Below, one piece after another: positions 1 through 64,000 of a stretch of 64,000 nt of DNA. The notes beneath the pieces are model-generated. The model saw nothing but the letters and a program-made list of their open reading frames with translations. It had not been told where the DNA came from and made no database searches. How positions within the stretch are numbered: the first letter of the stretch is position 1; every line of letters begins with the position of its first letter. Source of the stretch: Arthrobacter sp. Hiyo4 (GTDB lineage Bacteria; Actinomycetota; Actinomycetes; Actinomycetales; Micrococcaceae); NCBI GenBank assembly GCA_002370555.1, contig AP014718.1, forward strand, positions 1,674,001 through 1,738,000. Direction: 5' to 3'. The position numbers and the translations under genes were made by a program.

Positions 1-1
1 T

Positions 2-675
2 CCCGACGTCGAGGTCGTCCCGGACGCGCTCGAGGCGCAGCTTCCGATGATCCGCCGCGTGCTCGAACTCGCCGGCATCGCCATCGTGGGGGCCGCGGAA
101 CACGAGGCGGATGACGTCGTGGGGACCTATGCCAGCCACGCGGACCTCCCCGTGGATGTGGTCACCGGCGACCGTGACCTGTTCCAGACCGTCAGCGATG
201 ACCGTCAGGTCCGGGTGATCTACACCGCGCGGGGCATGAGGAACCTCGAAGTGGTGACGGACGCCGTCGTCGTCGGGAAGTACCGCGTGCTGCCCGAACA
301 GTATGCCGATTACGCGACCCTTCGCGGCGACGCCTCCGACGGGCTGCCAGGCGTTGCCGGCATCGGCGAGAAGACCGCTGCTTCGCTCCTTGGCGAGTAC
401 GGCACATTGGAGAACTTGCTCGCTGCAGCCGCCGACGGGGGAGGCGGGTATCCGCGTCCGTGCGGTCGAAGCTCGCCGCTGCCGCGGACTACCTGACGGT
501 CGCGCCACCTGTGGTGAAAATCGTGTGCGACCTCCCGCTTCCCACCCTCGAGGAAGCCGGGGCACAGCTGCACCCCGTCGACGGCGAATCGCGCGCCGTA
601 CTGGAGCGTCTGGCCGTCGAATGGAACCTTGGCGGTTCGGTCAAACGCCTGCTCGACGCGCTTGACCGGCAGTAG
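2..675 (+). CDS. 5'-3' exonuclease (Pol I N-domain-like), 5' end outside window, frameshifted
   Basis: Stand-alone flap/5'-3' exonuclease of the kind related to the N-terminal domain of DNA polymerase I, expected to trim RNA primers or flaps. The reading frame is open from the window edge, so the start lies upstream. Visible family signatures are EADDVVGTYA and TGDRDLFQTV (metal-binding acidic residues) and the helix-3-turn-helix segment GDASDGLPGVAGIGEKTA. The frame breaks near 450 in a G-rich stretch; one extra G in the GGG before TATCC joins it to the C-terminal frame reading VRSKLAAAADYL, which stops at 675. A second, full-length copy of this domain sits in polA at 21.4 kb. Family assignment is firm; biological role is inferred. 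Confidence 0.85.
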
Positions 676-698
676 CGGTGATTGCTGCATAGGCTCAG

Positions 699-942
699 CT
701 AGACCGTTTGGGGGATGCTCCACTCCGGCCAGGGCTCGTCGACCGGTGCCTGTTGCCAGCTCCGCTCCGGCACGGGATCTACCGGGCGCAGACCTTTAAG
801 CCGTTCGCCTGTCAGGGAGTCTCCGGACAGGGCCTCTTCATGCATAGCCACGCCAAGTCCCTGCGCCAGGGATCACCAGGGCAAGCGCAGCGACGGAAGC
901 CTTAATGGCCTCCAACGCCTCCACCGCGGTTGTGCTTGTCAT
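699..942 (-). CDS. Small hypothetical protein, frameshifted
   Basis: Unrecognised small protein of about 80 residues. An ATG at 942 opens a frame beginning MTSTTAVEALEAIKASVAAL that stops early. Shifting frame by one base near the GCAGGGACTTGG stretch continues as GVAMHEEALSGDSLTGERLK and ends in PEWSIPQTV before a TAG at 699-701. The composite has a hydrophobic-then-acidic composition and no motif I know. It lies tail-to-tail with the exonuclease. The claim rests on the frame restoration giving a continuous plausible protein; it could also be non-coding. Confidence 0.4.
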
Positions 943-1092
943 GCTCACATCATCGTGCGAGGCACTGACATTTAAGGTCCCCCTGGCCAGCGACGGGAAA
1001 TACCTTTGGAAAGTTTTTCCAAAGGGGCCTCAAGTGTCCGTTCGCGCAGCGTGCGGGCCTGGAACGGTGCCGCGCTCTGACACGTTGGCTGC

Positions 1093-1670
1093 TCAGTCAG
1101 CCGTGAGGAACCGTCCGTTCCTGATCCGCGACGGACCAAAGACGACGGTTACCGGGGCAATCGTCCGCGGCCGGTGATCCCGCGACAGCGGACGGCCGAC
1201 GGCGACATGGGCACCCAGTGCGGGTACCGGTAGCCGAGTGCCGGTGAGCTGAGGATGAAGTCGTCCACATTGTCCACGAGAAGCCGGTCCAGGAGATCAT
1301 GCAGGCCCTGCACAAGGGACACCTGGTAGTCGTGCACGCGCCGGGGCACGTCCACTTCGAGCCCGGAGATGCCGCCGCCGCCCAGCACGATGAGTTGTTC
1401 CGAGGTGCCCGCAAACCCGTCCAGAACGGGCAGGCCCTGCAACCAGCCCGTCGTGCGCCGGGCGGCTTCACCGGCCGAGGTGATCCCCTTGGTCCAGTCC
1501 GCGACGTCCTGCGCAAAATCCGCCAGGATGCCGATATGCAACAGCGTCAGGTGCAGCCCTTGCGGCCTGCGCAGGGCATTGACATAGCTGGCCAGCGCCT
1601 CGTAGTCGGACGGGCCCGCACCAACCGTGAGGACGGGAACCTCCACTGTGATAGGCGGAAGCTGCTGCAT
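1093..1670 (-). CDS. 2H phosphoesterase / 2'-5' RNA ligase family protein, frameshifted
   Basis: Predicted member of the 2H phosphoesterase superfamily (LigT/ThpR-like), enzymes acting on 2',3'-cyclic or 2'-5' phosphodiester bonds. The first catalytic His-x-Thr motif is in GLHLTLLHIG, about 40 residues from the ATG at 1670. The second appears only after a frame correction near 1210: adding one C to the CCC after TGG-GTG gives PHWVPHVAVGRP, then PVTVVFGPSRIRNGRF and a stop at 1093. That the repaired frame restores the second His motif is good support. A GAGGGG ribosome-binding site precedes the ATG. About 192 residues, normal for the family. Divergent from the EF-G-like gene. The substrate cannot be told from sequence. 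Confidence 0.7.
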
Positions 1671-1831
1671 GGGACCCCTCACGCTGGCACGGACTCGTGG
1701 GCTCTGGCTGCCATTATCCTCCGCTGCGGCCGCCTCGTCCCGGCGCGTGCTCTTGCCCTTGCGCCCGCCAGGGTGTCGAATCAAAGAACACGATTCGGCC
1801 CGGTGCATGGCAAAGACGCCAGGAGGTTCCC

Positions 1832-3984
1832 ATGTCAGTGAAAGCCGCAAAGGACACAGCACGGACACCGGGGCGGGGAGGGCCGGAGGTGCGCCGGGCT
1901 GACGCTCCGCACGGCATCGCGGCAACAGATCCGGAACAGGTGCGCAACGTGTCGCTCGTGGGGCATTCTGGCGCCGGGAAGACCCTGCTGATCGAAGCAA
2001 TGCTGGCCGCCCGCGGCATGATCACACGCAAAGGCTCCATCGCGGAGGGCACCACCGTCAGCGATTCCGACCCTTCGGCAGTGCGGCAGCAACGGTCGGT
2101 CACACTGTCCCTGGTTCCGCTGCTCGTAGACGGGACCAAGGTGAACCTGCTGGACACTCCGGGATATCCGGACTTTATCGGCGAACTTCGGGCGGGGCTC
2201 CGGGCTGCGGACGCCGCCCTCTTTGTTGTCTCCGCCGTTGACGGCATCGACGCCACCACTACGGCGCTCTGGGGCGAATGCGAAAGCCTCGGGATGCCGC
2301 GGGCGGTGGTCATCACCCGCCTGGACCACCCCCGGGCAGATTACGACGGCGTCCTGGCCGCCTGCCAGCAGGCGTTCGGCGACGCGGTGCTGCCGTTGTA
2401 CGTCCCGGTCCGGTCCGGCGGCGTAACCAGCGGGCTGCTGGGACTGCTGACGGGCACAGTCTCTGACTACTCCGCCGGGGAGGCGGCCGCAGGTTCCCGG
2501 GAGGTTGACGCCGGTGAGCGCGCGGCGTCGGAAGCGGCCCGGGGCCAGCTCATCGAAGGGATCATCGCCGAGAGCGAGGACGAGACCCTGATGGACCGCT
2601 ATCTGGGTGGTGAGGACATCGATACCGATGTCCTCATCGCGGACCTGGAAACCGCCGTCGCCCGCGGTTCCTTTTTCCCGGTGGTGCCGTCCTCGGCTGT
2701 CACCGGGCTCGGCACAGCGGAACTGCTGGAAGTCCTGACCCGGGGCTTCCCGTCGCCGGCGGAGGGCGGCCTCCCGGAGGTGACTGATCTGGCGGGCGCT
2801 CCAGGGGCGGCCCTGGCCTGTGACCCGGACGGGCCGCTGGCGGCGGAGGTGGTCCGCACCACCATTGATCCGTTCCTGGGGAGGGTCTGCCTGACGCGTG
2901 TATTTTCGGGTACTTTGCGTGCTGATACTCCCGTGCACGTCGGCGGGCACGGGCTCGCGGACCGCGGCCATCAGGACCATGACACCGACGAGCGCATCAC
3001 GCACCTGTATTCTCCGCTGGGCCCCAACCTGCGGCCCGTGGCGCACTGCGTGGCCGGTGACATCTGTGCGGTAGCGAAACTGGGGAGTGCCGAAACGGGG
3101 ACACCATTTCGGCGAAGGACCAGCCGCTCCTGCTGGCCACCTGGGAGATGCCGGAGCCGCTGATGCCGGTGGCCGTCGAGGCGGACTCGCGCAGTGACGA
3201 GGACGCACTGGCCCGGAGTCTGGCGAAGGTGGCCGCCGGCGATCCCACGCTGCGTGTTGAGCGCAACGCGGAAACACACCAGCTGATCCTCTGGTGCATG
3301 GGGAGGCCCATGCCGAGGTGGTGCTGGACAGGCTGCGCGACCAGGGCGTGAAGCTGCACACCATTGACGTAGTGACGCCACTGCGGGAAACGTTCGCCGC
3401 CCGGCAACGGGCCACGGCCGGCACGTCAAACAGTCCGGCGGCCACGGGCAGTATGCCGTCTGCGACATCGACGTGGAGCCGCTGGACCGTGGCGGCGGGT
3501 TCGAATTCGTCGACAAAACGGTGGGCGGGGTGATCCCCGGAACGTTTATCTCCTCCGTGGAGAAAGGGTACGTGCGCAGATGCAGAAAGGGTTGGCTGCC
3601 GGGTTCCCCGTGGTGGACCTCCGCGTCACGCTGGTGGGGGCAAGGCCCACAGCGTTGACTCTTCCGACGCCGCCTTCCAGGCGGCGGGGCCCTGGCGCTC
3701 CGGGAGGCTGCCGCGGCCGGTCGTATCCAGCTGCTCGAGCCCGTTTCCGCGGTCAGCATCACCGTGTCCGAGGCGCACGTGGGGCCGTGATGAGTGACCT
3801 CTCAGCACGCCGCGGACGGCTCACCGGCACGGCCACCTCCGGTAGTGAGCTGACCGAAATCAGCGCGGAAGTCCCGGACCAGGAACTGCTGAAGTACGCT
3901 GTGGAGCTGCGGGCGCTGACTGCCGGGACCGGCAGGTTCCGGCGCCGGTACCTCCGGCATGACCCGGTGCCCAACGGCTCATGA
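1832..3984 (+). CDS. EF-G-like translational GTPase (EF-G2 type), multiple frameshifts
   Basis: Paralogue of elongation factor G of the EF-G-like/EF-G2 type found in actinobacteria. The ATG at 1832 follows a perfect AGGAGG at 1821-1826. GTPase motifs are GHSGAGKT (P-loop), DTPGYPDF (G3) and, in place of the canonical NKxD, TRLD, a degenerate G4. The expected size of about 700 residues matches 2153 bp. The frame breaks at roughly 3.1, 3.3, 3.4, 3.6, 3.7 and 3.8 kb; fragments such as VEADSRSDEDALARSLAKVA, EAHAEVVLDRLRDQGVKLHT and VGGVIPGTFISSVEKGYV are recognisable EF-G domain III-V pieces in order. The final frame is read to a TGA at 3984. The function of EF-G2 proteins is not well defined; it need not be the essential translocase. 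Confidence 0.8.
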
Positions 3985-4008
3985 ACGCCACCTTATGAAC
4001 GGATCGTC

Positions 4009-5262
4009 ATGAACGCCGCCGCGCGGAAGATCCAGCGCATCTACCTCACCCTGACGCTGGGCAACACCCTTGCGGCCTCGTTCATCTGGGGCATCAATAC
4101 GCTTTTTCTGTTGGATGCCGGGCTGAGCAACCTGGAAGCATTCGCGGCCAACGCCTTTTTCACGGCCGGCATGGTCCTGTTCGAAGTGCCTACCGGGGTC
4201 ATCGCGGACGGTTGGGGACGCCGGGTCTCATTCCTGCTCGGCACCGTGACCCTGGCTGCCTCCACCTACCTGTACTACCTGCTCTGGCAGTTGTCCGCTC
4301 CCTTCTGGGCCTGGGCAGTGGTGTCGGTCCTGCTGGGCCTGGGCTTCACGTTCTTCTCCGGGCCGTGGAGGCCTGGCTGGTGGATGCGTTGCGTTTCTCC
4401 GGCTACGACGGTGAGTTGGAGGCAGTGTTCGGGCGGGCATTGATGGTCTCTGGCATCGCGATGCTCGCCGGTTCGACGGCCGGCGGCGTGATTGCCCAGG
4501 CAACTGACCTCGGCGTGCCGTTCCTGTTGCGTGTTGGAGTGCTCCTGGCGATGTTCGGGGTGGCCTTTTGGCTGATGCGCGATGTGGGCTTCACTCCGGA
4601 ACGTTCTCCCCATCCGCTCAAGGCGAGCCGGGATGTGCTGTCCGCCTCCATCGACAACGGCCTGAGAAACCCGCCCGTACGGTACATCATGCTCGCAGCG
4701 CCGTTCAGCGCCGGCGTCGGAATCTATGTTTTCTATGCTCTGCAGCCCTACCTGCTGGAGCTCTTCGGTGACCCGCGCGCCTACTCCGTCGCCGGCCTCG
4801 CGGCGGGCATTGTGGCCGGGCCCAGGTGGTGGGGGCTGGCTGGCGCCCATGGTCCGGCGCCTGGTCCGCAAACGCACCACGGTCCTGGTAGTGAGCAGCA
4901 GCGTGGGCGCCTTGATCCTGGTGGCCCTCGGCATTACGCGTGTGTTTTGGGTGGCGCTGCTGCTGCTGGTGCTGTGGGCCCTGATCTCAGCGGCGGGCAC
5001 TCCGGTGCGGCAGGCCTATCTGAACGACATGATCGCCTCGAAGCAGCGGGCAACGGTGCTCAGTTTTGATTCACTCATGGGATCCAGCGGCGGAATTGTG
5101 GTCCAGCCGCTCATGGGCCGGGCAGCAGACGTGTACGGCTACCCCCTCTCGCTGGCCATCAGCGGTGTGATCGAGCTGTTCGCCGTGCCGTTCCTGCTGG
5201 CGAGCCGGCGGCGGCGCTCGCCGGCCGACACTGCCACCACCGAAGCCGGCACACCGGCCTGA
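4009..5262 (+). CDS. MFS transporter, frameshifted
   Basis: Major facilitator superfamily permease of about 418 residues, 12 predicted membrane helices, acting in the cytoplasmic membrane as a probable drug or metabolite exporter. Starts MNAAARKIQRIYLTLTLGN, 24 bp after the EF-G-like stop. The motif-A loop between helices 2 and 3 reads GVIADGWGRR. The frame breaks near 4365 and 4830; after each the hydrophobic helix pattern resumes (AVEAWLVDALRFSGYDGELE, then APMVRRLVRKRTTVLVVSSS). No clear Shine-Dalgarno sequence. Substrate unknown. Confidence 0.75.
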
Positions 5263-5293
5263 AGCCATGGCCGCGGCACAAAAAAATTTTGCC

Positions 5294-5322
5294 TTGAGAG
5301 TCCCAACAGGGCGGAGTATCGT
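5294..5322 (+). promoter_or_regulatory. Probable promoter of the gamma-glutamyltransferase gene
   Basis: TTGAGA (-35) and TATCGT (-10) separated by exactly 17 bp, 44 bp before the ggt start codon and downstream of the MFS stop. Pattern seen directly; activity inferred. Confidence 0.45.
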
Positions 5323-5365
5323 GGCGCAAACCCACCCTGCGCAACACCCCGACTTGGGAGAGATC

Positions 5366-7216
5366 ATGCCTAGTGTGCGACGTCAATTAGCTGCGGTAAC
5401 GGCTGTTCTGGCCTTGAGCGTGACGGGTGGGGCGGTGACCAGTCCCGCGTTTGCTGATCCCCGGGAAATCAAGAAGGAGGCGTTGGCTACCGGGTACGGC
5501 GGGGCGGTGAGCACCGTTGACCCGGAGGCGTCCGCTGCGGCTATCGAAGTCCTGCGCGACGGCGGCAATGCGGCGGATGCCGCCGTCGCCGCAGCCGCGA
5601 CCCTGGGTGTGACCGAGCCCTACAGCGCCGGCCTCGGCGGAGGCGGATACTTCGTGTTCTACGACGCGAAGACCGGCAAAGTGGGAACCATCGATGGCCG
5701 GGAAACGGCTCCGGCAACGATGCCGACCACCGCGTTCGTGAACCGGCGACGGGAACCTTTTACACGTTCGCAGAGCTCGTCTCGAGCGGCGTCTCCGTGG
5801 GCGTCCCCGGAACACCGGCCACATGGGAACGGGCGCTGGAGCGTTGGGCACGCTGGACCTTGACGAGGCCCTCGAACCTGCCATCAACGTAGCCAACCGC
5901 GGCTTCGTCGTGGACGAAACCTTCCGCCAGCAGACACTCGACAACAAAGTCCGGTTCTCGGCTTTCCCCGCCACGGCGAGTCTCTTCCTGCCCGGCGGTG
6001 ACGCTCCCGCCGTCGGCAGTATTTTCCAAAGCAAGGACCTCGCCAAGACGTACCGGCTCCTCGCGAAAGAGGGAACGGATGCCTTCTACGGCGGACAGCT
6101 CGCGACGGAGATCGCGGCAACAGTCCAAGCTCCGCCGAAAGACCCCGCCTGGGTGCCTCCTGTGACTGTCCCGCCCACCAGTATTCCAGCCCTTCCGGGC
6201 TACCTGACGACGGCGGATCTCGCCGCATACCGGACCCTGGACCAGGAACCTACACACGTTGAGTACCGCGGCTATGACGTCTACGGCATGGCGCCCTCCA
6301 GCAGTGGCGGGACCACCGTGGGCGAAGCGCTGAACATCCTGGAACCGTTCAACCTCGGTGAGATGACCAAGCCGGACGCCCTGCACCACTACCTCGAAGC
6401 CAGCGCGCTCGCCTTCGCAGACCGCGGTAAGTACCTCGGGGACCCGGCATTTGTCGACGTCCCCACCGAAGCGCTGACAAACCCGCTGTTTGGCAAGGAA
6501 CGGGCGTGCGCCATCGATCCGGGGACAGCGGCAATCAAGCCGGTACCGGCAGGGGACGTGTCAGAATTCAACGGCGTGTGCCCGGTTACCCCTGCGGCAG
6601 CCGCAGACGAGAAGGACACCGAAAACATCTCAACCACCAACCTCACGGTCGCTGACAAGTGGGGAACGTCGTGGAGTACACCCTCACCATCGAGCAGACC
6701 GGCGGTTCCGGCATCGTGGTGCCCGGCCGCGGGTTCCTGCTCAACAACGAGCTCACCGACTTCTCCTACACGTCGACCAATCCGGAGGACCCGAACCGGA
6801 TCGAGCCGGGCAAGCGACCACGGTCCTCGATGTCGCCCACCATCATCCTTAAGGACGAGAAGCCGTTCCTGGCGCTCGGTTCCCCAGGCGGATCGACCAT
6901 CATCACCACGGTGCTGCAGACCATCCTGAACAGGGTGGATTTGGGTATGGGCATTCTGGACTCGCTCGCGGCCCCGCGTGCGTCCCAGCGCAACACCGCC
7001 AATGTCACGGCTGAGCCGGACTTCATCAAAGCCTATGGCGACGCGTTGGCACCCTACGGTCATAAATTGGTGCCCGCAGGGGACGCCTTCACGTCTGCTG
7101 CGGAGATCGGCGCCGCGACAGCCATCGAGTTTGGGCCTGGCAAGAGCATGACCGCGGTTGCCGAGCCCCTGCGGCGCGGCGGCGGTTCGGCGATGGTGGT
7201 CAAACCGTCGCCGTGA
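5366..7216 (+). CDS. ggt: Gamma-glutamyltransferase (secreted), frameshifted
   Basis: Cleaves gamma-glutamyl bonds of glutathione and related compounds outside the membrane. The ATG at 5366 follows GGGAG. The first 32 residues form a Sec signal peptide (basic VRRQ, hydrophobic core, AFA-DP cleavage site). Family signatures in order: DGGNAADAAVAAAATLGVTE, the small GLGGGGYF block, SSGGTTVGEALNILE, the autoprocessing/nucleophile region STTNLTVADKWG, whose first threonines include the N-terminal nucleophile of the small subunit, and the late LGSPGGSTI loop. About 617 residues, in the range for a proenzyme. Frame breaks near 5745, 5840 and 6660. The last falls just after the nucleophile and is repaired by one extra G, giving ADKWGNVVEYT. 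Likely transcribed from its own promoter. Confidence 0.9.
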
Positions 7217-7239
7217 GCCTGCCTGGCGCGGTGGCCGGG

Positions 7240-7500
7240 TTACTGCCCCATCCCGGGCCGGACGGGGACAAACTCGATAGTGGTCTGCACCTTTTTCTGC
7301 GGACCACGGGAAAAACCCTTGGCATCAAGCTGGTTCTGCGCACGGAACACCGCCAGGGCGTCGTCGTAAAGCTCGTTGAGCCGGCGGCCGGAGAACTCCT
7401 CCCGGGAGCCGTCGCTGAATGTGACAGTCACGGTGGCACTGGCGGGAAAGTGCCTCTTCATGCGGATGAAACCTTCGGAGTCCTGCTGGAGGTTGATCAA
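7240..7500 (-). CDS. Conserved-looking small protein, 86 aa
   Basis: Intact 86-residue frame starting at a TTG (INLQQDSEGFI...) with AGGA upstream; an internal ATG at 7461 (MKRHFPASATVTVTF) is an alternative start. The protein is mostly predicted beta strand followed by a helix (GRRLNELYDDALAVFRAQNQ) and a basic tail. I do not recognise a named family. It is convergent with ggt and divergent from hrpB. The codon pattern fits coding DNA of this genome. Confidence 0.55.
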   Translation of the reverse strand: MINLQQDSEGFIRMKRHFPASATVTVTFSDGSREEFSGRRLNELYDDALAVFRAQNQLDAKGFSRGPQKKVQTTIEFVPVRPGMGQ

Positions 7501-7584
7501 AGTAAGTCCTGCTTTCGTGGGTCGACGACCTCCAGTCTGACCTATCCCACCGCACGTGCGCTGACGGCGGTGGGGGAATGCGGC

Positions 7585-7590
7585 GACAAT
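7585..7590 (+). promoter_or_regulatory. -10 box of a probable leaderless hrpB transcript
   Basis: GACAAT ends 6 nt before the GTG start of hrpB, so transcription would begin at or next to the start codon. No ribosome-binding site is present. Confidence 0.4.
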
Positions 7591-7596
7591 GGACGG

Positions 7597-10308
7597 GTGA
7601 TATCGCCAACCGACTCCGCCGCCGTCCCTGCTGGCCCCTCTCGTACCGGCACCTTTGATCTGGCGGTCATCGGCACCGGCCTGGCCTTCGCTGAATCGCT
7701 CGCCGAGTTGTCCTCTGTGCTGCGCGCCGGTGGTGCGGCGGGTACGGCGGTGGTGCAGGCGCCGCCCGGCACCGGCAAAACAACGCTTGTCCCGCCGCTG
7801 CTCGCCAACCTTGCCGCGCCTGCAGGAATGGCCAAGCGGGTGGTGGTCACCCAGCCGAGGCGGGTCGCTGCGCGTGCCGCCGCCCGGCGACTGGCCTCGT
7901 TGGACGGCAGCCGGATCGGAGACCGCGTGGGGTACACCGTCCGCGGTGAACGCCAGGCCGGCCCGCCACGCTGGTGGAGTTTGTCACGCCGGGGATCCTG
8001 CTGCGGCGCCTGCTCGATGATCCCGGCCTGGAGAGCACCCGCGCGGTGATCCTGGACGAGGTCCATGAACGCGGCCTCGAAACCGACCTGCTGCTGGGGA
8101 TGCTCGCCGAAGTGCGGCAGCTGCGCGGCGACCTCACTATGGTGGCCATGTCCGCCACCCTGGACGCGCCCCGCTTCGCCGCCCTGATGGGGGGCGGGCC
8201 GCGGATGCAGGTACAGGACACACTGTGACAGGACATGAAGGGACAGCGGACGACGGCGGCGGGCCGGCTCCGGTCGTCGACTGCCCCTCAGCGCTGTACC
8301 CCCTGGCAGTGGAGTGGGTACCCGCCGCCGGGCACGGCTGGATGACCGTGGGGTCACGCGCGGATTCCTCGACCACGTGGCCGATACAGCCGCCCAGGCC
8401 CACACCGCCGCCATGGCGGAGGACGGGCGCACCGATGCGCTGGTCTTTGTCCCGGGAGCATGGGAGGTTTCCTATGTGGCGGCCCGCCTCCGCGGCCGGG
8501 CTGCCCCGGAACTGACGTGCTGGAGCTCCACGGCCAGGTCAGCCCAGCCGAACAGGACCAGGCAGTTTCGGGCGCCGGCCGGGCGGCCCGGCACGGATCA
8601 TCGTGTCCACGGATCTGGCCGAGTCATCCCTGACCGTCCCCGGAGTGCGCCTCGTCATCGATTCCGGGCTGACCCGCGAACCCCGCCGTGATGCCAGCCG
8701 CGGGATGTCCGGGCTGGTCACTGTTTCCTGCTCCCGGGCATCAGCCGAACAGCGGGCTGGCCGGGCCGCGCGGCAGGGCCCGGGCCGGGTGGTCCGGTGC
8801 TACGACCAGCGGACCTATGGTGCCGCGCCGGCGCACGTGACGCCGGAGATCGCCGTGGCGGACCTGACCGGGGCGGCCCTGGTCCTGGCCTGCTGGGGAT
8901 CACCGGGCGGCGCCGGGCTGGCGCTGCCGGATGCACCTCCCGCAGCAGCCATGGGCGAGGCTGTTGAAGTCCTGCGCGAACTCGGAGCTGTGGCCCGCGA
9001 CGGACATGCCACCGCGGTGGGCGGACGCTGGCCAGGGTCCCGGCCGATCCGCGGCTGGCCCGCGCACTGCTCGACGGCGCAGCCGCCGTAGGCCACCGCG
9101 CCGCAGCGGAAGCCGTGGCACTCGTCGCCGGGACCAGCGGCCCCGGCGGCCGACCTCACCCGGCTCCTGACCGGCCTGCGCAGCGGAAAGGACCCCGCCG
9201 CCAGGCGCTGGGCGGAGGACGTCCGCCGGCTGGAGACGATCGCGCGCAAGGAAGGCTCCGGCGTCGGCCCGTCCGCCATTGCGTCCCTGGTGAGGACCGC
9301 GCCGGCGACCGCTGCGGAGGCGGTGGGCGTCGTCGTCGCGCTGGCGTTCCCGGACCGCGTGGCCGGCGGGTCCCGGGCGATGGCCCGGCGCGGTACCTGC
9401 TGTCGTCCGGCACGCGTGCGGGATTGCCGGCGGGCAGTCCGCTCACCGGGCATGAGTGGCTGGCCGTGGCGGAAGTTTCACGCGCCGCCGGCCGGGACGC
9501 AGCCGGTACCGGCGCGGTGATCCGGTCAGCCGCGCCGCTGAGTGTCGACGCCGCAGAGGCCGCCGCCGGGCACCTCCTGACCGACACGGTGGAAGCGCAG
9601 TTCAACCAGGGCCGGGTGAAGGCCAGGCGGGAACGCCGGCTGGGTGCCATCAGCCTGTCCTCCACCCCCGTCCGCCCGTCCGCCGAGGAGGGCCGTGCCG
9701 CCGTTGCCCGTGCCCTCGCAACGGAGGGGCTGGGAACGATCGGATGGTCGACGGCGGCAGACGCGTTGCGCCGCCGCCTCGCCTTGCTGCGCCGCGAACT
9801 GGGTGAGCCGTGGCCCGACGTTTCGGAACGGTCATTGCTTGCCCGGCTGGACTCCTGGCTGGGACCGGAGCTCGAGAAACTGGCTGGCGGCGCCGCCACC
9901 AGCAGCATCGACCTCACCGACCCCCTGCGGCGGCTGCTGCCCTGGCCGGAAGCGGTCCGCCTGGCGGAGCTGGTGCCGGAGGCACTGAAAGTACCCAGCG
10001 GATCGATGGTGCGGATCGACTACCCTGACGTAGTGGGAAAAGCCGGCCGGCCGGTTGTTGCGGTCAAGCTGCAGGAGTGCTTTGGGTGGGCTGAGACGCC
10101 GCGGCTGGTGGACGGCAGGGTTCCTGTCCTGTTCCACCTGCTCTCACCCGCGCGGCGGCCGCTCGCGGTGACGGATGACCTGGCGTCGTTCTGGTCGGGG
10201 CCGTACGCGCAGGTGCGGTCCGAGATGCGCGGCCGTTACCCCAGGCATCCGTGGCCGGAGGATCCCTGGACGGCGCTGCCGACGGCCCGGACCAAAGCCC
10301 GAATGTAG
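7597..10308 (+). CDS. hrpB: ATP-dependent helicase HrpB, multiple frameshifts
   Basis: DEAH-box RNA helicase-like protein of the HrpB family. GTG start at 7597. Helicase motifs are APPGTGKTT (I), TQPRRVAARAAARRLA (Ia), DEVHERGLETDLLLG (II), SATLDA (III), STDLAESSLTVPGVRLVIDS (IV/V region) and SAEQRAGRAARQGPG (VI). The long C-terminal HrpB-specific region continues to a TAG at 10308. About 904 residues, slightly long but normal for actinobacterial HrpB. At least six frame breaks, near 7.97, 8.23, 8.34, 8.51, 8.57 and 9.03 kb. The biological role of HrpB is poorly defined in bacteria. Confidence 0.85.
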
Positions 10309-10431
10309 CGCCTGCCCGCTGGCGGCCTTTCCTTCGGTGGTTGCACCCGGTGAGATGTCCGATACGTCGCCGAAACCTTGCGTCGACCCGCTGAAACATG
10401 GCGCAGTTAGGCTCGTTCCTACTTGGACAAC

Positions 10432-10445
10432 GTGGTCCAGACCAC
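10432..10445. promoter_or_regulatory. DasR/NagR-type operator (dre-like palindrome)
   Basis: GTGGTCCAGACCAC is a palindrome with perfect 6-bp arms (GTGGTC/GACCAC). It matches the dre core TGGTCTAGACCA, bound by the GntR-family N-acetylglucosamine regulator DasR of actinobacteria, at 11 of 12 positions. It lies between a possible -35 (TTGGAC, 10423-10428) and -10 (CATACG, 10446-10451), so binding would occlude the promoter of the 50-codon ORF that follows. The match is seen directly; regulation by GlcNAc is inferred. Confidence 0.6.
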
Positions 10446-10464
10446 CATACGAAGGGACACAATT

Positions 10465-10617
10465 ATGTTGCTTTTGAGTAGCCTGAACTTGCTCTTTGAC
10501 GCCGGCCGTGGAGAGGGCAGCCGCCCGCACAATGGCGGGATAGGGAAGACCGATTTCCCCACCGGCCGGTTGACCTCCACCGCCTGGGAAGGCTGGTGGC
10601 ACGAGGACGCTGCGTAA
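10465..10617 (+). CDS. Small hypothetical protein behind a DasR-like operator
   Basis: 50-residue ORF starting MLLLSSLNLLFDAGRGEG, with GAAGG about 10 nt upstream. It begins 20 bp downstream of a strong GntR/DasR-type palindrome, which argues that something here is transcribed under regulation. The peptide has a short hydrophobic N-terminus and a polar, Gly/Trp-containing C-terminus (TAWEGWWHEDAA); no family recognised. It is convergent with the hydrolase gene. Given the indel-rich assembly it could also be the undamaged start of a longer product. Confidence 0.4.
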   Translation: MLLLSSLNLLFDAGRGEGSRPHNGGIGKTDFPTGRLTSTAWEGWWHEDAA

Positions 10618-10643
10618 CCGGGCCGGTACGCCTGGCTGAGGGG

Positions 10644-11449
10644 TCAGGCGCGGCTCCGAATGAACTCGGCCACCTTCGGCGCCAGCGACGCTCCGATCTC
10701 TGCGGCGTCGCGTTTCTTTCCTGCGACGGCAAAGGAATGGTCACCGCCGTCGATCCAGTCCAGGACAGCGGACGGGCCGATCCGGGAGACCACGCCCTCC
10801 AGCAGATCCGGCGTCGCAAAGGTGTCGCGCGTGCCCTGCAGGAACAACATGGGGAGCGTGAGCCCGTAGAGGTGCTCGTCGCGGAGCTTTTCAGGCTTTC
10901 CGGGCGGGTGGAGGGGATAGCCGAGGTACACGAGACCGGCAGTGTCCATTCCGTCGGCAACTGCCATGGACGCCATCCGGCCGCCAAACGATTTGCCGGC
11001 AGCCCATACCGGTCCGGTGTCACCGTGCCCGGTTCCTCGCCGCATTGCTTCATGCATGGCGGCGCGCCAGGCCGCGATGGCTGCCGGCGGCCGGTCCGGG
11101 AATTTCCGGCCGGCCTCGCGGTAGGGGAAGTTGAAGCGCAAGGTGGTAACGCCGTCGTCGTTCAGTCCACGGGTGAAACCGCTCATGAACGGGTGCTCCA
11201 TACCGGCGCCTGCCGGCGGCCGGTCCGGGAATTTCCGGCCGGCCTCGCGGTAGGGGAAGTTGAAGCGCAAGGTGGTAACGCCGTCGTCGTTCAGTCCACG
11301 GGTGAAACCGCTCATGAACGGGTGCTCCATACCGGCGCCTGCCCCGTGCGCCAGCACCAGCGTGGCGAAGGGCTGTCCGGGCGGGCGTAAACGCCGGAGA
11401 CCTCAACGTCGCCGACGGGAAAGGTGACAGGGGATTCAGCTACGGCCAT
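10644..11449 (-). CDS. Alpha/beta hydrolase (dienelactone-hydrolase-like) with internal tandem duplication and frameshift
   Basis: Alpha/beta-fold hydrolase of the small KANL3/Tex30-like group. Start ATG at 11449 (MAVAESPVTFPVGDVEVSGV). A frame break near 11385 leads into LAHGAGAGMEHPFMSG (oxyanion-loop region). The nucleophile elbow is AAGKSFGGRMAS (G-K-S-F-G); later LFLQGTRDTFATP carries the acidic residue and DGGDHSFAVAGK the catalytic His. A 43-residue segment running from GAGMEHPF to FPDRPPA is present twice in tandem, encoded by a 129-bp exact duplication. Without it the protein would be about 225 residues, normal for the family. The extra copy would insert a second strand-helix unit before the nucleophile and probably disturbs folding. 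Substrate unknown. Confidence 0.7.
11081..11343. repeat. 129-bp exact tandem duplication
   Basis: Bases 11081-11214 and 11210-11343 are identical at an offset of 129 bp. The copies share the 5-bp junction CTGCC, the pattern expected of a tandem duplication arising at a short homology. The unit is in frame (43 codons) inside the hydrolase gene. No mismatch separates the copies, so the event is recent or an assembly error. Confidence 0.95.
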
Positions 11450-11515
11450 AGGTCCATGATGCCGGATCGCCGGCAGCCCTGGGCGCCGGGGTGCTGACGC
11501 CCGCGTGGCGCGGGG

Positions 11516-11521
11516 TAGGTT
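11516..11521 (+). promoter_or_regulatory. -10 box of a probable leaderless transcript (LigD-type polymerase)
   Basis: TAGGTT ends 6 nt before the ATG at 11528; no ribosome-binding site. Confidence 0.45.
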
Positions 11522-11527
11522 GTCCCC

Positions 11528-12548
11528 ATGGCGAGCGAACAGACCACCCTCACTGTCCCGGGACCGCACGGCGAGCGCGAGATGCGTGTTTCCAGCCCAG
11601 CAGGGTGCTCTGGCCGGATCTCGGTCTGACCAAGCTGGACCTCGCACGCTACATGGTGGATGTGGGGGAGGCGTTCATTGCCGCGAACGGTGACCGGCCG
11701 GTGGCGCTGCAGAGGTATTCGGACAACGTCGAGGGGGACCAGTTCTTTTCGAAGAACCCGCCCAAGGGAGCACCTGAGTTCATCCGCTCCGTGAAGGTGG
11801 TCTTTCCGAGCGCGCGCTCGCACCCCATGCTCGTCCTGGACGAACCCGCCGCGGCCGTATGGGCGGTGCAGATGAATACGGTGGTGTTCCACCCGTGGCC
11901 GTCCCATACAGCGAACACCGATAACCCGGACCAGCTGCGCATCGACCTCGATCCGCAGCCGGGCACAGACTTCGACGACGCCGTCCCGGCTGCCCTGGCG
12001 ATGAAGGAGGTGCTGGCGGAGGCCGGGCTGGACACGTTCATCAAGACATCGGGGAACCGCGGCCTGCACGTCTACGCTCCCATCGAGCCCACCCACGAAT
12101 TCCTGGACGTCCGCCACGCGGTGATCGCTGCGGCCCGCGAGCTGGAGCGGCGGATACCGGACAAGGTCACCACGGCCTGGTGGAAGGAGGAACGCGGCGT
12201 GAAGGTGTTCCTGGACTTCAACCAGGCGAACCGGGACCGGACCATCGCCGGCGCGTACAGCCCCCGCGCGCTGGCCCATGCGCCGGTCTCCTGCCCCATC
12301 AGCTGGGACGAACTGGGCAGCGCGGATCCCAAGGACTTCACCATCCTGACGGTCCCCGAGCGGCTCAGGACCGTGGGCGATCCTTGGGCAGACATGAAGG
12401 CGCATCCGGGCACCATCGACGTGCTGTTGGAGTGGTGGGAGCGGGACCTCAAGGCCGGCCTCGGCGAACTGCCGTTCCCGCCGGACTACCCGAAGATGCC
12501 CGGTGAGCCCCGCGGGTGCAGCCGAGCCGGGCCCGCAAACAGGACTGA
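11528..12548 (+). CDS. Non-homologous end-joining polymerase (LigD polymerase domain, stand-alone), frameshifted
   Basis: Stand-alone primase/polymerase domain (Pol/Prim, LigD-Pol), which adds nucleotides at DNA breaks during Ku/LigD end joining. Start MASEQTTLTVPGPHGEREMR; the frame breaks near 11600 and one extra C in CCC gives VSSPSRVLWPDLGLTK. Family motifs are QRYSDNVEGDQFFSKNPP, the metal-binding pair in LRIDLDPQPG, and SGNRGLHVYAP (nucleotide pocket). A second C undercall near 12513 restores an end reading VQPSRARKQD and a stop at 12548. About 340 residues, with no ligase or nuclease domain attached and none adjacent in this window. Probably made from a leaderless mRNA. Confidence 0.9.
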
Positions 12549-12562
12549 GTCCGGTCGAGCGG

Positions 12563-13183
12563 CTACTCGAACCGGGACGGGTCGCCGGTGCCGCGACGCA
12601 CCACCTCGGCCACTCCGCTGGAATAGTCGATCACCGTGGTGGGCTCTGCCCCGCAGTCTCCGGAATCGATGACCGCGTCCACCTCGTGCTCAAGGCGTTC
12701 CTTGATTTCCCAGCCCTGCGTCAGCGGGTCTTCCTCGTCCGGGAGCAGCAGGGTGCTGGAGAGAAGGGGCTCGCCGAGTTCGGCCAGCAGCGCCTGGACC
12801 ACCCGGTTGTCCGGGATGCGCACGCCCACGGTCTTTTTCTTCGGGTGCAGCAGCCGGCGCGGCACTTCCTTGGTGGCAGGCAGGATAAACGTGTAGCTTC
12901 CCGGCGTGACGGCTTTAATCGCGCGGAAGACGTCGTTGCCGATGTTCACGAACTGTCCAAGCTGGGCGAAATCCTTGCACACCAGCGTGAAGTGGTGCTT
13001 GTCGTCCAGCTTGCGGATATTCCGGATCCGGTCCAGGGCATCCTTGTTGCCCAGCTGGGCCCCGAGGGCGTAGCAGGAGTCCGTGGGGTAGGCGATCAGC
13101 CCGCCGTCGAGCACGATCTTCACGGCCTGCATGATCGCGCGGGGCTGGGGATCCTGGGGATGAACATCAAAGTATCTGGCCAT
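12563..13183 (-). CDS. YrdC/Sua5-family protein (YciO-like)
   Basis: Intact 206-residue protein of the Sua5/YciO/YrdC family, whose best-known members make threonylcarbamoyl-AMP for tRNA t6A37. Start MARYFDVHPQDPQPRAIMQA. The nucleotide/threonine-binding fold is shown by GGLIAYPTDSCYALGAQLGN, KHHFTLVCKDF and PGSYTFILPATKEVPRRLL. The pattern resembles the YciO subgroup (HPQDPQPR start, KKKTVGVRIPDN) more than the true TsaC/Sua5 enzyme, so t6A synthesis is not certain. Convergent with the LigD-type polymerase gene. One of the few genes here with no frameshift. Confidence 0.85.
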   Translation of the reverse strand: MARYFDVHPQDPQPRAIMQAVKIVLDGGLIAYPTDSCYALGAQLGNKDALDRIRNIRKLDDKHHFTLVCKDFAQLGQFVNIGNDVFRAIKAVTPGSYTFILPATKEVPRRLLHPKKKTVGVRIPDNRVVQALLAELGEPLLSSTLLLPDEEDPLTQGWEIKERLEHEVDAVIDSGDCGAEPTTVIDYSSGVAEVVRRGTGDPSRFE

Positions 13184-13190
13184 GCTCCTG

Positions 13191-13196
13191 AGCCTA
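13191..13196 (-). promoter_or_regulatory. -10 box of a probable leaderless YrdC-family transcript
   Basis: On the minus strand TAGGCT is followed by 7 nt and the ATG at 13183. A GGAG lies too close to the ATG to be a normal ribosome-binding site. Confidence 0.4.
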
Positions 13197-13325
13197 CGAC
13201 AATTGCCGCCCTCGCCAGTAGACAGGCACGGCGCCGTGCGTGCAACGCCGGGAGAGGATAGGTTCAGGGCCTATGGGTTCAGTCAGCAGGGTGAGTCCTG
13301 TGCGGGGCGAACGAAAGGTGGCAGC

Positions 13326-14080
13326 ATGCCGGTGTGGCTTCAGGCGTTGATGTGGGGAACCGTGGCGGGTGCCGCCCTGGTGCTGGGGGCCGCCGCGTCG
13401 TGGAAATGGGCCATTCCGTCCAAACTGGTCTCCTCGATCATGTCATTTGGGGCGGGCGTGCTGATTTCGGCACTGGCGTTCGAACTGGTCGCCGAGGCGG
13501 TTGATGGCGGGGGCCTGTGGCCCACCGTGACCGGATTCCTGGCCGGCTCCGTGGTCTACGTGGGAGCGAACATGCTCCTCACACGGGCCGGCGCCAAACA
13601 CCGCAAACGGTCCGGCGGCCAGCAACCGTCGGAGCAGGACAGCCCCGGCAGCGGCACGGCCATCGCCTTCGGCGCCCTCCTCGACGGGATCCCGGAGTCC
13701 ATAGTGCTTGGCGTCGGACTCATCACCGCGGGATCGGTCAGTCCGGCCATGCTTGTGGCCGTGTTTATCTCCAACGTTCCCGAAGGCCTGTCCGGAACTG
13801 CCGGGATGCAGAAAGCGGGCCGCAGCACCGGCTACATCTTTGGGGTGTGGGGAGGCATTGCCGTGATGAGCGGGCTCGCCGCACTGATCGGGTACGTGGC
13901 GCTGGAAAACGCGCCGGCAACTGTTGTCGCCTTCATCACCGCCATCGCAGCCGGCGGGATCCTGGCGATGCTCGCCGACACCATGATCCCCGAAGCGTTC
14001 GAAGAGCATCACAACCTCACCGGGCTGACCGCTTCCGTAGGGTTCCTGACGGCTTTCACAGTCCACCAGCTCGGGGGTGA
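13326..14080 (+). CDS. ZIP-family divalent metal transporter
   Basis: Membrane permease of the ZIP family (zinc/iron/manganese import), about 250 residues with 8 hydrophobic helices. Start MPVWLQALMWGTVAGAALVL, preceded by AAGGTGG. The two metal-path helices carry LLDGIPESIVLGVGL (helix IV) and FISNVPEGLSGT (helix V), with the usual His-rich position replaced by Asp/Asn. As written the frame runs through TVHQLGGDLPPSS to a stop at 14132. One extra G in the GGGGG run at 14073 would end the protein as VHQLGG with TGA at 14078-14080, and I place the end there because the opposing permease gene ends at 14101. The metal cannot be assigned. Confidence 0.8.
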
Positions 14081-14100
14081 CCTCCCGCCGTCGTCAACGG

Positions 14101-15215
14101 TCAGCCCACATGCACCCACGGCCGCTTGGTGACATCCGGTTCGGCTTTCGCGCAGGATCTCGCGCGTCACGGGGGCGATCTCGCCTTCGCCAGCACCAGG
14201 AAGCGCAGGAGGTTCACGGCTGGGTTGCCTTCGGTCCAGCGGAAGTAGACGTGCGGCATCAGCCCAAGTTCAAAGGACCCCAGCACCCTCGAGAGCAGCG
14301 AGATGCTGATGATCCCCAGGATGAAGAAGCCGGCAATCCGGATGCCTTCGGGACGTTCAAAGATATTGGCGACCGTTGTGTAGACAAACAGCACCGAGAT
14401 GATGCCGAAGCCGACGGTCCGCTTGCGCTGGGGAAGACGAGCAGGGCGATGGCCACCGCCATCAGCGGATTCCCGTGGGAGGTGTTAAGGGTCTGCCACC
14501 ACTCACCGACGGCCACCGGATGGGCGGCTGCCTCCGCGAGCGACCACGCGATGACCATCACGTTAAGCCCCAGGTACAGGATCACCAGCACAACGGCGAC
14601 GCCGATGGCCTCCTTGAACCCGCGCAGGAAAACGGCAGCGAGCACGGCAAGCAGGACCAGCGTTACGGCCACCTCCTGCCCGTGCAGGGCGTCCGGTGCA
14701 AACGGATTCTCGATCAGGTGTGCCGTGGCGTCGGCGGCGGACAGCGTCATGGTGATCATGAAGTCGGTGGCCGCGAAACCCAGCAGCACCAGCACCAGCA
14801 GCTTGCCCCGCCACTTGGGGAGCAGCCGCTCCAGCATGGCAATGGACCCTTCGCCGCGGTGGCTCTCGCCGGCAACCCGGCGGTAGACGGGGAGGGCGCC
14901 GAACAGGGTCACGGCCACCAGGACAAGCGTTGCCAAGGGGGAGATGGCACCGGCCGCGAGCGCCGCACTGGCCGGCTGGTAGCCCAGCGTGGAGAAGTAG
15001 TCCACGCCGGTCAGGCACATCACCCGCCACCAGTGCTGCTTATTTTTTTCGTCCGCGCGTCCGCCCGGCCCCTGATGGGTGCCCTTGGCATCTTCCAATC
15101 CATGCAGCAACCAACTGCCAAGGGCCGCCTTCCGAATCCAGTACTGCCCACTCGCCTTGGCGCCGGATTCGGGCAGATCTTGACGGATCCTTAACGCCCG
15201 TATGAGCACATCCAC
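14101..15215 (-). CDS. APC-family permease, frameshifted and apparently internally deleted
   Basis: Integral-membrane permease of the amino acid-polyamine-organocation superfamily, from the subgroup with RVMCLTGVDYFSTLGYQPA near the N-terminus. Further landmarks are HRGEGSIAMLERLLPKW, GFAATDFMITMTLSAADATA, FLRGFKEAIGVAVV and, at the C-terminus, PHVYFRWTEGNPAVNLLRF, then after frame correction APVTREILRE and a stop at 14101 (ending RPWVHVG). From memory of the family, full members have about 640 residues; here only about 370 are encoded. ALLVFP joins directly to QRKRTVGFG near 14430, and SFELG to LMPHVYFRW near 14262, where I expect about 170 and 100 more residues. The start is uncertain; GTG at 15215 is the most upstream candidate. 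Divergent from a KdpDE-like pair, which hints at potassium or osmotic control. Confidence 0.65.
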
Positions 15216-15258
15216 CGACCCCGGGAAAGGCCCGCATGGGACGTGGTGATCCGGGTGG

Positions 15259-15264
15259 GAGAAT
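15259..15264 (+). promoter_or_regulatory. -10 box of a probable leaderless sensor-kinase transcript
   Basis: GAGAAT ends 6 nt before the ATG at 15271. Confidence 0.35.
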
Positions 15265-15270
15265 GGCGGC

Positions 15271-17219
15271 ATGGCACGGGAACGGGTAGTCATCGGCCTC
15301 AACGGCAGCGATGACGCAGAACTGCTCATCCGGCGCGCCGCCAGGATTCTCGAAAGGACCGACGGTGGCGAGCTGGTGGCCGTCCACGTCCGCACCACGG
15401 GGGTACCGCTGGCGAGTCGCCCCAGGTTTTGGAGGCACAGCGGGGCTGGTCAATGACCTGGGCGGGACCTACCACACCGTTTCCGCGACGGATCCGGCCC
15501 GGGCCCTGCTCGATTACGCCCGCAAGTCCGGTGCCACCCATATTGTTGTGGGGCAGTCCCGCCGCGGACCGCTTGCCGGTGTGCTGGCAGGGTTGTTTGC
15601 CGGCGGCACCGTGGAAGCGCGGGTGGTCCGCGGTGCGGGCGACGTCGATGTCCAGGTGGTTCCCCGTGTCCCGCCCCAGCGGAGCGCACCACGCCAGCGG
15701 CCTGACCTGGGCCGCACCAGGGTTGCTATTGGCTTTGCGCTCGCAGCAGCCCTGCCCGCCCTGCTGCAGCTGCTGCTCGCAGCCTTCGACCACAGCGTTG
15801 CCACCGCCGTCCTGATCCAGCTTGCCGGCGCTGTTGCGGTGGCGCTGGTGGGCGGGTTGTGGCCTGCCGTGGTCGGCGCGCTGTGGAGCAGCGTGCTGGT
15901 GAACTACTTTTCCACGCCGCCCCTGGGGGACCTGGCCATCAGTGATCCCCAGGACCTCCTGTCCCTGGCCGTTTTTGTCGGGGTGTCAGTGGCGGTCGCC
16001 GGAGTGGTGGACGGGTCTGCCCGCCGGTCCAAGGAGGCTGCCCGCGCGCAGGCGGAGGCGGCGACGCTGGGCGACCTCGCGCTGGGCGCCTCCCGTTCGG
16101 AGGACACCCTGGACGGGATCCTCGCGGAGGCCCTGGACGTTTTTGGCGTCACTGGTGCTGTTGTGTACAGCAGCCGGGAGGGCACAGCGCAAGGTTCCGG
16201 TCCGACGTCGGGACCCTCCGGAGTCCGCGGCGCGGACGGCAGGATCTGGTCGCTCGTGGCCGCTGCGGGGGATGCCGGCGGGTGGGAGCATGGCGTCACC
16301 GGACTGCCGGGCAGCACCGCAGAACCGGTCGACGCCGACACCCGGCTGGTGCTGTTCGGCCGCGAGGTGCCGGCAGTGGAAAGCCGGTTGCTGGGTGCGT
16401 TTGCGGTCCACGTGAAAGCCCAGCTGGAACGCCGCCAGCTGGCCGTCAGCCGGCGCGAGGTGCTGCGGCTGGCCGAAGGGAACTCCATGCGCACTGCGAT
16501 CCTGCGGGCGGTGTCCCACGACCTGCGGACGCCCCTGGCGGGGATCAAGCTCGCCGCCGGTGCTTGCTGCAGCGGACCGTCACCTATACGCCCGCGGAAG
16601 AACGGGAGCTGCTGGAAACCATTGACGAATGCACGGACCGGCTGGACCAGCTGGTGGGAAACCTCTTGGACATGTCAAGGATCACCGCCGATTCCGTCCG
16701 GCCGCTGCTGGGACCGGTGCGGTGGAGCGAGGTTGTTGCCCCGGCCCTGCTCGGGCTCCCGGACGGTACAGTCCGGGTGGAGCTGCCCGCCAACATGCCC
16801 AGCGTCGAAGCCGATCCGGTGCTGCTGGACCGCGTGATCGCGAACATTGTGGAGAACGCCGTCAAATACGCGCCGGGTTCGGGGATCACCATCACCGGCA
16901 CTTCCGACGGCATGGGCGCAGCCACGCTGGATGGCTATCCGTCCGGCGAACTGCGGATCATCGACCACGGCGCCGGTGTGCCCGCAGGGAAGGTGCTTGA
17001 GATGTTCCAGCCGTTCCAGCGGCTCCACGACCGGCCCCAGGCCACCGGAGTGGGGCTGGGCCTTGCGGTCGCCGACGGGTTCGTCAGGGCCATGGGCGGC
17101 ACGCTGACGGCACAGGAAACTCCCGGCGGCGGCCTGACCATGGTGATCAGGCTGGCCTTTCCACCGGCTCGCCGGGCGCGCGCCACGCGGCCGGCCAGCC
17201 GGCTCAGGAGGCCACGTGA
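15271..17219 (+). CDS. KdpD-like sensor histidine kinase lacking the N-terminal KdpD domain, frameshifted
   Basis: Membrane histidine kinase. Domains in order: a USP-like nucleotide-binding domain (RERVVIGLNGSDDAELLIRR to about residue 120, with HIVVGQSRRGPLAGVLAG), four close-packed DUF4118 helices (about 150-250), a variable GAF-like region, then HisKA with the phospho-acceptor in RAVSHDLRTPLAGIKLA and a HATPase with NIVENAVKYA, IIDHGAGVPAG and GVGLGLAVADGFVRAMGG. This is the KdpD layout without the roughly 200-residue osmosensing KdpD domain that normally comes first. Frame breaks lie near 15425 and 16560, plus one close to the end. The natural end reads PAQEAT with TGA at 17217, overlapping the regulator's GTG. 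Neighbouring permease and regulator suggest control of ion or solute uptake. Confidence 0.8.
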
Positions 17220-17932
17220 ATTCGGACCAGGCTGGTTCTTCCAGCATTCAAGGCGGCCCTCGGACCAGCGTGCTGGTTGTGGACGACGATCCCCACCTGC
17301 TGAAGGCACTCCGGATCACGCTCCAGGCCCACGGTTACGCCGTGGAGTCAGCGTCCGACGGCGGCACCGCCTTGCGTGCCGCTTCCCACCGTCCGCCGGA
17401 CGTCATGATCCTGGACCTCGGGCTGCCGGACCTGGACGGAGCGGAAGTCCTGCGGGAACTCCGTCGATGGAGCAACCTGCCCGTACTGGTGCTGTCCGCA
17501 CGCCACGGTTCATCGGACAAAGTCGACGCCCTGGATGCCGGTGCGGACGACTACATCACCAAGCCGTTCGGACTCGACGAGCTGTTGGCCCGCCTGCGTG
17601 CGCTCCTGCGCCGCGTTCCGGATCCGGCGTCCGCACCCACGGTGGCCGCATCCTCCTTCACCGTGGACTTGGCCCAGCGGCAGGTCACGAAGGACGGGAC
17701 GTTGTCCGGCTGACGCCGACCGAATGGAACATCCTGGAACGGCTGGTCCGGAACCCTGCCCGGCTGGTGACCCAGCAGCAGCTGCTGCTGGACGTCTGGG
17801 ACCGGCCTACCAGACGGAAGCCAACTACCTGCGGGTGTACATGGCCCAGTTGCGGCGGAAGCTGGAGGCCGACCCCGGGAAACCCGCCACCTCCTCACGG
17901 AACCTGGTGTGGGCTACCGCTTTATGCCCTGA
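17216..17932 (+). CDS. KdpE-like response regulator (OmpR family), frameshifted
   Basis: DNA-binding response regulator cotranscribed with the kinase: the GTG at 17216 overlaps the kinase stop (GTGA), with AGGAGG just upstream. The receiver domain has LVVDDDPHLL, the phospho-acceptor in MILDLGLPDLDGAE, and LSARHGSSDKVDALDAGADD ending in the conserved Lys of TKPFG. One missing G near 17700 breaks the frame; adding it gives RDVVRLTPTEWNILERLVRN, the start of the winged-helix domain. Later breaks near 17810 and 17885 precede LRVYMAQLRRKLEADP and a repaired end GVGYRFMP. About 240 residues, normal for KdpE. Confidence 0.85.
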
Positions 17933-18043
17933 AAACTGTGGGGCGTCAGGTTGCCGTGAACCCCTATGAACCCGGCGGGAACTGCGGAAGGATGTTGACT
18001 GTTCCGATTCCGTTTCAGTTCTGTACTTCAAGGAGAACCGGCC

Positions 18044-18474
18044 ATGCCAACGACGCTCAACCCCTACCTTGGCTTCCGCGAGAACGCCCGCGAGGCGATG
18101 ACCTTCTACCAGTCCGTCTTCGGCGGCGACTTGGCCCTCAGCACGTTCGGGGAGTTCCACGCCAGCGAAGATCCGGCGGAAGCCAACAAAATCATGCACG
18201 GCATGCTGACCTCCAGCAACGGCCTGGTCCTGATGGGGCGGACACGCCGAACGGTATGGACCTCGCGACCGGCAGCTCCATTTCGGTTTCGCTCAGCGGC
18301 GACGACGAAGACGAACTGCGCGGCTATTGGGAAAAGCTGTCCGCCGACGGCGGCACGGTCACCGTTCCGTTGGAGCCGGCGCCCTGGGGCGACATCTTCG
18401 GTATGTGCACAGACCGGTTCGGGACGGCCTGGCTGGTCAACATCAATAACCCCCAGGCCGCTCCCGCGACATAG
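18044..18474 (+). CDS. VOC-family protein (PhnB/glyoxalase-like), frameshifted
   Basis: Small protein of about 143 residues with the vicinal-oxygen-chelate fold in the PhnB-like subgroup (TTLNPYLGFRENAREAMTFY, VFGGDLALSTFGEF, later DPFGTAW-like DRFGTAWLVNINNP). AAGGAG lies 10 nt before the ATG. The frame breaks near 18240: one extra base after LVLMG gives ADTPNGM and restores continuity. PhnB-type proteins often lack assigned reactions, so I give none. It follows the two-component pair by 111 bp and may be independent. Confidence 0.75.
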
Positions 18475-18649
18475 GCTCCCACGTCAAACCAGGGCAGAGA
18501 ACGGCGGATTAATGGCGTTCTCTGGCTGGGAGACACCGCTTATCCGCGAGTCCTTGAGGAGGGGCCAGGGGCAGTGCAACCATTGATGCGTGCAGCCCCG
18601 CAATCACTTAGGGGCCGTTCCGGGCCTGCCGGCCTGACCGGGAGCGGCA

Positions 18650-19165
18650 GTGCGGAACGTCACCCTGTATCTGGACGTTGACGGCGTCGTTTGCCCGTTC
18701 GGAGCAACGGGTACGACGCCATGGGGTTCCGGCTGGATACTTGCGAACGCCGGCGTGCTCGAAGTGGCGTATGCGGGCCAGCTGGTTGACGGGCTGAACC
18801 GGCTTTCCCGGTTGCCTGGAGTCCGGTGCGTGTGGCTCACCAGCTGGGAGGAGCTGGCCGCGGAATACTTATGCCCCGCCATCGGACTTGCAGGCGGCAC
18901 CTGGCCCTGCCTGACGGCGGATGGTGCCGGAACGGGGGAGGGCTGGTGGAAGCTTGCCGCCCTCCAGGAGGACCTGGCGGCCAACGCCCCGGATGGCATC
19001 GTGTGGATTGACGATCAGCTCCGCTATGAACAGGAAGCACTGGCGTGGGCCGGATTCCTGGGCCGACGCATCCTCACGCTGTCGCCCGATCCGCGCCGGG
19101 GAATCTCTCCCGCCGAACTGGCCGCCGTAGGTGGGTTTGTCACGGAGCAGCTGTATTTGACCTGA
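18650..19165 (+). CDS. HAD-like phosphatase superfamily protein
   Basis: Intact 171-residue cytosolic protein with a GTG start and GGGAG upstream. HAD motif I is LYLDVDGVVCPFG (nucleophile and acid Asp), motif II is VWLTSWEE, and motif III/IV is VWIDDQLRYE. No cap domain is evident. This pattern is common in actinobacterial HAD proteins of unknown substrate. No linkage to neighbours is apparent. Confidence 0.7.
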   Translation: MRNVTLYLDVDGVVCPFGATGTTPWGSGWILANAGVLEVAYAGQLVDGLNRLSRLPGVRCVWLTSWEELAAEYLCPAIGLAGGTWPCLTADGAGTGEGWWKLAALQEDLAANAPDGIVWIDDQLRYEQEALAWAGFLGRRILTLSPDPRRGISPAELAAVGGFVTEQLYLT

Positions 19166-19223
19166 TGCCATGGACGCCTACGATCGATAAGGTTTCACGC
19201 CGCTTCTGTTAACTCCACAGGTT

Positions 19224-20185
19224 ATGGTGGCGCTGGTCATCGCACTGGCACTTTTTTCGACTTCACTAACGGCTTCCACGACACCGCGAATGCGATGGCT
19301 ACACTCATCGCCACCGGTGCCATTAAACCGAAGACCGCGGTGACGCTCGCCGCAATCCTGAACCAGGTCGGTGCCTTCCTCTCGACGGAAGTGGCCAAAA
19401 CAGTGTCCGGCGGCATCATCCGGGAAGGCTCCGACGGTGTCCAGATCACCCCGGACATTATTTTCGCCGGCCTTATGGGTGCCATCCTCTGGAACATGAT
19501 CACCTGGCTCAAGGGACTCCCGTCGAGCTCATCCCATGCACTCTTCGGCGGGCTGATCGGCACGGCCATCGCCGGCATCGGGTTCAATTGAGTGAACCTG
19601 GAAACCCTGCCGGCTCGCGTATGCCTTGACTTCCCGGCACGATCCGGAAACCGGCAGCAAGCTGACGCACAAACGCGGCGGGTTCCGCACCGGCCAGATC
19701 TTCACGTCCGGCCTCGTGGCGCTGGCCACAGAACCAACGATGCACAGAAGACCATGGGCATCGTCACACTGGTGCTGATTTCCGCCGGCACCCGGTCCCC
19801 GGGTGCGGGCCCGCAGTTCTGGGTCATAGCGGCATGTGCCCTGGCCATCCCAGGGATTCGCAGCCGTGACCAGCACCGCCTCTGTCATCCTTGCGTCTTC
19901 CCACCTGGGCTTCGCCCTGTCCCCTACCCAGGTGGCGTCAGGGTCCGTCATCGGGTCCGGAATGGGCCGTAAGGGCACCACGGTGCGGTGGAACATGGTG
20001 GGCAAGATCGCCCTGGGCTGGCTGTTTACACTTCCCGCCGCCGGCGTTGTGGGCGCGCTGACCGCGCTGCTCGTGAAGACCGGCGTGGTGGTGTGGTGAT
20101 TGCCGCCGTCGCCGGCACCGCCGCGGTGCTGTTTATGTTCGCCTACTCCCGCAAGTCCGCGGTGACCGTTGTAGTCCTGTACTGA
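19224..20185 (+). CDS. PiT-family inorganic phosphate transporter, frameshifted and apparently internally deleted
   Basis: Low-affinity phosphate/cation symporter of the PiT family. Recognisable blocks: the signature DFTNGFHDTANAMAT after one added T near 19255; KGLPSSSSHALFGGLIGTAI; LTHKRGGFRTGQIFTSGLVA and HGTNDAQKTMG-like NDAQKTMGIVTLVLIS after frame shifts near 19665 and 19730; then FAAVTSTASVILASSHLGFA and ASGSVIGSGMGRKGTTVRWN. Two places look shortened: GIGFN runs almost directly into LAYALTSRHDPETGSK, and CALAI joins FAAVTSTAS where the family has a further loop (about 20 residues, GTY...GG type). A missing G near 20093 separates the last helix IAAVAGTAAVLFMFAYSRKS. About 320 residues here against roughly 370-400 usual. 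The N-terminus also looks short. Confidence 0.75.
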
Positions 20186-20220
20186 CGGCCATCGCCGGTG
20201 ACGCCCGGCAGGCCTCACCC

Positions 20221-20316
20221 CGGAGCAAGCGCTACTTCGCCTACACCTGCTTTGGCCTCTGCGGTATGGCTGTGCTGTTCGGGCTCTACCTGATCATTCC
20301 TTACTTCAGCAAGTAG
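20221..20316 (+). pseudogene. Remnant of a small membrane protein downstream of the phosphate permease
   Basis: The frame RSKRYFAYTCFGLCGMAVLF, then GLYLIIPYFSK before a TAG, encodes one clean hydrophobic helix with a basic start, typical of a small single-span protein. No start codon is in frame and upstream sequence runs into the damaged end of the PiT gene, so the 5' end is missing or displaced. It could alternatively be the true C-terminal helix of an adjacent damaged gene. Confidence 0.4.
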
Positions 20317-20342
20317 CCCTTCAGCCGTCCACACCGCAGCGC

Positions 20343-20348
20343 TACTCT
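20343..20348 (+). promoter_or_regulatory. -10 box of a probable leaderless transcript (RibD-C family gene)
   Basis: TACTCT ends 6 nt before the ATG at 20355. Confidence 0.4.
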
Positions 20349-20354
20349 GGTTCC

Positions 20355-20911
20355 ATGTCCAGGATCCAGTATTTTGTCGCGGCCTCCATCGACGGGTTCA
20401 TCGCCACCACGAAGGATGACCTCGCCTGGCTTCTCAGGTTCGACGGCTTCGAGGGCGGCAAGGAAAGCTACGAAACCTTCATGGCCGGCGTCGGCTGCAT
20501 TGTTATGGGCGGCGAGACGTACGCCTGGCTGATGGAGCACGAACCCGGCAACTGGCCGTACCATTCCACACCTTGTTATGTGTTTACCCGGCACGAGCAC
20601 GTTGCCCGGCCGGCACGGACATCACGTTCGTCCGCGGTCCCGTCCAGGAGTTCATCCAGGACTTCCAGGATCACGCCGGCGGGAAGAACGTCTGGGTGGT
20701 AGGTGGCGGCAACCTGGCTGCGCAGTTCGCCAACGCAGGACTGCTGGATGACCTCATCCTTTCTGTCATCCCCGTGGTCCTGGGCGACGGCAAACGGCTG
20801 CTGCCATTGGAGGGCCCGACGTCGCCACTTGAGTTGACAGGGTCCCGCACCTTGGGACGGGGCATAGTTGAGCTCCGCTACACCTTCACGTCCCCGGTTC
20901 CGGCCGGTTAG
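20355..20911 (+). CDS. Dihydrofolate reductase-like / RibD C-terminal family protein, frameshifted
   Basis: Protein of about 185 residues with the RibD-C/DHFR-like fold, predicted to bind NADPH. Motifs are IQYFVAASIDGFIAT, GCIVMGGETYAWLMEH and KNVWVVGGGNLAAQFANAGL, followed by LILSVIPVVLGDGKRLLPL. The frame breaks near 20600 (one extra G yields TDITFVRGPVQEF). Such YyaP/YwjB-like proteins are widespread, and the physiological substrate is generally unknown; true riboflavin-pathway activity is not implied. Confidence 0.75.
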
Positions 20912-20932
20912 GGAGCTGGCCGCCTGAGGCGC

Positions 20933-21406
20933 TTAATCGTCCGCGGGCCCGCTGTCCCGCAGCATGTTGGTGATGCGTGCGGTGGAGAGGCGGCGGCCTT
21001 GTTCGTCGGTCATCACGATTTCATGCGTTGTCAGTGTCCGGCCCAGGTGGATCGCGGTGCACGTACCTGTCACGGTGCCCGCGGCGATTGCACGGTGGTG
21101 GGTGGCGCTCACTTCGATGCCCAGGGCGTGCCTGCCTGCGCCTGCGTGCATCCCGGCGGCGAAGGATCCCAGGGTCTCGGCCAGCACCACATGGGCGCCG
21201 CCGTGCAGGATGCCAGCCACCTGGGTGTTCCCTTCCACCGGCATGGTGGCCACCGTTCGTTCCGGGCTCATCTCGAGGAAGTGGATCCCCATCTTTACCA
21301 CCAGGGCACCGATGCCCAGGTTGCCGAGCCAGTCGTGGAGGTGCGCCGGGATGCCTGCTGTGACCAATTCCTCAGTGAAGGGCCCGGGCGTGAAATTGTC
21401 CATCAT
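20933..21406 (-). CDS. PaaI/hotdog-fold thioesterase
   Basis: Intact acyl-CoA thioesterase-like protein of about 157 residues. The hotdog fold is shown by MGIHFLEMSPERTVATMPVE, the active-site helix AGILHGGAHVVLAETLGSFA (HGG plus acidic Glu) and the following ALGIEVSATHHRAIAAGTVT. Two adjacent ATGs (21406 and 21403) are possible starts. Divergent from polA with a 19-bp gap between the start codons, so the two promoters overlap. Members of the group hydrolyse aromatic or menaquinone-pathway CoA thioesters; the substrate here is undetermined. Confidence 0.8.
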   Translation of the reverse strand: MMDNFTPGPFTEELVTAGIPAHLHDWLGNLGIGALVVKMGIHFLEMSPERTVATMPVEGNTQVAGILHGGAHVVLAETLGSFAAGMHAGAGRHALGIEVSATHHRAIAAGTVTGTCTAIHLGRTLTTHEIVMTDEQGRRLSTARITNMLRDSGPADD

Positions 21407-21412
21407 GGGAAC

Positions 21413-21418
21413 TAGGCT
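21413..21418 (+). promoter_or_regulatory. -10 box of a probable leaderless polA transcript
   Basis: TAGGCT followed by 7 nt and the GTG start of polA; no ribosome-binding site between. Confidence 0.45.
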
Positions 21419-21425
21419 GGCACCT

Positions 21426-24235
21426 GTGACTGAAACTACCAAACCGGCCCCTTTCCTGTCCGAGACCACAGTGCTTGACGCTGATGCTGCCCTGCAGGAC
21501 ATCAACGTACTGCCGGCCGGAGGCCAGGTTTCCGCCACGGAAGCCCCGTGGTTCCCAGCACCGGCCAGCCGCGGCTCCTGGTGCTGGATGGCCACTCGAT
21601 GGCGTTCCGCGCGTTCTTCGCTTTGCCGGCGGACAAGTTCTCCACTGCCAACGGACAGCACACGAACGCCATCCACGGGTTCACGTCCATGCTCATCAAC
21701 CTGATCAAGGAACAGAAGCCCACCCACATTTGTGTCGCCTTCGACGTCTCGGATGACACCACGCACCGGAAAGCCGAGTACAGCGCGTACAAGGGGGGTC
21801 GTAACGAAACGCCCCGTGAGATGAGCGGCCAGATCGACCTCATCGACAAGGTCATGGGCGCCTGGGGCATCAAAACCATCAAACTGCCCGGCTATGAGGC
21901 CGATGACATCCTGGCCACCCTCGCCGCCATGGGGGAAAAGGCCGGTTTCGAGGTGCTGCTCGTCTCGGGTGACCGTGACGCCTTCCAGCTGATCACGGAC
22001 AACGTTTTTGTGCTGTACCCGAGGAAGGGCGTCAGCGACATTCCCCGGATGGACGCGGCAGCCATCCAGGAAAAGTATTTTGTGACGCCCGCCCAGTATT
22101 CGGACCTTGCCGCATTGGTGGGCGAGACCGCGGACAATCTTCCGGGAGTTCCCGGCGTCGGCCCGAAAACCGCGGCCAAGTGGATCAACCTTTACGGCGG
22201 TCTTGAGGGTGTCCTCGAGCACCTGGATGCGATCGGCGGCAAGGTGGGCGATGCCCTCCGGGAAAACGTGGAGGACGTCAAACGCAACCGACGCCTGAAC
22301 AGGCTCCACACGGATCTCGAACTTCCGCTCACCCTGGATGATCTCGCGGAACCGCGGCCTGACGAAGCCGCGCTGGAGGCTTTGTTCGACGAACTTGAAT
22401 TCAAGACCATCCGTACCAGGCTCTTTGCTCTGTACGGCAGCGAGGACGTTGAATCTGCGGAGCGCGAAACCATCGCCGCGCCGGACTTTGTGGTTCCGGC
22501 CGGGCCGCCGAGCTGGGTGCCTTCCTGGCAACGGGCGCCGGCAAGACGTCGGCAGTCGCCGTCGACCTGGTGCCCGGGCGGATCGGCGAGGACGCGGCCG
22601 CCTTGGCCATCGTCCGTGACGATGCCGCCGTCTATATCGACCTCGCCGCGCAGGACGCCGCAGCCGAAAACCTCCTGGCGGACTGGCTGCGCGATGAAAG
22701 CTCGGCAAAGGTCATGCACGGCTACAAGGCTGCGTTGAAGGCCCTGTCCAGCCGTGGCCTGGGACTGGAAGGCGTGGTGGATGACACGTCAATTTCCGGA
22801 TACCTCATCCAGCCGGACCGCCGCACGTATGAACTCGCCGAGTTGGCCAGTACCACCTCAACGTCAGTGTTCCGTCCGAGGCCTCCAAGGCGGGCCAGCT
22901 GGAACTGGCGTTCGACGGCGACGACGCGGCCGCTGCCGGCGCGTTGGTCCAGGTGGCGGCCGTGGTCCAGGCCCTGAGCAGGCACTTCGCATCAGAACTC
23001 ACCGAACGCAAGCCGGGACCTGCTGACCACCCTGGAACTGCCCGTCAGCCGCGTGCTGGCCGACATGGAAACCGCGGGCATCGCCATCGACCTGCCGCGC
23101 ATGGACGAGCAGATCGCCGATCTGGCCAAGGTGATCGACAACGCGCAGGAACTAGCCTTCGCCGCGATCGGCCACGAGGTTAATCTCGGATCGCCCAAGC
23201 AGCTGCAGACCGTGCTGTTCGACGAGCTCGAATTGCCGAAAACGAAGAAGATCAAGTCCGGCTACACCACTGACGCCGCGTCGCTGAAGAACCTGCTGGA
23301 AAAGACCGGCCACGAATTCCTGGTCCAGCTGATGGCGCACCGGGAGTCCTCGAAGCTGCGCCAGATGCTGGAATCGCTCAAGAAGTCCGTGACCGAAGAC
23401 GGCCGGATCCACACCACCTACGCGCAAAACGTGGCAGCCACGGCCGGATCTCCTCCAACAACCCCAACCTGCAGAACATCCCCATCCGCAGCGAGGAAGG
23501 CCGTCGCGTCCGCGGCATCTTTGTGGTCAGCGACGGCTACGAGTGCCTGCTGTCCGCGGACTACTCACAGATCGAAATGCGGATCATGGCGCACCTTTCG
23601 GGCGATGCCGGCCTGATCCAGGCCTACCGGGACGGTGAGGACCTCCACCGGTTTGTGGGCTCGAACATCTTCCACGTGCCCACCGAAGAAGTCACCAGTG
23701 CCATGCGCTCCAAGGTCAAGGCCATGTCCTATGGCCTCGCCTATGGCCTGACATCGTTTGGCCTGTCCAAGCAGCTGGAAATTTCCGTGGACGAGGCCCG
23801 CACGCTGATGAAGGACTACTTCGACCGGTTCGGCGCCGTCCGGGACTACCTCCGCGGCGTGGTTGACCAGGCCCGGGTGGACGGATATACGGCCACCATC
23901 GAGGGCGCCGCCGGTATCTGCCGGACCTCACCAGCACGGACCGGCAGCTGCGCGAAAACGCGGAGCGCATTGCGCTGAACTCACCCATCCAGGGATCGGC
24001 CGCTGACATTATCAAACGCGCCATGCTGGGCGTGCACGCTGAACTGGCGGCGCAGGGCCTGAAGTCGCGCATGCTCCTGCAGGTCCATGACGAACTGGTG
24101 CTTGAAGTCGCCGCCGGCGAACGTGTTGCGGTGGAGAAGCTTGTCACTGAGCAGATGGGCTCCGCCGCGGACCTCAGTGTCCCGCTGGATGTCCAGATCG
24201 GTGTGGGCCCCAGCTGGTACGACGCCGGCCACTAG
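21426..24235 (+). CDS. polA: DNA polymerase I, frameshifted
   Basis: Repair and Okazaki-fragment polymerase. GTG start with a 45-residue extension (VTETTKPAPFLSETTVLDAD...), then after a one-base shift near 21545 the 5'-3' exonuclease domain: LVLDGHSMAFRAFFALP, YEADDILATLA, SGDRDAFQLI, GVPGVGPKTAAKW. The middle domain (about residues 355-530) keeps the 3'-5' exonuclease fold but I see no Asp-x-Glu metal motif (VAVDLVPGRIGED at that position), so proofreading is probably absent. The polymerase domain has SADYSQIEMRIMAHLS (motif A), RSKVKAMSYGLAYG (B) and LQVHDELVLEV (C). Frame breaks near 21545, 22500, 22855, 23010, 23445 and 23915 are each repairable by one base. About 936 residues in all. 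Divergent from the thioesterase gene. Confidence 0.95.
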
Positions 24236-24354
24236 GCTGCCGGGAACGAATGGGCGGGGCAAGAAGGACAGCTGGAAGTGGACCATCATGATCCATCAGC
24301 CAGACTGGATCGGCGCGGCCGTGTTGCTGTTGGCCAGGCCCCGGATTCATTGGT

Positions 24355-24360
24355 TAGGCT
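24355..24360 (+). promoter_or_regulatory. -10 box of a probable leaderless transcript (Eis-like acetyltransferase)
   Basis: TAGGCT followed by 7 nt and the GTG at 24368. Confidence 0.4.
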
Positions 24361-24367
24361 CGGCGGT

Positions 24368-25665
24368 GTGGCTGAACTGAGTGATGACTATGAAATCCGG
24401 CGCTTCCCAGCGGCATCCCAGGGCGAGGCGGGTTATCCCGACGCCGAATCATGGGTGAAGGCGGTCGCCTTTGGCTTCCACGAATCCATGCGGACACCGG
24501 AGCATGTTGCCAAATCCTTGGAGACCTACGCAGCCGACCGGCGGATCTTCACCGGCGCCTACCAGACACGGGAAGTTGCGCCTGGGTCGCTCCCTGCGGA
24601 CGTACCGGTGGCAACCTTCGGCACCCTGCGCAAAACACTCAACATCGGCTTCGGCCGGCTGCTGGAGACGCAACTGGTCACGGCCGTGACGGTCCGGACC
24701 TCGCATCGGCGGCGCGGCCTGCTGCGCCGGATGATGTCCGAGGACCTGGCCCTGGCGAAGGACGATGGCCTGGCAATGGCCGCCCTGACAGCGTCCGAGG
24801 GCTCCATCTATGGACGCTTTGGCTACGGCGTGGCCAGCTTCGAACGGTCCGTGAAAGTGGACACCACTGCCCGGTTCCGGCTCAATCACCACGCCGTCGG
24901 TACCGTGGACGTCGCGGACCCCGGGTGCTTCTGGACCTGGCGCCGGTCGTCTTCGACCGTGTGCACCGCCTGACGCCGGGATCGATCGGCCGCCAGGACT
25001 GGTACCGCCAGCTGGCTTCAGGGTCCTTGGGCCGCGAGGGCAAGGAAGATCCTGCCGTCAAGGTGGCACTGCACTACGGCCCCGACGGCGCCGTGGACGG
25101 CTACGTGTCCTACAAATTCCTTGGCTGGGACACCGAGCCCTACACCATGCAGGTGGTGGACCTCGTGGCGGCCACGAACGTGGCGTACCTGGAGCTCTGG
25201 CAGTTCCTGGCTGCCATCGACCTGGTGGAACGCGTCACGTGGGACGAAGCGCCGCTGGATGACCCGCTCACGTGGGCACTGGCCGATCCCCGCTGCATCG
25301 ATTCCTCAGACAGCCGGGACATGCTCTGGCTCCGCATCCTGGACGTGGCCCAAGCGCTGGAAGCAAGGCATTACCCGGTGGAGGGAAGGCTGGTGCTCGA
25401 GGTGCAGGACCCGCTTGGCCTCACGGCTGGAACGTTTGCCGTGGACGTCAGCGGCGGCGAGGCCGCCGTCGTGCATCTGGAAGCTGCGCAGGATCCGGAC
25501 CTGACGCTGGATGTCTCCGCACTGTCATCCATCTACCTCGGCGCCGTCAGCCCGGTGACGCTGACGGCGGCGGGCAGGATCCGGGAACACACCCGGGGCG
25601 CGGCGCTGCGGGCACGCGGGTTGTTCGCGGTGGAACGCGCCACGCACTGCCTCACGCACTTCTGA
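24368..25665 (+). CDS. Eis-family GNAT N-acetyltransferase, frameshifted
   Basis: Acetyltransferase of the Eis (enhanced intracellular survival) family, which acetylates amines such as aminoglycosides or polyamines. GTG start, VAELSDDYEIRRFP. The acetyl-CoA loop is VRTSHRRRGLLRRMMSEDL; the catalytic-Tyr region is ASEGSIYGRFGYGVASFE. The middle and C-terminal sterol-carrier-like domains follow (VSYKFLGWDTEPYTMQVVDL, EGRLVLEVQDPLGLTAGTF). As in the characterised Eis enzyme, the chain ends in Phe (CLTHF), whose carboxylate serves in catalysis there. One frame break near 24925 (extra G gives RVLLDLAPVVFDRV). About 432 residues, normal length. The substrate is inferred only by family. Confidence 0.85.
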
Positions 25666-25714
25666 GCCCCGGCCTTGCAGGCAGGCTCAGCCAGGCCGGT
25701 CATTGCCATGCGCT

Positions 25715-25744
25715 TTGACCCCCGTTGGCCGCTGCGACTAGAAT
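25715..25744 (+). promoter_or_regulatory. Probable rpsA promoter
   Basis: TTGACC (-35) and TAGAAT (-10) with an 18-bp spacer, 155 bp before the rpsA start. A second TAGAAT occurs at 25773-25778 without an obvious -35. The 234-bp gap upstream of rpsA holds no other gene; its long leader leaves room for the autogenous control known for S1 in other bacteria. Confidence 0.55.
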
Positions 25745-25899
25745 GAGTGGGCGCGTACTACGTGCGCGTTTCTAGAATCCACAAATCAGGAAGACCCGGA
25801 AGATCCCTGCGATCGCCCGAAGAACTGCGCCTGCGTTCCATAACGCGGGCGCGGCGGTTTGCCTGACCGACTAACTATCCACAACGGAGCCCCTACTAC

Positions 25900-27380
25900 A
25901 TGACCATCACCTCCACCGAGAAGCCCGGTACCCCGTAGTCGCCATTAACGACATCGGTACCGCTGAGGACTTCCTCGCAGCAGTCGACGCCACCATCAAG
26001 TACTTCAACGACGGAGACCTCGTCGAAGGTACCGTCGTCAAGGTCGACCGCGATGAAGTTCTGCTCGACATCGGTTACAAGACCGAAGGTGTCATCCCCT
26101 CCCGCGAGCTGTCCATCAAGCACGACGTTGATCCCGGAGACGTTGTCTCCGTTGGCGATCTCGTCGAAGCCCTGGTGCTCACCAAGGAAGACAAAGAAGG
26201 CCGCCTGATCCTCTCCAAGAAGCGTGCTCAGTACGAGCGCGCCTGGGGCGACATCGAGAAGGTCAAGGAAGAAGACGGTGTTGTCACCGGTACCGTCATC
26301 GAGGTTGTCAAGGGTGGTCTTATCCTCGACATCGGTCTGCGCGGCTTCCTGCCCGCATCCCTCGTCGAGATGCGCCGTGTGCGCGACCTCGCTCCGTACA
26401 TCGGTCAGAAGATCGAAGCCAAAATCATCGAGCTGGACAAGAACCGCAACAACGTTGTGCTGTCCCGCCGTGCATGGCTCGAGCAGACCCAGTCCGAGGT
26501 CCGCTCCACGTTCCTCAACAAGCTGGAAAAGGGCCAGGTCCGTCCCGGCGTCGTTTCCTCCATCGTCAACTTCGGTGCATTCGTGGACCTGGGCGGCGTA
26601 GACGGCCTCGTTCACGTTTCCGAGCTGTCCTGGAAGCACATCGACCACCCGTCCGAGGTTGTCGAAGTTGGCCAGGAAGTCACTGTCGAGGTTCTCGAAG
26701 TCGATCTGGACCGCGAGCGTGTTTCCCTGTCGCTCAAGGCTACGCAGGAAGATCCGTGGCAGACCTTCGCCCGCACCCACGCCCTCGGGCAGGTTGTTCC
26801 GGGTAAGGTCACCAAGCTCGTTCCGTTCGGTGCGTTCGTACGCGTCGAAGACGGCATCGAAGGCCTCGTGCACATCTCCGAACTGGCAGTCCGCCACGTG
26901 GAGCTGGCTGAGCAGGTTGTCTCCGTTGGTGACGAGCTGTTCGTCAAGGTCATCGACATCGACCTCGAGCGCCGCCGTATCTCCCTCTCGCTCAAGCAGG
27001 CTAACGAGGGCGTTGACGCCGAGTCCACCGAATTCGATCCGGCTCTCTACGGCATGTCCGCTGAGTACGACGAAGAGGGCAACTACAAGTACCCGGAGGG
27101 CTTCGACCCGGAGTCCAACGAGTGGCTTGAAGGCTACGAGAACCAGCGCGCCGTTTGGGAGCAGCAGTACGCTGACGCCCAGACCCGTTGGGAAGCACAC
27201 AAGAAGCAGGTTGCCCAGCACGCTGCCGACGACGCTGCAGCTGCAACTTCCGGTGACAGCGATTCCGGCACCACCAGCTACTCTTCGGAGCCTGCTGCAG
27301 CCGAGTCCAACACCGGTGGCGGCACGCTCGCTTCCGATGAGGCTCTTGCAGCTCTGCGCGAGAAGCTGACCGGCAACTAA
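25900..27380 (+). CDS. rpsA: 30S ribosomal protein S1, frameshifted near the start
   Basis: Essential mRNA-binding protein of the small ribosomal subunit. ATG at 25900 (MTITSTEKPGTP) with GGAG upstream. The frame hits a stop after 12 codons because CCCC should be CCCCC; the repaired frame continues VVAINDIGTAEDFLAAVDAT. Four S1 (OB-fold) repeats follow: GDLVEGTVVKVDRDEVLLDI, GVVTGTVIEVVKGGLILDIG, GQVRPGVVSSIVNFGAFVDL and GQVVPGKVTKLVPFGAFVRV. Then comes a low-complexity acidic/Ala tail ending REKLTGN. About 493 residues, as expected for actinobacterial S1. Codon usage is strongly biased, as for a highly expressed gene. A strong hairpin terminator follows. Confidence 0.97.
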
Positions 27381-27410
27381 TTGCCACCGGCCCGGGGCTT
27401 CCCGGGCCAG

Positions 27411-27446
27411 CACAGCGGGCCCCTGCGAAAGCAGGGGCCCGCTGTG
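27411..27446 (+). terminator. Intrinsic terminator of rpsA
   Basis: Perfect 16-bp inverted repeat (CACAGCGGGCCCCTGC and its complement) around a GAAA tetraloop, followed by CTTAA, 31 bp after the rpsA stop. The T-tract is weak, as is usual in high-GC actinobacteria. Confidence 0.85.
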
Positions 27447-27519
27447 CTTAATGCGCCATCCGTGGTCGGCCGGCCATCTGACCAGCACTCCATCCTCCCA
27501 AACGAGCGTTTCGGTGCGT

Positions 27520-28044
27520 CTACTGCGAGCCAGTTGAGAGGACGACGACGGCACTCACCGCGCCGCCGTCGTCGTGTGCCAGGACCGCGCCAGCGGCCGT
27601 GAGGAGCCGCTGCGCGCCGATGTTGGCTACCGTGGTGTTGGCCACGACCTGGTGAATTCCGGCGCGGCGGGCTTCCGCCAGTACCAGCCGCAACGCGGCG
27701 CCGCCCACGCCGTGGCCGCGGTAGCTCCGGCCGAGCCAGATGCCCGTCTCAGCTGTTTCGTGTTGCGCCGTTTCCTCGTCCGTCAGCTTGAGCCTGATCG
27801 CGCCGGCCGGGCTGCCGTCGCAGAGTACTGCCCAGCTCTTTTCCGCGGCGGGTCCCTCCAGTCCCGCGGCTGCAGACCGGTGGTAGGCGCGGAACCAGTC
27901 GACGCGTTCCGCATTCCAGCCCGCCCCGTTGCCCAGCGGTGGCGTGACGTCATCCGCTGACGCATCCAGCTGCGCCAGCTCCAGCAGCCGCTCCAGCATG
28001 GGGTCCTCGACGTCTGCCAGACGGACTTCAGGGCAGCGGGACAT
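27520..28044 (-). CDS. GNAT-family N-acetyltransferase
   Basis: Intact protein of about 174 residues, MSRCPEVRLADVEDPMLERL at the chosen start. The acetyl-CoA-binding motif A is GIWLGRSYRGHGVGGAALRL (R-x-x-G-x-G type), followed by ARRAGIHQVVANTTVANIGA and a C-terminal strand SAVVVLSTGSQ, the RimJ/RimL-like pattern. The start overlaps the end of the upstream yigZ-like gene by 17 nt, so the two are translationally linked. Substrate unknown. Confidence 0.75.
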   Translation of the reverse strand: MSRCPEVRLADVEDPMLERLLELAQLDASADDVTPPLGNGAGWNAERVDWFRAYHRSAAAGLEGPAAEKSWAVLCDGSPAGAIRLKLTDEETAQHETAETGIWLGRSYRGHGVGGAALRLVLAEARRAGIHQVVANTTVANIGAQRLLTAAGAVLAHDDGGAVSAVVVLSTGSQ

Positions 28045-28714
28045 CGAGCCACTCCGTCCCGGCCGGCGTGAGCACGGTTCTCCCGGCGGTGAGTGAGAAC
28101 ACGCGATCGGTGGCTGCAGAAACTTCCGCGGCATCGTCAGGCACGGCCAGGCGAAGGACCGTGTCCTGTGCTCCGTAGGTGGTTTCCGCCATCACAAACC
28201 CGGCCGCGCGAAGATCGTTCTCCAGCCGTCCCGCGGCGGCGTGCGGCACCGACGCCGAACAGATCCGCAGCCGGCTGCGGCGAACCAGCGGGGCCCGTTG
28301 CAGGCCGCGGAAACCGACTCGGAATACGCACGCACCAGCCCGCCCGCCCCAGCAGGATGCCGCCGAAGTAGCGGACGACGACGGCGCTGACGTCGCTGAT
28401 GTCCGTCATACCCGGCGCCGTTTCCCTTTTGATGATGGCCTCCAGCATGGGGATGCCGCCGTGCCTGAGGGCTCGCCGTCGTCATTGGAGCGTTGGATGC
28501 CCCGGTCCGGCCCCAGGACGAACGCCGAGCAGTGGTGGCGGGCATCGTGGAACTCGCGGCGCAGGGCGGCCACCAGATCCCGTGCGGTGTCCTCATTGTC
28601 GGCGCGGCGCAGCACGGTAATGAACCTGGAGCGTTTGATCTCGATCTCGTGCCGGAACTCCGGCCCCAAAGCGAGCGTGGTGTAGGCGGTGGCCCGGCTG
28701 TCTTGCTCTTGCAC
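28028..28714 (-). CDS. IMPACT/YigZ-family protein, frameshifted
   Basis: Member of the YigZ/IMPACT family (UPF0029), whose eukaryotic relatives act on translational stress signalling; the bacterial role is undefined. GTG start at 28714. The N-terminal domain shows EIEIKRSRFITVLRRADNED, HHCSAFVLGPDRGIQRSNDD and GEPSGTA, then after a break near 28465 GIPMLEAIIKRETAPGMTDI and VVVRYFGGILLG; a further break near 28345 and one near 28290 precede the C-terminal domain (RLENDLRAAGFVMAETTYGA). About 229 residues, normal. First gene of a two-gene unit with the acetyltransferase. Confidence 0.8.
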
Positions 28715-28720
28715 CGCCCA

Positions 28721-28726
28721 AGTCTA
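28721..28726 (-). promoter_or_regulatory. -10 box of a probable leaderless yigZ-type transcript
   Basis: On the minus strand TAGACT is followed by 6 nt (TGGGCG) and the GTG start at 28714. Confidence 0.45.
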
Positions 28727-28730
28727 TTCC

Positions 28731-28890
28731 GGTGGACGGGCCCACGCCGCCTGGGTTCCTCGGCTGAGCGCAGCGATTTTATTGGGCGGTGGATGGGCCC
28801 ACGCTGCCAGGGTTCCCTGGCTGAGCGCAGCGATTTTATTGGGCGGTGGATGGGCCCACGCTGCCAGGGTTCCTTGGCTGAGCGCAGCGA
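28731..28890. repeat. 57-bp tandem repeat, nearly three copies
   Basis: Copies begin at 28731, 28788 and 28845; the third is cut short after about 46 bp. Units 2 and 3 differ at one position over the shared part; unit 1 differs at several. Each unit holds the core GCCAGGG-TT-CCCTGGC (perfect in unit 2, kept as a hairpin with wobble pairs in the others) and GCTGAGCGCAGC. The block fills the gap between the divergent yigZ-type and coaE genes. The unit is 19 codons long, so it reads as a 19-residue repeat on both strands, but I see no reason to call it protein-coding. Confidence 0.9.
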
Positions 28891-28911
28891 AGTCAGGGAG
28901 GCGGCGGGGAT

Positions 28912-28917
28912 TAGGGT
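28912..28917 (+). promoter_or_regulatory. -10 box of a probable leaderless coaE transcript
   Basis: TAGGGT ends 6 nt before the ATG of coaE. Confidence 0.45.
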
Positions 28918-28923
28918 GGTGGG

Positions 28924-30138
28924 ATGCTGAAGATCGGTTTGACGGGCGGTATCGCCTCAGGGAAGTCAGTGGTCGCCACACGCCTGGCGGAGCTCGGTGC
29001 GGTGCTGGTGGACGCGGATGCGCTGGCTCGGGACGTCGTTGAGCCGGGAACGCCGGGTCTGGCCAGCGTCGTGGAAGCCTTTGGAGCGGAAATGCTCGAC
29101 GGCGGCGGCCGGCTGGATCGGGCCAGGCTGGGTGCCGTCGTGTTCGGCAATCCCTCGCAACTGGCCGTGTTGAACGGTATTGTGCACCCGCTGGTCCGGG
29201 CCGCCGCGGCCAGGATCATTGCCACAGCCCCGGCCGGCGCCATTGTGGTCCAGGACATTCCACTGCTCGTGGAGACGGGCCAGGGGAGCGGCTTCCATCT
29301 TGTCCTTGTGGTGGACGCGCCCGATGACGTCAGGATCGCCCGGATGCTCGAACACCGCGGCATGACGGCCGTGGACGCCCGGTCACGCATGGCTGCCCAG
29401 GCCTCGCGCGAGGCGCGGCTGGCCGCTGCCGACGTCGTGCTGGACAACTCCGGATCACTGGCGGACGTGACGGCGCAGGTGGACCGGCTCTGGGCCGAAC
29501 GACTGGTGCCGTTCGCGCGCAATCTCCGGCTCAGCGTCAGGGCGGTCAGGGCAAGCGTGGCAGTCTTGTCGTTACCGCAGCAGGATTGGGCGGTCCAGGC
29601 TGCACGGCTTGGCGCCCGAATCACGGCCGCAGCACCGGACGACATCCTGGCTGTGGACCATATCGGCTCCACAGCCGTGCCTGGCCTGGCAGCCAAGGAC
29701 GTCATCGACCTCCAGGTCACGGTGTCCGATCTCAACGCCGCGGACCGGATCGCGCCGGTGCTGGCTGATGCTGGTTTCCCGGCCGTTCCGGGGGTTGGCT
29801 TCGACACTCCGAAACCAACGGATCCGGACCCGGCGCAGTGGCAAAAACGCTTCCACGCCAATGCGGACCCGGGCCGCCCCGCCAACGTGCATGTACGGGC
29901 GGCCGGATCGTCCGGGTGGCGCTACGCACTGCTCTTCCGCGACTGGCTCAGGAACGACCCGGAAGCCGCCGCCTTGTATGAAGAGCATAAACGCGCGTTG
30001 ACCGAACAGTTTGCCGGCAGTAAAGGTACCCACGCCTATGCGGAGGCGAAGGAGCCGTGGTTCACGGACGTCGCCTGGCCGCGGATGGACGGCTGGGCCG
30101 CGCGCACAGGGTGGGTGCCGCCGTCGTACATCCCCTGA
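28924..30138 (+). CDS. coaE: Dephospho-CoA kinase fused to a GrpB/UPF0157 domain
   Basis: Intact 404-residue fusion. Residues 1 to about 195 are dephospho-CoA kinase, the last step of coenzyme A synthesis: Walker A GLTGGIASGKS, substrate-site DADALARDVVEPGTPG, VQDIPLLVETG and lid LEHRGMTAVDARSRMAAQAS. Residues from about 220 on form a GrpB/UPF0157 nucleotidyltransferase-like domain (DDILAVDHIGSTAVPGLAAK, DVIDLQVTVSD, FHANADPGRPANVHVRAAGS). This CoaE-GrpB arrangement is known in actinobacteria, including mycobacteria; the GrpB domain has been linked to stability or regulation of the kinase, which I recall but cannot test here. Confidence 0.95.
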   Translation: MLKIGLTGGIASGKSVVATRLAELGAVLVDADALARDVVEPGTPGLASVVEAFGAEMLDGGGRLDRARLGAVVFGNPSQLAVLNGIVHPLVRAAAARIIATAPAGAIVVQDIPLLVETGQGSGFHLVLVVDAPDDVRIARMLEHRGMTAVDARSRMAAQASREARLAAADVVLDNSGSLADVTAQVDRLWAERLVPFARNLRLSVRAVRASVAVLSLPQQDWAVQAARLGARITAAAPDDILAVDHIGSTAVPGLAAKDVIDLQVTVSDLNAADRIAPVLADAGFPAVPGVGFDTPKPTDPDPAQWQKRFHANADPGRPANVHVRAAGSSGWRYALLFRDWLRNDPEAAALYEEHKRALTEQFAGSKGTHAYAEAKEPWFTDVAWPRMDGWAARTGWVPPSYIP

Positions 30139-30205
30139 CCTCCCGGCCCCTGTGGCCGGCTGTTCGCCGGTAACTGATCCGGCTTTCACTGTCGGTCCCC
30201 GGTTG

Positions 30206-30211
30206 TAGATT
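30206..30211 (+). promoter_or_regulatory. -10 box of a probable leaderless uvrB transcript
   Basis: TAGATT ends 6 nt before the ATG at 30218. No ribosome-binding site and no LexA-like box are seen here. Confidence 0.5.
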
Positions 30212-30217
30212 AGATGC

Positions 30218-32316
30218 ATGAGCCTTGCCCAGGAGATCAACCGCGTCGTCGCTCCGTTTGAAGTCATCAGCGAGTTCCAGCCGGCCGGCGACCAGCCCGC
30301 GGCCATCACCGAACTCACGGAGCGGATCAGGAACGGCGAAAAGGACGTTGTCCTGCTGGGCGCCACCGGTACCGGCAAGAGCGCCACCACGGCCTGGCTC
30401 ATCGAACAGGTCCAGCGGCCCACGTTGGTCATGGTGCAGAACAAGACCCTGGCCGCCCAACTCGCCAACGAATTCCGTGAACTCCTGCCCAACAATGCGG
30501 TGGAGTACTTCGTTTCGTACTACGACTACTACCAGCCAGAGGCCTACGTAGCGCAGACGGACACCTTCATTGAGAAGGACTCGTCCATCAACGAGGAAGT
30601 GGAACGGCTCCGCCACTCCGCCACCAATGCGCTGCTGACCCGGCGGGACGTTATTGTGGTGGCCACGGTGTCTTGCATCTACGGCCTGGGCACACCGGAA
30701 GAGTACATTGCCGGCATGGTCACGCTCCGCAAAGGGGCGCAGATGAACCGCGACGACCTGCTCCGGAAATTCGTATCCATGCAGTACGCGCGCAACGACA
30801 TGGACTTCCACCGCGGCACGTTCCGGGTCCGCGGCGACACCGTGGAAATCATCCCCATGTACGAGGAACTCGCCATCCGTATCGAATTCTTCGGAGACGA
30901 GATTGAGAACATCCACACGCTCCATCCGCTGACTGGCGAACTGATCCGGGACGAGGAGGAAATGTACGTCTTCCCTGCCTCGCACTATGTGGCCGGGCCG
31001 AGCGGATGGCCCGGGCCATCAAGCGGATCGAGGACGAACTCGCCGAACGCCTGGCCGTCCTGGAAGGCCAGAACAAGCTGGTGGAAGCCCAGCGGCTCCG
31101 GATGCGCACTACCTACGATCTCGAAATGATGCAGCAGATGGGCTTCTGCAACGGCATCGAAAACTACTCGTCGCACATCGACGGCCGTGCCCGCGGGACC
31201 GCTCCACACTGCCTCATCGACTATTTTCCGGACGACTTCCTGCTGGTGATCGACGAATCCCATGTCACCGTGCCGCAGATCGGCGCCATGTACGAGGGGG
31301 ACATGTCCCGCAAGCGGAACCTCGTGGACTTCGGCTTCCGCCTGCCGTCGGCCATGGACAACCGACCGCTGAAATGGGACGAATTCCTCCAACGCGTCGG
31401 CCAGACGGTCTACCTGTCGGCCACTCCCGGCAAGTACGAACTCGGCAAGGCTGACGGCTTTGTGCAGCAGATCATCCGGCCCACCGGACTGATTGATCCC
31501 GAGGTGGTGGTCAAGCCCACCAAGGGCCAGATCGATGACCTCCTCGGCGAGATCAAGACCCGGACGGCAAAGAACGAACGGGTCCTGGTCACCACGCTGA
31601 CCAAGCGTATGGCGGAGGACCTCACCGACTACCTGCTGGGCCACGGCATCAAGGTCGAATACCTGCACTCGGACGTGGATACCCTCCGACGCGTTGAACT
31701 GCTCCGGGAACTCCGGATGGGTGTCTTCGACGTCCTGGTGGGCATCAACCTGCTTCGAGAAGGCCTGGACCTGCCCGAGGTCTCGCTCGTGAGCATCCTG
31801 GACGCGGACAAGGAAGGCTTCCTGCGCTCGGCGACTTCGCTGATCCAGACCATCGGCCGAGCTGCCCGCAACGTATCCGGCGAGGTCCACATGTACGCGG
31901 ACCGCATCACCGACTCCATGGCCAAGGCTATCGACGAGACCAACCGGCGCCGCGCCATCCAGGTTGCCTACAACACGGAACGGGGCATCGATCCGCAGCC
32001 GCTGCGGAAGAAGATTGCCGACATTACCGACCAGCTGGCCAAGGAAGACGCGGACACCCAGGAGCTGCTCAACAACAACCGGCTGGCCAAGGGCGCCAAA
32101 CGTGGCAAGTCCGCGGCAAAGGGCGCCGCACAGCTCCGCAAGGACGGCCTCGCCGCGGCACCGGCCGAAGACCTCGTGGGCCTCATCGAACAACTGACCG
32201 AACAGATGCACGGCGCTGCCGCCGAACTCCAGTTCGAGGTGGCCGCGCGGATCCGGGACGAAGTCAGTGACCTTAAGAAGGAGCTCCGTCAGATGCAGGC
32301 GGCCGGCCACGCCTAG
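30218..32316 (+). CDS. uvrB: Excinuclease ABC subunit B, one frameshift
   Basis: Damage-verification helicase of nucleotide excision repair; receives damaged DNA from UvrA and recruits UvrC. Walker A GATGTGKS at residues 48-55, the beta-hairpin region [13 protein letters not shown], helicase motif [22 protein letters not shown], motif [16 protein letters not shown], and the C-terminal UVR motif for UvrC ([20 protein letters not shown]). About 700 residues, normal. One break near 31005: an extra C in GGGCC gives [18 protein letters not shown], the expected sequence. uvrA and uvrC lie 14 and 18 kb downstream in the same orientation. Confidence 0.97.
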
Positions 32317-32390
32317 CCCACCCCCAGGTGCCGAAGGGACGTGGCAGTCGGGGTATGTTTCCGCATGTCGGGACGCCTGCTGTACAGTTA

Positions 32391-32514
32391 AGGTCACGTA
32401 GGGGAGTATCCCGAGCGCTACGATCGTCAACACGCCAGGCACAGTTGCCTGGCCGGGCGTAGCGGGCCGCCATTTCAGCACCAAGTGCACAGGCTGGCCG
32501 GAGAGACTTACACC
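32391..32514 (+). ncRNA. yybP-ykoY (Mn2+) riboswitch candidate upstream of TerC
   Basis: The 228-bp leader between uvrB and the terC-like gene has the hallmarks of a yybP-ykoY element: the conserved L1 segment AGGGGAGTATCCC at 32400-32412, a central hairpin CCAGGCA-CAGT-TGCCTGG (32435-32452), and the conserved 3' segment GGCCGGAGAGACTTACACC (32495-32513). TerC and other Mn2+ exporters are classic targets of this manganese-sensing riboswitch. Boundaries are approximate. Motif recognition is by eye; covariance was not tested. Confidence 0.7.
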
Positions 32515-32544
32515 ATTTCTCTGTACCCTGCGAAAGGCTAACCT

Positions 32545-33573
32545 GTGCCCGAATTACCCGTGTGGTTCGAGGTCGGCTCACTTGTCGTCCTTGGCCTGAT
32601 CCTCCTCATTGACCTTCTGCTGGTCGTCCGGCGTCCCCATGAACCTTCCATGAAGGAAGCCGGCCTGTGGGTTGCGTTCTACGTCTCCCTGGCCCTGCTG
32701 TTCGCCGGGGCCATGTTCTTCTTTACCGGCGCCGAATTCGGCGGCCAGTTTGTGGCCGGCTGGGTCACGGAATATAGCCTCAGCATCGACAACCTGTTTG
32801 TCTTCATCATCATCATGGCCCGCTTCTCCGTGCCCCGTAAGTACCAGCAGGAAGTCCTGATGGTGGGCATCATCATCGCCCTGATCCTGCGCGGCATCTT
32901 CATCCTCCTCGGCGCCATCGTCATCGAGCAGTTCAGCTGGGTGTTCTACATCTTTGGCGCATTCCTGCTCTGGACCGCCTGGAAGCAGGCCCAGGACGAA
33001 GGCGAGGACGAAGAGGACAAGGAAAACCCGCTCATCGCCCGGATCCGCAAGGTCATCCCCATGTCGGAGAAGTTCGACGGCGGCAAGCTGCGCACCACGG
33101 TGGACGGCAAGAAGGTCTTCACCCCCATGCTGATCGTGTTCATCACCATCGGTCTGACCGACCTCCTCTTCGCCGTCGACTCGATTCCGGCGATCTTCGG
33201 CCTGACGCAGAGCCCGTTCATCGTCTTCACCGCCAACCTGTTCGCCCTGATGGGCCTGCGCCAGCTCTACTTCCTGCTGGGTGGCCTGATGAACCGCCTG
33301 ATCTACCTGAAGCACGCACTGTCCTTCATCTTGGCGTTCATCGGTGTGAAGCTGGTGCTCCACGCCATGCACGTGAACGAACTGCCGTTCATCAACGGCG
33401 GCAACCACATCGAGTGGGCCCCGGAGATTCCGACATTCGTCTCCCTGGCCGTCATCGTGGGCACCATCATCGTTGCCGTGATTGCCAGCCTCCTGAGCTC
33501 CAAGGCAAAGACGGCCCACCTGGACCCCCGCCTCGAGGAAGACGCCAAGAAGAGCCTCAGCGAAGCCGAGTAG
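32545..33573 (+). CDS. TerC-family integral membrane protein (probable Mn2+ exporter)
   Basis: Intact 342-residue membrane protein of the TerC family with about nine helices. GTG start, GAAAGG upstream. The family's two acidic membrane motifs are present: TEYSLSIDNLFVFIIIMARF and TIGLTDLLFAVDSIPAIFGL, plus an acidic cytoplasmic loop (DEGEDEEDKENP). Bacterial TerC proteins such as Alx, YceF and YkoY export manganese, for example to metallate exported proteins. The predicted Mn2+ riboswitch in the leader supports that role here rather than tellurite resistance. Followed by a strong terminator, so it is a single-gene unit. Confidence 0.92.
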   Translation: MPELPVWFEVGSLVVLGLILLIDLLLVVRRPHEPSMKEAGLWVAFYVSLALLFAGAMFFFTGAEFGGQFVAGWVTEYSLSIDNLFVFIIIMARFSVPRKYQQEVLMVGIIIALILRGIFILLGAIVIEQFSWVFYIFGAFLLWTAWKQAQDEGEDEEDKENPLIARIRKVIPMSEKFDGGKLRTTVDGKKVFTPMLIVFITIGLTDLLFAVDSIPAIFGLTQSPFIVFTANLFALMGLRQLYFLLGGLMNRLIYLKHALSFILAFIGVKLVLHAMHVNELPFINGGNHIEWAPEIPTFVSLAVIVGTIIVAVIASLLSSKAKTAHLDPRLEEDAKKSLSEAE

Positions 33574-33610
33574 GCTGTCTCGGCTTTTCGTTGACGCACA
33601 ATGCATTTTC

Positions 33611-33643
33611 ACTGATCCCGGCCGCACTGCGGCCGGGATCAGT
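33611..33643 (+). terminator. Intrinsic terminator of the terC-like gene
   Basis: Perfect 15-bp inverted repeat (ACTGATCCCGGCCGC and complement) with a 3-nt loop, followed by GGCTTAA, 38 bp after the stop codon. Confidence 0.85.
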
Positions 33644-33681
33644 GGCTTAACCTGCCCCTGTAGGACCTGGCCGCCCAGGAC

Positions 33682-33687
33682 TATGCT
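33682..33687 (+). promoter_or_regulatory. -10 box of a probable leaderless MFS transcript
   Basis: TATGCT ends 6 nt before the ATG at 33694. Confidence 0.45.
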
Positions 33688-33693
33688 CGGATC

Positions 33694-35138
33694 ATGGCCC
33701 GCACCCTGATCACGGACAGAGGAGTGCGCCAGGTGCAACGGCGCACCGTGGCGCTGCTGAGCGCGGCCCAGGTTTTCGGTGGCATCGGCACCGGAGCCAC
33801 GGTTTCGATCGGTTCCATCCTGGTCGTGGAACTGTCCGGTTCCAGCGTGTGGGCGGGTGCCGTGGCCACGGTTATGACATTGGGCGCCGCCCTGGCAGCA
33901 CTGCCACTTGCCTCGCTGGCGTACCGGAGGGGGCGTCGGGCCGGGCAGGTCACGGGCTTTCCGCCGCCCTGGCCGGCACAGTTCTGATAGTGCTGTCGGT
34001 GGTGTCCGGCTTGTTCGTCCTATTGGTGCTGGGGGCGGTGGGCATCGGGGTGGGTACCGCGGCCAGCCTGCAGGCACGCTTCGCCGCCGTCGACCTTGCG
34101 GACGCTGAACACCGCGGCAGGGCGCTTTCCGCCGTGGTGTGGGCTGTGACGGTCGGCGCCGTGGCCGGACCCAACCTGATCCAGCCCGGCACCGTGGTGG
34201 GACTGGCACTCGGCCTGCCTCCCGTCGCCGGACCGTTCGTGATCTCCGCAGCCGGCCTCCTGCTGGCCATTGTGCTGGTTTTCGCCGGCCTCAGGCCGGA
34301 CCCGCTCCTGCTCGCGCGGGAAATCGCCGCCCGCGATCTTGCCGCCCAGGATCTTGCCACTCAGGAACCCGCCGCGCTGGATCTCGACGCCCGGCCAGCT
34401 GGCGGCAAGATGCAGGACACGCTACCCCGTACGGCAAATCAGCAAGGCGCCACCGCGCGCAACCCAGTCGGGGGATCGCTCGTCCGCGGGCTGCGGGCAA
34501 TCCGCCAGTCCAGGGCTTCCTGGCTGGCGCTTGCCGCCGTCGTCGGAGCGCACGCCGTGATGGTGGGCGTGATGTCCATGACCCCGCTGCATTTGCAGGA
34601 ACTCGTGGCCGGCCTGGTGCGTCCCATGCCGGCCACGCCGCCTCCGGCGATGTCCTGGTGATCATCGGCTTCACCATCTCCCTGCATATAGCAGGTATGT
34701 TCGCGTTGTCGCCGGTTATGGGCTGGCTGACGGACAAGGCAGGCAGGACTGAGACCATCATGATCGGCTTCGCCACGCTGATCGCTGCCGTCGCCGTAGC
34801 AGGATTTGGCCAGACGTCCACCGTCGCAGTGGCCGTGGGACTTGTGCTGCTGGGCATGGGCTGGTCCGCGGCCACTATTTCCGGGTCCACGTTACTGGCG
34901 GAGAGCGTCCCCCAGGAGTCTCGCGTGCTGGTCCAGGGGGTGTCGGACATGCTGATGGGTGCCGCAGGTGCGGTGGGCGGGCCACTTCCGGGCTGATCCT
35001 CAGCTGGGCCGGCTACCTGGGGCTTAACATGGCAGGCGGACTGGTGGGGGCTGCTGTCCTGACCGCCGCCGTCGTTGCCCTGGTGGCGCGCCGCCGCAGC
35101 CCCGCCGCCAGCACAGCCACCGGCTCAGCGGCCCCTGA
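33694..35138 (+). CDS. MFS transporter, frameshifted
   Basis: Cytoplasmic-membrane permease of about 480 residues with two six-helix halves and a long polar central loop (about residues 205-260, rich in Ala/Asp/Gln with a repeated AARDLAAQDLATQ pattern). Starts MARTLITDRGVRQVQRRTVA; motif-A-like loops are YRRGRRAGQ and DKAGRTETIMIGF. Breaks near 33958, 34640 and 34985. The raw frame reads on to 35289, antisense to the next gene; one more C in CCCC at 35132 would end it as STATGSAAP with the TGA at 35136-35138, where I place the end. Substrate unknown. Confidence 0.75.
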
Positions 35139-36436
35139 GCCGGCAACCGAGCGCACCATACCCAGCAGCCGCCCGAAAATAGCCTCGCCGTCGTCCGCTA
35201 TGCCGTCATGGTGGAAGTCGGCCGTCTCCCATACCCGGAGTCGGCGCACAGCAGCCGCCGTCTCCAGTGACAGGCAGCGGTCCACGTAAATGTCGTCCTG
35301 GTAAACCGCGGCGGCGACCGGCACGCTGTTCGCGGCCAACTGTGCGGGGTCATACAGCGGCTTCCAGTCAGTTTTGGCGGCCAGCAGATGGGCCACCTGC
35401 CGCAGCGGCACCAAGGCGGGATCCTGTTCGAAATACCACGGGTACACCATCTCGCCGGTCAGCAGCAGCGCCTCCGCATCCGGGTGGAATGCCGGATTTT
35501 CCTGCAGCACACGCCAGGCAGCCCAGTCGGTCGCCTGTCCCTGCCCGTAGATGGACTCGTGCAGCAGGGCATAGAGCGGGTTCGCCAGGCGGGACACGAT
35601 GCCCTGGACCTGGTCCAGGAAGGCATCGGAGAGCCTGTTCCCTTGTGGTGTCTCGGTGAAGGCGTCTTCCAGCAGGTAGTGCAGGCCATCCACCCGCGTG
35701 TTTCCGCCCAGGAAGGAGCCACCATCTGGAACCGTTCAACCGTGAGCCGGCCGCCGTCGGGAAGGAACTCCTCGGTCTGCCGAAGGTGCGATGCGATCGC
35801 GTTCACTGTCCGGCGGTCCTCCGGGTACCAGCTGAAGTACTCGGTGTTGCGGGCGGCAACGCGCGCGAACGTGGCGCGGTAGACGTCGTCGGCATGGCCG
35901 GTGAGCGGCGCAAGTCCGCCCGTGATGAGAGCCTCCTTCAGCCCGTCCGGGGCAAAAGACAGGTACGTCAGCGCGCAGAATCCGCCGTAGCTTTGGCCGT
36001 AGATGCTCCAGGGGCCGGAGCCGAGCGCCGCGCGGATGAGCTCCGCGTCGGCCACGATGGAATCAGCACGGAAATGCTCGAGGTATGCAGCCTGTGCCTC
36101 GGCCGTTCCGCGCGCGGCCAGCGTGTTCCGGTCAAGGGGGGTCGACAGGCCGGTACCGCGCTGGTCCAGCATCAGGATCCGGAAGTCCCGGGCAGCCGCT
36201 TTGCTCCAACCGCCCAGCGAAGCCAGCCGGTTGCCGCGTCCGCCCGGCCCGCCCTGGAGGAACACCAGCCAGGGAAGCTCTTCGGCTTCAGCCTGGGTGT
36301 GGGCCGACGAGACGTACTCACGGGCGAAGACGGTGATGGTCTCAGGGTCGCCGCTCCCTGGAGCGAAGTGGTCCAAGGGAACGGTGAAGTAGTGCTCGGC
36401 GGTGCGCATGCCACGGAATTCGTGCCGGGCCTTCAC
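35125..36436 (-). CDS. S33-family peptidase (prolyl aminopeptidase-like), frameshifted
   Basis: Alpha/beta-hydrolase peptidase that would remove N-terminal residues, typically proline. GTG start at 36436 (KARHEFRGMRTAEHYFTVPL); an in-frame ATG at 36409 is possible. S33 hallmarks are VFLQGGPGGRGNRLAS (oxyanion HGGPG-type loop), LDQRGTGLSTP, nucleophile elbow SIYGQSYGGFCALTY, and late AVYQDDIYVD and ETADFHHDGIADDGEAIF carrying the acid and His. The frame breaks near 35720. At the 3' end the raw frame runs antisense into the MFS gene; with the same C/G correction it ends VAGSGGR at 35125. About 437 residues. Confidence 0.8.
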
Positions 36437-36487
36437 AAAATGCGGGACAGGGTCCGCGTTTGCGTAGTTTGAGAGGAAGCGTCCTGC

Positions 36488-36988
36488 TCAGCCACGGATG
36501 GACGCTGCCGTTCTGGTGCCAAAGCCCTCCAATGCGTCGCCGGTCAGCCGGAACGTGGACCAGCCATCCAGGGGGCGGGCGCCGAGGCTGCGGTAGAAGT
36601 TGATGGACGGTTCGTTCCAGTCCAGGACGCTCCACTCAACCCGGGCGTATCCCCTCTCGACGGCGGTGGCGGCCAGGTGCTGCAGGAGCGCTTTGCCGTG
36701 GCCCTCGCCGCGGGCGTGCGGGCTGACATAGAGGTCTTCCAGGTAGATGCCGTGGACGCCTTCCCAGGTGGAGTAGTTCAGGAACCAGAGCGCGAAACCC
36801 CGGACCGCGCCTGCGCTGTTCTCGGCCATCGTGGCAAACACGCGCGGGTTCTCGCCGAACAGGACCTCAGCCAGCATTTCCGGTGTGTTGCGGACCGCGT
36901 CCGGTTCCTTCTCGTAGATGGCCAGTTCGTGGATCATCTCCAGAATGGCGGGGACGTCTTGCCGGGTGGCGGGGCGGATTACACTCAT
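36488..36988 (-). CDS. GNAT N-acetyltransferase (diamine acetyltransferase-like)
   Basis: Intact 166-residue acetyltransferase. MSVIRPATRQDVPAILEMIH start; acetyl-CoA motif VSPHARGEGHGKALLQHLAA; EWSVLDWNEPSINFYRSLGA and WSTFRLTG are the pattern of the spermidine/spermine or thialysine acetyltransferase (SAT) group. The substrate may therefore be a small amine, by family only. Preceded on its strand by a close -10 box. Confidence 0.85.
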   Translation of the reverse strand: MSVIRPATRQDVPAILEMIHELAIYEKEPDAVRNTPEMLAEVLFGENPRVFATMAENSAGAVRGFALWFLNYSTWEGVHGIYLEDLYVSPHARGEGHGKALLQHLAATAVERGYARVEWSVLDWNEPSINFYRSLGARPLDGWSTFRLTGDALEGFGTRTAASIRG

Positions 36989-36994
36989 GGTCCG

Positions 36995-37000
36995 AGTTTA
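36995..37000 (-). promoter_or_regulatory. -10 box of a probable leaderless GNAT transcript
   Basis: On the minus strand TAAACT is followed by 6 nt (CGGACC) and the ATG at 36988. Confidence 0.45.
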
Positions 37001-37033
37001 CTAGCGGGGCCGTGATCCCTACTGACAGGCTCC

Positions 37034-38274
37034 CTAGTGCCAGCGAAGCTGCGATGTTCGGTAGCGGACGGGTCCCTTGCTGTACTCCAGACTCCAGCGG
37101 CACGCCGTCCGCCATGCTGGGCGGCCTAACATATCGCAGGCGCCCGTAGGGCTGTCCATCACGCGGAGGTCCGGGGCAGGCAGGGAACCGCCGTGACTGG
37201 ACACCGCGGGCAGCCGCAACAATTCTTCAGCTGTGCGGGCCAGGGAAAGCCGGGCAGCGCCGGCCAGGTCCGCTTCGAAGCCGTTCGGCCAGCGACGCGA
37301 TTGCTGCCGCCGCCAGGCCATAACCGGTGGCACGATCCAGTGCCTGAACTGGAAGCGCCCCCGGCTGCCACCCGTCATCAGTCGTGCGGCCATACCATTC
37401 GGCAATGCCGCAAGCCGCCTGTACCAAGCTGTCAAAACCGCGCCATCCGTTCCAAGGGCCGCCGCTGCCCCAGGCGCTGAGCGTGACGATCACGAGGTCG
37501 GGCCGGGCCAGCAACAGCGCTTCGGGCGTCAGCCCAAACACATCGCTCAAGTCCGGAAGCTGGGGCGGGTCGATGCGCAGAACGTCCGCGCCCAGGGCGC
37601 CCAGGAGGCGTGTTGCCGTGGGCCCGGCAATGACGCCTGTCAGGTCCAGCACCTTGAGCCCGGCCAGGGGGTGACGCGGAACTGCCGAAGGAACCCACCG
37701 GGAGAGCTGCGGACTTTCACTGGCTGACGGTGGCGGACGGGAGATTCTGATCCATGGACCGGAGCTGGCCGCCGCATAAATGGGGGTCGCGATCCACTCG
37801 GCCCGTGTGCGCACCGCAGCAGCGACGCCGTTGTTTGCCATGATGGCTTCCTCGGCGGCCCCGGACGTCGTTCCTAACAGGGCGTTTTCCACGTCCTGTG
37901 GTGTGCTCACGGAGAGGGCCGATGCCAGCCGGACTGCGTGGTGGGGTAGTCGGCGTGCAGGCGGATCCAGCCCTCCGACGTGCGCTGGAAGCCGGGCATC
38001 GGGGCGAACCCTTCAGGTTTGACGCCCGCGATCCGCAGGTGTCCCTGCGAATCGAACGCCGCCGCGGTGGCTCCTGATTCCAGGAGTACTTCCCCGGAAC
38101 GCCAACAAGCGCGTTCAGCGACGTCGCTGCTGCCTGGACAGCCCCCCAAAGCCAGTCCCTCGACGTCCAGCTGCCCCTTCCGCCACTGCCGTGGACCGTT
38201 GGAAGGTGCCACGGGCTGGGCCTTCAGGGCTTCACAACCCGAAGACTGCCGGTCAGGTCGGGGACGGAGTCCAT
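37034..38274 (-). CDS. CaiB/BaiF-type CoA transferase family protein, frameshifted
   Basis: Family III CoA-transferase-like protein. ATG at 38274 (MDSVPDLTGSLRVVKP); one extra C near 38229 continues LKAQPVAPSNGPRQWRKGQL. The diagnostic block is HPLAGLKVLDLTGVIAGPTA, then TRLLGALGADVLRIDPP, VIVTLSAWGSGGPWNGWRGF and DSLVQAACGIAEWYGR. This is the second half-domain of a CaiB-like enzyme, with a shorter N-terminal region, as in a group of actinobacterial proteins of about 450 residues. Here about 413 residues, with breaks near 38229, 38135, 37945 and 37265. The C-terminus restored by frame change reads GPVRYRTSQLRWH. The CoA donor and acceptor are unknown. Confidence 0.75.
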
Positions 38275-38285
38275 TCGGTCAGAGC

Positions 38286-40828
38286 CTAGAGCCGGTTGAC
38301 GTCGGTGACACGGACCACTGCCGTACCGGTTTCATCTGAGGCCGCCAGGTCCACTTCCGCGGAGATGCCCCAGTCATGGTTGCTCGCCGGATCGTCGAAA
38401 ATCTGCCGGACCTTCCAAAGCCCGGATCTTCGGTGATCATGAGCAGTCCGGGACCGCGGGCATCAGGCCCGGTGCCAATGTCGTTGTGTTCGTCGAAGTA
38501 ATCGTCAAGGACGTCTTCCCAGCGGTTGGCATCCCAGCCCGCGCCGCCGTCGAGCTCGCCCAAGGCTGCGGCGTTTTCGTCCGCGAACAGTTCCACGCGG
38601 CGGAACATCTCATTGCGGACCATCACGCGGAAGGCGCGGATGTTGGACGTCAGCGACGGCGGCGGGGAGGGGGAGCGTCGTGCCGGGTGGGCATCGCGCC
38701 GGACGTCAGCTCCTCCCATTCGTCCAGGAGGCTGGAGTCCACTTGCCGCACCAGTTCGCCAAGCCAGGCGATGAGGTCTTCAAGGTCTTCCCGAAGCATG
38801 TCCTGCGGTACGGTCTGGCGCAGTGCCTTGAAGCAGTCGGCGAGGTAGCGCAGCACAATGCCCTCGGAGCGGGCCAGCCCGTAGAACTGGACAAATTCGC
38901 CGAAGTTCATGGCCCGCTCGTACATGTCCCGGACCACGGACTTGGGCGCCAGCTCGAAGTCGCCCACCCACGGCGCGGCCTTGCGGTAGACCTCGAAAGC
39001 TTCGCCCAGGAGTTCGGCGAGCGGCTGCGGATAGGTGACTTCCTCCAGCATGGCCATGCGCTGGTCGTACTCGATGCCGTCCGCCTTCATCGCGGCAATC
39101 GCTTCCCCACGGGCCTTCTTCTGCTGCGCGGAGAGGATCTGGCGGGGCTTTTCGAGGGTCGCCTCTATCACGGACACCACGTCCAGGGCGTACGACGGCG
39201 AATCCGGGTCAAGGAGCTCCAGCGCGGCCAGCGCAAACGGCGAGAGTGGCTGGTTCAGGGCAAAGTTGGCCTGCAGATGGACGGTGAGCCGTACTGTCCT
39301 GCCGTCATGGCCCTGCTCTTCTGCCGGGATGCGCTCCACCACCTCGGCAGCGAGGAGCTCACGATAGATCCCCAGTGCTTTTTTCATCAGCCGCAGCTGT
39401 GAGGACCGGGTCTCGTGGTTTTCGGTGAGCAGCCGGCGGGCCGCTGTGAACGGGTCGCCGGGCCGTTCCATCAGGTTCATCAGCATCGAATGCGTCACGC
39501 TGAAGCTGGACGTCAAAGCATCTGGCACGGATTCCACGAGGCGCTTGAAGGTGGGTTCACCCCAGGAGACGAAGCCCTCCGGCGGCTTCTTTTTTACCAC
39601 CTGGCGGAGCTTCTTCTGGTCGTCACCAAACTTGGCGGTGGCCTTGGCCATCGCCTTCACGTTGTCGATGACGTGCTCGGGCGCCTGGACCACCACTGTC
39701 CCCGCCGTGTCATACCCGGCGCGGCCGGCCCTTCCGGCAATCTGGTGGAACTCCCGGGAGTTAAGCGGGCGGGTGCGGACGCCGTCGTACTTGCTCAGTG
39801 CGGTGAGTAACACGGTGCGGATGGGCACGTTGATCCCCACGCCCAGTGTGTCCGTACCGCAGATCACCTTGAGCAGGCCCGCCTGGGCGAGCTGCTCCAC
39901 CAGCCGCCGGTACTTCGGCAGCATGCCGGCGTGATGGACGCCGATACCGTGCCGGACCAGCCTGTTGAGCGTCTTGCCGAAGCCTGCGGCGAAACGGAAA
40001 TTCGCGATCAGCTCGGCGATCTTGTCCTTCTCCTCGCGGGTGCATACGTTGATGCTCATCAGAGTCTGGGCCCGGTCAATGGCCTCGATCTGGCTGAAGT
40101 GCACCACATAGGCGGGCACCTGGCGGGTGGAGAGGAGTTCCTCGAGTGTTTCGTGGACCGGCGTCTGGTGGTAGTAGTAGTGCAGCGGAATGGGACGCTC
40201 CGCTGAACTCACGGTGGTGGTGGGCGGCCCGTAAGTTCGGTGATGCCGGCCTCGAACCGGCTGACATCACCCAGGGTTGCGGACATCAGAAGGAACTGGG
40301 CCTGGGGGAGCTCCAGCAGCGGGACCTGCCAGGCCCAACCACGCTGGGGGTCGGAGTAGAAATGGAATTCGTCCATGATGACCGCACCGAGTTCGGCGTC
40401 GGCGCCTTCGCGGAGGGCGATGTTCGCGAGAATTTCTGCCGTGCAGCAGATGATCGGTGCGTTCTGGTTGACGCCGGAGTCACCCGTGATCATGCCGACG
40501 TTTTCTGCACCGAAGATGTCGCACAGGGCAAAGAACTTCTCCGAGACCAGCGCTTTAATGGGGCGGTGTAGTAGCTGCGCTGGCCCCGCGCCATGGCCTG
40601 GAAGTGCGCCGCGATGGCCACCAGCGATTTGCCGGAGCCCGTCGGGGTGGCGAGGATGACGTTGGCTCCGGTGGCGAGCTCCATGATGGCCTCGTCCTGG
40701 GCAGCGTACAGTTCCAGGCCCCGGCTTTCGGTCCACTCAAGGAATTGGGTGTACAGGGCGTCCGGGTCGATGCCTGCGCCGGAGGGGTCTGAGGCGGACA
40801 GGACAGGCAGCTGGTCAACGAGTTTCAT
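38286..40828 (-). CDS. DEAD/DEAH-box RNA helicase with DUF3516 domain, frameshifted
   Basis: Superfamily II helicase of about 847 residues, related to Ski2/Mtr4-like enzymes and typical of actinobacteria. ATG at 40828. Motif [19 protein letters not shown], motif [20 protein letters not shown], motif [15 protein letters not shown], motif [21 protein letters not shown] and motif [22 protein letters not shown]. The C-terminal DUF3516 region covers roughly the last 400 residues ([40 protein letters not shown]). Breaks near 40557, 40215, 38660 and 38415; the repaired end reads [13 protein letters not shown] turnover is a reasonable guess, not shown. Confidence 0.85.
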
Positions 40829-40925
40829 TGATTTCCAGCTTAGTGCCCAGCCGGTGCCGGATATCCGGGCGGGCCCGGGTTAGGCTCGCGGTACTGCCAG
40901 ACAGCACCCGGCGATGGAGGTAACT

Positions 40926-41708
40926 GTGAAGTGGGACCCGTAAAGTACGTCCAGTTCGGCGATTACCGTGACCGGCCGTTTTTCGACCTGACGGGCGGAT
41001 CCAGGCCGACTGGCCAAAGCACGTTGTGGACCTGGGGTGTGGTCCGGGAAACCTCACGGCCACCCTTGCCCGGAGATGGCCCGGAGCGCAAGTGGTGGGG
41101 CTCGATTCGTCCAGGGAGATGCTGGACAAAGCCGCCGCGCACGCAGCCAGGCATGCGGGCCTCAGCTTCGGGCTGGCGGATATCGCAGCCTGGACGCCCC
41201 CGGCTGAAACGGACGTGGTGGTCACCAACGCCGCGCTTCAGTGGGTGCCGGGGCATCAGGAGATGCTGGCAGGCTGGCTGGCGGCGCTCAAGCCCGGTGC
41301 CTGGTTCGCAATGCAGGTGCCGGGGAACTTCAATGCCCCGTCGCATGCCCTGATGCGGGAACTTGCAGGTTCGGTACGCTGGTCGCCCCAGCTCGACGGC
41401 GTACTTCGCGGTGGAGAGTCCGTGGGGAGCCTGCAGACTATCTCAGACTCATGCTGGACGCGGGCTGTACGGCAGACGCCTGGGAAACCACCTACCAGCA
41501 GGTCCTCACTGGAGCGGATCCGGTGCTGGACTGGGTGCGCGGCACGGCGTTGCGCCCGGTCGCGGCGGCACTTTCGGCCGAGGACGGGCACGCCTTTGAA
41601 GCGGAGTATGCTGTAGCCCTGCGGGCCGCATACCCGGCAACGGCACATGGCACGGTGCTTGCGTTCCGGCGGATCTTTGCCGTGGCGCAAAAGCAGCCAG
41701 GCGCATAA
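40926..41708 (+). CDS. tam: Trans-aconitate 2-methyltransferase, frameshifted
   Basis: S-adenosylmethionine-dependent methyltransferase that detoxifies trans-aconitate, an inhibitor of aconitase. GTG at 40926 with GGAGG seven nt upstream; a stop appears after five codons because GACCC lacks one C, and the repaired start reads [23 protein letters not shown]-binding motif I is [20 protein letters not shown], followed by [17 protein letters not shown] and [14 protein letters not shown]. Further breaks near 41000 and 41440; the last frame ends [14 protein letters not shown]. About 260 residues, matching Tam. Assignment by overall similarity to Tam as I remember it. Confidence 0.8.
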
Positions 41709-41811
41709 ACTCCATTCGTTTGAGGTTCTCTACCAGGTCGGTAATGCCTTATGACTGAGAAGAGAATGTGATGCTGGCTACAATGACGACAGCGGCTTCT
41801 GGGGATGGCAA

Positions 41812-43600
41812 ATGGCCGGACCCTCATCGGCCTCCCAAATCCGTCCTGGAGGTGCGATGCTTTTCGGCTTGATGACCCGGCTGCTGGCTGGCCACAAAGG
41901 TGCCGTGACCGCGATCGTTGCTTTCCAGCTTATCCAGACCGCAGGCAACCTGCTGCTGCCCACCATCAACGCTGCCATCATTGACGACGGCATCGTTGCG
42001 GGGAATACGCCGGAAATCTTTCGCTTGGGCACTGTCATGGTCCTGATAGCTGCGGTCCAGGCGGCGGCGGCCATCGCTGCGGGCTACTTCGGGGCAGTGG
42101 TTGCCATGAAGCTCGGGCACCAGCTGCGCGGCGAGGTCTTCACCAGGATCCAGTCGCTTTCTTCCCAGGAAATGGCAGCCTTCGGCACGCAAAGTCTTGT
42201 TACCAGGGCCACCAACGACACCCAGCAGATCCAGTCGTTCGCCGTCCTGGTCTTCACCATGCTTGTGGCGGCCCCGTGATGGCGGCCGGGGGCGTCGTAC
42301 TGGCGTGGCAGCAGGACATGGTGCTTTCAAGCGTCGTGATGGTCATCATGCCAATACTTCTACTCATCATGTATCTCATCGTCCGGCGCCTCGTTCCCCT
42401 GTACCGGCAGGGGCAGGAGCTCCTGGACCGAACGGGGGAGCTCATTCGTGAGCAGATCATCGGCGCGAATGTGGTCCGCGCCTTCGTCATGCAGGGACAC
42501 GAAACACGCCGCTTTGCGAAGGCCAACAGCAGCCTCACGGGAAACAACCTTCAGTCGTCGCTGCTCGTGGCCGGCATGCTGCCGCTGATCATGATTGTGG
42601 TCAACCTGTCGTCGGTGGCCGTGGTGTGGTTCGGTGGTCACCGGGTTTACGACGGCGGGATGAAGATCGGTGCCCTCACGGCCTTTATCGCCTACATCCT
42701 GCAGATTCTCCTGGCAATCATGATGGCCATGTACGTGTTCATGACGGCTCCGCGGGCCGCTGCCTGCGCAGAACGGCTGGGTGCCGTGTTCGACGCAAGA
42801 CCGTCAGTCCAGGACCACAAGGCGCTCCAGGAGACCCGCCATGGAAGGCCCCTTGAGGGCGGCAGTATCACCTTCAGGAACGTCAGCTTCTCCTACCCCG
42901 GCGCCGAAAATCCGGTGCTGGAAGACATCAGCTTCACGGCCCGGCCAGGAACCACTGTTGCCATCGTCGGCTCAACAGGGAGCGGCAAGTCGACACTCCT
43001 GAGCCTGGTGCCCCGGTTCCTGGACGCCACTGCCGGAACCATCAGCATCGGCGGCCGGAACATCTGCTCGATGCCCCTGGACCTCCTCCGCCGGACCATG
43101 GCGGTGGTGCCGCAAATATCGCACCTCTTCTCCGGAACCATCGCCGACAACCTGCGCGTCGCAGCTCCGGAGGCAACCGAGGGCCAGCTTTGGGAAGCCA
43201 TGGAGACAGCCCAGGCCGCTGGCTTCGTCCGTGCACTGCCACGCGGGATGGACACGGAGGTCGGGCAAGGCGGAATGAACCTCTCCGGCGGCCAGCGGCA
43301 GCGTCTCTGCATAGCGCGGGCCCTCCTGCGGCAGGTCCCCGTCTATCTCTTTGACAACAGCTTTTCTGCGCTGGACTTCGCCACCGAGGCCCGGGTCCGG
43401 GACGCCCTGGAGATTGCCCTTGATGGTGCAGTGGTCATTATCGTGGCGGAACGGATCTCCACCGCTGCCGGGCCGGCCAGATCCTGGTACTCGACGACGG
43501 CCGGCTGGTGGCCCAGGGAACACACCTGCAGCTGCTCGAGACGTCTGCCACCTACCGGGAAATCGCCGAGTCCCAACCGGCGCTGGACGACGCGCCATGA
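41812..43600 (+). CDS. ABC exporter half-transporter A (degenerate Walker B), frameshifted
   Basis: Half ABC exporter: six transmembrane helices (about residues 15-310), then the ATPase domain with [20 protein letters not shown] (Walker A), [17 protein letters not shown] (signature) and [12 protein letters not shown] (Walker B). The catalytic Glu that normally follows the Walker B Asp is Asn here (DN instead of DE), the mark of the non-hydrolysing site in heterodimeric exporters. About 596 residues. Breaks near 42280 and 43470; the repaired end reads [20 protein letters not shown] and [10 protein letters not shown]. The TGA overlaps the next gene's ATG (ATGA), so the two subunits are translationally coupled. 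The start could also be the ATG at 41857. Confidence 0.88.
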
Positions 43601-45406
43601 CCGCTTCGCCCGGCGCCGGAGCGTCCGAAGGGTTCTGGCCCACAGCCTGCCGGGTCCTCGCGTTGCTGCGGCCGTCCAGGGGGCGGATGCTGGGCGCAGT
43701 TGCGGCCACCTGCGCTTTTGTTGCCCTTAACGTCGCGGCGCCGAACTACCTCGGTGATGCCACCGATGTGGTGGTGGATGGGGTCTACAGCGGGGCTCTC
43801 GACGAGCAGCACCTGGGACTCCTGCTGGCCGCGGTTGCCGCGATGTACATCGGCGCTTCGCTGTTCAACTGGATCCAGGGAGCCCTGACGGCCAGCGCGG
43901 TTCACGGCCTGATGTACCGTCTCCGGGCATCGGTTCAAGACAAGCTGCACCGGCTTCCTTCCACGTACTTCCAAGAGCAGTCCAGGGGTGATGTCCTAAG
44001 CCGCGTCACCAATGACATCGACAATATTTCACAAGCGCTCAGCCAGGTCCTCACGCAGCTGATCATGTCTGTCCTGATGCTGTGCGGTGCCTTGGCCATG
44101 ATGCTGTGGATCTCGCCGCTCCTGGCCCTGATCGCGCTTGTTTCGGTGCCCTTGTCCACCCTTATCACCGTTATGGTGGCCCGGAAGTCCCAAGCGCATT
44201 TTGCCCGCCAGTGGACCGAAACGGGTGAGTTGAACGCGCACGTGGAGGAGTTTGTCACCGGCCACGAGGTTATTATGGCCTTCGGGTACCAGGACCAGGC
44301 AGCGGCAGTCTTCAAGGCAAGCAACGACCGCCTGGCCCGTGCATCCGCACGGGCCCAGTATTCATCCGGCATTGTCCAGCCGTTGATGGTCCTTATCGCC
44401 AATGTCAATTACATCGCGGTGGCGGTGGTGGGGCCCTCCAGGTCACCACGGGGCCATGACCATCGGCGGGATCCAGGCGTTCATCCAGTTCAGCCGGCTT
44501 TTCACCCAACCGGTGGGCCAGATCGGCGGCATGCTCAACGTCATCCAGTCCTGCGTGGCTTCGGCGCGCCGTGTGTTCGACCTGCTCGACGCCGCGGAGA
44601 TACCTGCCGAGCCCGAAAGTGACGGTCACAAACCCGGTCGGGAAGGCCGGATTGTGTTCAGTGATGTCACCTTCGGCTATGCCCGGGCTGACCCTGTGGT
44701 CCGTGGACTGTCATTCACGGTGGAGCCTGGCCGGACTGTCGCGATTGTCGGGCACACGGGCGCCGGCAAGACCACCGTTGTCAACCTGCTCATGCGGTTC
44801 TATGAGGTCGACGCCGGCAGGATCACCATCGGGGGTACCGACATTGCTGACATTCCGCGGGACGTCCTGCGCAAGGGATTCGGCGTGGTGCTGCAGGATG
44901 CCTGGCTGTTTTCCGGCACCATCAGGGAGAACATCGAATACGGCCGGCCAGGAGCCACGGCTGCGGAGATCGCCGCGGCAGCCGAGGCGAGCCACGTGGA
45001 CCACCTCATCAGGCTGCTGCCCGCCGGCTACGACACGATGCTGGGCAACGGGGGAGAGCCTCTCAGCCAGGGCCAGCGCCAGCTGATCACCATCGCCCGG
45101 GCGCAGTTGGCGGACCGCACCGTGCTGGTTCTGGACGAGGCCACCAGTTCAGTGGATTCCCGGACCGAGGTCCTGATCCGCCAGGCCATGCAGAGGTTGC
45201 GCCGTGGAAAAACAAGCTTTGTGATCGCCCACCGTTTGTCCACGGTCCGGGACGCTGATCTAATTCTGGTCATGGACCACGGACGCATTGCAGAGCAGGG
45301 AACCCATCGAAGCCTACTGGCCGCCAACGGCCACTATGCACGGCTCTACAACGCCCAGTTCGCCGGACGCACGGGCCGCGCCGGCACGTTGGAGGCCGGA
45401 CGATGA
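43597..45406 (+). CDS. ABC exporter half-transporter B (catalytic Walker B), frameshifted
   Basis: Partner half-transporter, about 603 residues, six helices then ATPase domain: [20 protein letters not shown] (Walker A), [17 protein letters not shown] (signature) and [12 protein letters not shown] (Walker B with the catalytic Glu). Its signature is LSQGQ rather than LSGGQ. In a heterodimer the degenerate ATP site is formed by subunit A's Walker motifs and subunit B's signature, so both defects fall in the same site while the other stays canonical. One break near 44440 (GGGCC to VVGGLQVTTGAMTIGG). Overlaps the upstream and downstream genes by ATGA. Cargo unknown; multidrug or peptide export is usual. 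Confidence 0.9.
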
Positions 45407-45780
45407 CAACAGCTGGTCCGTTCCCCGGAACCTGGAAGCCCAACCAGTCCAGCACGGTGGCACTCTTTGAGCAGCTGCGCCTGCACGTGATCCGCCTCGC
45501 GGACAGCGGGCCCTTCCGCCGGGCACCAAGCTGCCGGCGGTACGGACCCTGGCGGGCTGCTCGACGTCGCGCCCCACACCGTGGCCAGGGCGTACAAGGA
45601 GCTGGAGGCAGCCGGTGTCGTGGCCACGAAGGGCAGGAACGGCACAGTGGTGTGCGCGCGTGATGAGCGGGCGGATGCGCTCTCCCTGGCCGCCAACTCC
45701 TATGCGTCAGTGGCCAAGCCCAAGGTGCCAGCTTTGCGGAAGCGGTCCAGCTGCTGGCAGCGGCCTACGACGCCGACTAG
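45403..45780 (+). CDS. GntR-family (YtrA-like) transcriptional regulator, frameshifted
   Basis: Short GntR regulator of about 125 residues. ATG at 45403 overlaps the ABC subunit B stop (ATGA). The winged-helix N-domain is readable across two breaks near 45515 and 45545: VALFEQLRLHVIRLADSG, a KLPAVRTLA stretch, then LDVAPHTVARAYKELEAAGV and TKGRNGTVV. There is only a short C-terminal helix (FAEAVQLLAAAYDAD after a break near 45730), the mark of the YtrA subfamily, which typically represses its own ABC-transporter operon. It is the last gene of the three-gene operon, so autoregulation of the exporter is likely. Confidence 0.85.
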
Positions 45781-45799
45781 CCGGGCCCCGCATGGATAT

Positions 45800-45822
45800 T
45801 CGAAGAAGTTTTCGATTAGCAT
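45800..45822 (+). promoter_or_regulatory. LexA (SOS) box and leaderless -10 of uvrA
   Basis: TCGAAGAAGTTTTCGA at 45800-45815 matches the actinobacterial SOS box TCGAAC-N4-GTTCGA at 10 of 12 fixed positions, with perfect TCGAA/TTCGA arms. It is followed directly by TAGCAT (45817-45822), a -10 box ending 6 nt before the uvrA GTG. The LexA site would thus overlap the -35/spacer of a leaderless promoter. Confidence 0.6.
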
Positions 45823-45828
45823 TAGTGC

Positions 45829-48773
45829 GTGCCTAAAGCCGTAGCTGAAGAAACAGCAGTCGAATCCGTCCCCGTCGCCGTTCCCAGGCCCCAGCCTCGC
45901 CTGTCCGGCCAGACCTCTCCCGCCTTGTGGTCAAAGGGGCGCGCGAGCATAATTTGCGCAACGTGGACCTGGATCTGCCCCGCGATGCCATGATCGTTTT
46001 CACCGGGCTGTCCGGTTCCGGGAAGTCGTCCCTGGCGTTCGACACAATCTTCGCCGAGGGCCAGCGGCGCTACGTTGAGTCCCTGTCGGCCTATGCCCGC
46101 CAGTTCCTCGGTCAGGTGGACAAGCCGGACGTCGATTTCATCGAGGGGCTCTCGCCGGCGGTATCGATTGACCAGAAGTCCACCAGCAAGAACCCCCGGT
46201 CCACGGTTGGCACCATCACCGAAATTTATGACTACATGCGATTGTTGTGGGCACGCGTGGGACGGCCGCATTGCCCGGTCTGTGGCGAGGTTGTGGCCAG
46301 GCAGACTCCTCAGCAGATAGTGGACCAGCTACTTGAGCTTGACGAAGGCACGCGATTCCAGGTCCTGGCGCCGGTGGTGCGGGGGCGCAAGGGCGAGTTC
46401 GTGGACCTCTTCAAGGAGCTGACCGCCAAGGGCTATTCGCGTGCCCGGGTGGACGGTGAGCTGATCCAGCTGAGCGAGCCGCCCAAACTCGGCAAGCAGT
46501 TCAAGCACACCATTGAGGTGGTGGTGGACCGTCTGGTGGTTAAGGAAGGCATCAGCCAGCGCCTCACGGACTCCGTTGAAACGGCGCTTGGCCTGGCCGA
46601 AGGCCGGGTGTTGGCCGAGTTCGTCGATCTGGACGCAGACGCGCCGGGACGGCTGCGGGCATTTTCCGAGAACCTCGCCTGCCCTAACGAACATCCCCTG
46701 GCCATCGATGAAATCGAGCCGCGGTCCTTCTCCTTCAACAACCCATTCGGCGCCTGTTCCGCGTGCAGCGGCATCGGCACACGGCTCGAGGTTGACGAAG
46801 AACTGATCATTCCGAATCCTGAGCTGTCGTTGTCCGAGGGCGCCATCGCGCCGTGGTCACTTGGCACCGCAATAACCGAGTATTGGAACCGCCTGCTCGA
46901 AGGGCTGTCCAAGGAGCTTGGCTTCTCCATGGACACACCCTGGGAAAAGCTGGGCAACGACGTCCGCCAGACCGTCCTGCACGGCAAGGACCACAAGGTG
47001 GTTGTCCAGTACAAGAACCGCTTCGGACGCGAACGTAAGTACAGCACCGGCTTCGAAGGTGCCATCCAGTACGTCCACCGCAAGCACGGTGAGACGGACT
47101 CCGAATGGGCGCGCGACCGCTACGAAGAGTACATGCGGCAGATCGCGTGCCCCGCGTGCAATGGCGCCAGGCTCAACCCCGCCTCGCTGTCCGTCCTGAT
47201 CAACGGCAAGTCCATCGCCGATGTCGCGGCCATGCCCATGCGCGTATGCGCGGACTTCCTGAACAACCTGGTCCTCACCGGCCGCGAGGCTCAGATCGCC
47301 CACCAAGTGCTCAAGGAAATACAGGCCCGGCTGACCTTCCTGCTCGACGTCGGGCTGGAATACCTGAATCTCGAGCGCCCCTCCGCCACCTTGTCCGGCG
47401 GCGAAGCGCAGCGGATCCGGCTCGCCACCCAGATCGGTTCCGGCCTCGTGGGCGTCCTGTACGTCCTGGACGAGCCTTCCATCGGCCTCCACCAGCGCGA
47501 CAACCGCCGGCTTATTGACACCCTGACCCGGCTCCGCGACATGGGAAACACCCTCATCGTTGTCGAGCACGATGAGGACACCATCCAGGTGGCGGACTGG
47601 ATCGTGGACATCGGGCCCGGCGCAGGCGAGCACGGCGGCCAGGTGGTGCACTCGGGGTCCTACCAGGATCTCCTGGCCAACACCGACTCACTGACCGGCG
47701 ATTACCTGTCCGGCCGCAAGAAGATCGACATCCCCAAGAAGCGGCGCAAATACGACAAAAAGCGTGAGCTGAGGGTCGTCGGGGCGCGTGAAAACAACCT
47801 GGTAAACGTTGATGCGGCCTTCCCCCTGGGCCTGTTCACCGCCGTAACCGGCGTCAGCGGCTCCGGCAAATCCACCCTGGTCAACGAGATCCTCTACAAG
47901 GTGCTGGCCAACAAGCTCAACGGCGCCAAACAGGTGGCCGGACGCCACAAGAGCATCATGGGCCTGGAGCACCTGGACAAGGTGGTGCACGTGGACCAAA
48001 GCCCTATCGGGCGCACCCCACGCTCCAACCCGGCCACGTACACCGGAGTCTTTGACAACATCCGCAAGCTCTTCGCCGAGACCACCGAGGCCAAGGTCCG
48101 TGGCTACCTGCCGGGCCGGTTCTCCTTCAACGTCAAGGGCGGGCGCTGCGAAGCCTGCGCAGGTGACGGCACGCTGAAGATCGAAATGAACTTCTTGCCG
48201 GACGTGTACGTGCCCTGCGAGGTGTGCCACGGCGAACGGTACAACCGCGAAACCCTCGAAGTCCACTACAAGGGCAAGACCATCGCGGATGTGCTCAACA
48301 TGCCCATCGAAGAAGGTGCGGAGTTCTTCGCTGCCTTCTCCCCGATCGCCCGGCACCTCAACACCCTCGTGGACGTGGGCCTCGGCTACGTACGTCTGGG
48401 ACAGCCGGCAACCACCCTCTCCGGCGGCGAGGCCCAGCGTGTCAAGCTCGCCGCGGAACTGCAGAAGCGCTCCAACGGACGCAGTGTGTATGTTCTCGAC
48501 GAGCCCACCACGGGCCTGCACTTCGAGGACATCCGCAAGCTCCTGATGGTCCTTCAAAGTCTGGTGGACAAGGGCAATACGGTGATCACCATCGAACACA
48601 ACCTGGACGTCATCAAGAGCGCCGACTGGATCGTGGATCTTGGCCCGGACGGCGGTTCGGGCGGCGGCCAGATCGTAGCCACCGGCACGCCCGAGCAGGT
48701 ATCGAAATCCACCAAGGGCCACACGGCATCCTTCCTCGCGGAAATACTGGGCGAAGCGGTTGGCGTCCGATGA
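45829..48773 (+). CDS. uvrA: Excinuclease ABC subunit A, one frameshift near the start
   Basis: Damage-sensing ATPase of nucleotide excision repair, loads UvrB. GTG at 45829 ([20 protein letters not shown]); one extra C near 45895 joins it to [20 protein letters not shown]. Two ABC-type ATPase modules: Walker [21 protein letters not shown] and [18 protein letters not shown]; signatures [12 protein letters not shown] and [12 protein letters not shown]; zinc-type Cys motifs [16 protein letters not shown] and [14 protein letters not shown]. About 981 residues, slightly long at the N-terminus. The rest of the gene is intact. SOS control is likely from the box immediately upstream. Confidence 0.97.
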
Positions 48774-48832
48774 CGTATGCCGTGTCGGGCATGCGATTTC
48801 AGGCATGCTCGGTGTCGTGAGAAACTAAGCCG

Positions 48833-49545
48833 GTGACTCAAACAACAGTGCCCGTGATCTTTGACCTGGACGGCACTCTTGTCGACCCGGCTGGCGGAAT
48901 ATCCGGCGGAATCGCATCAGCCCTTGCCGCCGCAGGCCTGCCGGTTCCCGGCCAGGACGTCCTGAACTCGATGATCGGCCCCAAACTCAGCGACGCACTC
49001 CAGAGCGTCTGCAAGGTTCCGGCCGACAAGGTTGACGAGGTCATCCGGACATACCGGCAGTACTACCTGGCCACTGGGATAGCCCAGAGCCGGCTGTACC
49101 CAGGGATCAAGGAAGCGCTGGAGACTTTCGCTGCCGAAGGCAGGCCAGTGGCCGTCGCCACGCAAAAGCCCGAAGGGCTGGCCCAGATCGTGCTGCGCCA
49201 CCACGGCATTGCCAACCTGTTCCAGTCCATCAGGGGTTCGGCAGACAACGAATCGTCGACGGTCGGTCCGCTGGGTAAAGCGGAGATCATCTCCGCGGCC
49301 CTGACCGACCTCTCCACCCAGCACGCCGTTATGGTGGGTGACCGCGCCCAGGACGTGGCCGGAGCCACAGCAAACGGGCTTGACTGCATCGGCGTGGGCT
49401 GGGGTTTCGCTCCCGACGGCGAACTCGAGGAGGCCGGGCCGTCACCGTGGTGGACACCACCGCGGGCATGGTTGCCGCCATCGGGCGCCTCGAAGCCATC
49501 CACGCTGCCGCGATGAGTGAGGTGCGCAACGATGGCGCTGTTTGA
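48833..49545 (+). CDS. HAD hydrolase, phosphoglycolate phosphatase-like, frameshifted at the 3' end
   Basis: Cytosolic HAD phosphatase of the Gph/PpaX type with an alpha-helical cap. GTG start, VIFDLDGTLVDPAGGI (motif I), VAVATQKPEGLAQIVL (motif II), GPLGKAEIISAAL (Lys, motif III) and AVMVGDRAQDVAGATAN (motif IV). A break near 49440 (GGGCC) restores VTVVDTTAGMVAAIGRLEAI and an end RNDGAV at 49545, overlapping the plsC-like start by 14 nt. About 238 residues. The overlap suggests cotranscription with plsC. Exact substrate undetermined. Confidence 0.85.
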
Positions 49546-50199
49546 GGCGGTCCGCTGGACCTTTCGCGGGCTCGTCGCGGGCACCTGCCGGCCCACCGTC
49601 GTCGGCCTTGAAAACGTCCCGAAAGAGGGCCCTTCATTGTGGCGCCGAACCATCTTTCCTTCTTTGACAGCGTCATTGTCCAGGCGCTGATGCCGCGGCC
49701 CGTGGCCTTCTTTGCCAAAGCCGAGTACTTCACCACGGGTGGCGTGAAGGGCAAGGTCATGAAATCCTTCTTCGAGTCCGTGGGCTCCATCCCCGTGGAG
49801 CGCGGCGAGCAGGCAGCAAGCGTCCAGGCGCTCAAAACCCTCCTGGACATCCTCGAAGCGGGCAAAGGCATCGGCATCTACCCAGAGGGCACACGCTCAC
49901 GGGACGGCATCCTTTACCGGGGCCGCACCGGCGTGGGCTGGCTTGCACTGGCAACCGGAGCTCCCGTGATCCCGGTTGGACTGATCGGGACGGAGAACCT
50001 GCAGCCCGCGGGTGAGAAGGGCTTTAAGCCACACCACTTCACCATGAAAGTGGGGGAGCCGCTGTACTTCGATAAAACAGGCCCGGATCATTCGCTGCCG
50101 GCGCGGAGGCAGGTAACGGACCGCATCATGGATGCGATCGCCGAACTCAGCGGCCAGGAACGCTCCACCAGCTACAACCAGAGCAAGGCCGCGGACTAG
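49532..50199 (+). CDS. 1-acyl-sn-glycerol-3-phosphate acyltransferase (PlsC-type), frameshifted
   Basis: Lysophosphatidate acyltransferase-family enzyme of phospholipid synthesis, membrane-associated. ATG at 49532, inside the end of the HAD gene. The catalytic HX4D motif is in VAPNHLSFFDSVIVQALM; acceptor-site motifs are YPEGTRSRDGILYRG and GAPVIPVGLIGTEN. A break near 49635: adding one C to CCC gives EGPFIVAPNH, which restores the catalytic His in frame. About 223 residues, normal. Which lipid it acylates is not determinable from sequence. Confidence 0.88.
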
Positions 50200-50206
50200 G
50201 CGTTAG

Positions 50207-50212
50207 TAGAAT
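50207..50212 (+). promoter_or_regulatory. -10 box of a probable leaderless uvrC transcript
   Basis: TAGAAT ends 6 nt before the uvrC GTG at 50219, just after the plsC-like stop. No ribosome-binding site. Confidence 0.5.
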
Positions 50213-50218
50213 GAAGTA

Positions 50219-52220
50219 GTGGCAGATCCAGCAAGTTACAGGCCCCAGACGGGTGAAATTCCCACAAATCCCGGGGTGTACCGGTTCCGCGATCCCCACG
50301 GCCGGGTCATCTATGTGGGGAAGGCCAAGAGCCTTCGCTCCCGCCTGAACTCCTACTTCGCGAATCCTGCGGGCCTGCTGCCCAAGACCCACGCAATGGT
50401 TCACACGGCCAGCAGTGTCGAGTGGACGGTGGTGGGAAGTGAGCTGGAGTCGCTGCAGCTTGAATACACCTGGATCAAGGAATACAAGCCACGCTTCAAC
50501 GTGGTCTTCCGCGACGACAAAACCTATCCGTACCTGGCACTCACCATGAGCGAGAAGCTCCCAGGGTTCAGGTCATGCGGGGGACCGCCGCAAAGGAACC
50601 CGGTACTTCGGCCCGTACACGGCCGGCGCGATCCGGGAAACCATGGACACCTTGCTGAGGGTATTTCCCGTCCGCAGCTGCAGCGCCGGGGTCCTCAAAA
50701 GGGCCCAGGCGAGCGGCCGGCCGTGCCTGCTGGGCTACATCGACAAATGCTCCGCTCCGTGTGTTGGCCGGGTGACTCCCGAGGAACACCGGGCCCTGGC
50801 GGAGGACTTCTGCGCGTTTATGGGCGGTGAGGCCAAACGCTTCATCACCAAGCTCGAAAAGGAGATGGCCGAAGCCGTGGGCACCCTCGACTACGAGCGC
50901 GCGGCGAGGCTCCGTGATGACATCTCCGCCCTGCGGAAGGTCTTTGAACGGAACGCCGTGGTGCTCGCCGACGATACCGACGCCGATGTCTTCGCGTTGC
51001 ATGAGGACGAGTTGGAGGCTGCCGTCCAGGTGTTCCACGTCAGGGGTGGCCGGATCCGTGGCCAGCGCGGCTGGGTTGTGGAAAAAGTGGAGGATGCCAC
51101 CACTCCGGATCTTGTGGAACACCTGCTGCAGCAGGTCTACGGCGGCGACGGCGACAGCCATGGCAGGCTGCCCCGCGAAGTCCTGGTGCCCGTCGAACCC
51201 AGCAACGCCGCCGAGCTGACAGAATGGCTCGGCGGCCTGCGCGGAGCCAAGGTTGATGTCAGGGTGCCGCAGCGCGGCGACAAGGCCGCGCTCATGTCCA
51301 CCGTCCGTGAAAACGCCGAGCACGCGCTCAAACTGCATAAGACCCGCCGTGCCGGGGACCTCACCGCGCGCTCCCAGGCACTGCAGGAACTGCAGGAAGC
51401 CCTGGACCTGCCCGTGGCGCTCCTGCGGATCGAATGCTTCGACGTCTCCCATGTCCAGGGCACCAACGTCGTGGCGTCTATGGTGGTGGTCGAGGACGGG
51501 CTGCCCAAGAAGTCCGACTACCGGAAATTCTCAGTCACCGGGGCCGCCGCGGCAGACGACACCGCCGCCATGCACGACGTCCTGACCCGGCGCTTCCGGC
51601 ATTACCTGCAGGACAAGTCGGCGCAGACCGAGGCGTCCGCCCTGCCCGGGCACCAGGCCCCCTTGGAAGCAGCCGCTGCCGCGGTCCTGGACACAATTAC
51701 GGCCGCCCCGCGGGCAAAATTCGCATACCCGCCCAACCTGGTGGTGGTCGACGGCGGCAAGCCCCAGGTGAACGCCGCAGCCCGGGCCTTGGCGGACCTT
51801 GGCATTGAGGATGTTTACGTGGTGGGCCTGGCCAAACGCCTTGAGGAAGTCTGGCTGCCGGGCAGCGACTTCCCCGTGATCCTGCCCAGGACGTCCCAGG
51901 GACTCTATCTGCTGCAGCGGATCCGTGACGAAGCCCACCGCTTCGCCATCACCTTCCACCGGCAGAAGCGCGGCAAGGCCATGACCGTCTCGGCGCTGGA
52001 CGGAGTGCCGGGCCTTGGCGAGTCCAAACGCAAGGCCCTGCTCACCCACTTCGGATCCGTCAAGGGCGTGAAAGCCGCCACCGCAGCCGAGCTCGCGGCG
52101 GCCAAGGGCATTGGACCATCCCTTGCCAACGCCATCGTGGCCTACTTCAGCGGCGACGACACGGCCAGCGATGCGCTTCCGGCCGTGAATATGGCCACCG
52201 GCGAAATCATTGAAACCTAG
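50219..52220 (+). CDS. uvrC: Excinuclease ABC subunit C, one frameshift
   Basis: Dual-incision nuclease of nucleotide excision repair. N-terminal GIY-YIG nuclease ([20 protein letters not shown]), Cys cluster [11 protein letters not shown]/coiled-coil [21 protein letters not shown]-terminal RNase H-like nuclease ([37 protein letters not shown]) and tandem helix-hairpin-helix motifs ([34 protein letters not shown]). One break near 50565: CCC to CCCC gives [20 protein letters not shown]. About 667 residues, as expected. Starts the conserved uvrC-rapZ-yvcK-whiA run. Confidence 0.97.
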
Positions 52221-52292
52221 GTAGGGTAAGGAACGCAGGTTTCCGCTGTTGCGGACGCCTGCCTTCATCTGGACAGAAACGGGGCGGAACGA

Positions 52293-53214
52293 ATGGCAGA
52301 CTCTACGGCGGAATCCGGGTCGGAGCAGGACGGGCTGACGCCGGTCAAGCCCCTCGAAGCGGAACTGCTGGTGGTCACCGGTATGTCAGGGCCGGGCGCA
52401 GCACCGCCGCGGACGCGCTTGAGGACCATGGCTGGTATGTCGTGGAAAACCTGCCGCCGCAGATGCTCGGCACCCTGGCCGAGATTGTCTCCCACGCTCC
52501 ACAGTCCATTCCGCGGCTGGCCGTGGTGATGGATGTCCGCAGCAAAGGCCTCTTTGTCGACGTCCGTGCGGCACTGGGGGCCCTCGCCGCCAGTGGTGTC
52601 AAGTTCCGCGTCCTTTTCCTCGACGCCAAAGACGACGTCCTGGTCCGCCGGTTCGAGCAGGGCCGCAGGCCCATCCGCTCCAGGAAGGCGGCCGCATCCT
52701 CGACGGCATTGCAGCCGAACGGGAGGTGCTCAAGGAACTGCGCGACAGCTCCGACGTCGTACTGGACACCTCGACCTACAACGTCCACGCCCTGGCCACC
52801 GCCATCACGGAACTCTTCAGCGAGACCGGCCCGGTGGCTCTGCGGCTCAACGTCATGAGCTTTGGCTTCAAGTACGGGCTGCCGGTGGATTCCAACTACG
52901 TTGCTGACGTCCGGTTCATCCCGAATCCGCACTGGGTCCCGCAGCTGCGCCCGCATACGGGCCTGGACAAGGACGTCAGCGATTATGTCCTCGAGGCGGA
53001 AGGTGTAAAAAACTTCGTGGACCGCTATGTCCTGGCGCTTGAGCCCGTCCTGGACGGTTACCGGCGCGAAAACAAGCACTACGCCACAATCGCCGTCGGC
53101 TGTACCGGCGGCAAGCACCGGTCCGTGGCCGTTGCCGTCGAGCTTTCCAAGAAACTGGCACAGTATCCGCGCGTGACCGTGACCACCACCCATCGGGATT
53201 TGGGCCGCGAGTAA
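52293..53214 (+). CDS. rapZ: RapZ / YvcJ-family nucleotide-binding protein, frameshifted
   Basis: P-loop protein of the RapZ family (RNase adapter regulating small-RNA decay in enterobacteria; role in actinobacteria unclear). ATG at 52293. Walker A read across a break near 52395 (GGG to GGGG) is [19 protein letters not shown]; then [40 protein letters not shown], and after a break near 52675 a C-terminal domain with [39 protein letters not shown] and [20 protein letters not shown]. About 307 residues. Its stop overlaps the yvcK start by one base (TAATG). Confidence 0.95.
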
Positions 53215-54232
53215 TGGGGATGTTCACCGGGCCCCTCCCGCTCGTACCGGTTTCCAGCGGAACGGCGGCCGGCCAGCAGGACAAGGGCCCCAACGTCGTG
53301 GCGCTCGCGGCGGGCACGGCCTGTCCGCTTCGCTCTCGGCGCTGCGGCTGCTCACCTCCGAGCTGACCGCCATTGTCACGGTGGCGGACGACGGCGGGTC
53401 TTCAGGGCGTCTGCGCGACGAGTACGGCGTCCTGCCGCCCGGAGACCTGCGCATGGCGCTCTCCGCCTTGTGCGATGACACGGACTGGGGTCGCACCTGG
53501 CGCGACGTGATGCAGCACCGCTTCCGGCCAGGCCAGGGCAGCGGTGGATCGCTGGACGAGCACGCAATGGGCAACCTGCTCATCGTCACCCTTTGGGAGC
53601 TGCTGGGCGACACCGTGGCCGGCCTGAAGTGGGCCGGCGCCCTGCTCGGCGCCCGTGGACAGGTCCTGCCCATGTCCACTGTTCCGCTGACCATTGAAGG
53701 TGACATCCGCGTGACTGCACCTGACGGCACGTTCGCGCTCCAAAGGATCCGCGGGCAGGCGCGGTGCGCCGTTGCCGGCTCACTGGAACGCGTCCGGCTG
53801 CTGCCCGAACAGGCGCCGGCCTGCGTTGAAGCCCTGACAGCCATCGAACTGGCCGACTGGGTCATCCTGGGGCCGGGGTCCTGGTACACGTCCGTGCTGC
53901 CGCACCTGCTGCTCCCGGAAATGCGTGAGGCCCTGAGTGCCACAGCCGCAAAACGCTGCCTCACCATGAACCTGGCCACGGACACCAAGGAGACCACGGG
54001 CATGTCGGCGGCGGACCACCTGTACGCACTGCGCCGGTATGCGCCGGACTTCAGCGTCGACGTTGTCCTGGCGGATCCCGCGTCGGTACCGGACCGGCAG
54101 GAGTTCGAGAAGGCCGCCGGGATGATCGGCGCCGAGGTTGTCTTGGGTAAAGTGGGGGCGTCGGGCCGCCGACCCGTCCATGACCCCCTGCGTCTGGCAG
54201 CGGCGTACCACGACATTTTTGGGAACAGTTAG
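53214..54232 (+). CDS. yvcK: YvcK/CofD-like gluconeogenesis factor, frameshifted
   Basis: UDP-sugar-binding protein of the YvcK/CuvA family, needed for growth on gluconeogenic carbon sources and for cell-wall homeostasis in Bacillus and mycobacteria. ATG at 53214. One missing G near 53315 breaks the frame; repaired it reads VVALAAGHGLSASLSALRLL, then VTVADDGGSSGRLRDEYGVL and PGDLRMALSALCDD, the substrate-binding loops, and DEHAMGNLLIVTLWELLGD. About 340 residues. Translationally coupled to rapZ and 9 bp before whiA. Confidence 0.95.
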
Positions 54233-54241
54233 GAAGGTGCC

Positions 54242-55221
54242 ATGGCACTGACATCATCGGTCAAGGAAGAACTGTCCCGTCTGGACATCAAGAAATCCTC
54301 AGTCCGCAAGGCAGAGGTCTCGGCAATGCTGCGCTTCGCCGGCGGCCTGCACATCATCTCGGGCAGGATCGTAATCGAAGCCGAGGTTGACCTCGCATCC
54401 ACGGCGCGCAGGCTCCGGGCAGCCATCGCCGAGGTTTATGGCCACCAGAGCGAAATTATCGTTGTCTCCGGCGGCGGACTGCGCCGCGGCAGCCGGTACG
54501 TGGTGCGGGTAGTACGCGACGGCGAGTCCCTGGCCCGGCAGACAGGCCTCCTGGACGGCCGCGGCCGGCCGGTGCGGGGCTTCCCTCGGCCGTGGTCAAC
54601 GGCTCGGCCGCCGACGCCGAGGCTGTGTGGCGTGGTGCGTTCCTGGCACACGGGTCGCTCACGGAACCGGGCCGTTCGTCATCGCTGGAGGTTACCTGCC
54701 CGGGCCCCGAGTCCGCGCTTGCCCTCGTTGGTGCCGCCCGCCGTCTTGGCATCCAGGCTAAAGCCCGCGAAGTCAGGGGAGTGGACCGGGTGGTGATCCG
54801 CGACGGCGACACAATCGCGGCCCTGCTCATCCGCATGGGCGCCCACGACGCCCTGATGGTCTGGGAAGAACGCAGGATGCGCAAGGAAGTCAGGGCCACG
54901 GCCAACCGGCTGGCCAACTTTGACGACGCCAACCTGCGGCGCTCCGCCCAGGCGGCCGTGGCCGCCGGAGCCAGGGTGGACCGGGCACTGGAGATCCTGG
55001 GCGACGACGTCCCGGACCACCTCAAATATGCCGGCGAACTCAGGGTGGCCCACAAACAGGCGAGCCTGGACGAGCTGGGGCGCCTGGCAGATCCGGTCAT
55101 GACCAAGGACGCCATCGCCGGGCGCATCCGCCGGCTCCTGGCCATGGCGGATAAGCGGGCCATCGATTTGGGGATCCCTGGCACTGATGCCAATGTGACG
55201 CCTGAGATGCTGGACGAGTAA
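54242..55221 (+). CDS. whiA: DNA-binding protein WhiA, one frameshift
   Basis: Transcription factor with a LAGLIDADG-endonuclease-like N-domain and a C-terminal helix-turn-helix; controls sporulation with WhiB in Streptomyces and division or growth in other Gram-positives. ATG at 54242 with AGGAAGG upstream. [39 protein letters not shown], then after GGGG to GGGGG near 54575 [40 protein letters not shown] and [20 protein letters not shown]. The HTH contains [20 protein letters not shown]. About 327 residues, normal. Confidence 0.96.
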
Positions 55222-55332
55222 CGGCGCCCCTAGAATCAGAGCGTTCACCCTGATCTTCCGGATGCCAGCCATCCGGATGCACAATCCGAGAGTTACAACC
55301 CGGACAGACCGTCCACGACATTGGAGGATTTT

Positions 55333-55959
55333 GTGACCGAGTACGTACTGCCAGAACTCAGCTACGACTACGCGGCGCTTGAGCCGCACATTTCGGCGCG
55401 CATCATGGAGCTGCACCACAGCAAGCACCATGCTGCCTACGTTGCAGGTGCCAACAACGCCCTTGCCCAGCTTGCAGAGGCGCGTGACAAGGGCGATTTC
55501 GCCAACATCAACCGCCTTTCGAAGGACCTCGCGTTCCACACCGGCGGCCACATCAACCACTCGGTGTTCTGGAACAACCTGTCACCTGACGGCGGTGACA
55601 AGCCTGAGGGCGAGCTGGCAGCTGCCATCGACGACGCCTTCGGTTCCTTCGACGCCTTCCGCGCTCAGTTCTCCGCGGCTGCCCTTGGCCTGCAGGGATC
55701 GGGCTGGGGCTTCCTGGCCTATGAGCCGATCGGTGGCAACCTGGTCATCGAGCAGCTATATGACCAGCAGGGCAACGTGGCTCTCGGGACCACGCCGCTG
55801 CTGATGCTGGACATGTGGGAGCACGCCTTCTACCTGGACTACGTCAACGTCAAGGCTGACTACGTCAAGGCCTTCTGGAACATCGTCAACTGGGCCGATG
55901 TCGCCAAGCGCTTCGATGCTGCACGCACCAACGCCACGGGCCTCATCACCCTGCCGTAG
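55333..55959 (+). CDS. sodA: Superoxide dismutase (Mn/Fe)
   Basis: Intact 208-residue superoxide dismutase. GTG at 55333 with GGAGGA just upstream; the TTG at 55321 in the same frame contains that site and is not the start. Metal ligands are in [12 protein letters not shown] (first His), [18 protein letters not shown] (second His) and [20 protein letters not shown] (Asp and third His). The GGH-I-N-H and [14 protein letters not shown] context favours manganese. It sits between whiA and gap and ends with its own terminator, so it is an independent unit. A nearby Mn exporter (TerC) fits a theme of manganese handling but is not linked by position. Confidence 0.96.
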
Positions 55960-56024
55960 TGACCCGGAGTACATGAGCGTGTAACAAACTTCACATTTCG
56001 GCGTGATTTCGGCCGGAATGTGGA

Positions 56025-56056
56025 AGGTCCGCCCCCGCACTTGCGGGGGCGGACCT
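56025..56056 (+). terminator. Intrinsic terminator of sodA
   Basis: Perfect 15-bp inverted repeat (AGGTCCGCCCCCGCA and complement) with a 2-nt loop, followed by ACTTAAA. Confidence 0.85.
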
Positions 56057-56163
56057 ACTTAAACGTAAGATGGATCACGGAAGGCGGTCTGCCTTCAGCA
56101 ATGTGGCTGGTCGCCCTCCGATCTGTTAATCATCTCTGCCCGATGGCGTGCGGGATCTGTTAG

Positions 56164-58470
<2,307 letters not shown>

Positions 58471-58499
58471 GAACCCGGACTGCCAAGTCCTCCGGCCGG

Positions 58500-58521
58500 C
58501 AGGGTGCCCGCGGGCACCCTG
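58500..58521. promoter_or_regulatory. 22-bp perfect palindrome between pgk and tpiA
   Basis: Arms CAGGGTGCCCG and CGGGCACCCTG with no spacer, 30 bp after the pgk stop and 36 bp before the tpiA start. No T-tract follows, so a dimer-binding operator or an mRNA processing/attenuation hairpin is as likely as a terminator. Confidence 0.6.
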
Positions 58522-58557
58522 CTGGCCGCACACTTATCAAGTACTTTTGGAGAACAC

Positions 58558-59373
58558 GTGACTTCGTCAACGAACGGCGCTTTTGACCGCACGCCTCTCA
58601 TTGCAGGCAACTGGAAGATGAACATGGACCACGTCCAGGGCATTACCCTCCTGCAGAAGCTGGCCTGGACCCTGTCCGACGCCAAGCACGACTACAACCG
58701 GGTTGAGGTGGCCGTCTTCCCGCCATTCACCGACCTCCGCGGCGTGCAGACCCTCGTCCAGGGGGACGAACTCGACATCGCCTACGGCGGCCAGGACCTC
58801 TCCCAGTTCGACTCGGGCGCCTACACCGGCGACACCTCCGGCCAGTTCCTGAACAAGCTGGGGTGCCGCTACGTCCTGGTGGGCCACAGCGAACGCCGCA
58901 CCATCCACCAGGAATCCGACGACGTGCTCAACGCCAAGGTCAAGGCAGCGTTCAAGCACAGCGTCACCCCGGTACTCTGCGTGGGAGAAGGCCTGGAAAT
59001 CCGCCAGGCCGGCACGCATGTCGAGCACACGCTGACACAGCTCCGCGCCAACGTTGCCGGGCTGACGGCCGGGCAGGCGGCAGAGCTTGTGGTGGCCTAC
59101 GAGCCCGTCTGGGCCATCGGCACCGGTGAAGTGGCAGGGCCGGAGGACGCCCAGGAAATGTGCGCCGCCATCCGCGCGGAACTGGCCACGCTCTTCGGCG
59201 ATGACGTAGCTGGGAAGATCCGGCTGCTCTACGGCGGCTCGGTCAAGGCCAACAATGTCGCCGCGATCCTGAAGGAACGCGACGTCGACGGCGTGTTGGT
59301 CGGCGGGGCAAGCCTCGATCCCGCGGAGTTTGCTAATATTGTCAGGTTCGAGAGTCACTTCGTGACGGACTAG
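58558..59373 (+). CDS. tpiA: Triosephosphate isomerase
   Basis: Intact 271-residue isomerase interconverting dihydroxyacetone phosphate and glyceraldehyde 3-phosphate. GTG at 58558 with TTGGAG upstream. [20 protein letters not shown] (catalytic Asn/Lys), [19 protein letters not shown] (catalytic His), [20 protein letters not shown] (catalytic Glu) and [20 protein letters not shown] (phosphate loop). A further in-frame start upstream (58504) would cross the palindrome and is less likely. The stop codon lies at the centre of a 28-bp palindrome. Confidence 0.97.
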
Positions 59374-59385
59374 TCCGTCACGAAG
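59358..59385. terminator. 28-bp perfect palindrome centred on the tpiA stop codon
   Basis: Arms CTTCGTGACGGACT and AGTCCGTCACGAAG meet without a spacer, with the TAG stop at the centre. An RNA hairpin here would fold as ribosomes leave tpiA. No T-tract follows, so partial termination or transcript processing before secG is a guess. Confidence 0.6.
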
Positions 59386-59425
59386 CTCCAGGCTCCCGCA
59401 AATTCCAATCTTCTGAAAGGCCGTC

Positions 59426-59683
59426 GTGGACGTTCTTCATGTCATTCTGCAGATTCTCCTGGGCATCACCAGCCTTCTGCTGACACTGCTTATCCTCCTC
59501 CACAAGGGACGGGGTGGCGGGCTGTCGGACATGTTCGGCGGCGGTATGAGTTCCGGCCTCAGCTCCTCCGGCGTGGCCGAGCGGAACCTGAACAGGTTCA
59601 CCGTGGTCCTGGGCGTTACCTGGGGCGTCGTGATCATCGCCCTTGGCTTGGTTATGCGCTTCAGCGGCGCAGGGGACTCATAG
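59426..59683 (+). CDS. secG: Preprotein translocase subunit SecG
   Basis: Intact 85-residue SecG, an accessory subunit of the SecYEG channel. GTG start, GAAAGG upstream. Two hydrophobic helices (LHVILQILLGITSLLLTLLI and FTVVLGVTWGVVIIALGLVM) flank a Gly/Ser-rich loop with the family hallmark GGGLSDMFGGGMSSGLSSSG. Position after tpiA is conserved in many Gram-positive genomes. Confidence 0.95.
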   Translation: MDVLHVILQILLGITSLLLTLLILLHKGRGGGLSDMFGGGMSSGLSSSGVAERNLNRFTVVLGVTWGVVIIALGLVMRFSGAGDS

Positions 59684-59734
59684 CCCCTGCAACTGATCGT
59701 CGCCCGGCACTGCCGCGATGGGGATCTCCGAACT

Positions 59735-59769
59735 AAACTGTGGCTGTTGGCTTCCAACAGCCACAGTTT
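59735..59769 (+). terminator. Intrinsic terminator of the gap-pgk-tpiA-secG block
   Basis: Perfect 16-bp inverted repeat (AAACTGTGGCTGTTGG and complement), 3-nt loop CTT, followed by CGTTTAAA. Confidence 0.85.
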
Positions 59770-59805
59770 CGTTTAAACAGTGTCGTTTAAGCAGCAGGAG
59801 TCCCG

Positions 59806-60201
59806 ATGGTACATAGTGCGTCAGCGTTCCGTGGCACCCGGGTGGGTGTCACAGAAGGAGCCGGTCCCAAGAACCAGTCAGAAGCGGCCTCAGGCGAAAG
59901 GGTGCCCCGTATCAGGGTTTCTTTTTGGTGCGCCAAGGGGCATGAGACCCAGCTAGTCTTCCTGCGGTTGCCGGACGAGCAGCTTCCCACAGTCTGGGAC
60001 TGCCGGCGCTGCGGGACTCCGGCATCACGGGACGGCAAGGAAGCCGACCTGCCGGACCCGCTGGATGAAGGCTTCAAGAGCCACCTTGAATACGTTAAAG
60101 AACGGCGCTCCGGCCAGGACGCCGAGGCTGTCCTGGCCGGAGCGCTGGAAAAGCTACGCGCCGGCAGCGTCCTTCCGGACGAGCTGCTGCGGGACGCGTG
60201 A
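59806..60201 (+). CDS. rbpA: RNA polymerase-binding protein RbpA
   Basis: Intact 131-residue actinobacteria-specific RNA polymerase regulator that binds the primary sigma factor and stabilises open complexes. ATG at 59806 with AGGAG upstream. The central zinc-ribbon-like fold shows [20 protein letters not shown] and [12 protein letters not shown], followed by the basic linker and sigma-interaction domain ([20 protein letters not shown]). Convergent with pgl; the raw frames overlap by 48 bp. Confidence 0.96.
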
Positions 60202-60982
60202 CGCTGCGTTTTCGTCGATAAGCCACAGCGTGCGGGATGTACCCCGGGGCCCGCCGCAGGTACCTGTACCGGGTTGGCGCCCGCCAGGGCCAGGCCCACC
60301 GCGCCGGCCTTGTCCTCGCCGGCCACCACCATCCAGACCTCGGCAGCAGTGTTTATGGCGGGAAGCGTGAGCGAGATTCGCTGGGGCGGCGGCTTGGGGA
60401 ATTGCGGACGCCAACGACTGTCCGCTCCTTCTCCCGGATTCCACCCTGCTCCGGGAAGAGCGAGGCCACGTGGGCGTCCGGGCCGACGCCCAGCAGAACA
60501 ACGTCCAGCCGCGGCAGCACCCCCGGTTCGTCCGGACGGTCGTCGGACATGTCGGCAGCGTGTTCGGCCTGGGCCGCTTCCCTTAGCCTGCGCGCGTAGT
60601 CCTCGGCGGCTTCCTCGGGCGTGTCGAAGTCATCCGAGGAGCCAGGCTGGTTGATCCTTGCAGGATCCACCGGAATACTCGACAGGAGTGCAGCAAACGC
60701 CTGCCTGGTGTTCCGGTCGGGATGGTCCGCGGCAACAAAGCGCTCGTCTCCCCACCAAAAGTTCACCTTGGACCAGTCGACGGCCGGCGCTGCCGGAGAA
60801 TCCGCAACAGCCTTTAGCGTTCCGATGCCTACTGTGCCGCCGGTCAGTACCACCGTGGCCTCACCGTGCTTATCCTGCACATCCACCAGCTTGGTGATCA
60901 GGCGGGCCGCAATGGCGGCCATCAGGACGGACGAATCGGGATGGATGCTAACTCTTGGCTCAACGCTCACTGGGTCGGACAC
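60154..60982 (-). CDS. pgl: 6-phosphogluconolactonase, frameshifted
   Basis: Second enzyme of the oxidative pentose-phosphate pathway. GTG at 60982, overlapping the opcA end by 23 nt. [20 protein letters not shown] (active-site loop), [20 protein letters not shown] and [20 protein letters not shown] are the SOL/DevB signatures. A break near 60390 leads to [20 protein letters not shown] and [20 protein letters not shown]; another near 60240 gives [13 protein letters not shown]. As written the frame continues 45 nt past ENAAS into the rbpA region; the true end may be nearer 60200. Last gene of pgi-zwf-opcA-pgl. Confidence 0.92.
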
Positions 60983-61900
60983 TCCTTAGATTGGTACGCG
61001 GCAGTCCAATAGTAATCACTTCGCCGAATACTTCGTCGGGGTCGAGGCGGCGGAGTTCCTCGGCGAGGCAGTCTTTGAGGCTGCGGCGTGGCAGGGAGAT
61101 GCGTTGGGCGGGCTGTCCGGGCTGGGTGAGTTCGGCGATGGAGAGTCCGGGGCGGAAGAGTTGGATGTCGCCGGTGTGGCGGGTGAGCCGGACCCGGCGG
61201 ATGCCGGTCCCGGCGGGGTCCGCGACGATGGTCACGGGCGCGTCCAGGGCCAGGGTCAGCCAGGCCGCCAGCAGGATCGTCGAGGGTGAGTCGGAGGCGC
61301 CTTCGACGGCGACCGCGGTCACGGGCGAGGAATCGACCTGGTCCAGGACGGCTGCGAGCTGGATCCGCCAGTTAGTCAGCCTGGTCCAGGCGAGGTCGGT
61401 GTCGCCGGCCTTATAGGTGGACCGGATGTTTTCCAGGGCTTTTTGGGGTCCGGTTCGTTGGCGGAGTCGGTGATCCGGCGGTGCGCGATCCGGCCGACGG
61501 AGGTTTCGCAGGCGTTCTCCGGTGCCCCGTGCGGCCACCAGGCCACGATCGGGGCGTCCGGGAGCAGCAGGGCAGCGACGAGGGATTCGCTTTCGTGGGC
61601 GAGTTCGCCGTAGCCGCGGAGCACGATGACCTCGGACGCGCCGGCGTCACCGCCCACCCGGATCTGCGCGTCGAGCCGGTCCGGGGCTTCACGGCCGGCG
61701 TCGGCGAGCACGATGATCCGGCAGGGGTGCTCGCGGCTGGCCTCGTTCGCTGCCTCGATCGCTTCTTCCTCGAGCCCGGACCGGGTCACGACCACCAGGG
61801 TCAGGACCCGGCCCAAGGCGATCACGCCGCCCTGCTCACGCAGGGACATGATCTTCTTGGAGATCTTCGAGGTGGTGGTGTCCGGCAAATCTACAATCAT
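60960..61900 (-). CDS. opcA: Glucose-6-phosphate dehydrogenase assembly protein OpcA, frameshifted
   Basis: Actinobacterial and cyanobacterial protein that activates and assembles glucose-6-phosphate dehydrogenase. ATG at 61900 overlaps the zwf stop (ATGA). MIVDLPDTTTSKISKKIMSL, REHPCRIIVLADAGREAPDR, IVAWWPHGAPENACETSVGR IAHRRITDSAN; one break near 61450 (GGGG), then ALENIRSTYKAGDTDLAWTR LTNWRIQLAA and ISLPRRSLKDCLAEELRRLD PDEVFGEV to a stop at 60960. About 313 residues. The coupling to zwf matches its function. Confidence 0.94.
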
Positions 61901-63467
61901 GGCCTTCTCCAGGTTCGTCCGTCGCGGGCCAGCAGCTCATCCGCCGAGGCAGGGCCCCAGGACCCCGGGGCGTAAGGCTCCGGCTGCTCAGCCAAACCGG
62001 CCAGTAGTCTTCAAAGGGGTCCAGGATCTTCCAGGACAGCTCCACTTCCGCGTGCCGGGGGAACAGTGGCGGCTCCCCGAGCAGCACATCAAGGATGAGG
62101 CGCTCGTACGCTTCGGGGCTGGACTCGGTGAAGGAGTGCCCGTAGCCGAAGTCCATGGTCACGTCGCGGACTTCCATCTGCGTGCCCGGGACCTTGGACC
62201 CGAACCGGATGGTCGCGCCCTCATCGGGCTGGACCCGGATCACCACGGCGTTCTGGCCGAAATCATCCTCGCCATGGTCACGGAACAACAGGTTCGGTGC
62301 CCGCTTGAACACCACCGCGATCTCCGTCACGCGGCGGCCCAGGCGCTTGCCCGCCCGGAGGTAGAAGGGCACCCCGGCCCAGCGGCGGGTATGGATATCC
62401 ACCCGGATTGCCGCGAACGTCTCCGTCTTAGAATCCGCCGGGATACCGTCTTCTTCCAGGTAGCCCTGGACCTGTTCCCCGCCCTGCCAGCCGCCGGCGA
62501 ACTGCCCGCGCGCCGAATGGGTGGAGAGGTCATCCGGGAGCTTGACCGCGGCGAGGACCTTTTCCTTCTCCGCCCGCAGGTCATCGGCGTTGAAGGAAAT
62601 GGGCTCCTCCATCGCCGTCAAGGCCAGCAGCTGGAGCAAGTGGTTCTGGATCACGTCCCGGGCCGCACCCACACCGTCGTAGTACCCTGCCCGGCCGCCC
62701 GTGCCGATGTCCTCGGCCATCGTGATCTGGACATGGTCCACATAATTCGCATTCCACAACGGTTCGAACAGCTGGTTCGCGAAACGCAGCGCCAGGATGT
62801 TCTGCACCGTTTCCTTACCCAGGTAATGGTCGATCCGGAACACCGCATCCGGCGGGAACACCGACTCCACAATCTCGTTCAGGGCCCGGGCGGACTCCAG
62901 GTCATGGCCGAACGGCTTCTCGATCACCACCCGCCGCCACTTCTCACCCTCGGCCTGCGCCAGGCCGTGCTTGGACAGCTGCCGGCAGACCTGTTCAAAC
63001 GCCTTCGGCGGGATCGAGAGGTAGAACGCGTGATTGCCCCGCGTCCCACGCTGCTCATCCAGCTCAGCGATCGTGTCACCCAACCGCTCAAAGGCATCGT
63101 CGTCGTCGAACTCGCCCTGGACAAAACGGATCCCCTCGGCGAGCTGGTTCCACACCGCCTCATCAAACGGCGTCCGCGAGTACGCCTTCACCGAAGCCTT
63201 CACCTCGGCGGCGAACTCCCCGTGCTTCCACGGACGGCGGCCGAAACCCACCAACGCGAAACTCGGCGGCAGCAGGCCCCGGTTCGCGAGGTCATACACG
63301 GCCGGCATGAGCTTCTTACGGGCAAGGTCACCGGTCACTCCGAAGAGCACCAACGAGGACGGACCGGCAATCCGGTTCAGGCGGCGGTCACGGGGATCCC
63401 GGAGCGGATTACGCCCTGGTCGTCCGGAACGCGTCGCGGAATTCCTGCCGTTTTCAGTGTCTGGCAT
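61897..63467 (-). CDS. zwf: Glucose-6-phosphate 1-dehydrogenase, frameshifted at the 3' end
   Basis: First enzyme of the oxidative pentose-phosphate pathway; main NADPH source. ATG at 63467. NADP fold SLVLFGVTGDLARKKLMPAV, YLSIPPKAFEQVCRQL, VVIEKPFGHDLESARALNEI and active-site FRIDHYLGKETVQNILALRF with the catalytic His. About 524 residues. One break near 62005; the repaired tail reads LAGLAEQPEPYAPGSWGPAS ADELLARDGRTWRRP with TGA overlapping the opcA ATG. Followed by its assembly factor OpcA. Confidence 0.97.
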
Positions 63468-63482
63468 GTTTGCTGTTGAGCC

Positions 63483-64000
63483 TTAGTTTTCGGTGACGGA
63501 AGCTGACCGGGCTGCGAGTGCTGCAATGATCTCCTGCAGCTGTGCAACTCCGGCGGCGCGGTCGGTCAGGTGCAGCCGCAGGACGGGCGGCCATGGCCGG
63601 CCAGGACCTGGGCGTCGCCCGCGGCCTGGGCGGAAATCAGTTCCCCGAACGTGAATGGACGGTCCGGGATAGCCAGGTCTTCCGCAGGAGCGGCCGTGAC
63701 CTGGAGAAAGACTCCAATGGCGGGGCCGCCCTTGTGGAACTGCCCGGTGGAGTGCAGGAACCGGGGCCCCAGCCGAACGTGACGGGACGGCCGCTGACGC
63801 CGGCAAGCGGGTCGCGGATGCCTTCCAGCTCTGCGAAGGCGAGCCGGTCAAAGTAGGCATGGACGCTGAGGTAGCTGTCGTCGTCGAGCGTTCCCAGGAG
63901 GGCTCCGACGGCTTCATCCGCGGTGGCTGCCCCACGGAGCCAGTCACCGCCGCGGACCTCAATGGCGCCGTCCACGAAGGCGGCAGGGGTCGGTTCGGGC
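63483..64000 (-). CDS. pgi: Glucose-6-phosphate isomerase, C-terminal part, runs off the window, frameshifted
   Basis: C-terminal ~170 residues of the isomerase-type gene that precedes zwf in this operon in Micrococcaceae. Readable blocks: AIEVRGGDWLRGAATADEAV, DDDSYLSVHAYFDRLAFAEL, GRPVTFGWGPG and, after a break near 63765, FLHSTGQFHKGGPAIGVFLQ (the HSTGQ block with catalytic His and Lys region), then after another near 63590 VLRLHLTDRAAGVAQLQEII and the end AARSASVTEN. The 5' part lies beyond position 64000. It could be the stand-alone isomerase or the C-terminal part of a transaldolase-isomerase fusion; the window cannot decide. Confidence 0.85.
   Translation of the reverse strand, partial: PNRPLPPSWTAPLRSAAVTGSVGQPPRMKPSEPSWERSTTTATSASMPTLTGSPSQSWKASATRLPASAAVPSRSAGAPVPALHRAVPQGRPRHWSLSPGHGRSCGRPGYPGPSIHVRGTDFRPGRGRRPGPGRPWPPVLRLHLTDRAAGVAQLQEIIAALAARSASVTEN

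Follow-up and report, generated by a model that had tools for sequence, protein, structure and literature searches.

The window analysed here is a stretch of 64 kb (64,000 nucleotides, positions 1674001–1738000) of the single 3,779,248-base contig of Arthrobacter sp. Hiyo4, and positions 10644–11449 of the window, on the reverse strand, hold a gene whose product is, by its sequence, a putative hydrolase. The frame as first displayed, which opens with an internal GTG at 11357 and runs as far as the stop at 10644, scored 199.1 bits against the alpha/beta hydrolase family Abhydrolase_11 (PF20408; Pfam gathering cut-off 27), and the orthologue of Pseudarthrobacter sp. MDT3-9 (locus L051), the nearest relative in the alignment around the gene, scored 171.7 bits. 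A search of NCBIfam returned no family for the hydrolase, and its sequence relatives in the PDB were weak (best 3trd, E = 0.00025). An earlier sequence-only reading had called this frame an alpha/beta hydrolase, which holds; the GTG at 11357 is not its true start, which comparison with orthologues places at the ATG at 11449–11447. Near 11371, a tract of C on the gene strand is one base shorter than in four relatives (L051, L052, L053 and L077), a 1-bp deletion that shifts the frame; the true start is thereby put out of frame and the record encodes no intact hydrolase. The break, missed in that reading, is most likely a sequencing error like dozens more in the record; record-wide errors of this one-base kind were not visible to it.

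The hydrolase gene is adjoined at 11491–12672 by a frame with a LigD primase-polymerase domain (PF21686, 295.5 bits), which carries 1-bp deletions relative to four relatives at approximately 11598 and 12511. On the other side, at 10025–10044, an HrpB helicase gene is without approximately 90 bp found in three related genomes (G184, G227 and G140); the helicase is one frame of 964 amino acids in G184 and several frames in the window, with 1-bp deletions.

Within the hydrolase gene lie two adjacent copies of a 129-bp unit, both on the reverse strand: one at 11210–11338 (5′-side in the gene, first in the protein) and one at 11081–11209 (3′-side, second in the protein). TRF and direct comparison agreed that these are 100% identical, with 0 of 129 sites differing, and as 129 is 3 × 43 the unit comprises 43 codons in frame. 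The run of identity at a lag of 129 is 134 bp (129 + 5) long, the pentamer CTGCC (GGCAG on the gene strand) at 11081–11085 and 11210–11214 being present a third time at 11339–11343 as a breakpoint microhomology. The exact in-frame tandem duplication with a shared CTGCC described from the sequence alone was therefore recovered in full, and it is the sole complete exact tandem copy in the 64-kb window at lags of 20–1000. The 134 bp of exact identity rule out a chance repeat. An old duplication is unlikely, since at a divergence of 5.4%, the distance to L051, the probability of finding all 129 sites identical is p = 0.0008; the two copies diverge by at most 2.3% (95% upper bound).

The second copy stops approximately 32 residues ahead of the putative nucleophile, the serine of a GKSFGG elbow (codon at 10989–10991, reverse strand), whose role is suggested by the GxSxG motif and which the window frame shares with all 36 aligned orthologues. 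S123, D178 and H207 (window frame numbering) are all invariant across these 37 sequences and all lie outside the duplicated unit; motif and modelled fold point to them as a Ser-Asp-His triad. The fold was examined in a model of the single-copy orthologue L051 (pLDDT 89.7), which matched many alpha/beta hydrolases (e.g. 2o2g, TM 0.75/0.78, these values being for the orthologue and not for the duplicated protein) and has the fold of many esterases and dienelactone hydrolases. In this model the unit corresponds to residues ~38–80, part of which are of low confidence, and comprises the loop after the third strand, a helix (44–55), a strand (58–63) and the next loop; it begins in a loop and finishes at the first residues of a helix. 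With the unit doubled, an additional helix and strand separate the HGAGAG loop from the helix preceding the GKSFGG elbow. The suggestion that a whole structural unit had been added is upheld to the extent that the unit is a helix plus the next core strand in the modelled orthologue; as part of a working enzyme it is doubtful, the frame being broken near 11371. An AlphaFold model of the duplicated frame had a pLDDT of 70.6 versus 89.7 for L051, with copy 1 at ~35, although its alignment was biased towards copy 2: the relatives' cores had been matched to that copy and their N-terminal parts to copy 1. Because of this bias the model cannot distinguish the copy packed in the core from the other.

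Comparison with orthologues in close relatives, proposed alongside the original observation, was run on 109 other loci (sets of 29 and 80 that overlap in genomes, from collections with one genome per species). All 109 carried one unit, two being found solely in the window's own genome, and a duplication shared by a clade was thus not found. A genus search recovered the gene in 201 of 206 genomes, that of the window (G000) included; among the matches listed, all but that of G000 begin at query residue 25 or later. The orthologues of Pseudarthrobacter sp. MDT3-9 (L051) and Arthrobacter sp. Soil762 (L052) have 97% and 96% protein identity respectively over the matched part, and their DNA is ~94–95% identical over 6.4 kb. 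Like the window, these single-copy PF20408 genes occupy the same locus with collinear flanking DNA and encode the GKSFGG elbow and the invariant D and H; unlike the window, they have one 43-residue unit and an intact start. Identity between the copies had been taken to mean either a very recent event or an assembly error, and this proved the right pair of explanations given the absence of any difference at 129 sites against ~5.4% to L051 over the region, and of any doubling in the 109 loci.

Slippage or template switching is expected to leave exact copies side by side and a short stretch of homology at the breakpoint, and both are present here (129 bp and 5 bp). On the gene strand, the single copy of L051, L052 and G184 has GGCAG on either side; that of L053, L054, L056 and L077 does not. 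As it is present in near relatives, the 5-bp homology most likely preceded the duplication. Random breakpoints simulated on L051 had homology of at least 5 bp in 2.0% of cases at a lag of 129 and in 1.0% at lags of 30–500. A single-copy ancestor would have carried two copies of GGCAG 129 bp apart, and replication slippage or a strand template switch between these sites most likely produced the tandem doubling. In the resulting protein the loop-helix-strand unit would occur twice, after the HGAGAG loop and ahead of the helix that precedes the nucleophile, and one of the two would have to be excluded from the core sheet as a loop or make the sheet wider. The likeliest outcome would be an enzyme that is misfolded, weakened or has one copy looped out; it would most probably be crippled or lost, leaving the duplication neutral and prone to collapse back.

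We consider that the locus carries a real, recent and strain-specific tandem duplication in a chromosomal hydrolase gene of Arthrobacter sp. Hiyo4 (a Pseudarthrobacter-like strain), probably an inactivating one, and would put the probability of this at roughly 60%. It is favoured because the copies are exact, the 5-bp microhomology pre-exists in three relatives and each of the 109 other loci is single-copy; and because no other exact unit longer than 36 bp and no locally bad consensus was found in the parts of the record scanned, nor any such unit in 400 kb of Hiyo8. Counted against it are the error-ridden record, the lack of the doubling in any second genome examined, and the window's sharp differences of 68–327 bp (plus one of 562 bp), which could be assembly losses, together with shortenings in the dcw region. 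The main competitor, with a smaller but substantial probability, is that the Sprai-corrected PacBio assembly or its manual curation repeated 129 bp in error, the strain being single-copy and its enzyme intact. Hiyo4 was assembled from PacBio RS II reads with the Sprai pipeline, followed by manual curation, with a stated coverage of 79x (PMC4712596); the manual step is a point for the artefact and the coverage a point against it. For long-read assemblies, errors that span tens to hundreds of bp have likewise been reported (PMC8442456), and the single copy at all 109 other loci also counts for an artefact.

Support for an artefact also comes from the quality of the consensus. Alignment to G184, G227 and G140 gave 91 deletions and 5 insertions of 1 bp that are specific to the window, in contrast to the few and balanced 1-bp gaps among the relatives themselves (14–20 each way per 67–69 kb). 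Matches of 100 columns or fewer, or of 85% identity or less, were dropped from the counts; the comparison among relatives used 400 columns and 88%. The frames of rpoB, atpA, an ATP-synthase-subunit-like protein and a second gyrB-like protein are each broken up in the record but complete, or almost complete, in G184; gyrB, secA and ftsZ are whole in the record. A cell cannot live without rpoB, and the 1-bp deletions are for this reason almost surely sequencing errors. Against G184 there are 99 in the window (1.6 per kb) and 124 in five essential-gene regions (1.1 per kb), and across the stretches compared, surroundings of essential genes included, the rate is ~0.8–2.4 per kb; for the window, L183–L184, L187, L189, L191 and L193 it is roughly 0.8–1.6 per kb. 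Most fall in runs of at least three equal bases, the figures being 70 of 99 for the window, 28 of 33 for the rpo-ribosomal region and 19 of 26 for the dcw region. No local excess was found around the duplication, positions 10001–12000 having three window-specific 1-bp deletions against a mean of ~2.9 per 2 kb; a locally bad consensus was therefore not seen. The duplication is of a different kind from these one-base errors.

An artefact is also made less probable by the rarity of such units. A scan of ~572 kb of the record (the 64-kb window, 400 kb and 118 kb, with a 10-kb overlap) revealed no second exact tandem unit above 36 bp, and none was present in 400 kb of Hiyo8, which was sequenced and assembled in the same way, or in 400 kb of G184. 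For exact units above 36 bp, the scanned parts of the record and of Hiyo8 gave no sign of an assembly prone to duplication. Shorter exact units do exist, such as those of 24 bp (L048) and 32 bp (Hiyo8). The site is distant from the contig ends, and microhomology of this length that was there beforehand would be met at just 1–2% of random junctions; both count further against an artefact.

Larger length changes bear on the same question. The window is without several pieces present in G184, G227 and G140: 327 bp at 14265, 92–93 bp at 15132, and 104, 68 and 74 bp at 19222, 19610 and 19849; a further 562 bp at 14430 is missing by comparison with G184 and G227, the G140 comparison differing there. 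With the exception of the change at 37538, all of the sharp missing pieces belong to the interior or the start of two genes that look transporter-like from their translations. At 14265–15134 a frame that in G184 encodes a transporter-like protein of 660 amino acids is interrupted by three deletions (327, 562 and 93 bp) with 0–3 bp of homology, which represent either a decayed gene or assembly losses. The other, at 19222–20182, is a phosphate-permease-like gene (414 amino acids in G184; name from the translation) with window-specific deletions of 104, 68, 74 and 183 bp, that of 104 bp at 19222 removing the start of the frame. At 37537–37538 there is a sharp 135-bp deletion relative to all three genomes, within a 475-amino-acid frame of G184.

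Clean changes of at least 50 bp numbered 8 in 61.4 kb of the window versus 1 in 112.4 kb of five essential-gene regions (binomial p = 0.0015 by event; p = 0.056 by gene, 4 versus 1), the one control change retained, −100 in the gyrB region, overlapping just a 102-amino-acid frame in G184. Junctions with more than 2 unaligned record bases, more than 10 overlapping bases or a change below 50 bp were left out. Those dropped in the window were −1304 at 691, −37 at 1046, −24 at 7233, −90 at 10025, −183 at 20164, −622 at 24248, −919 at 25663 and +160 at 28703; those dropped in the controls were six in rpo, three in dcw, one in atp and one in secA. The contrast fits real mutations that spare essential genes better than random assembly errors, although clean changes of this size were likewise absent from a further 30 kb that had not been picked for its essential genes, which suggests that the window is simply rich in them and leaves the selection argument weak. 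At short repeats of the dcw region, G184 exceeds the record by 24, 30 and 45 bp; these shortenings of the record may be natural or due to collapse.

Two further readings accept the duplication as real and differ from ours on the fate of the enzyme. That the enlarged protein folds, with one unit looped out or as an extra strand in the sheet, and keeps or changes its activity, selected or not, is highly improbable; were it so, the locus would show an alpha/beta hydrolase caught in nature as it gained a helix-strand unit, ahead of any divergence. A maintained functional innovation, in which an enzyme enlarged by an extra helix-strand unit is expressed and selected, would fit the in-frame unit, whose boundaries in the modelled single-copy enzyme are a loop and the first residues of a helix and which leaves the putative triad residues outside it, but can be all but set aside given zero divergence between the copies (no sign of age or selection), the doubling in 0 of 109 other loci, the broken frame near 11371 and the poor model of the duplicated frame, for all the bias of its alignment to copy 2.

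The duplication has a published parallel in blaKPC variants, for which in-frame insertions of 3–84 bp by tandem duplication are described, with slippage or, for those above 10 bp, microhomology of 2–5 bp put forward as the source (PMC12593533). They resemble the duplication in the hydrolase gene in that a short piece of an enzyme gene is repeated in tandem and in frame and microhomology is proposed; the hydrolase unit, in contrast, is longer (129 bp), is known from assembled sequence alone and has no known selection or phenotype attached. The residual errors described for long-read assemblies resemble those of the Hiyo4 record in being homopolymer errors, with errors of tens to hundreds of bp also mentioned, whereas an exact tandem copy with pre-existing microhomology, as in the hydrolase gene, is not among the errors described in the available part of that account (PMC8442456).

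Nothing in the duplication is new in kind. Short tandem duplications are a common class of mutation, and the event alone matters little, being ordinary whether real or artefactual. The error load of the record is the more useful side result. The counts of coding sequences published for Hiyo4 (5,120) and Hiyo8 (7,041) were considered a possible sign of extra genes, and nonsense mutations in desA and desB of Hiyo4 were reported (PMC4712596); frameshift errors may be an alternative cause of the high counts and of the desA and desB mutations. The inflated gene count of this 'complete' genome, and gene losses deduced from it, should be treated with care, and its structural oddities need to be checked against reads.

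Two other repeats were observed in the course of the comparisons. Just ahead of a dephospho-CoA kinase-like frame (name from the translation), positions 28730–28890 of the window hold a 57-bp tandem repeat of 2.8 copies with 94% matches. In the ribosomal protein region (L183 and L184; G000:2700001–2740000), approximately 25.8–26.1 kb from the start on the reverse strand, there is an insertion that is absent there in G184 and contains short GTGAGAGAGCGTC-type repeats in both orientations.
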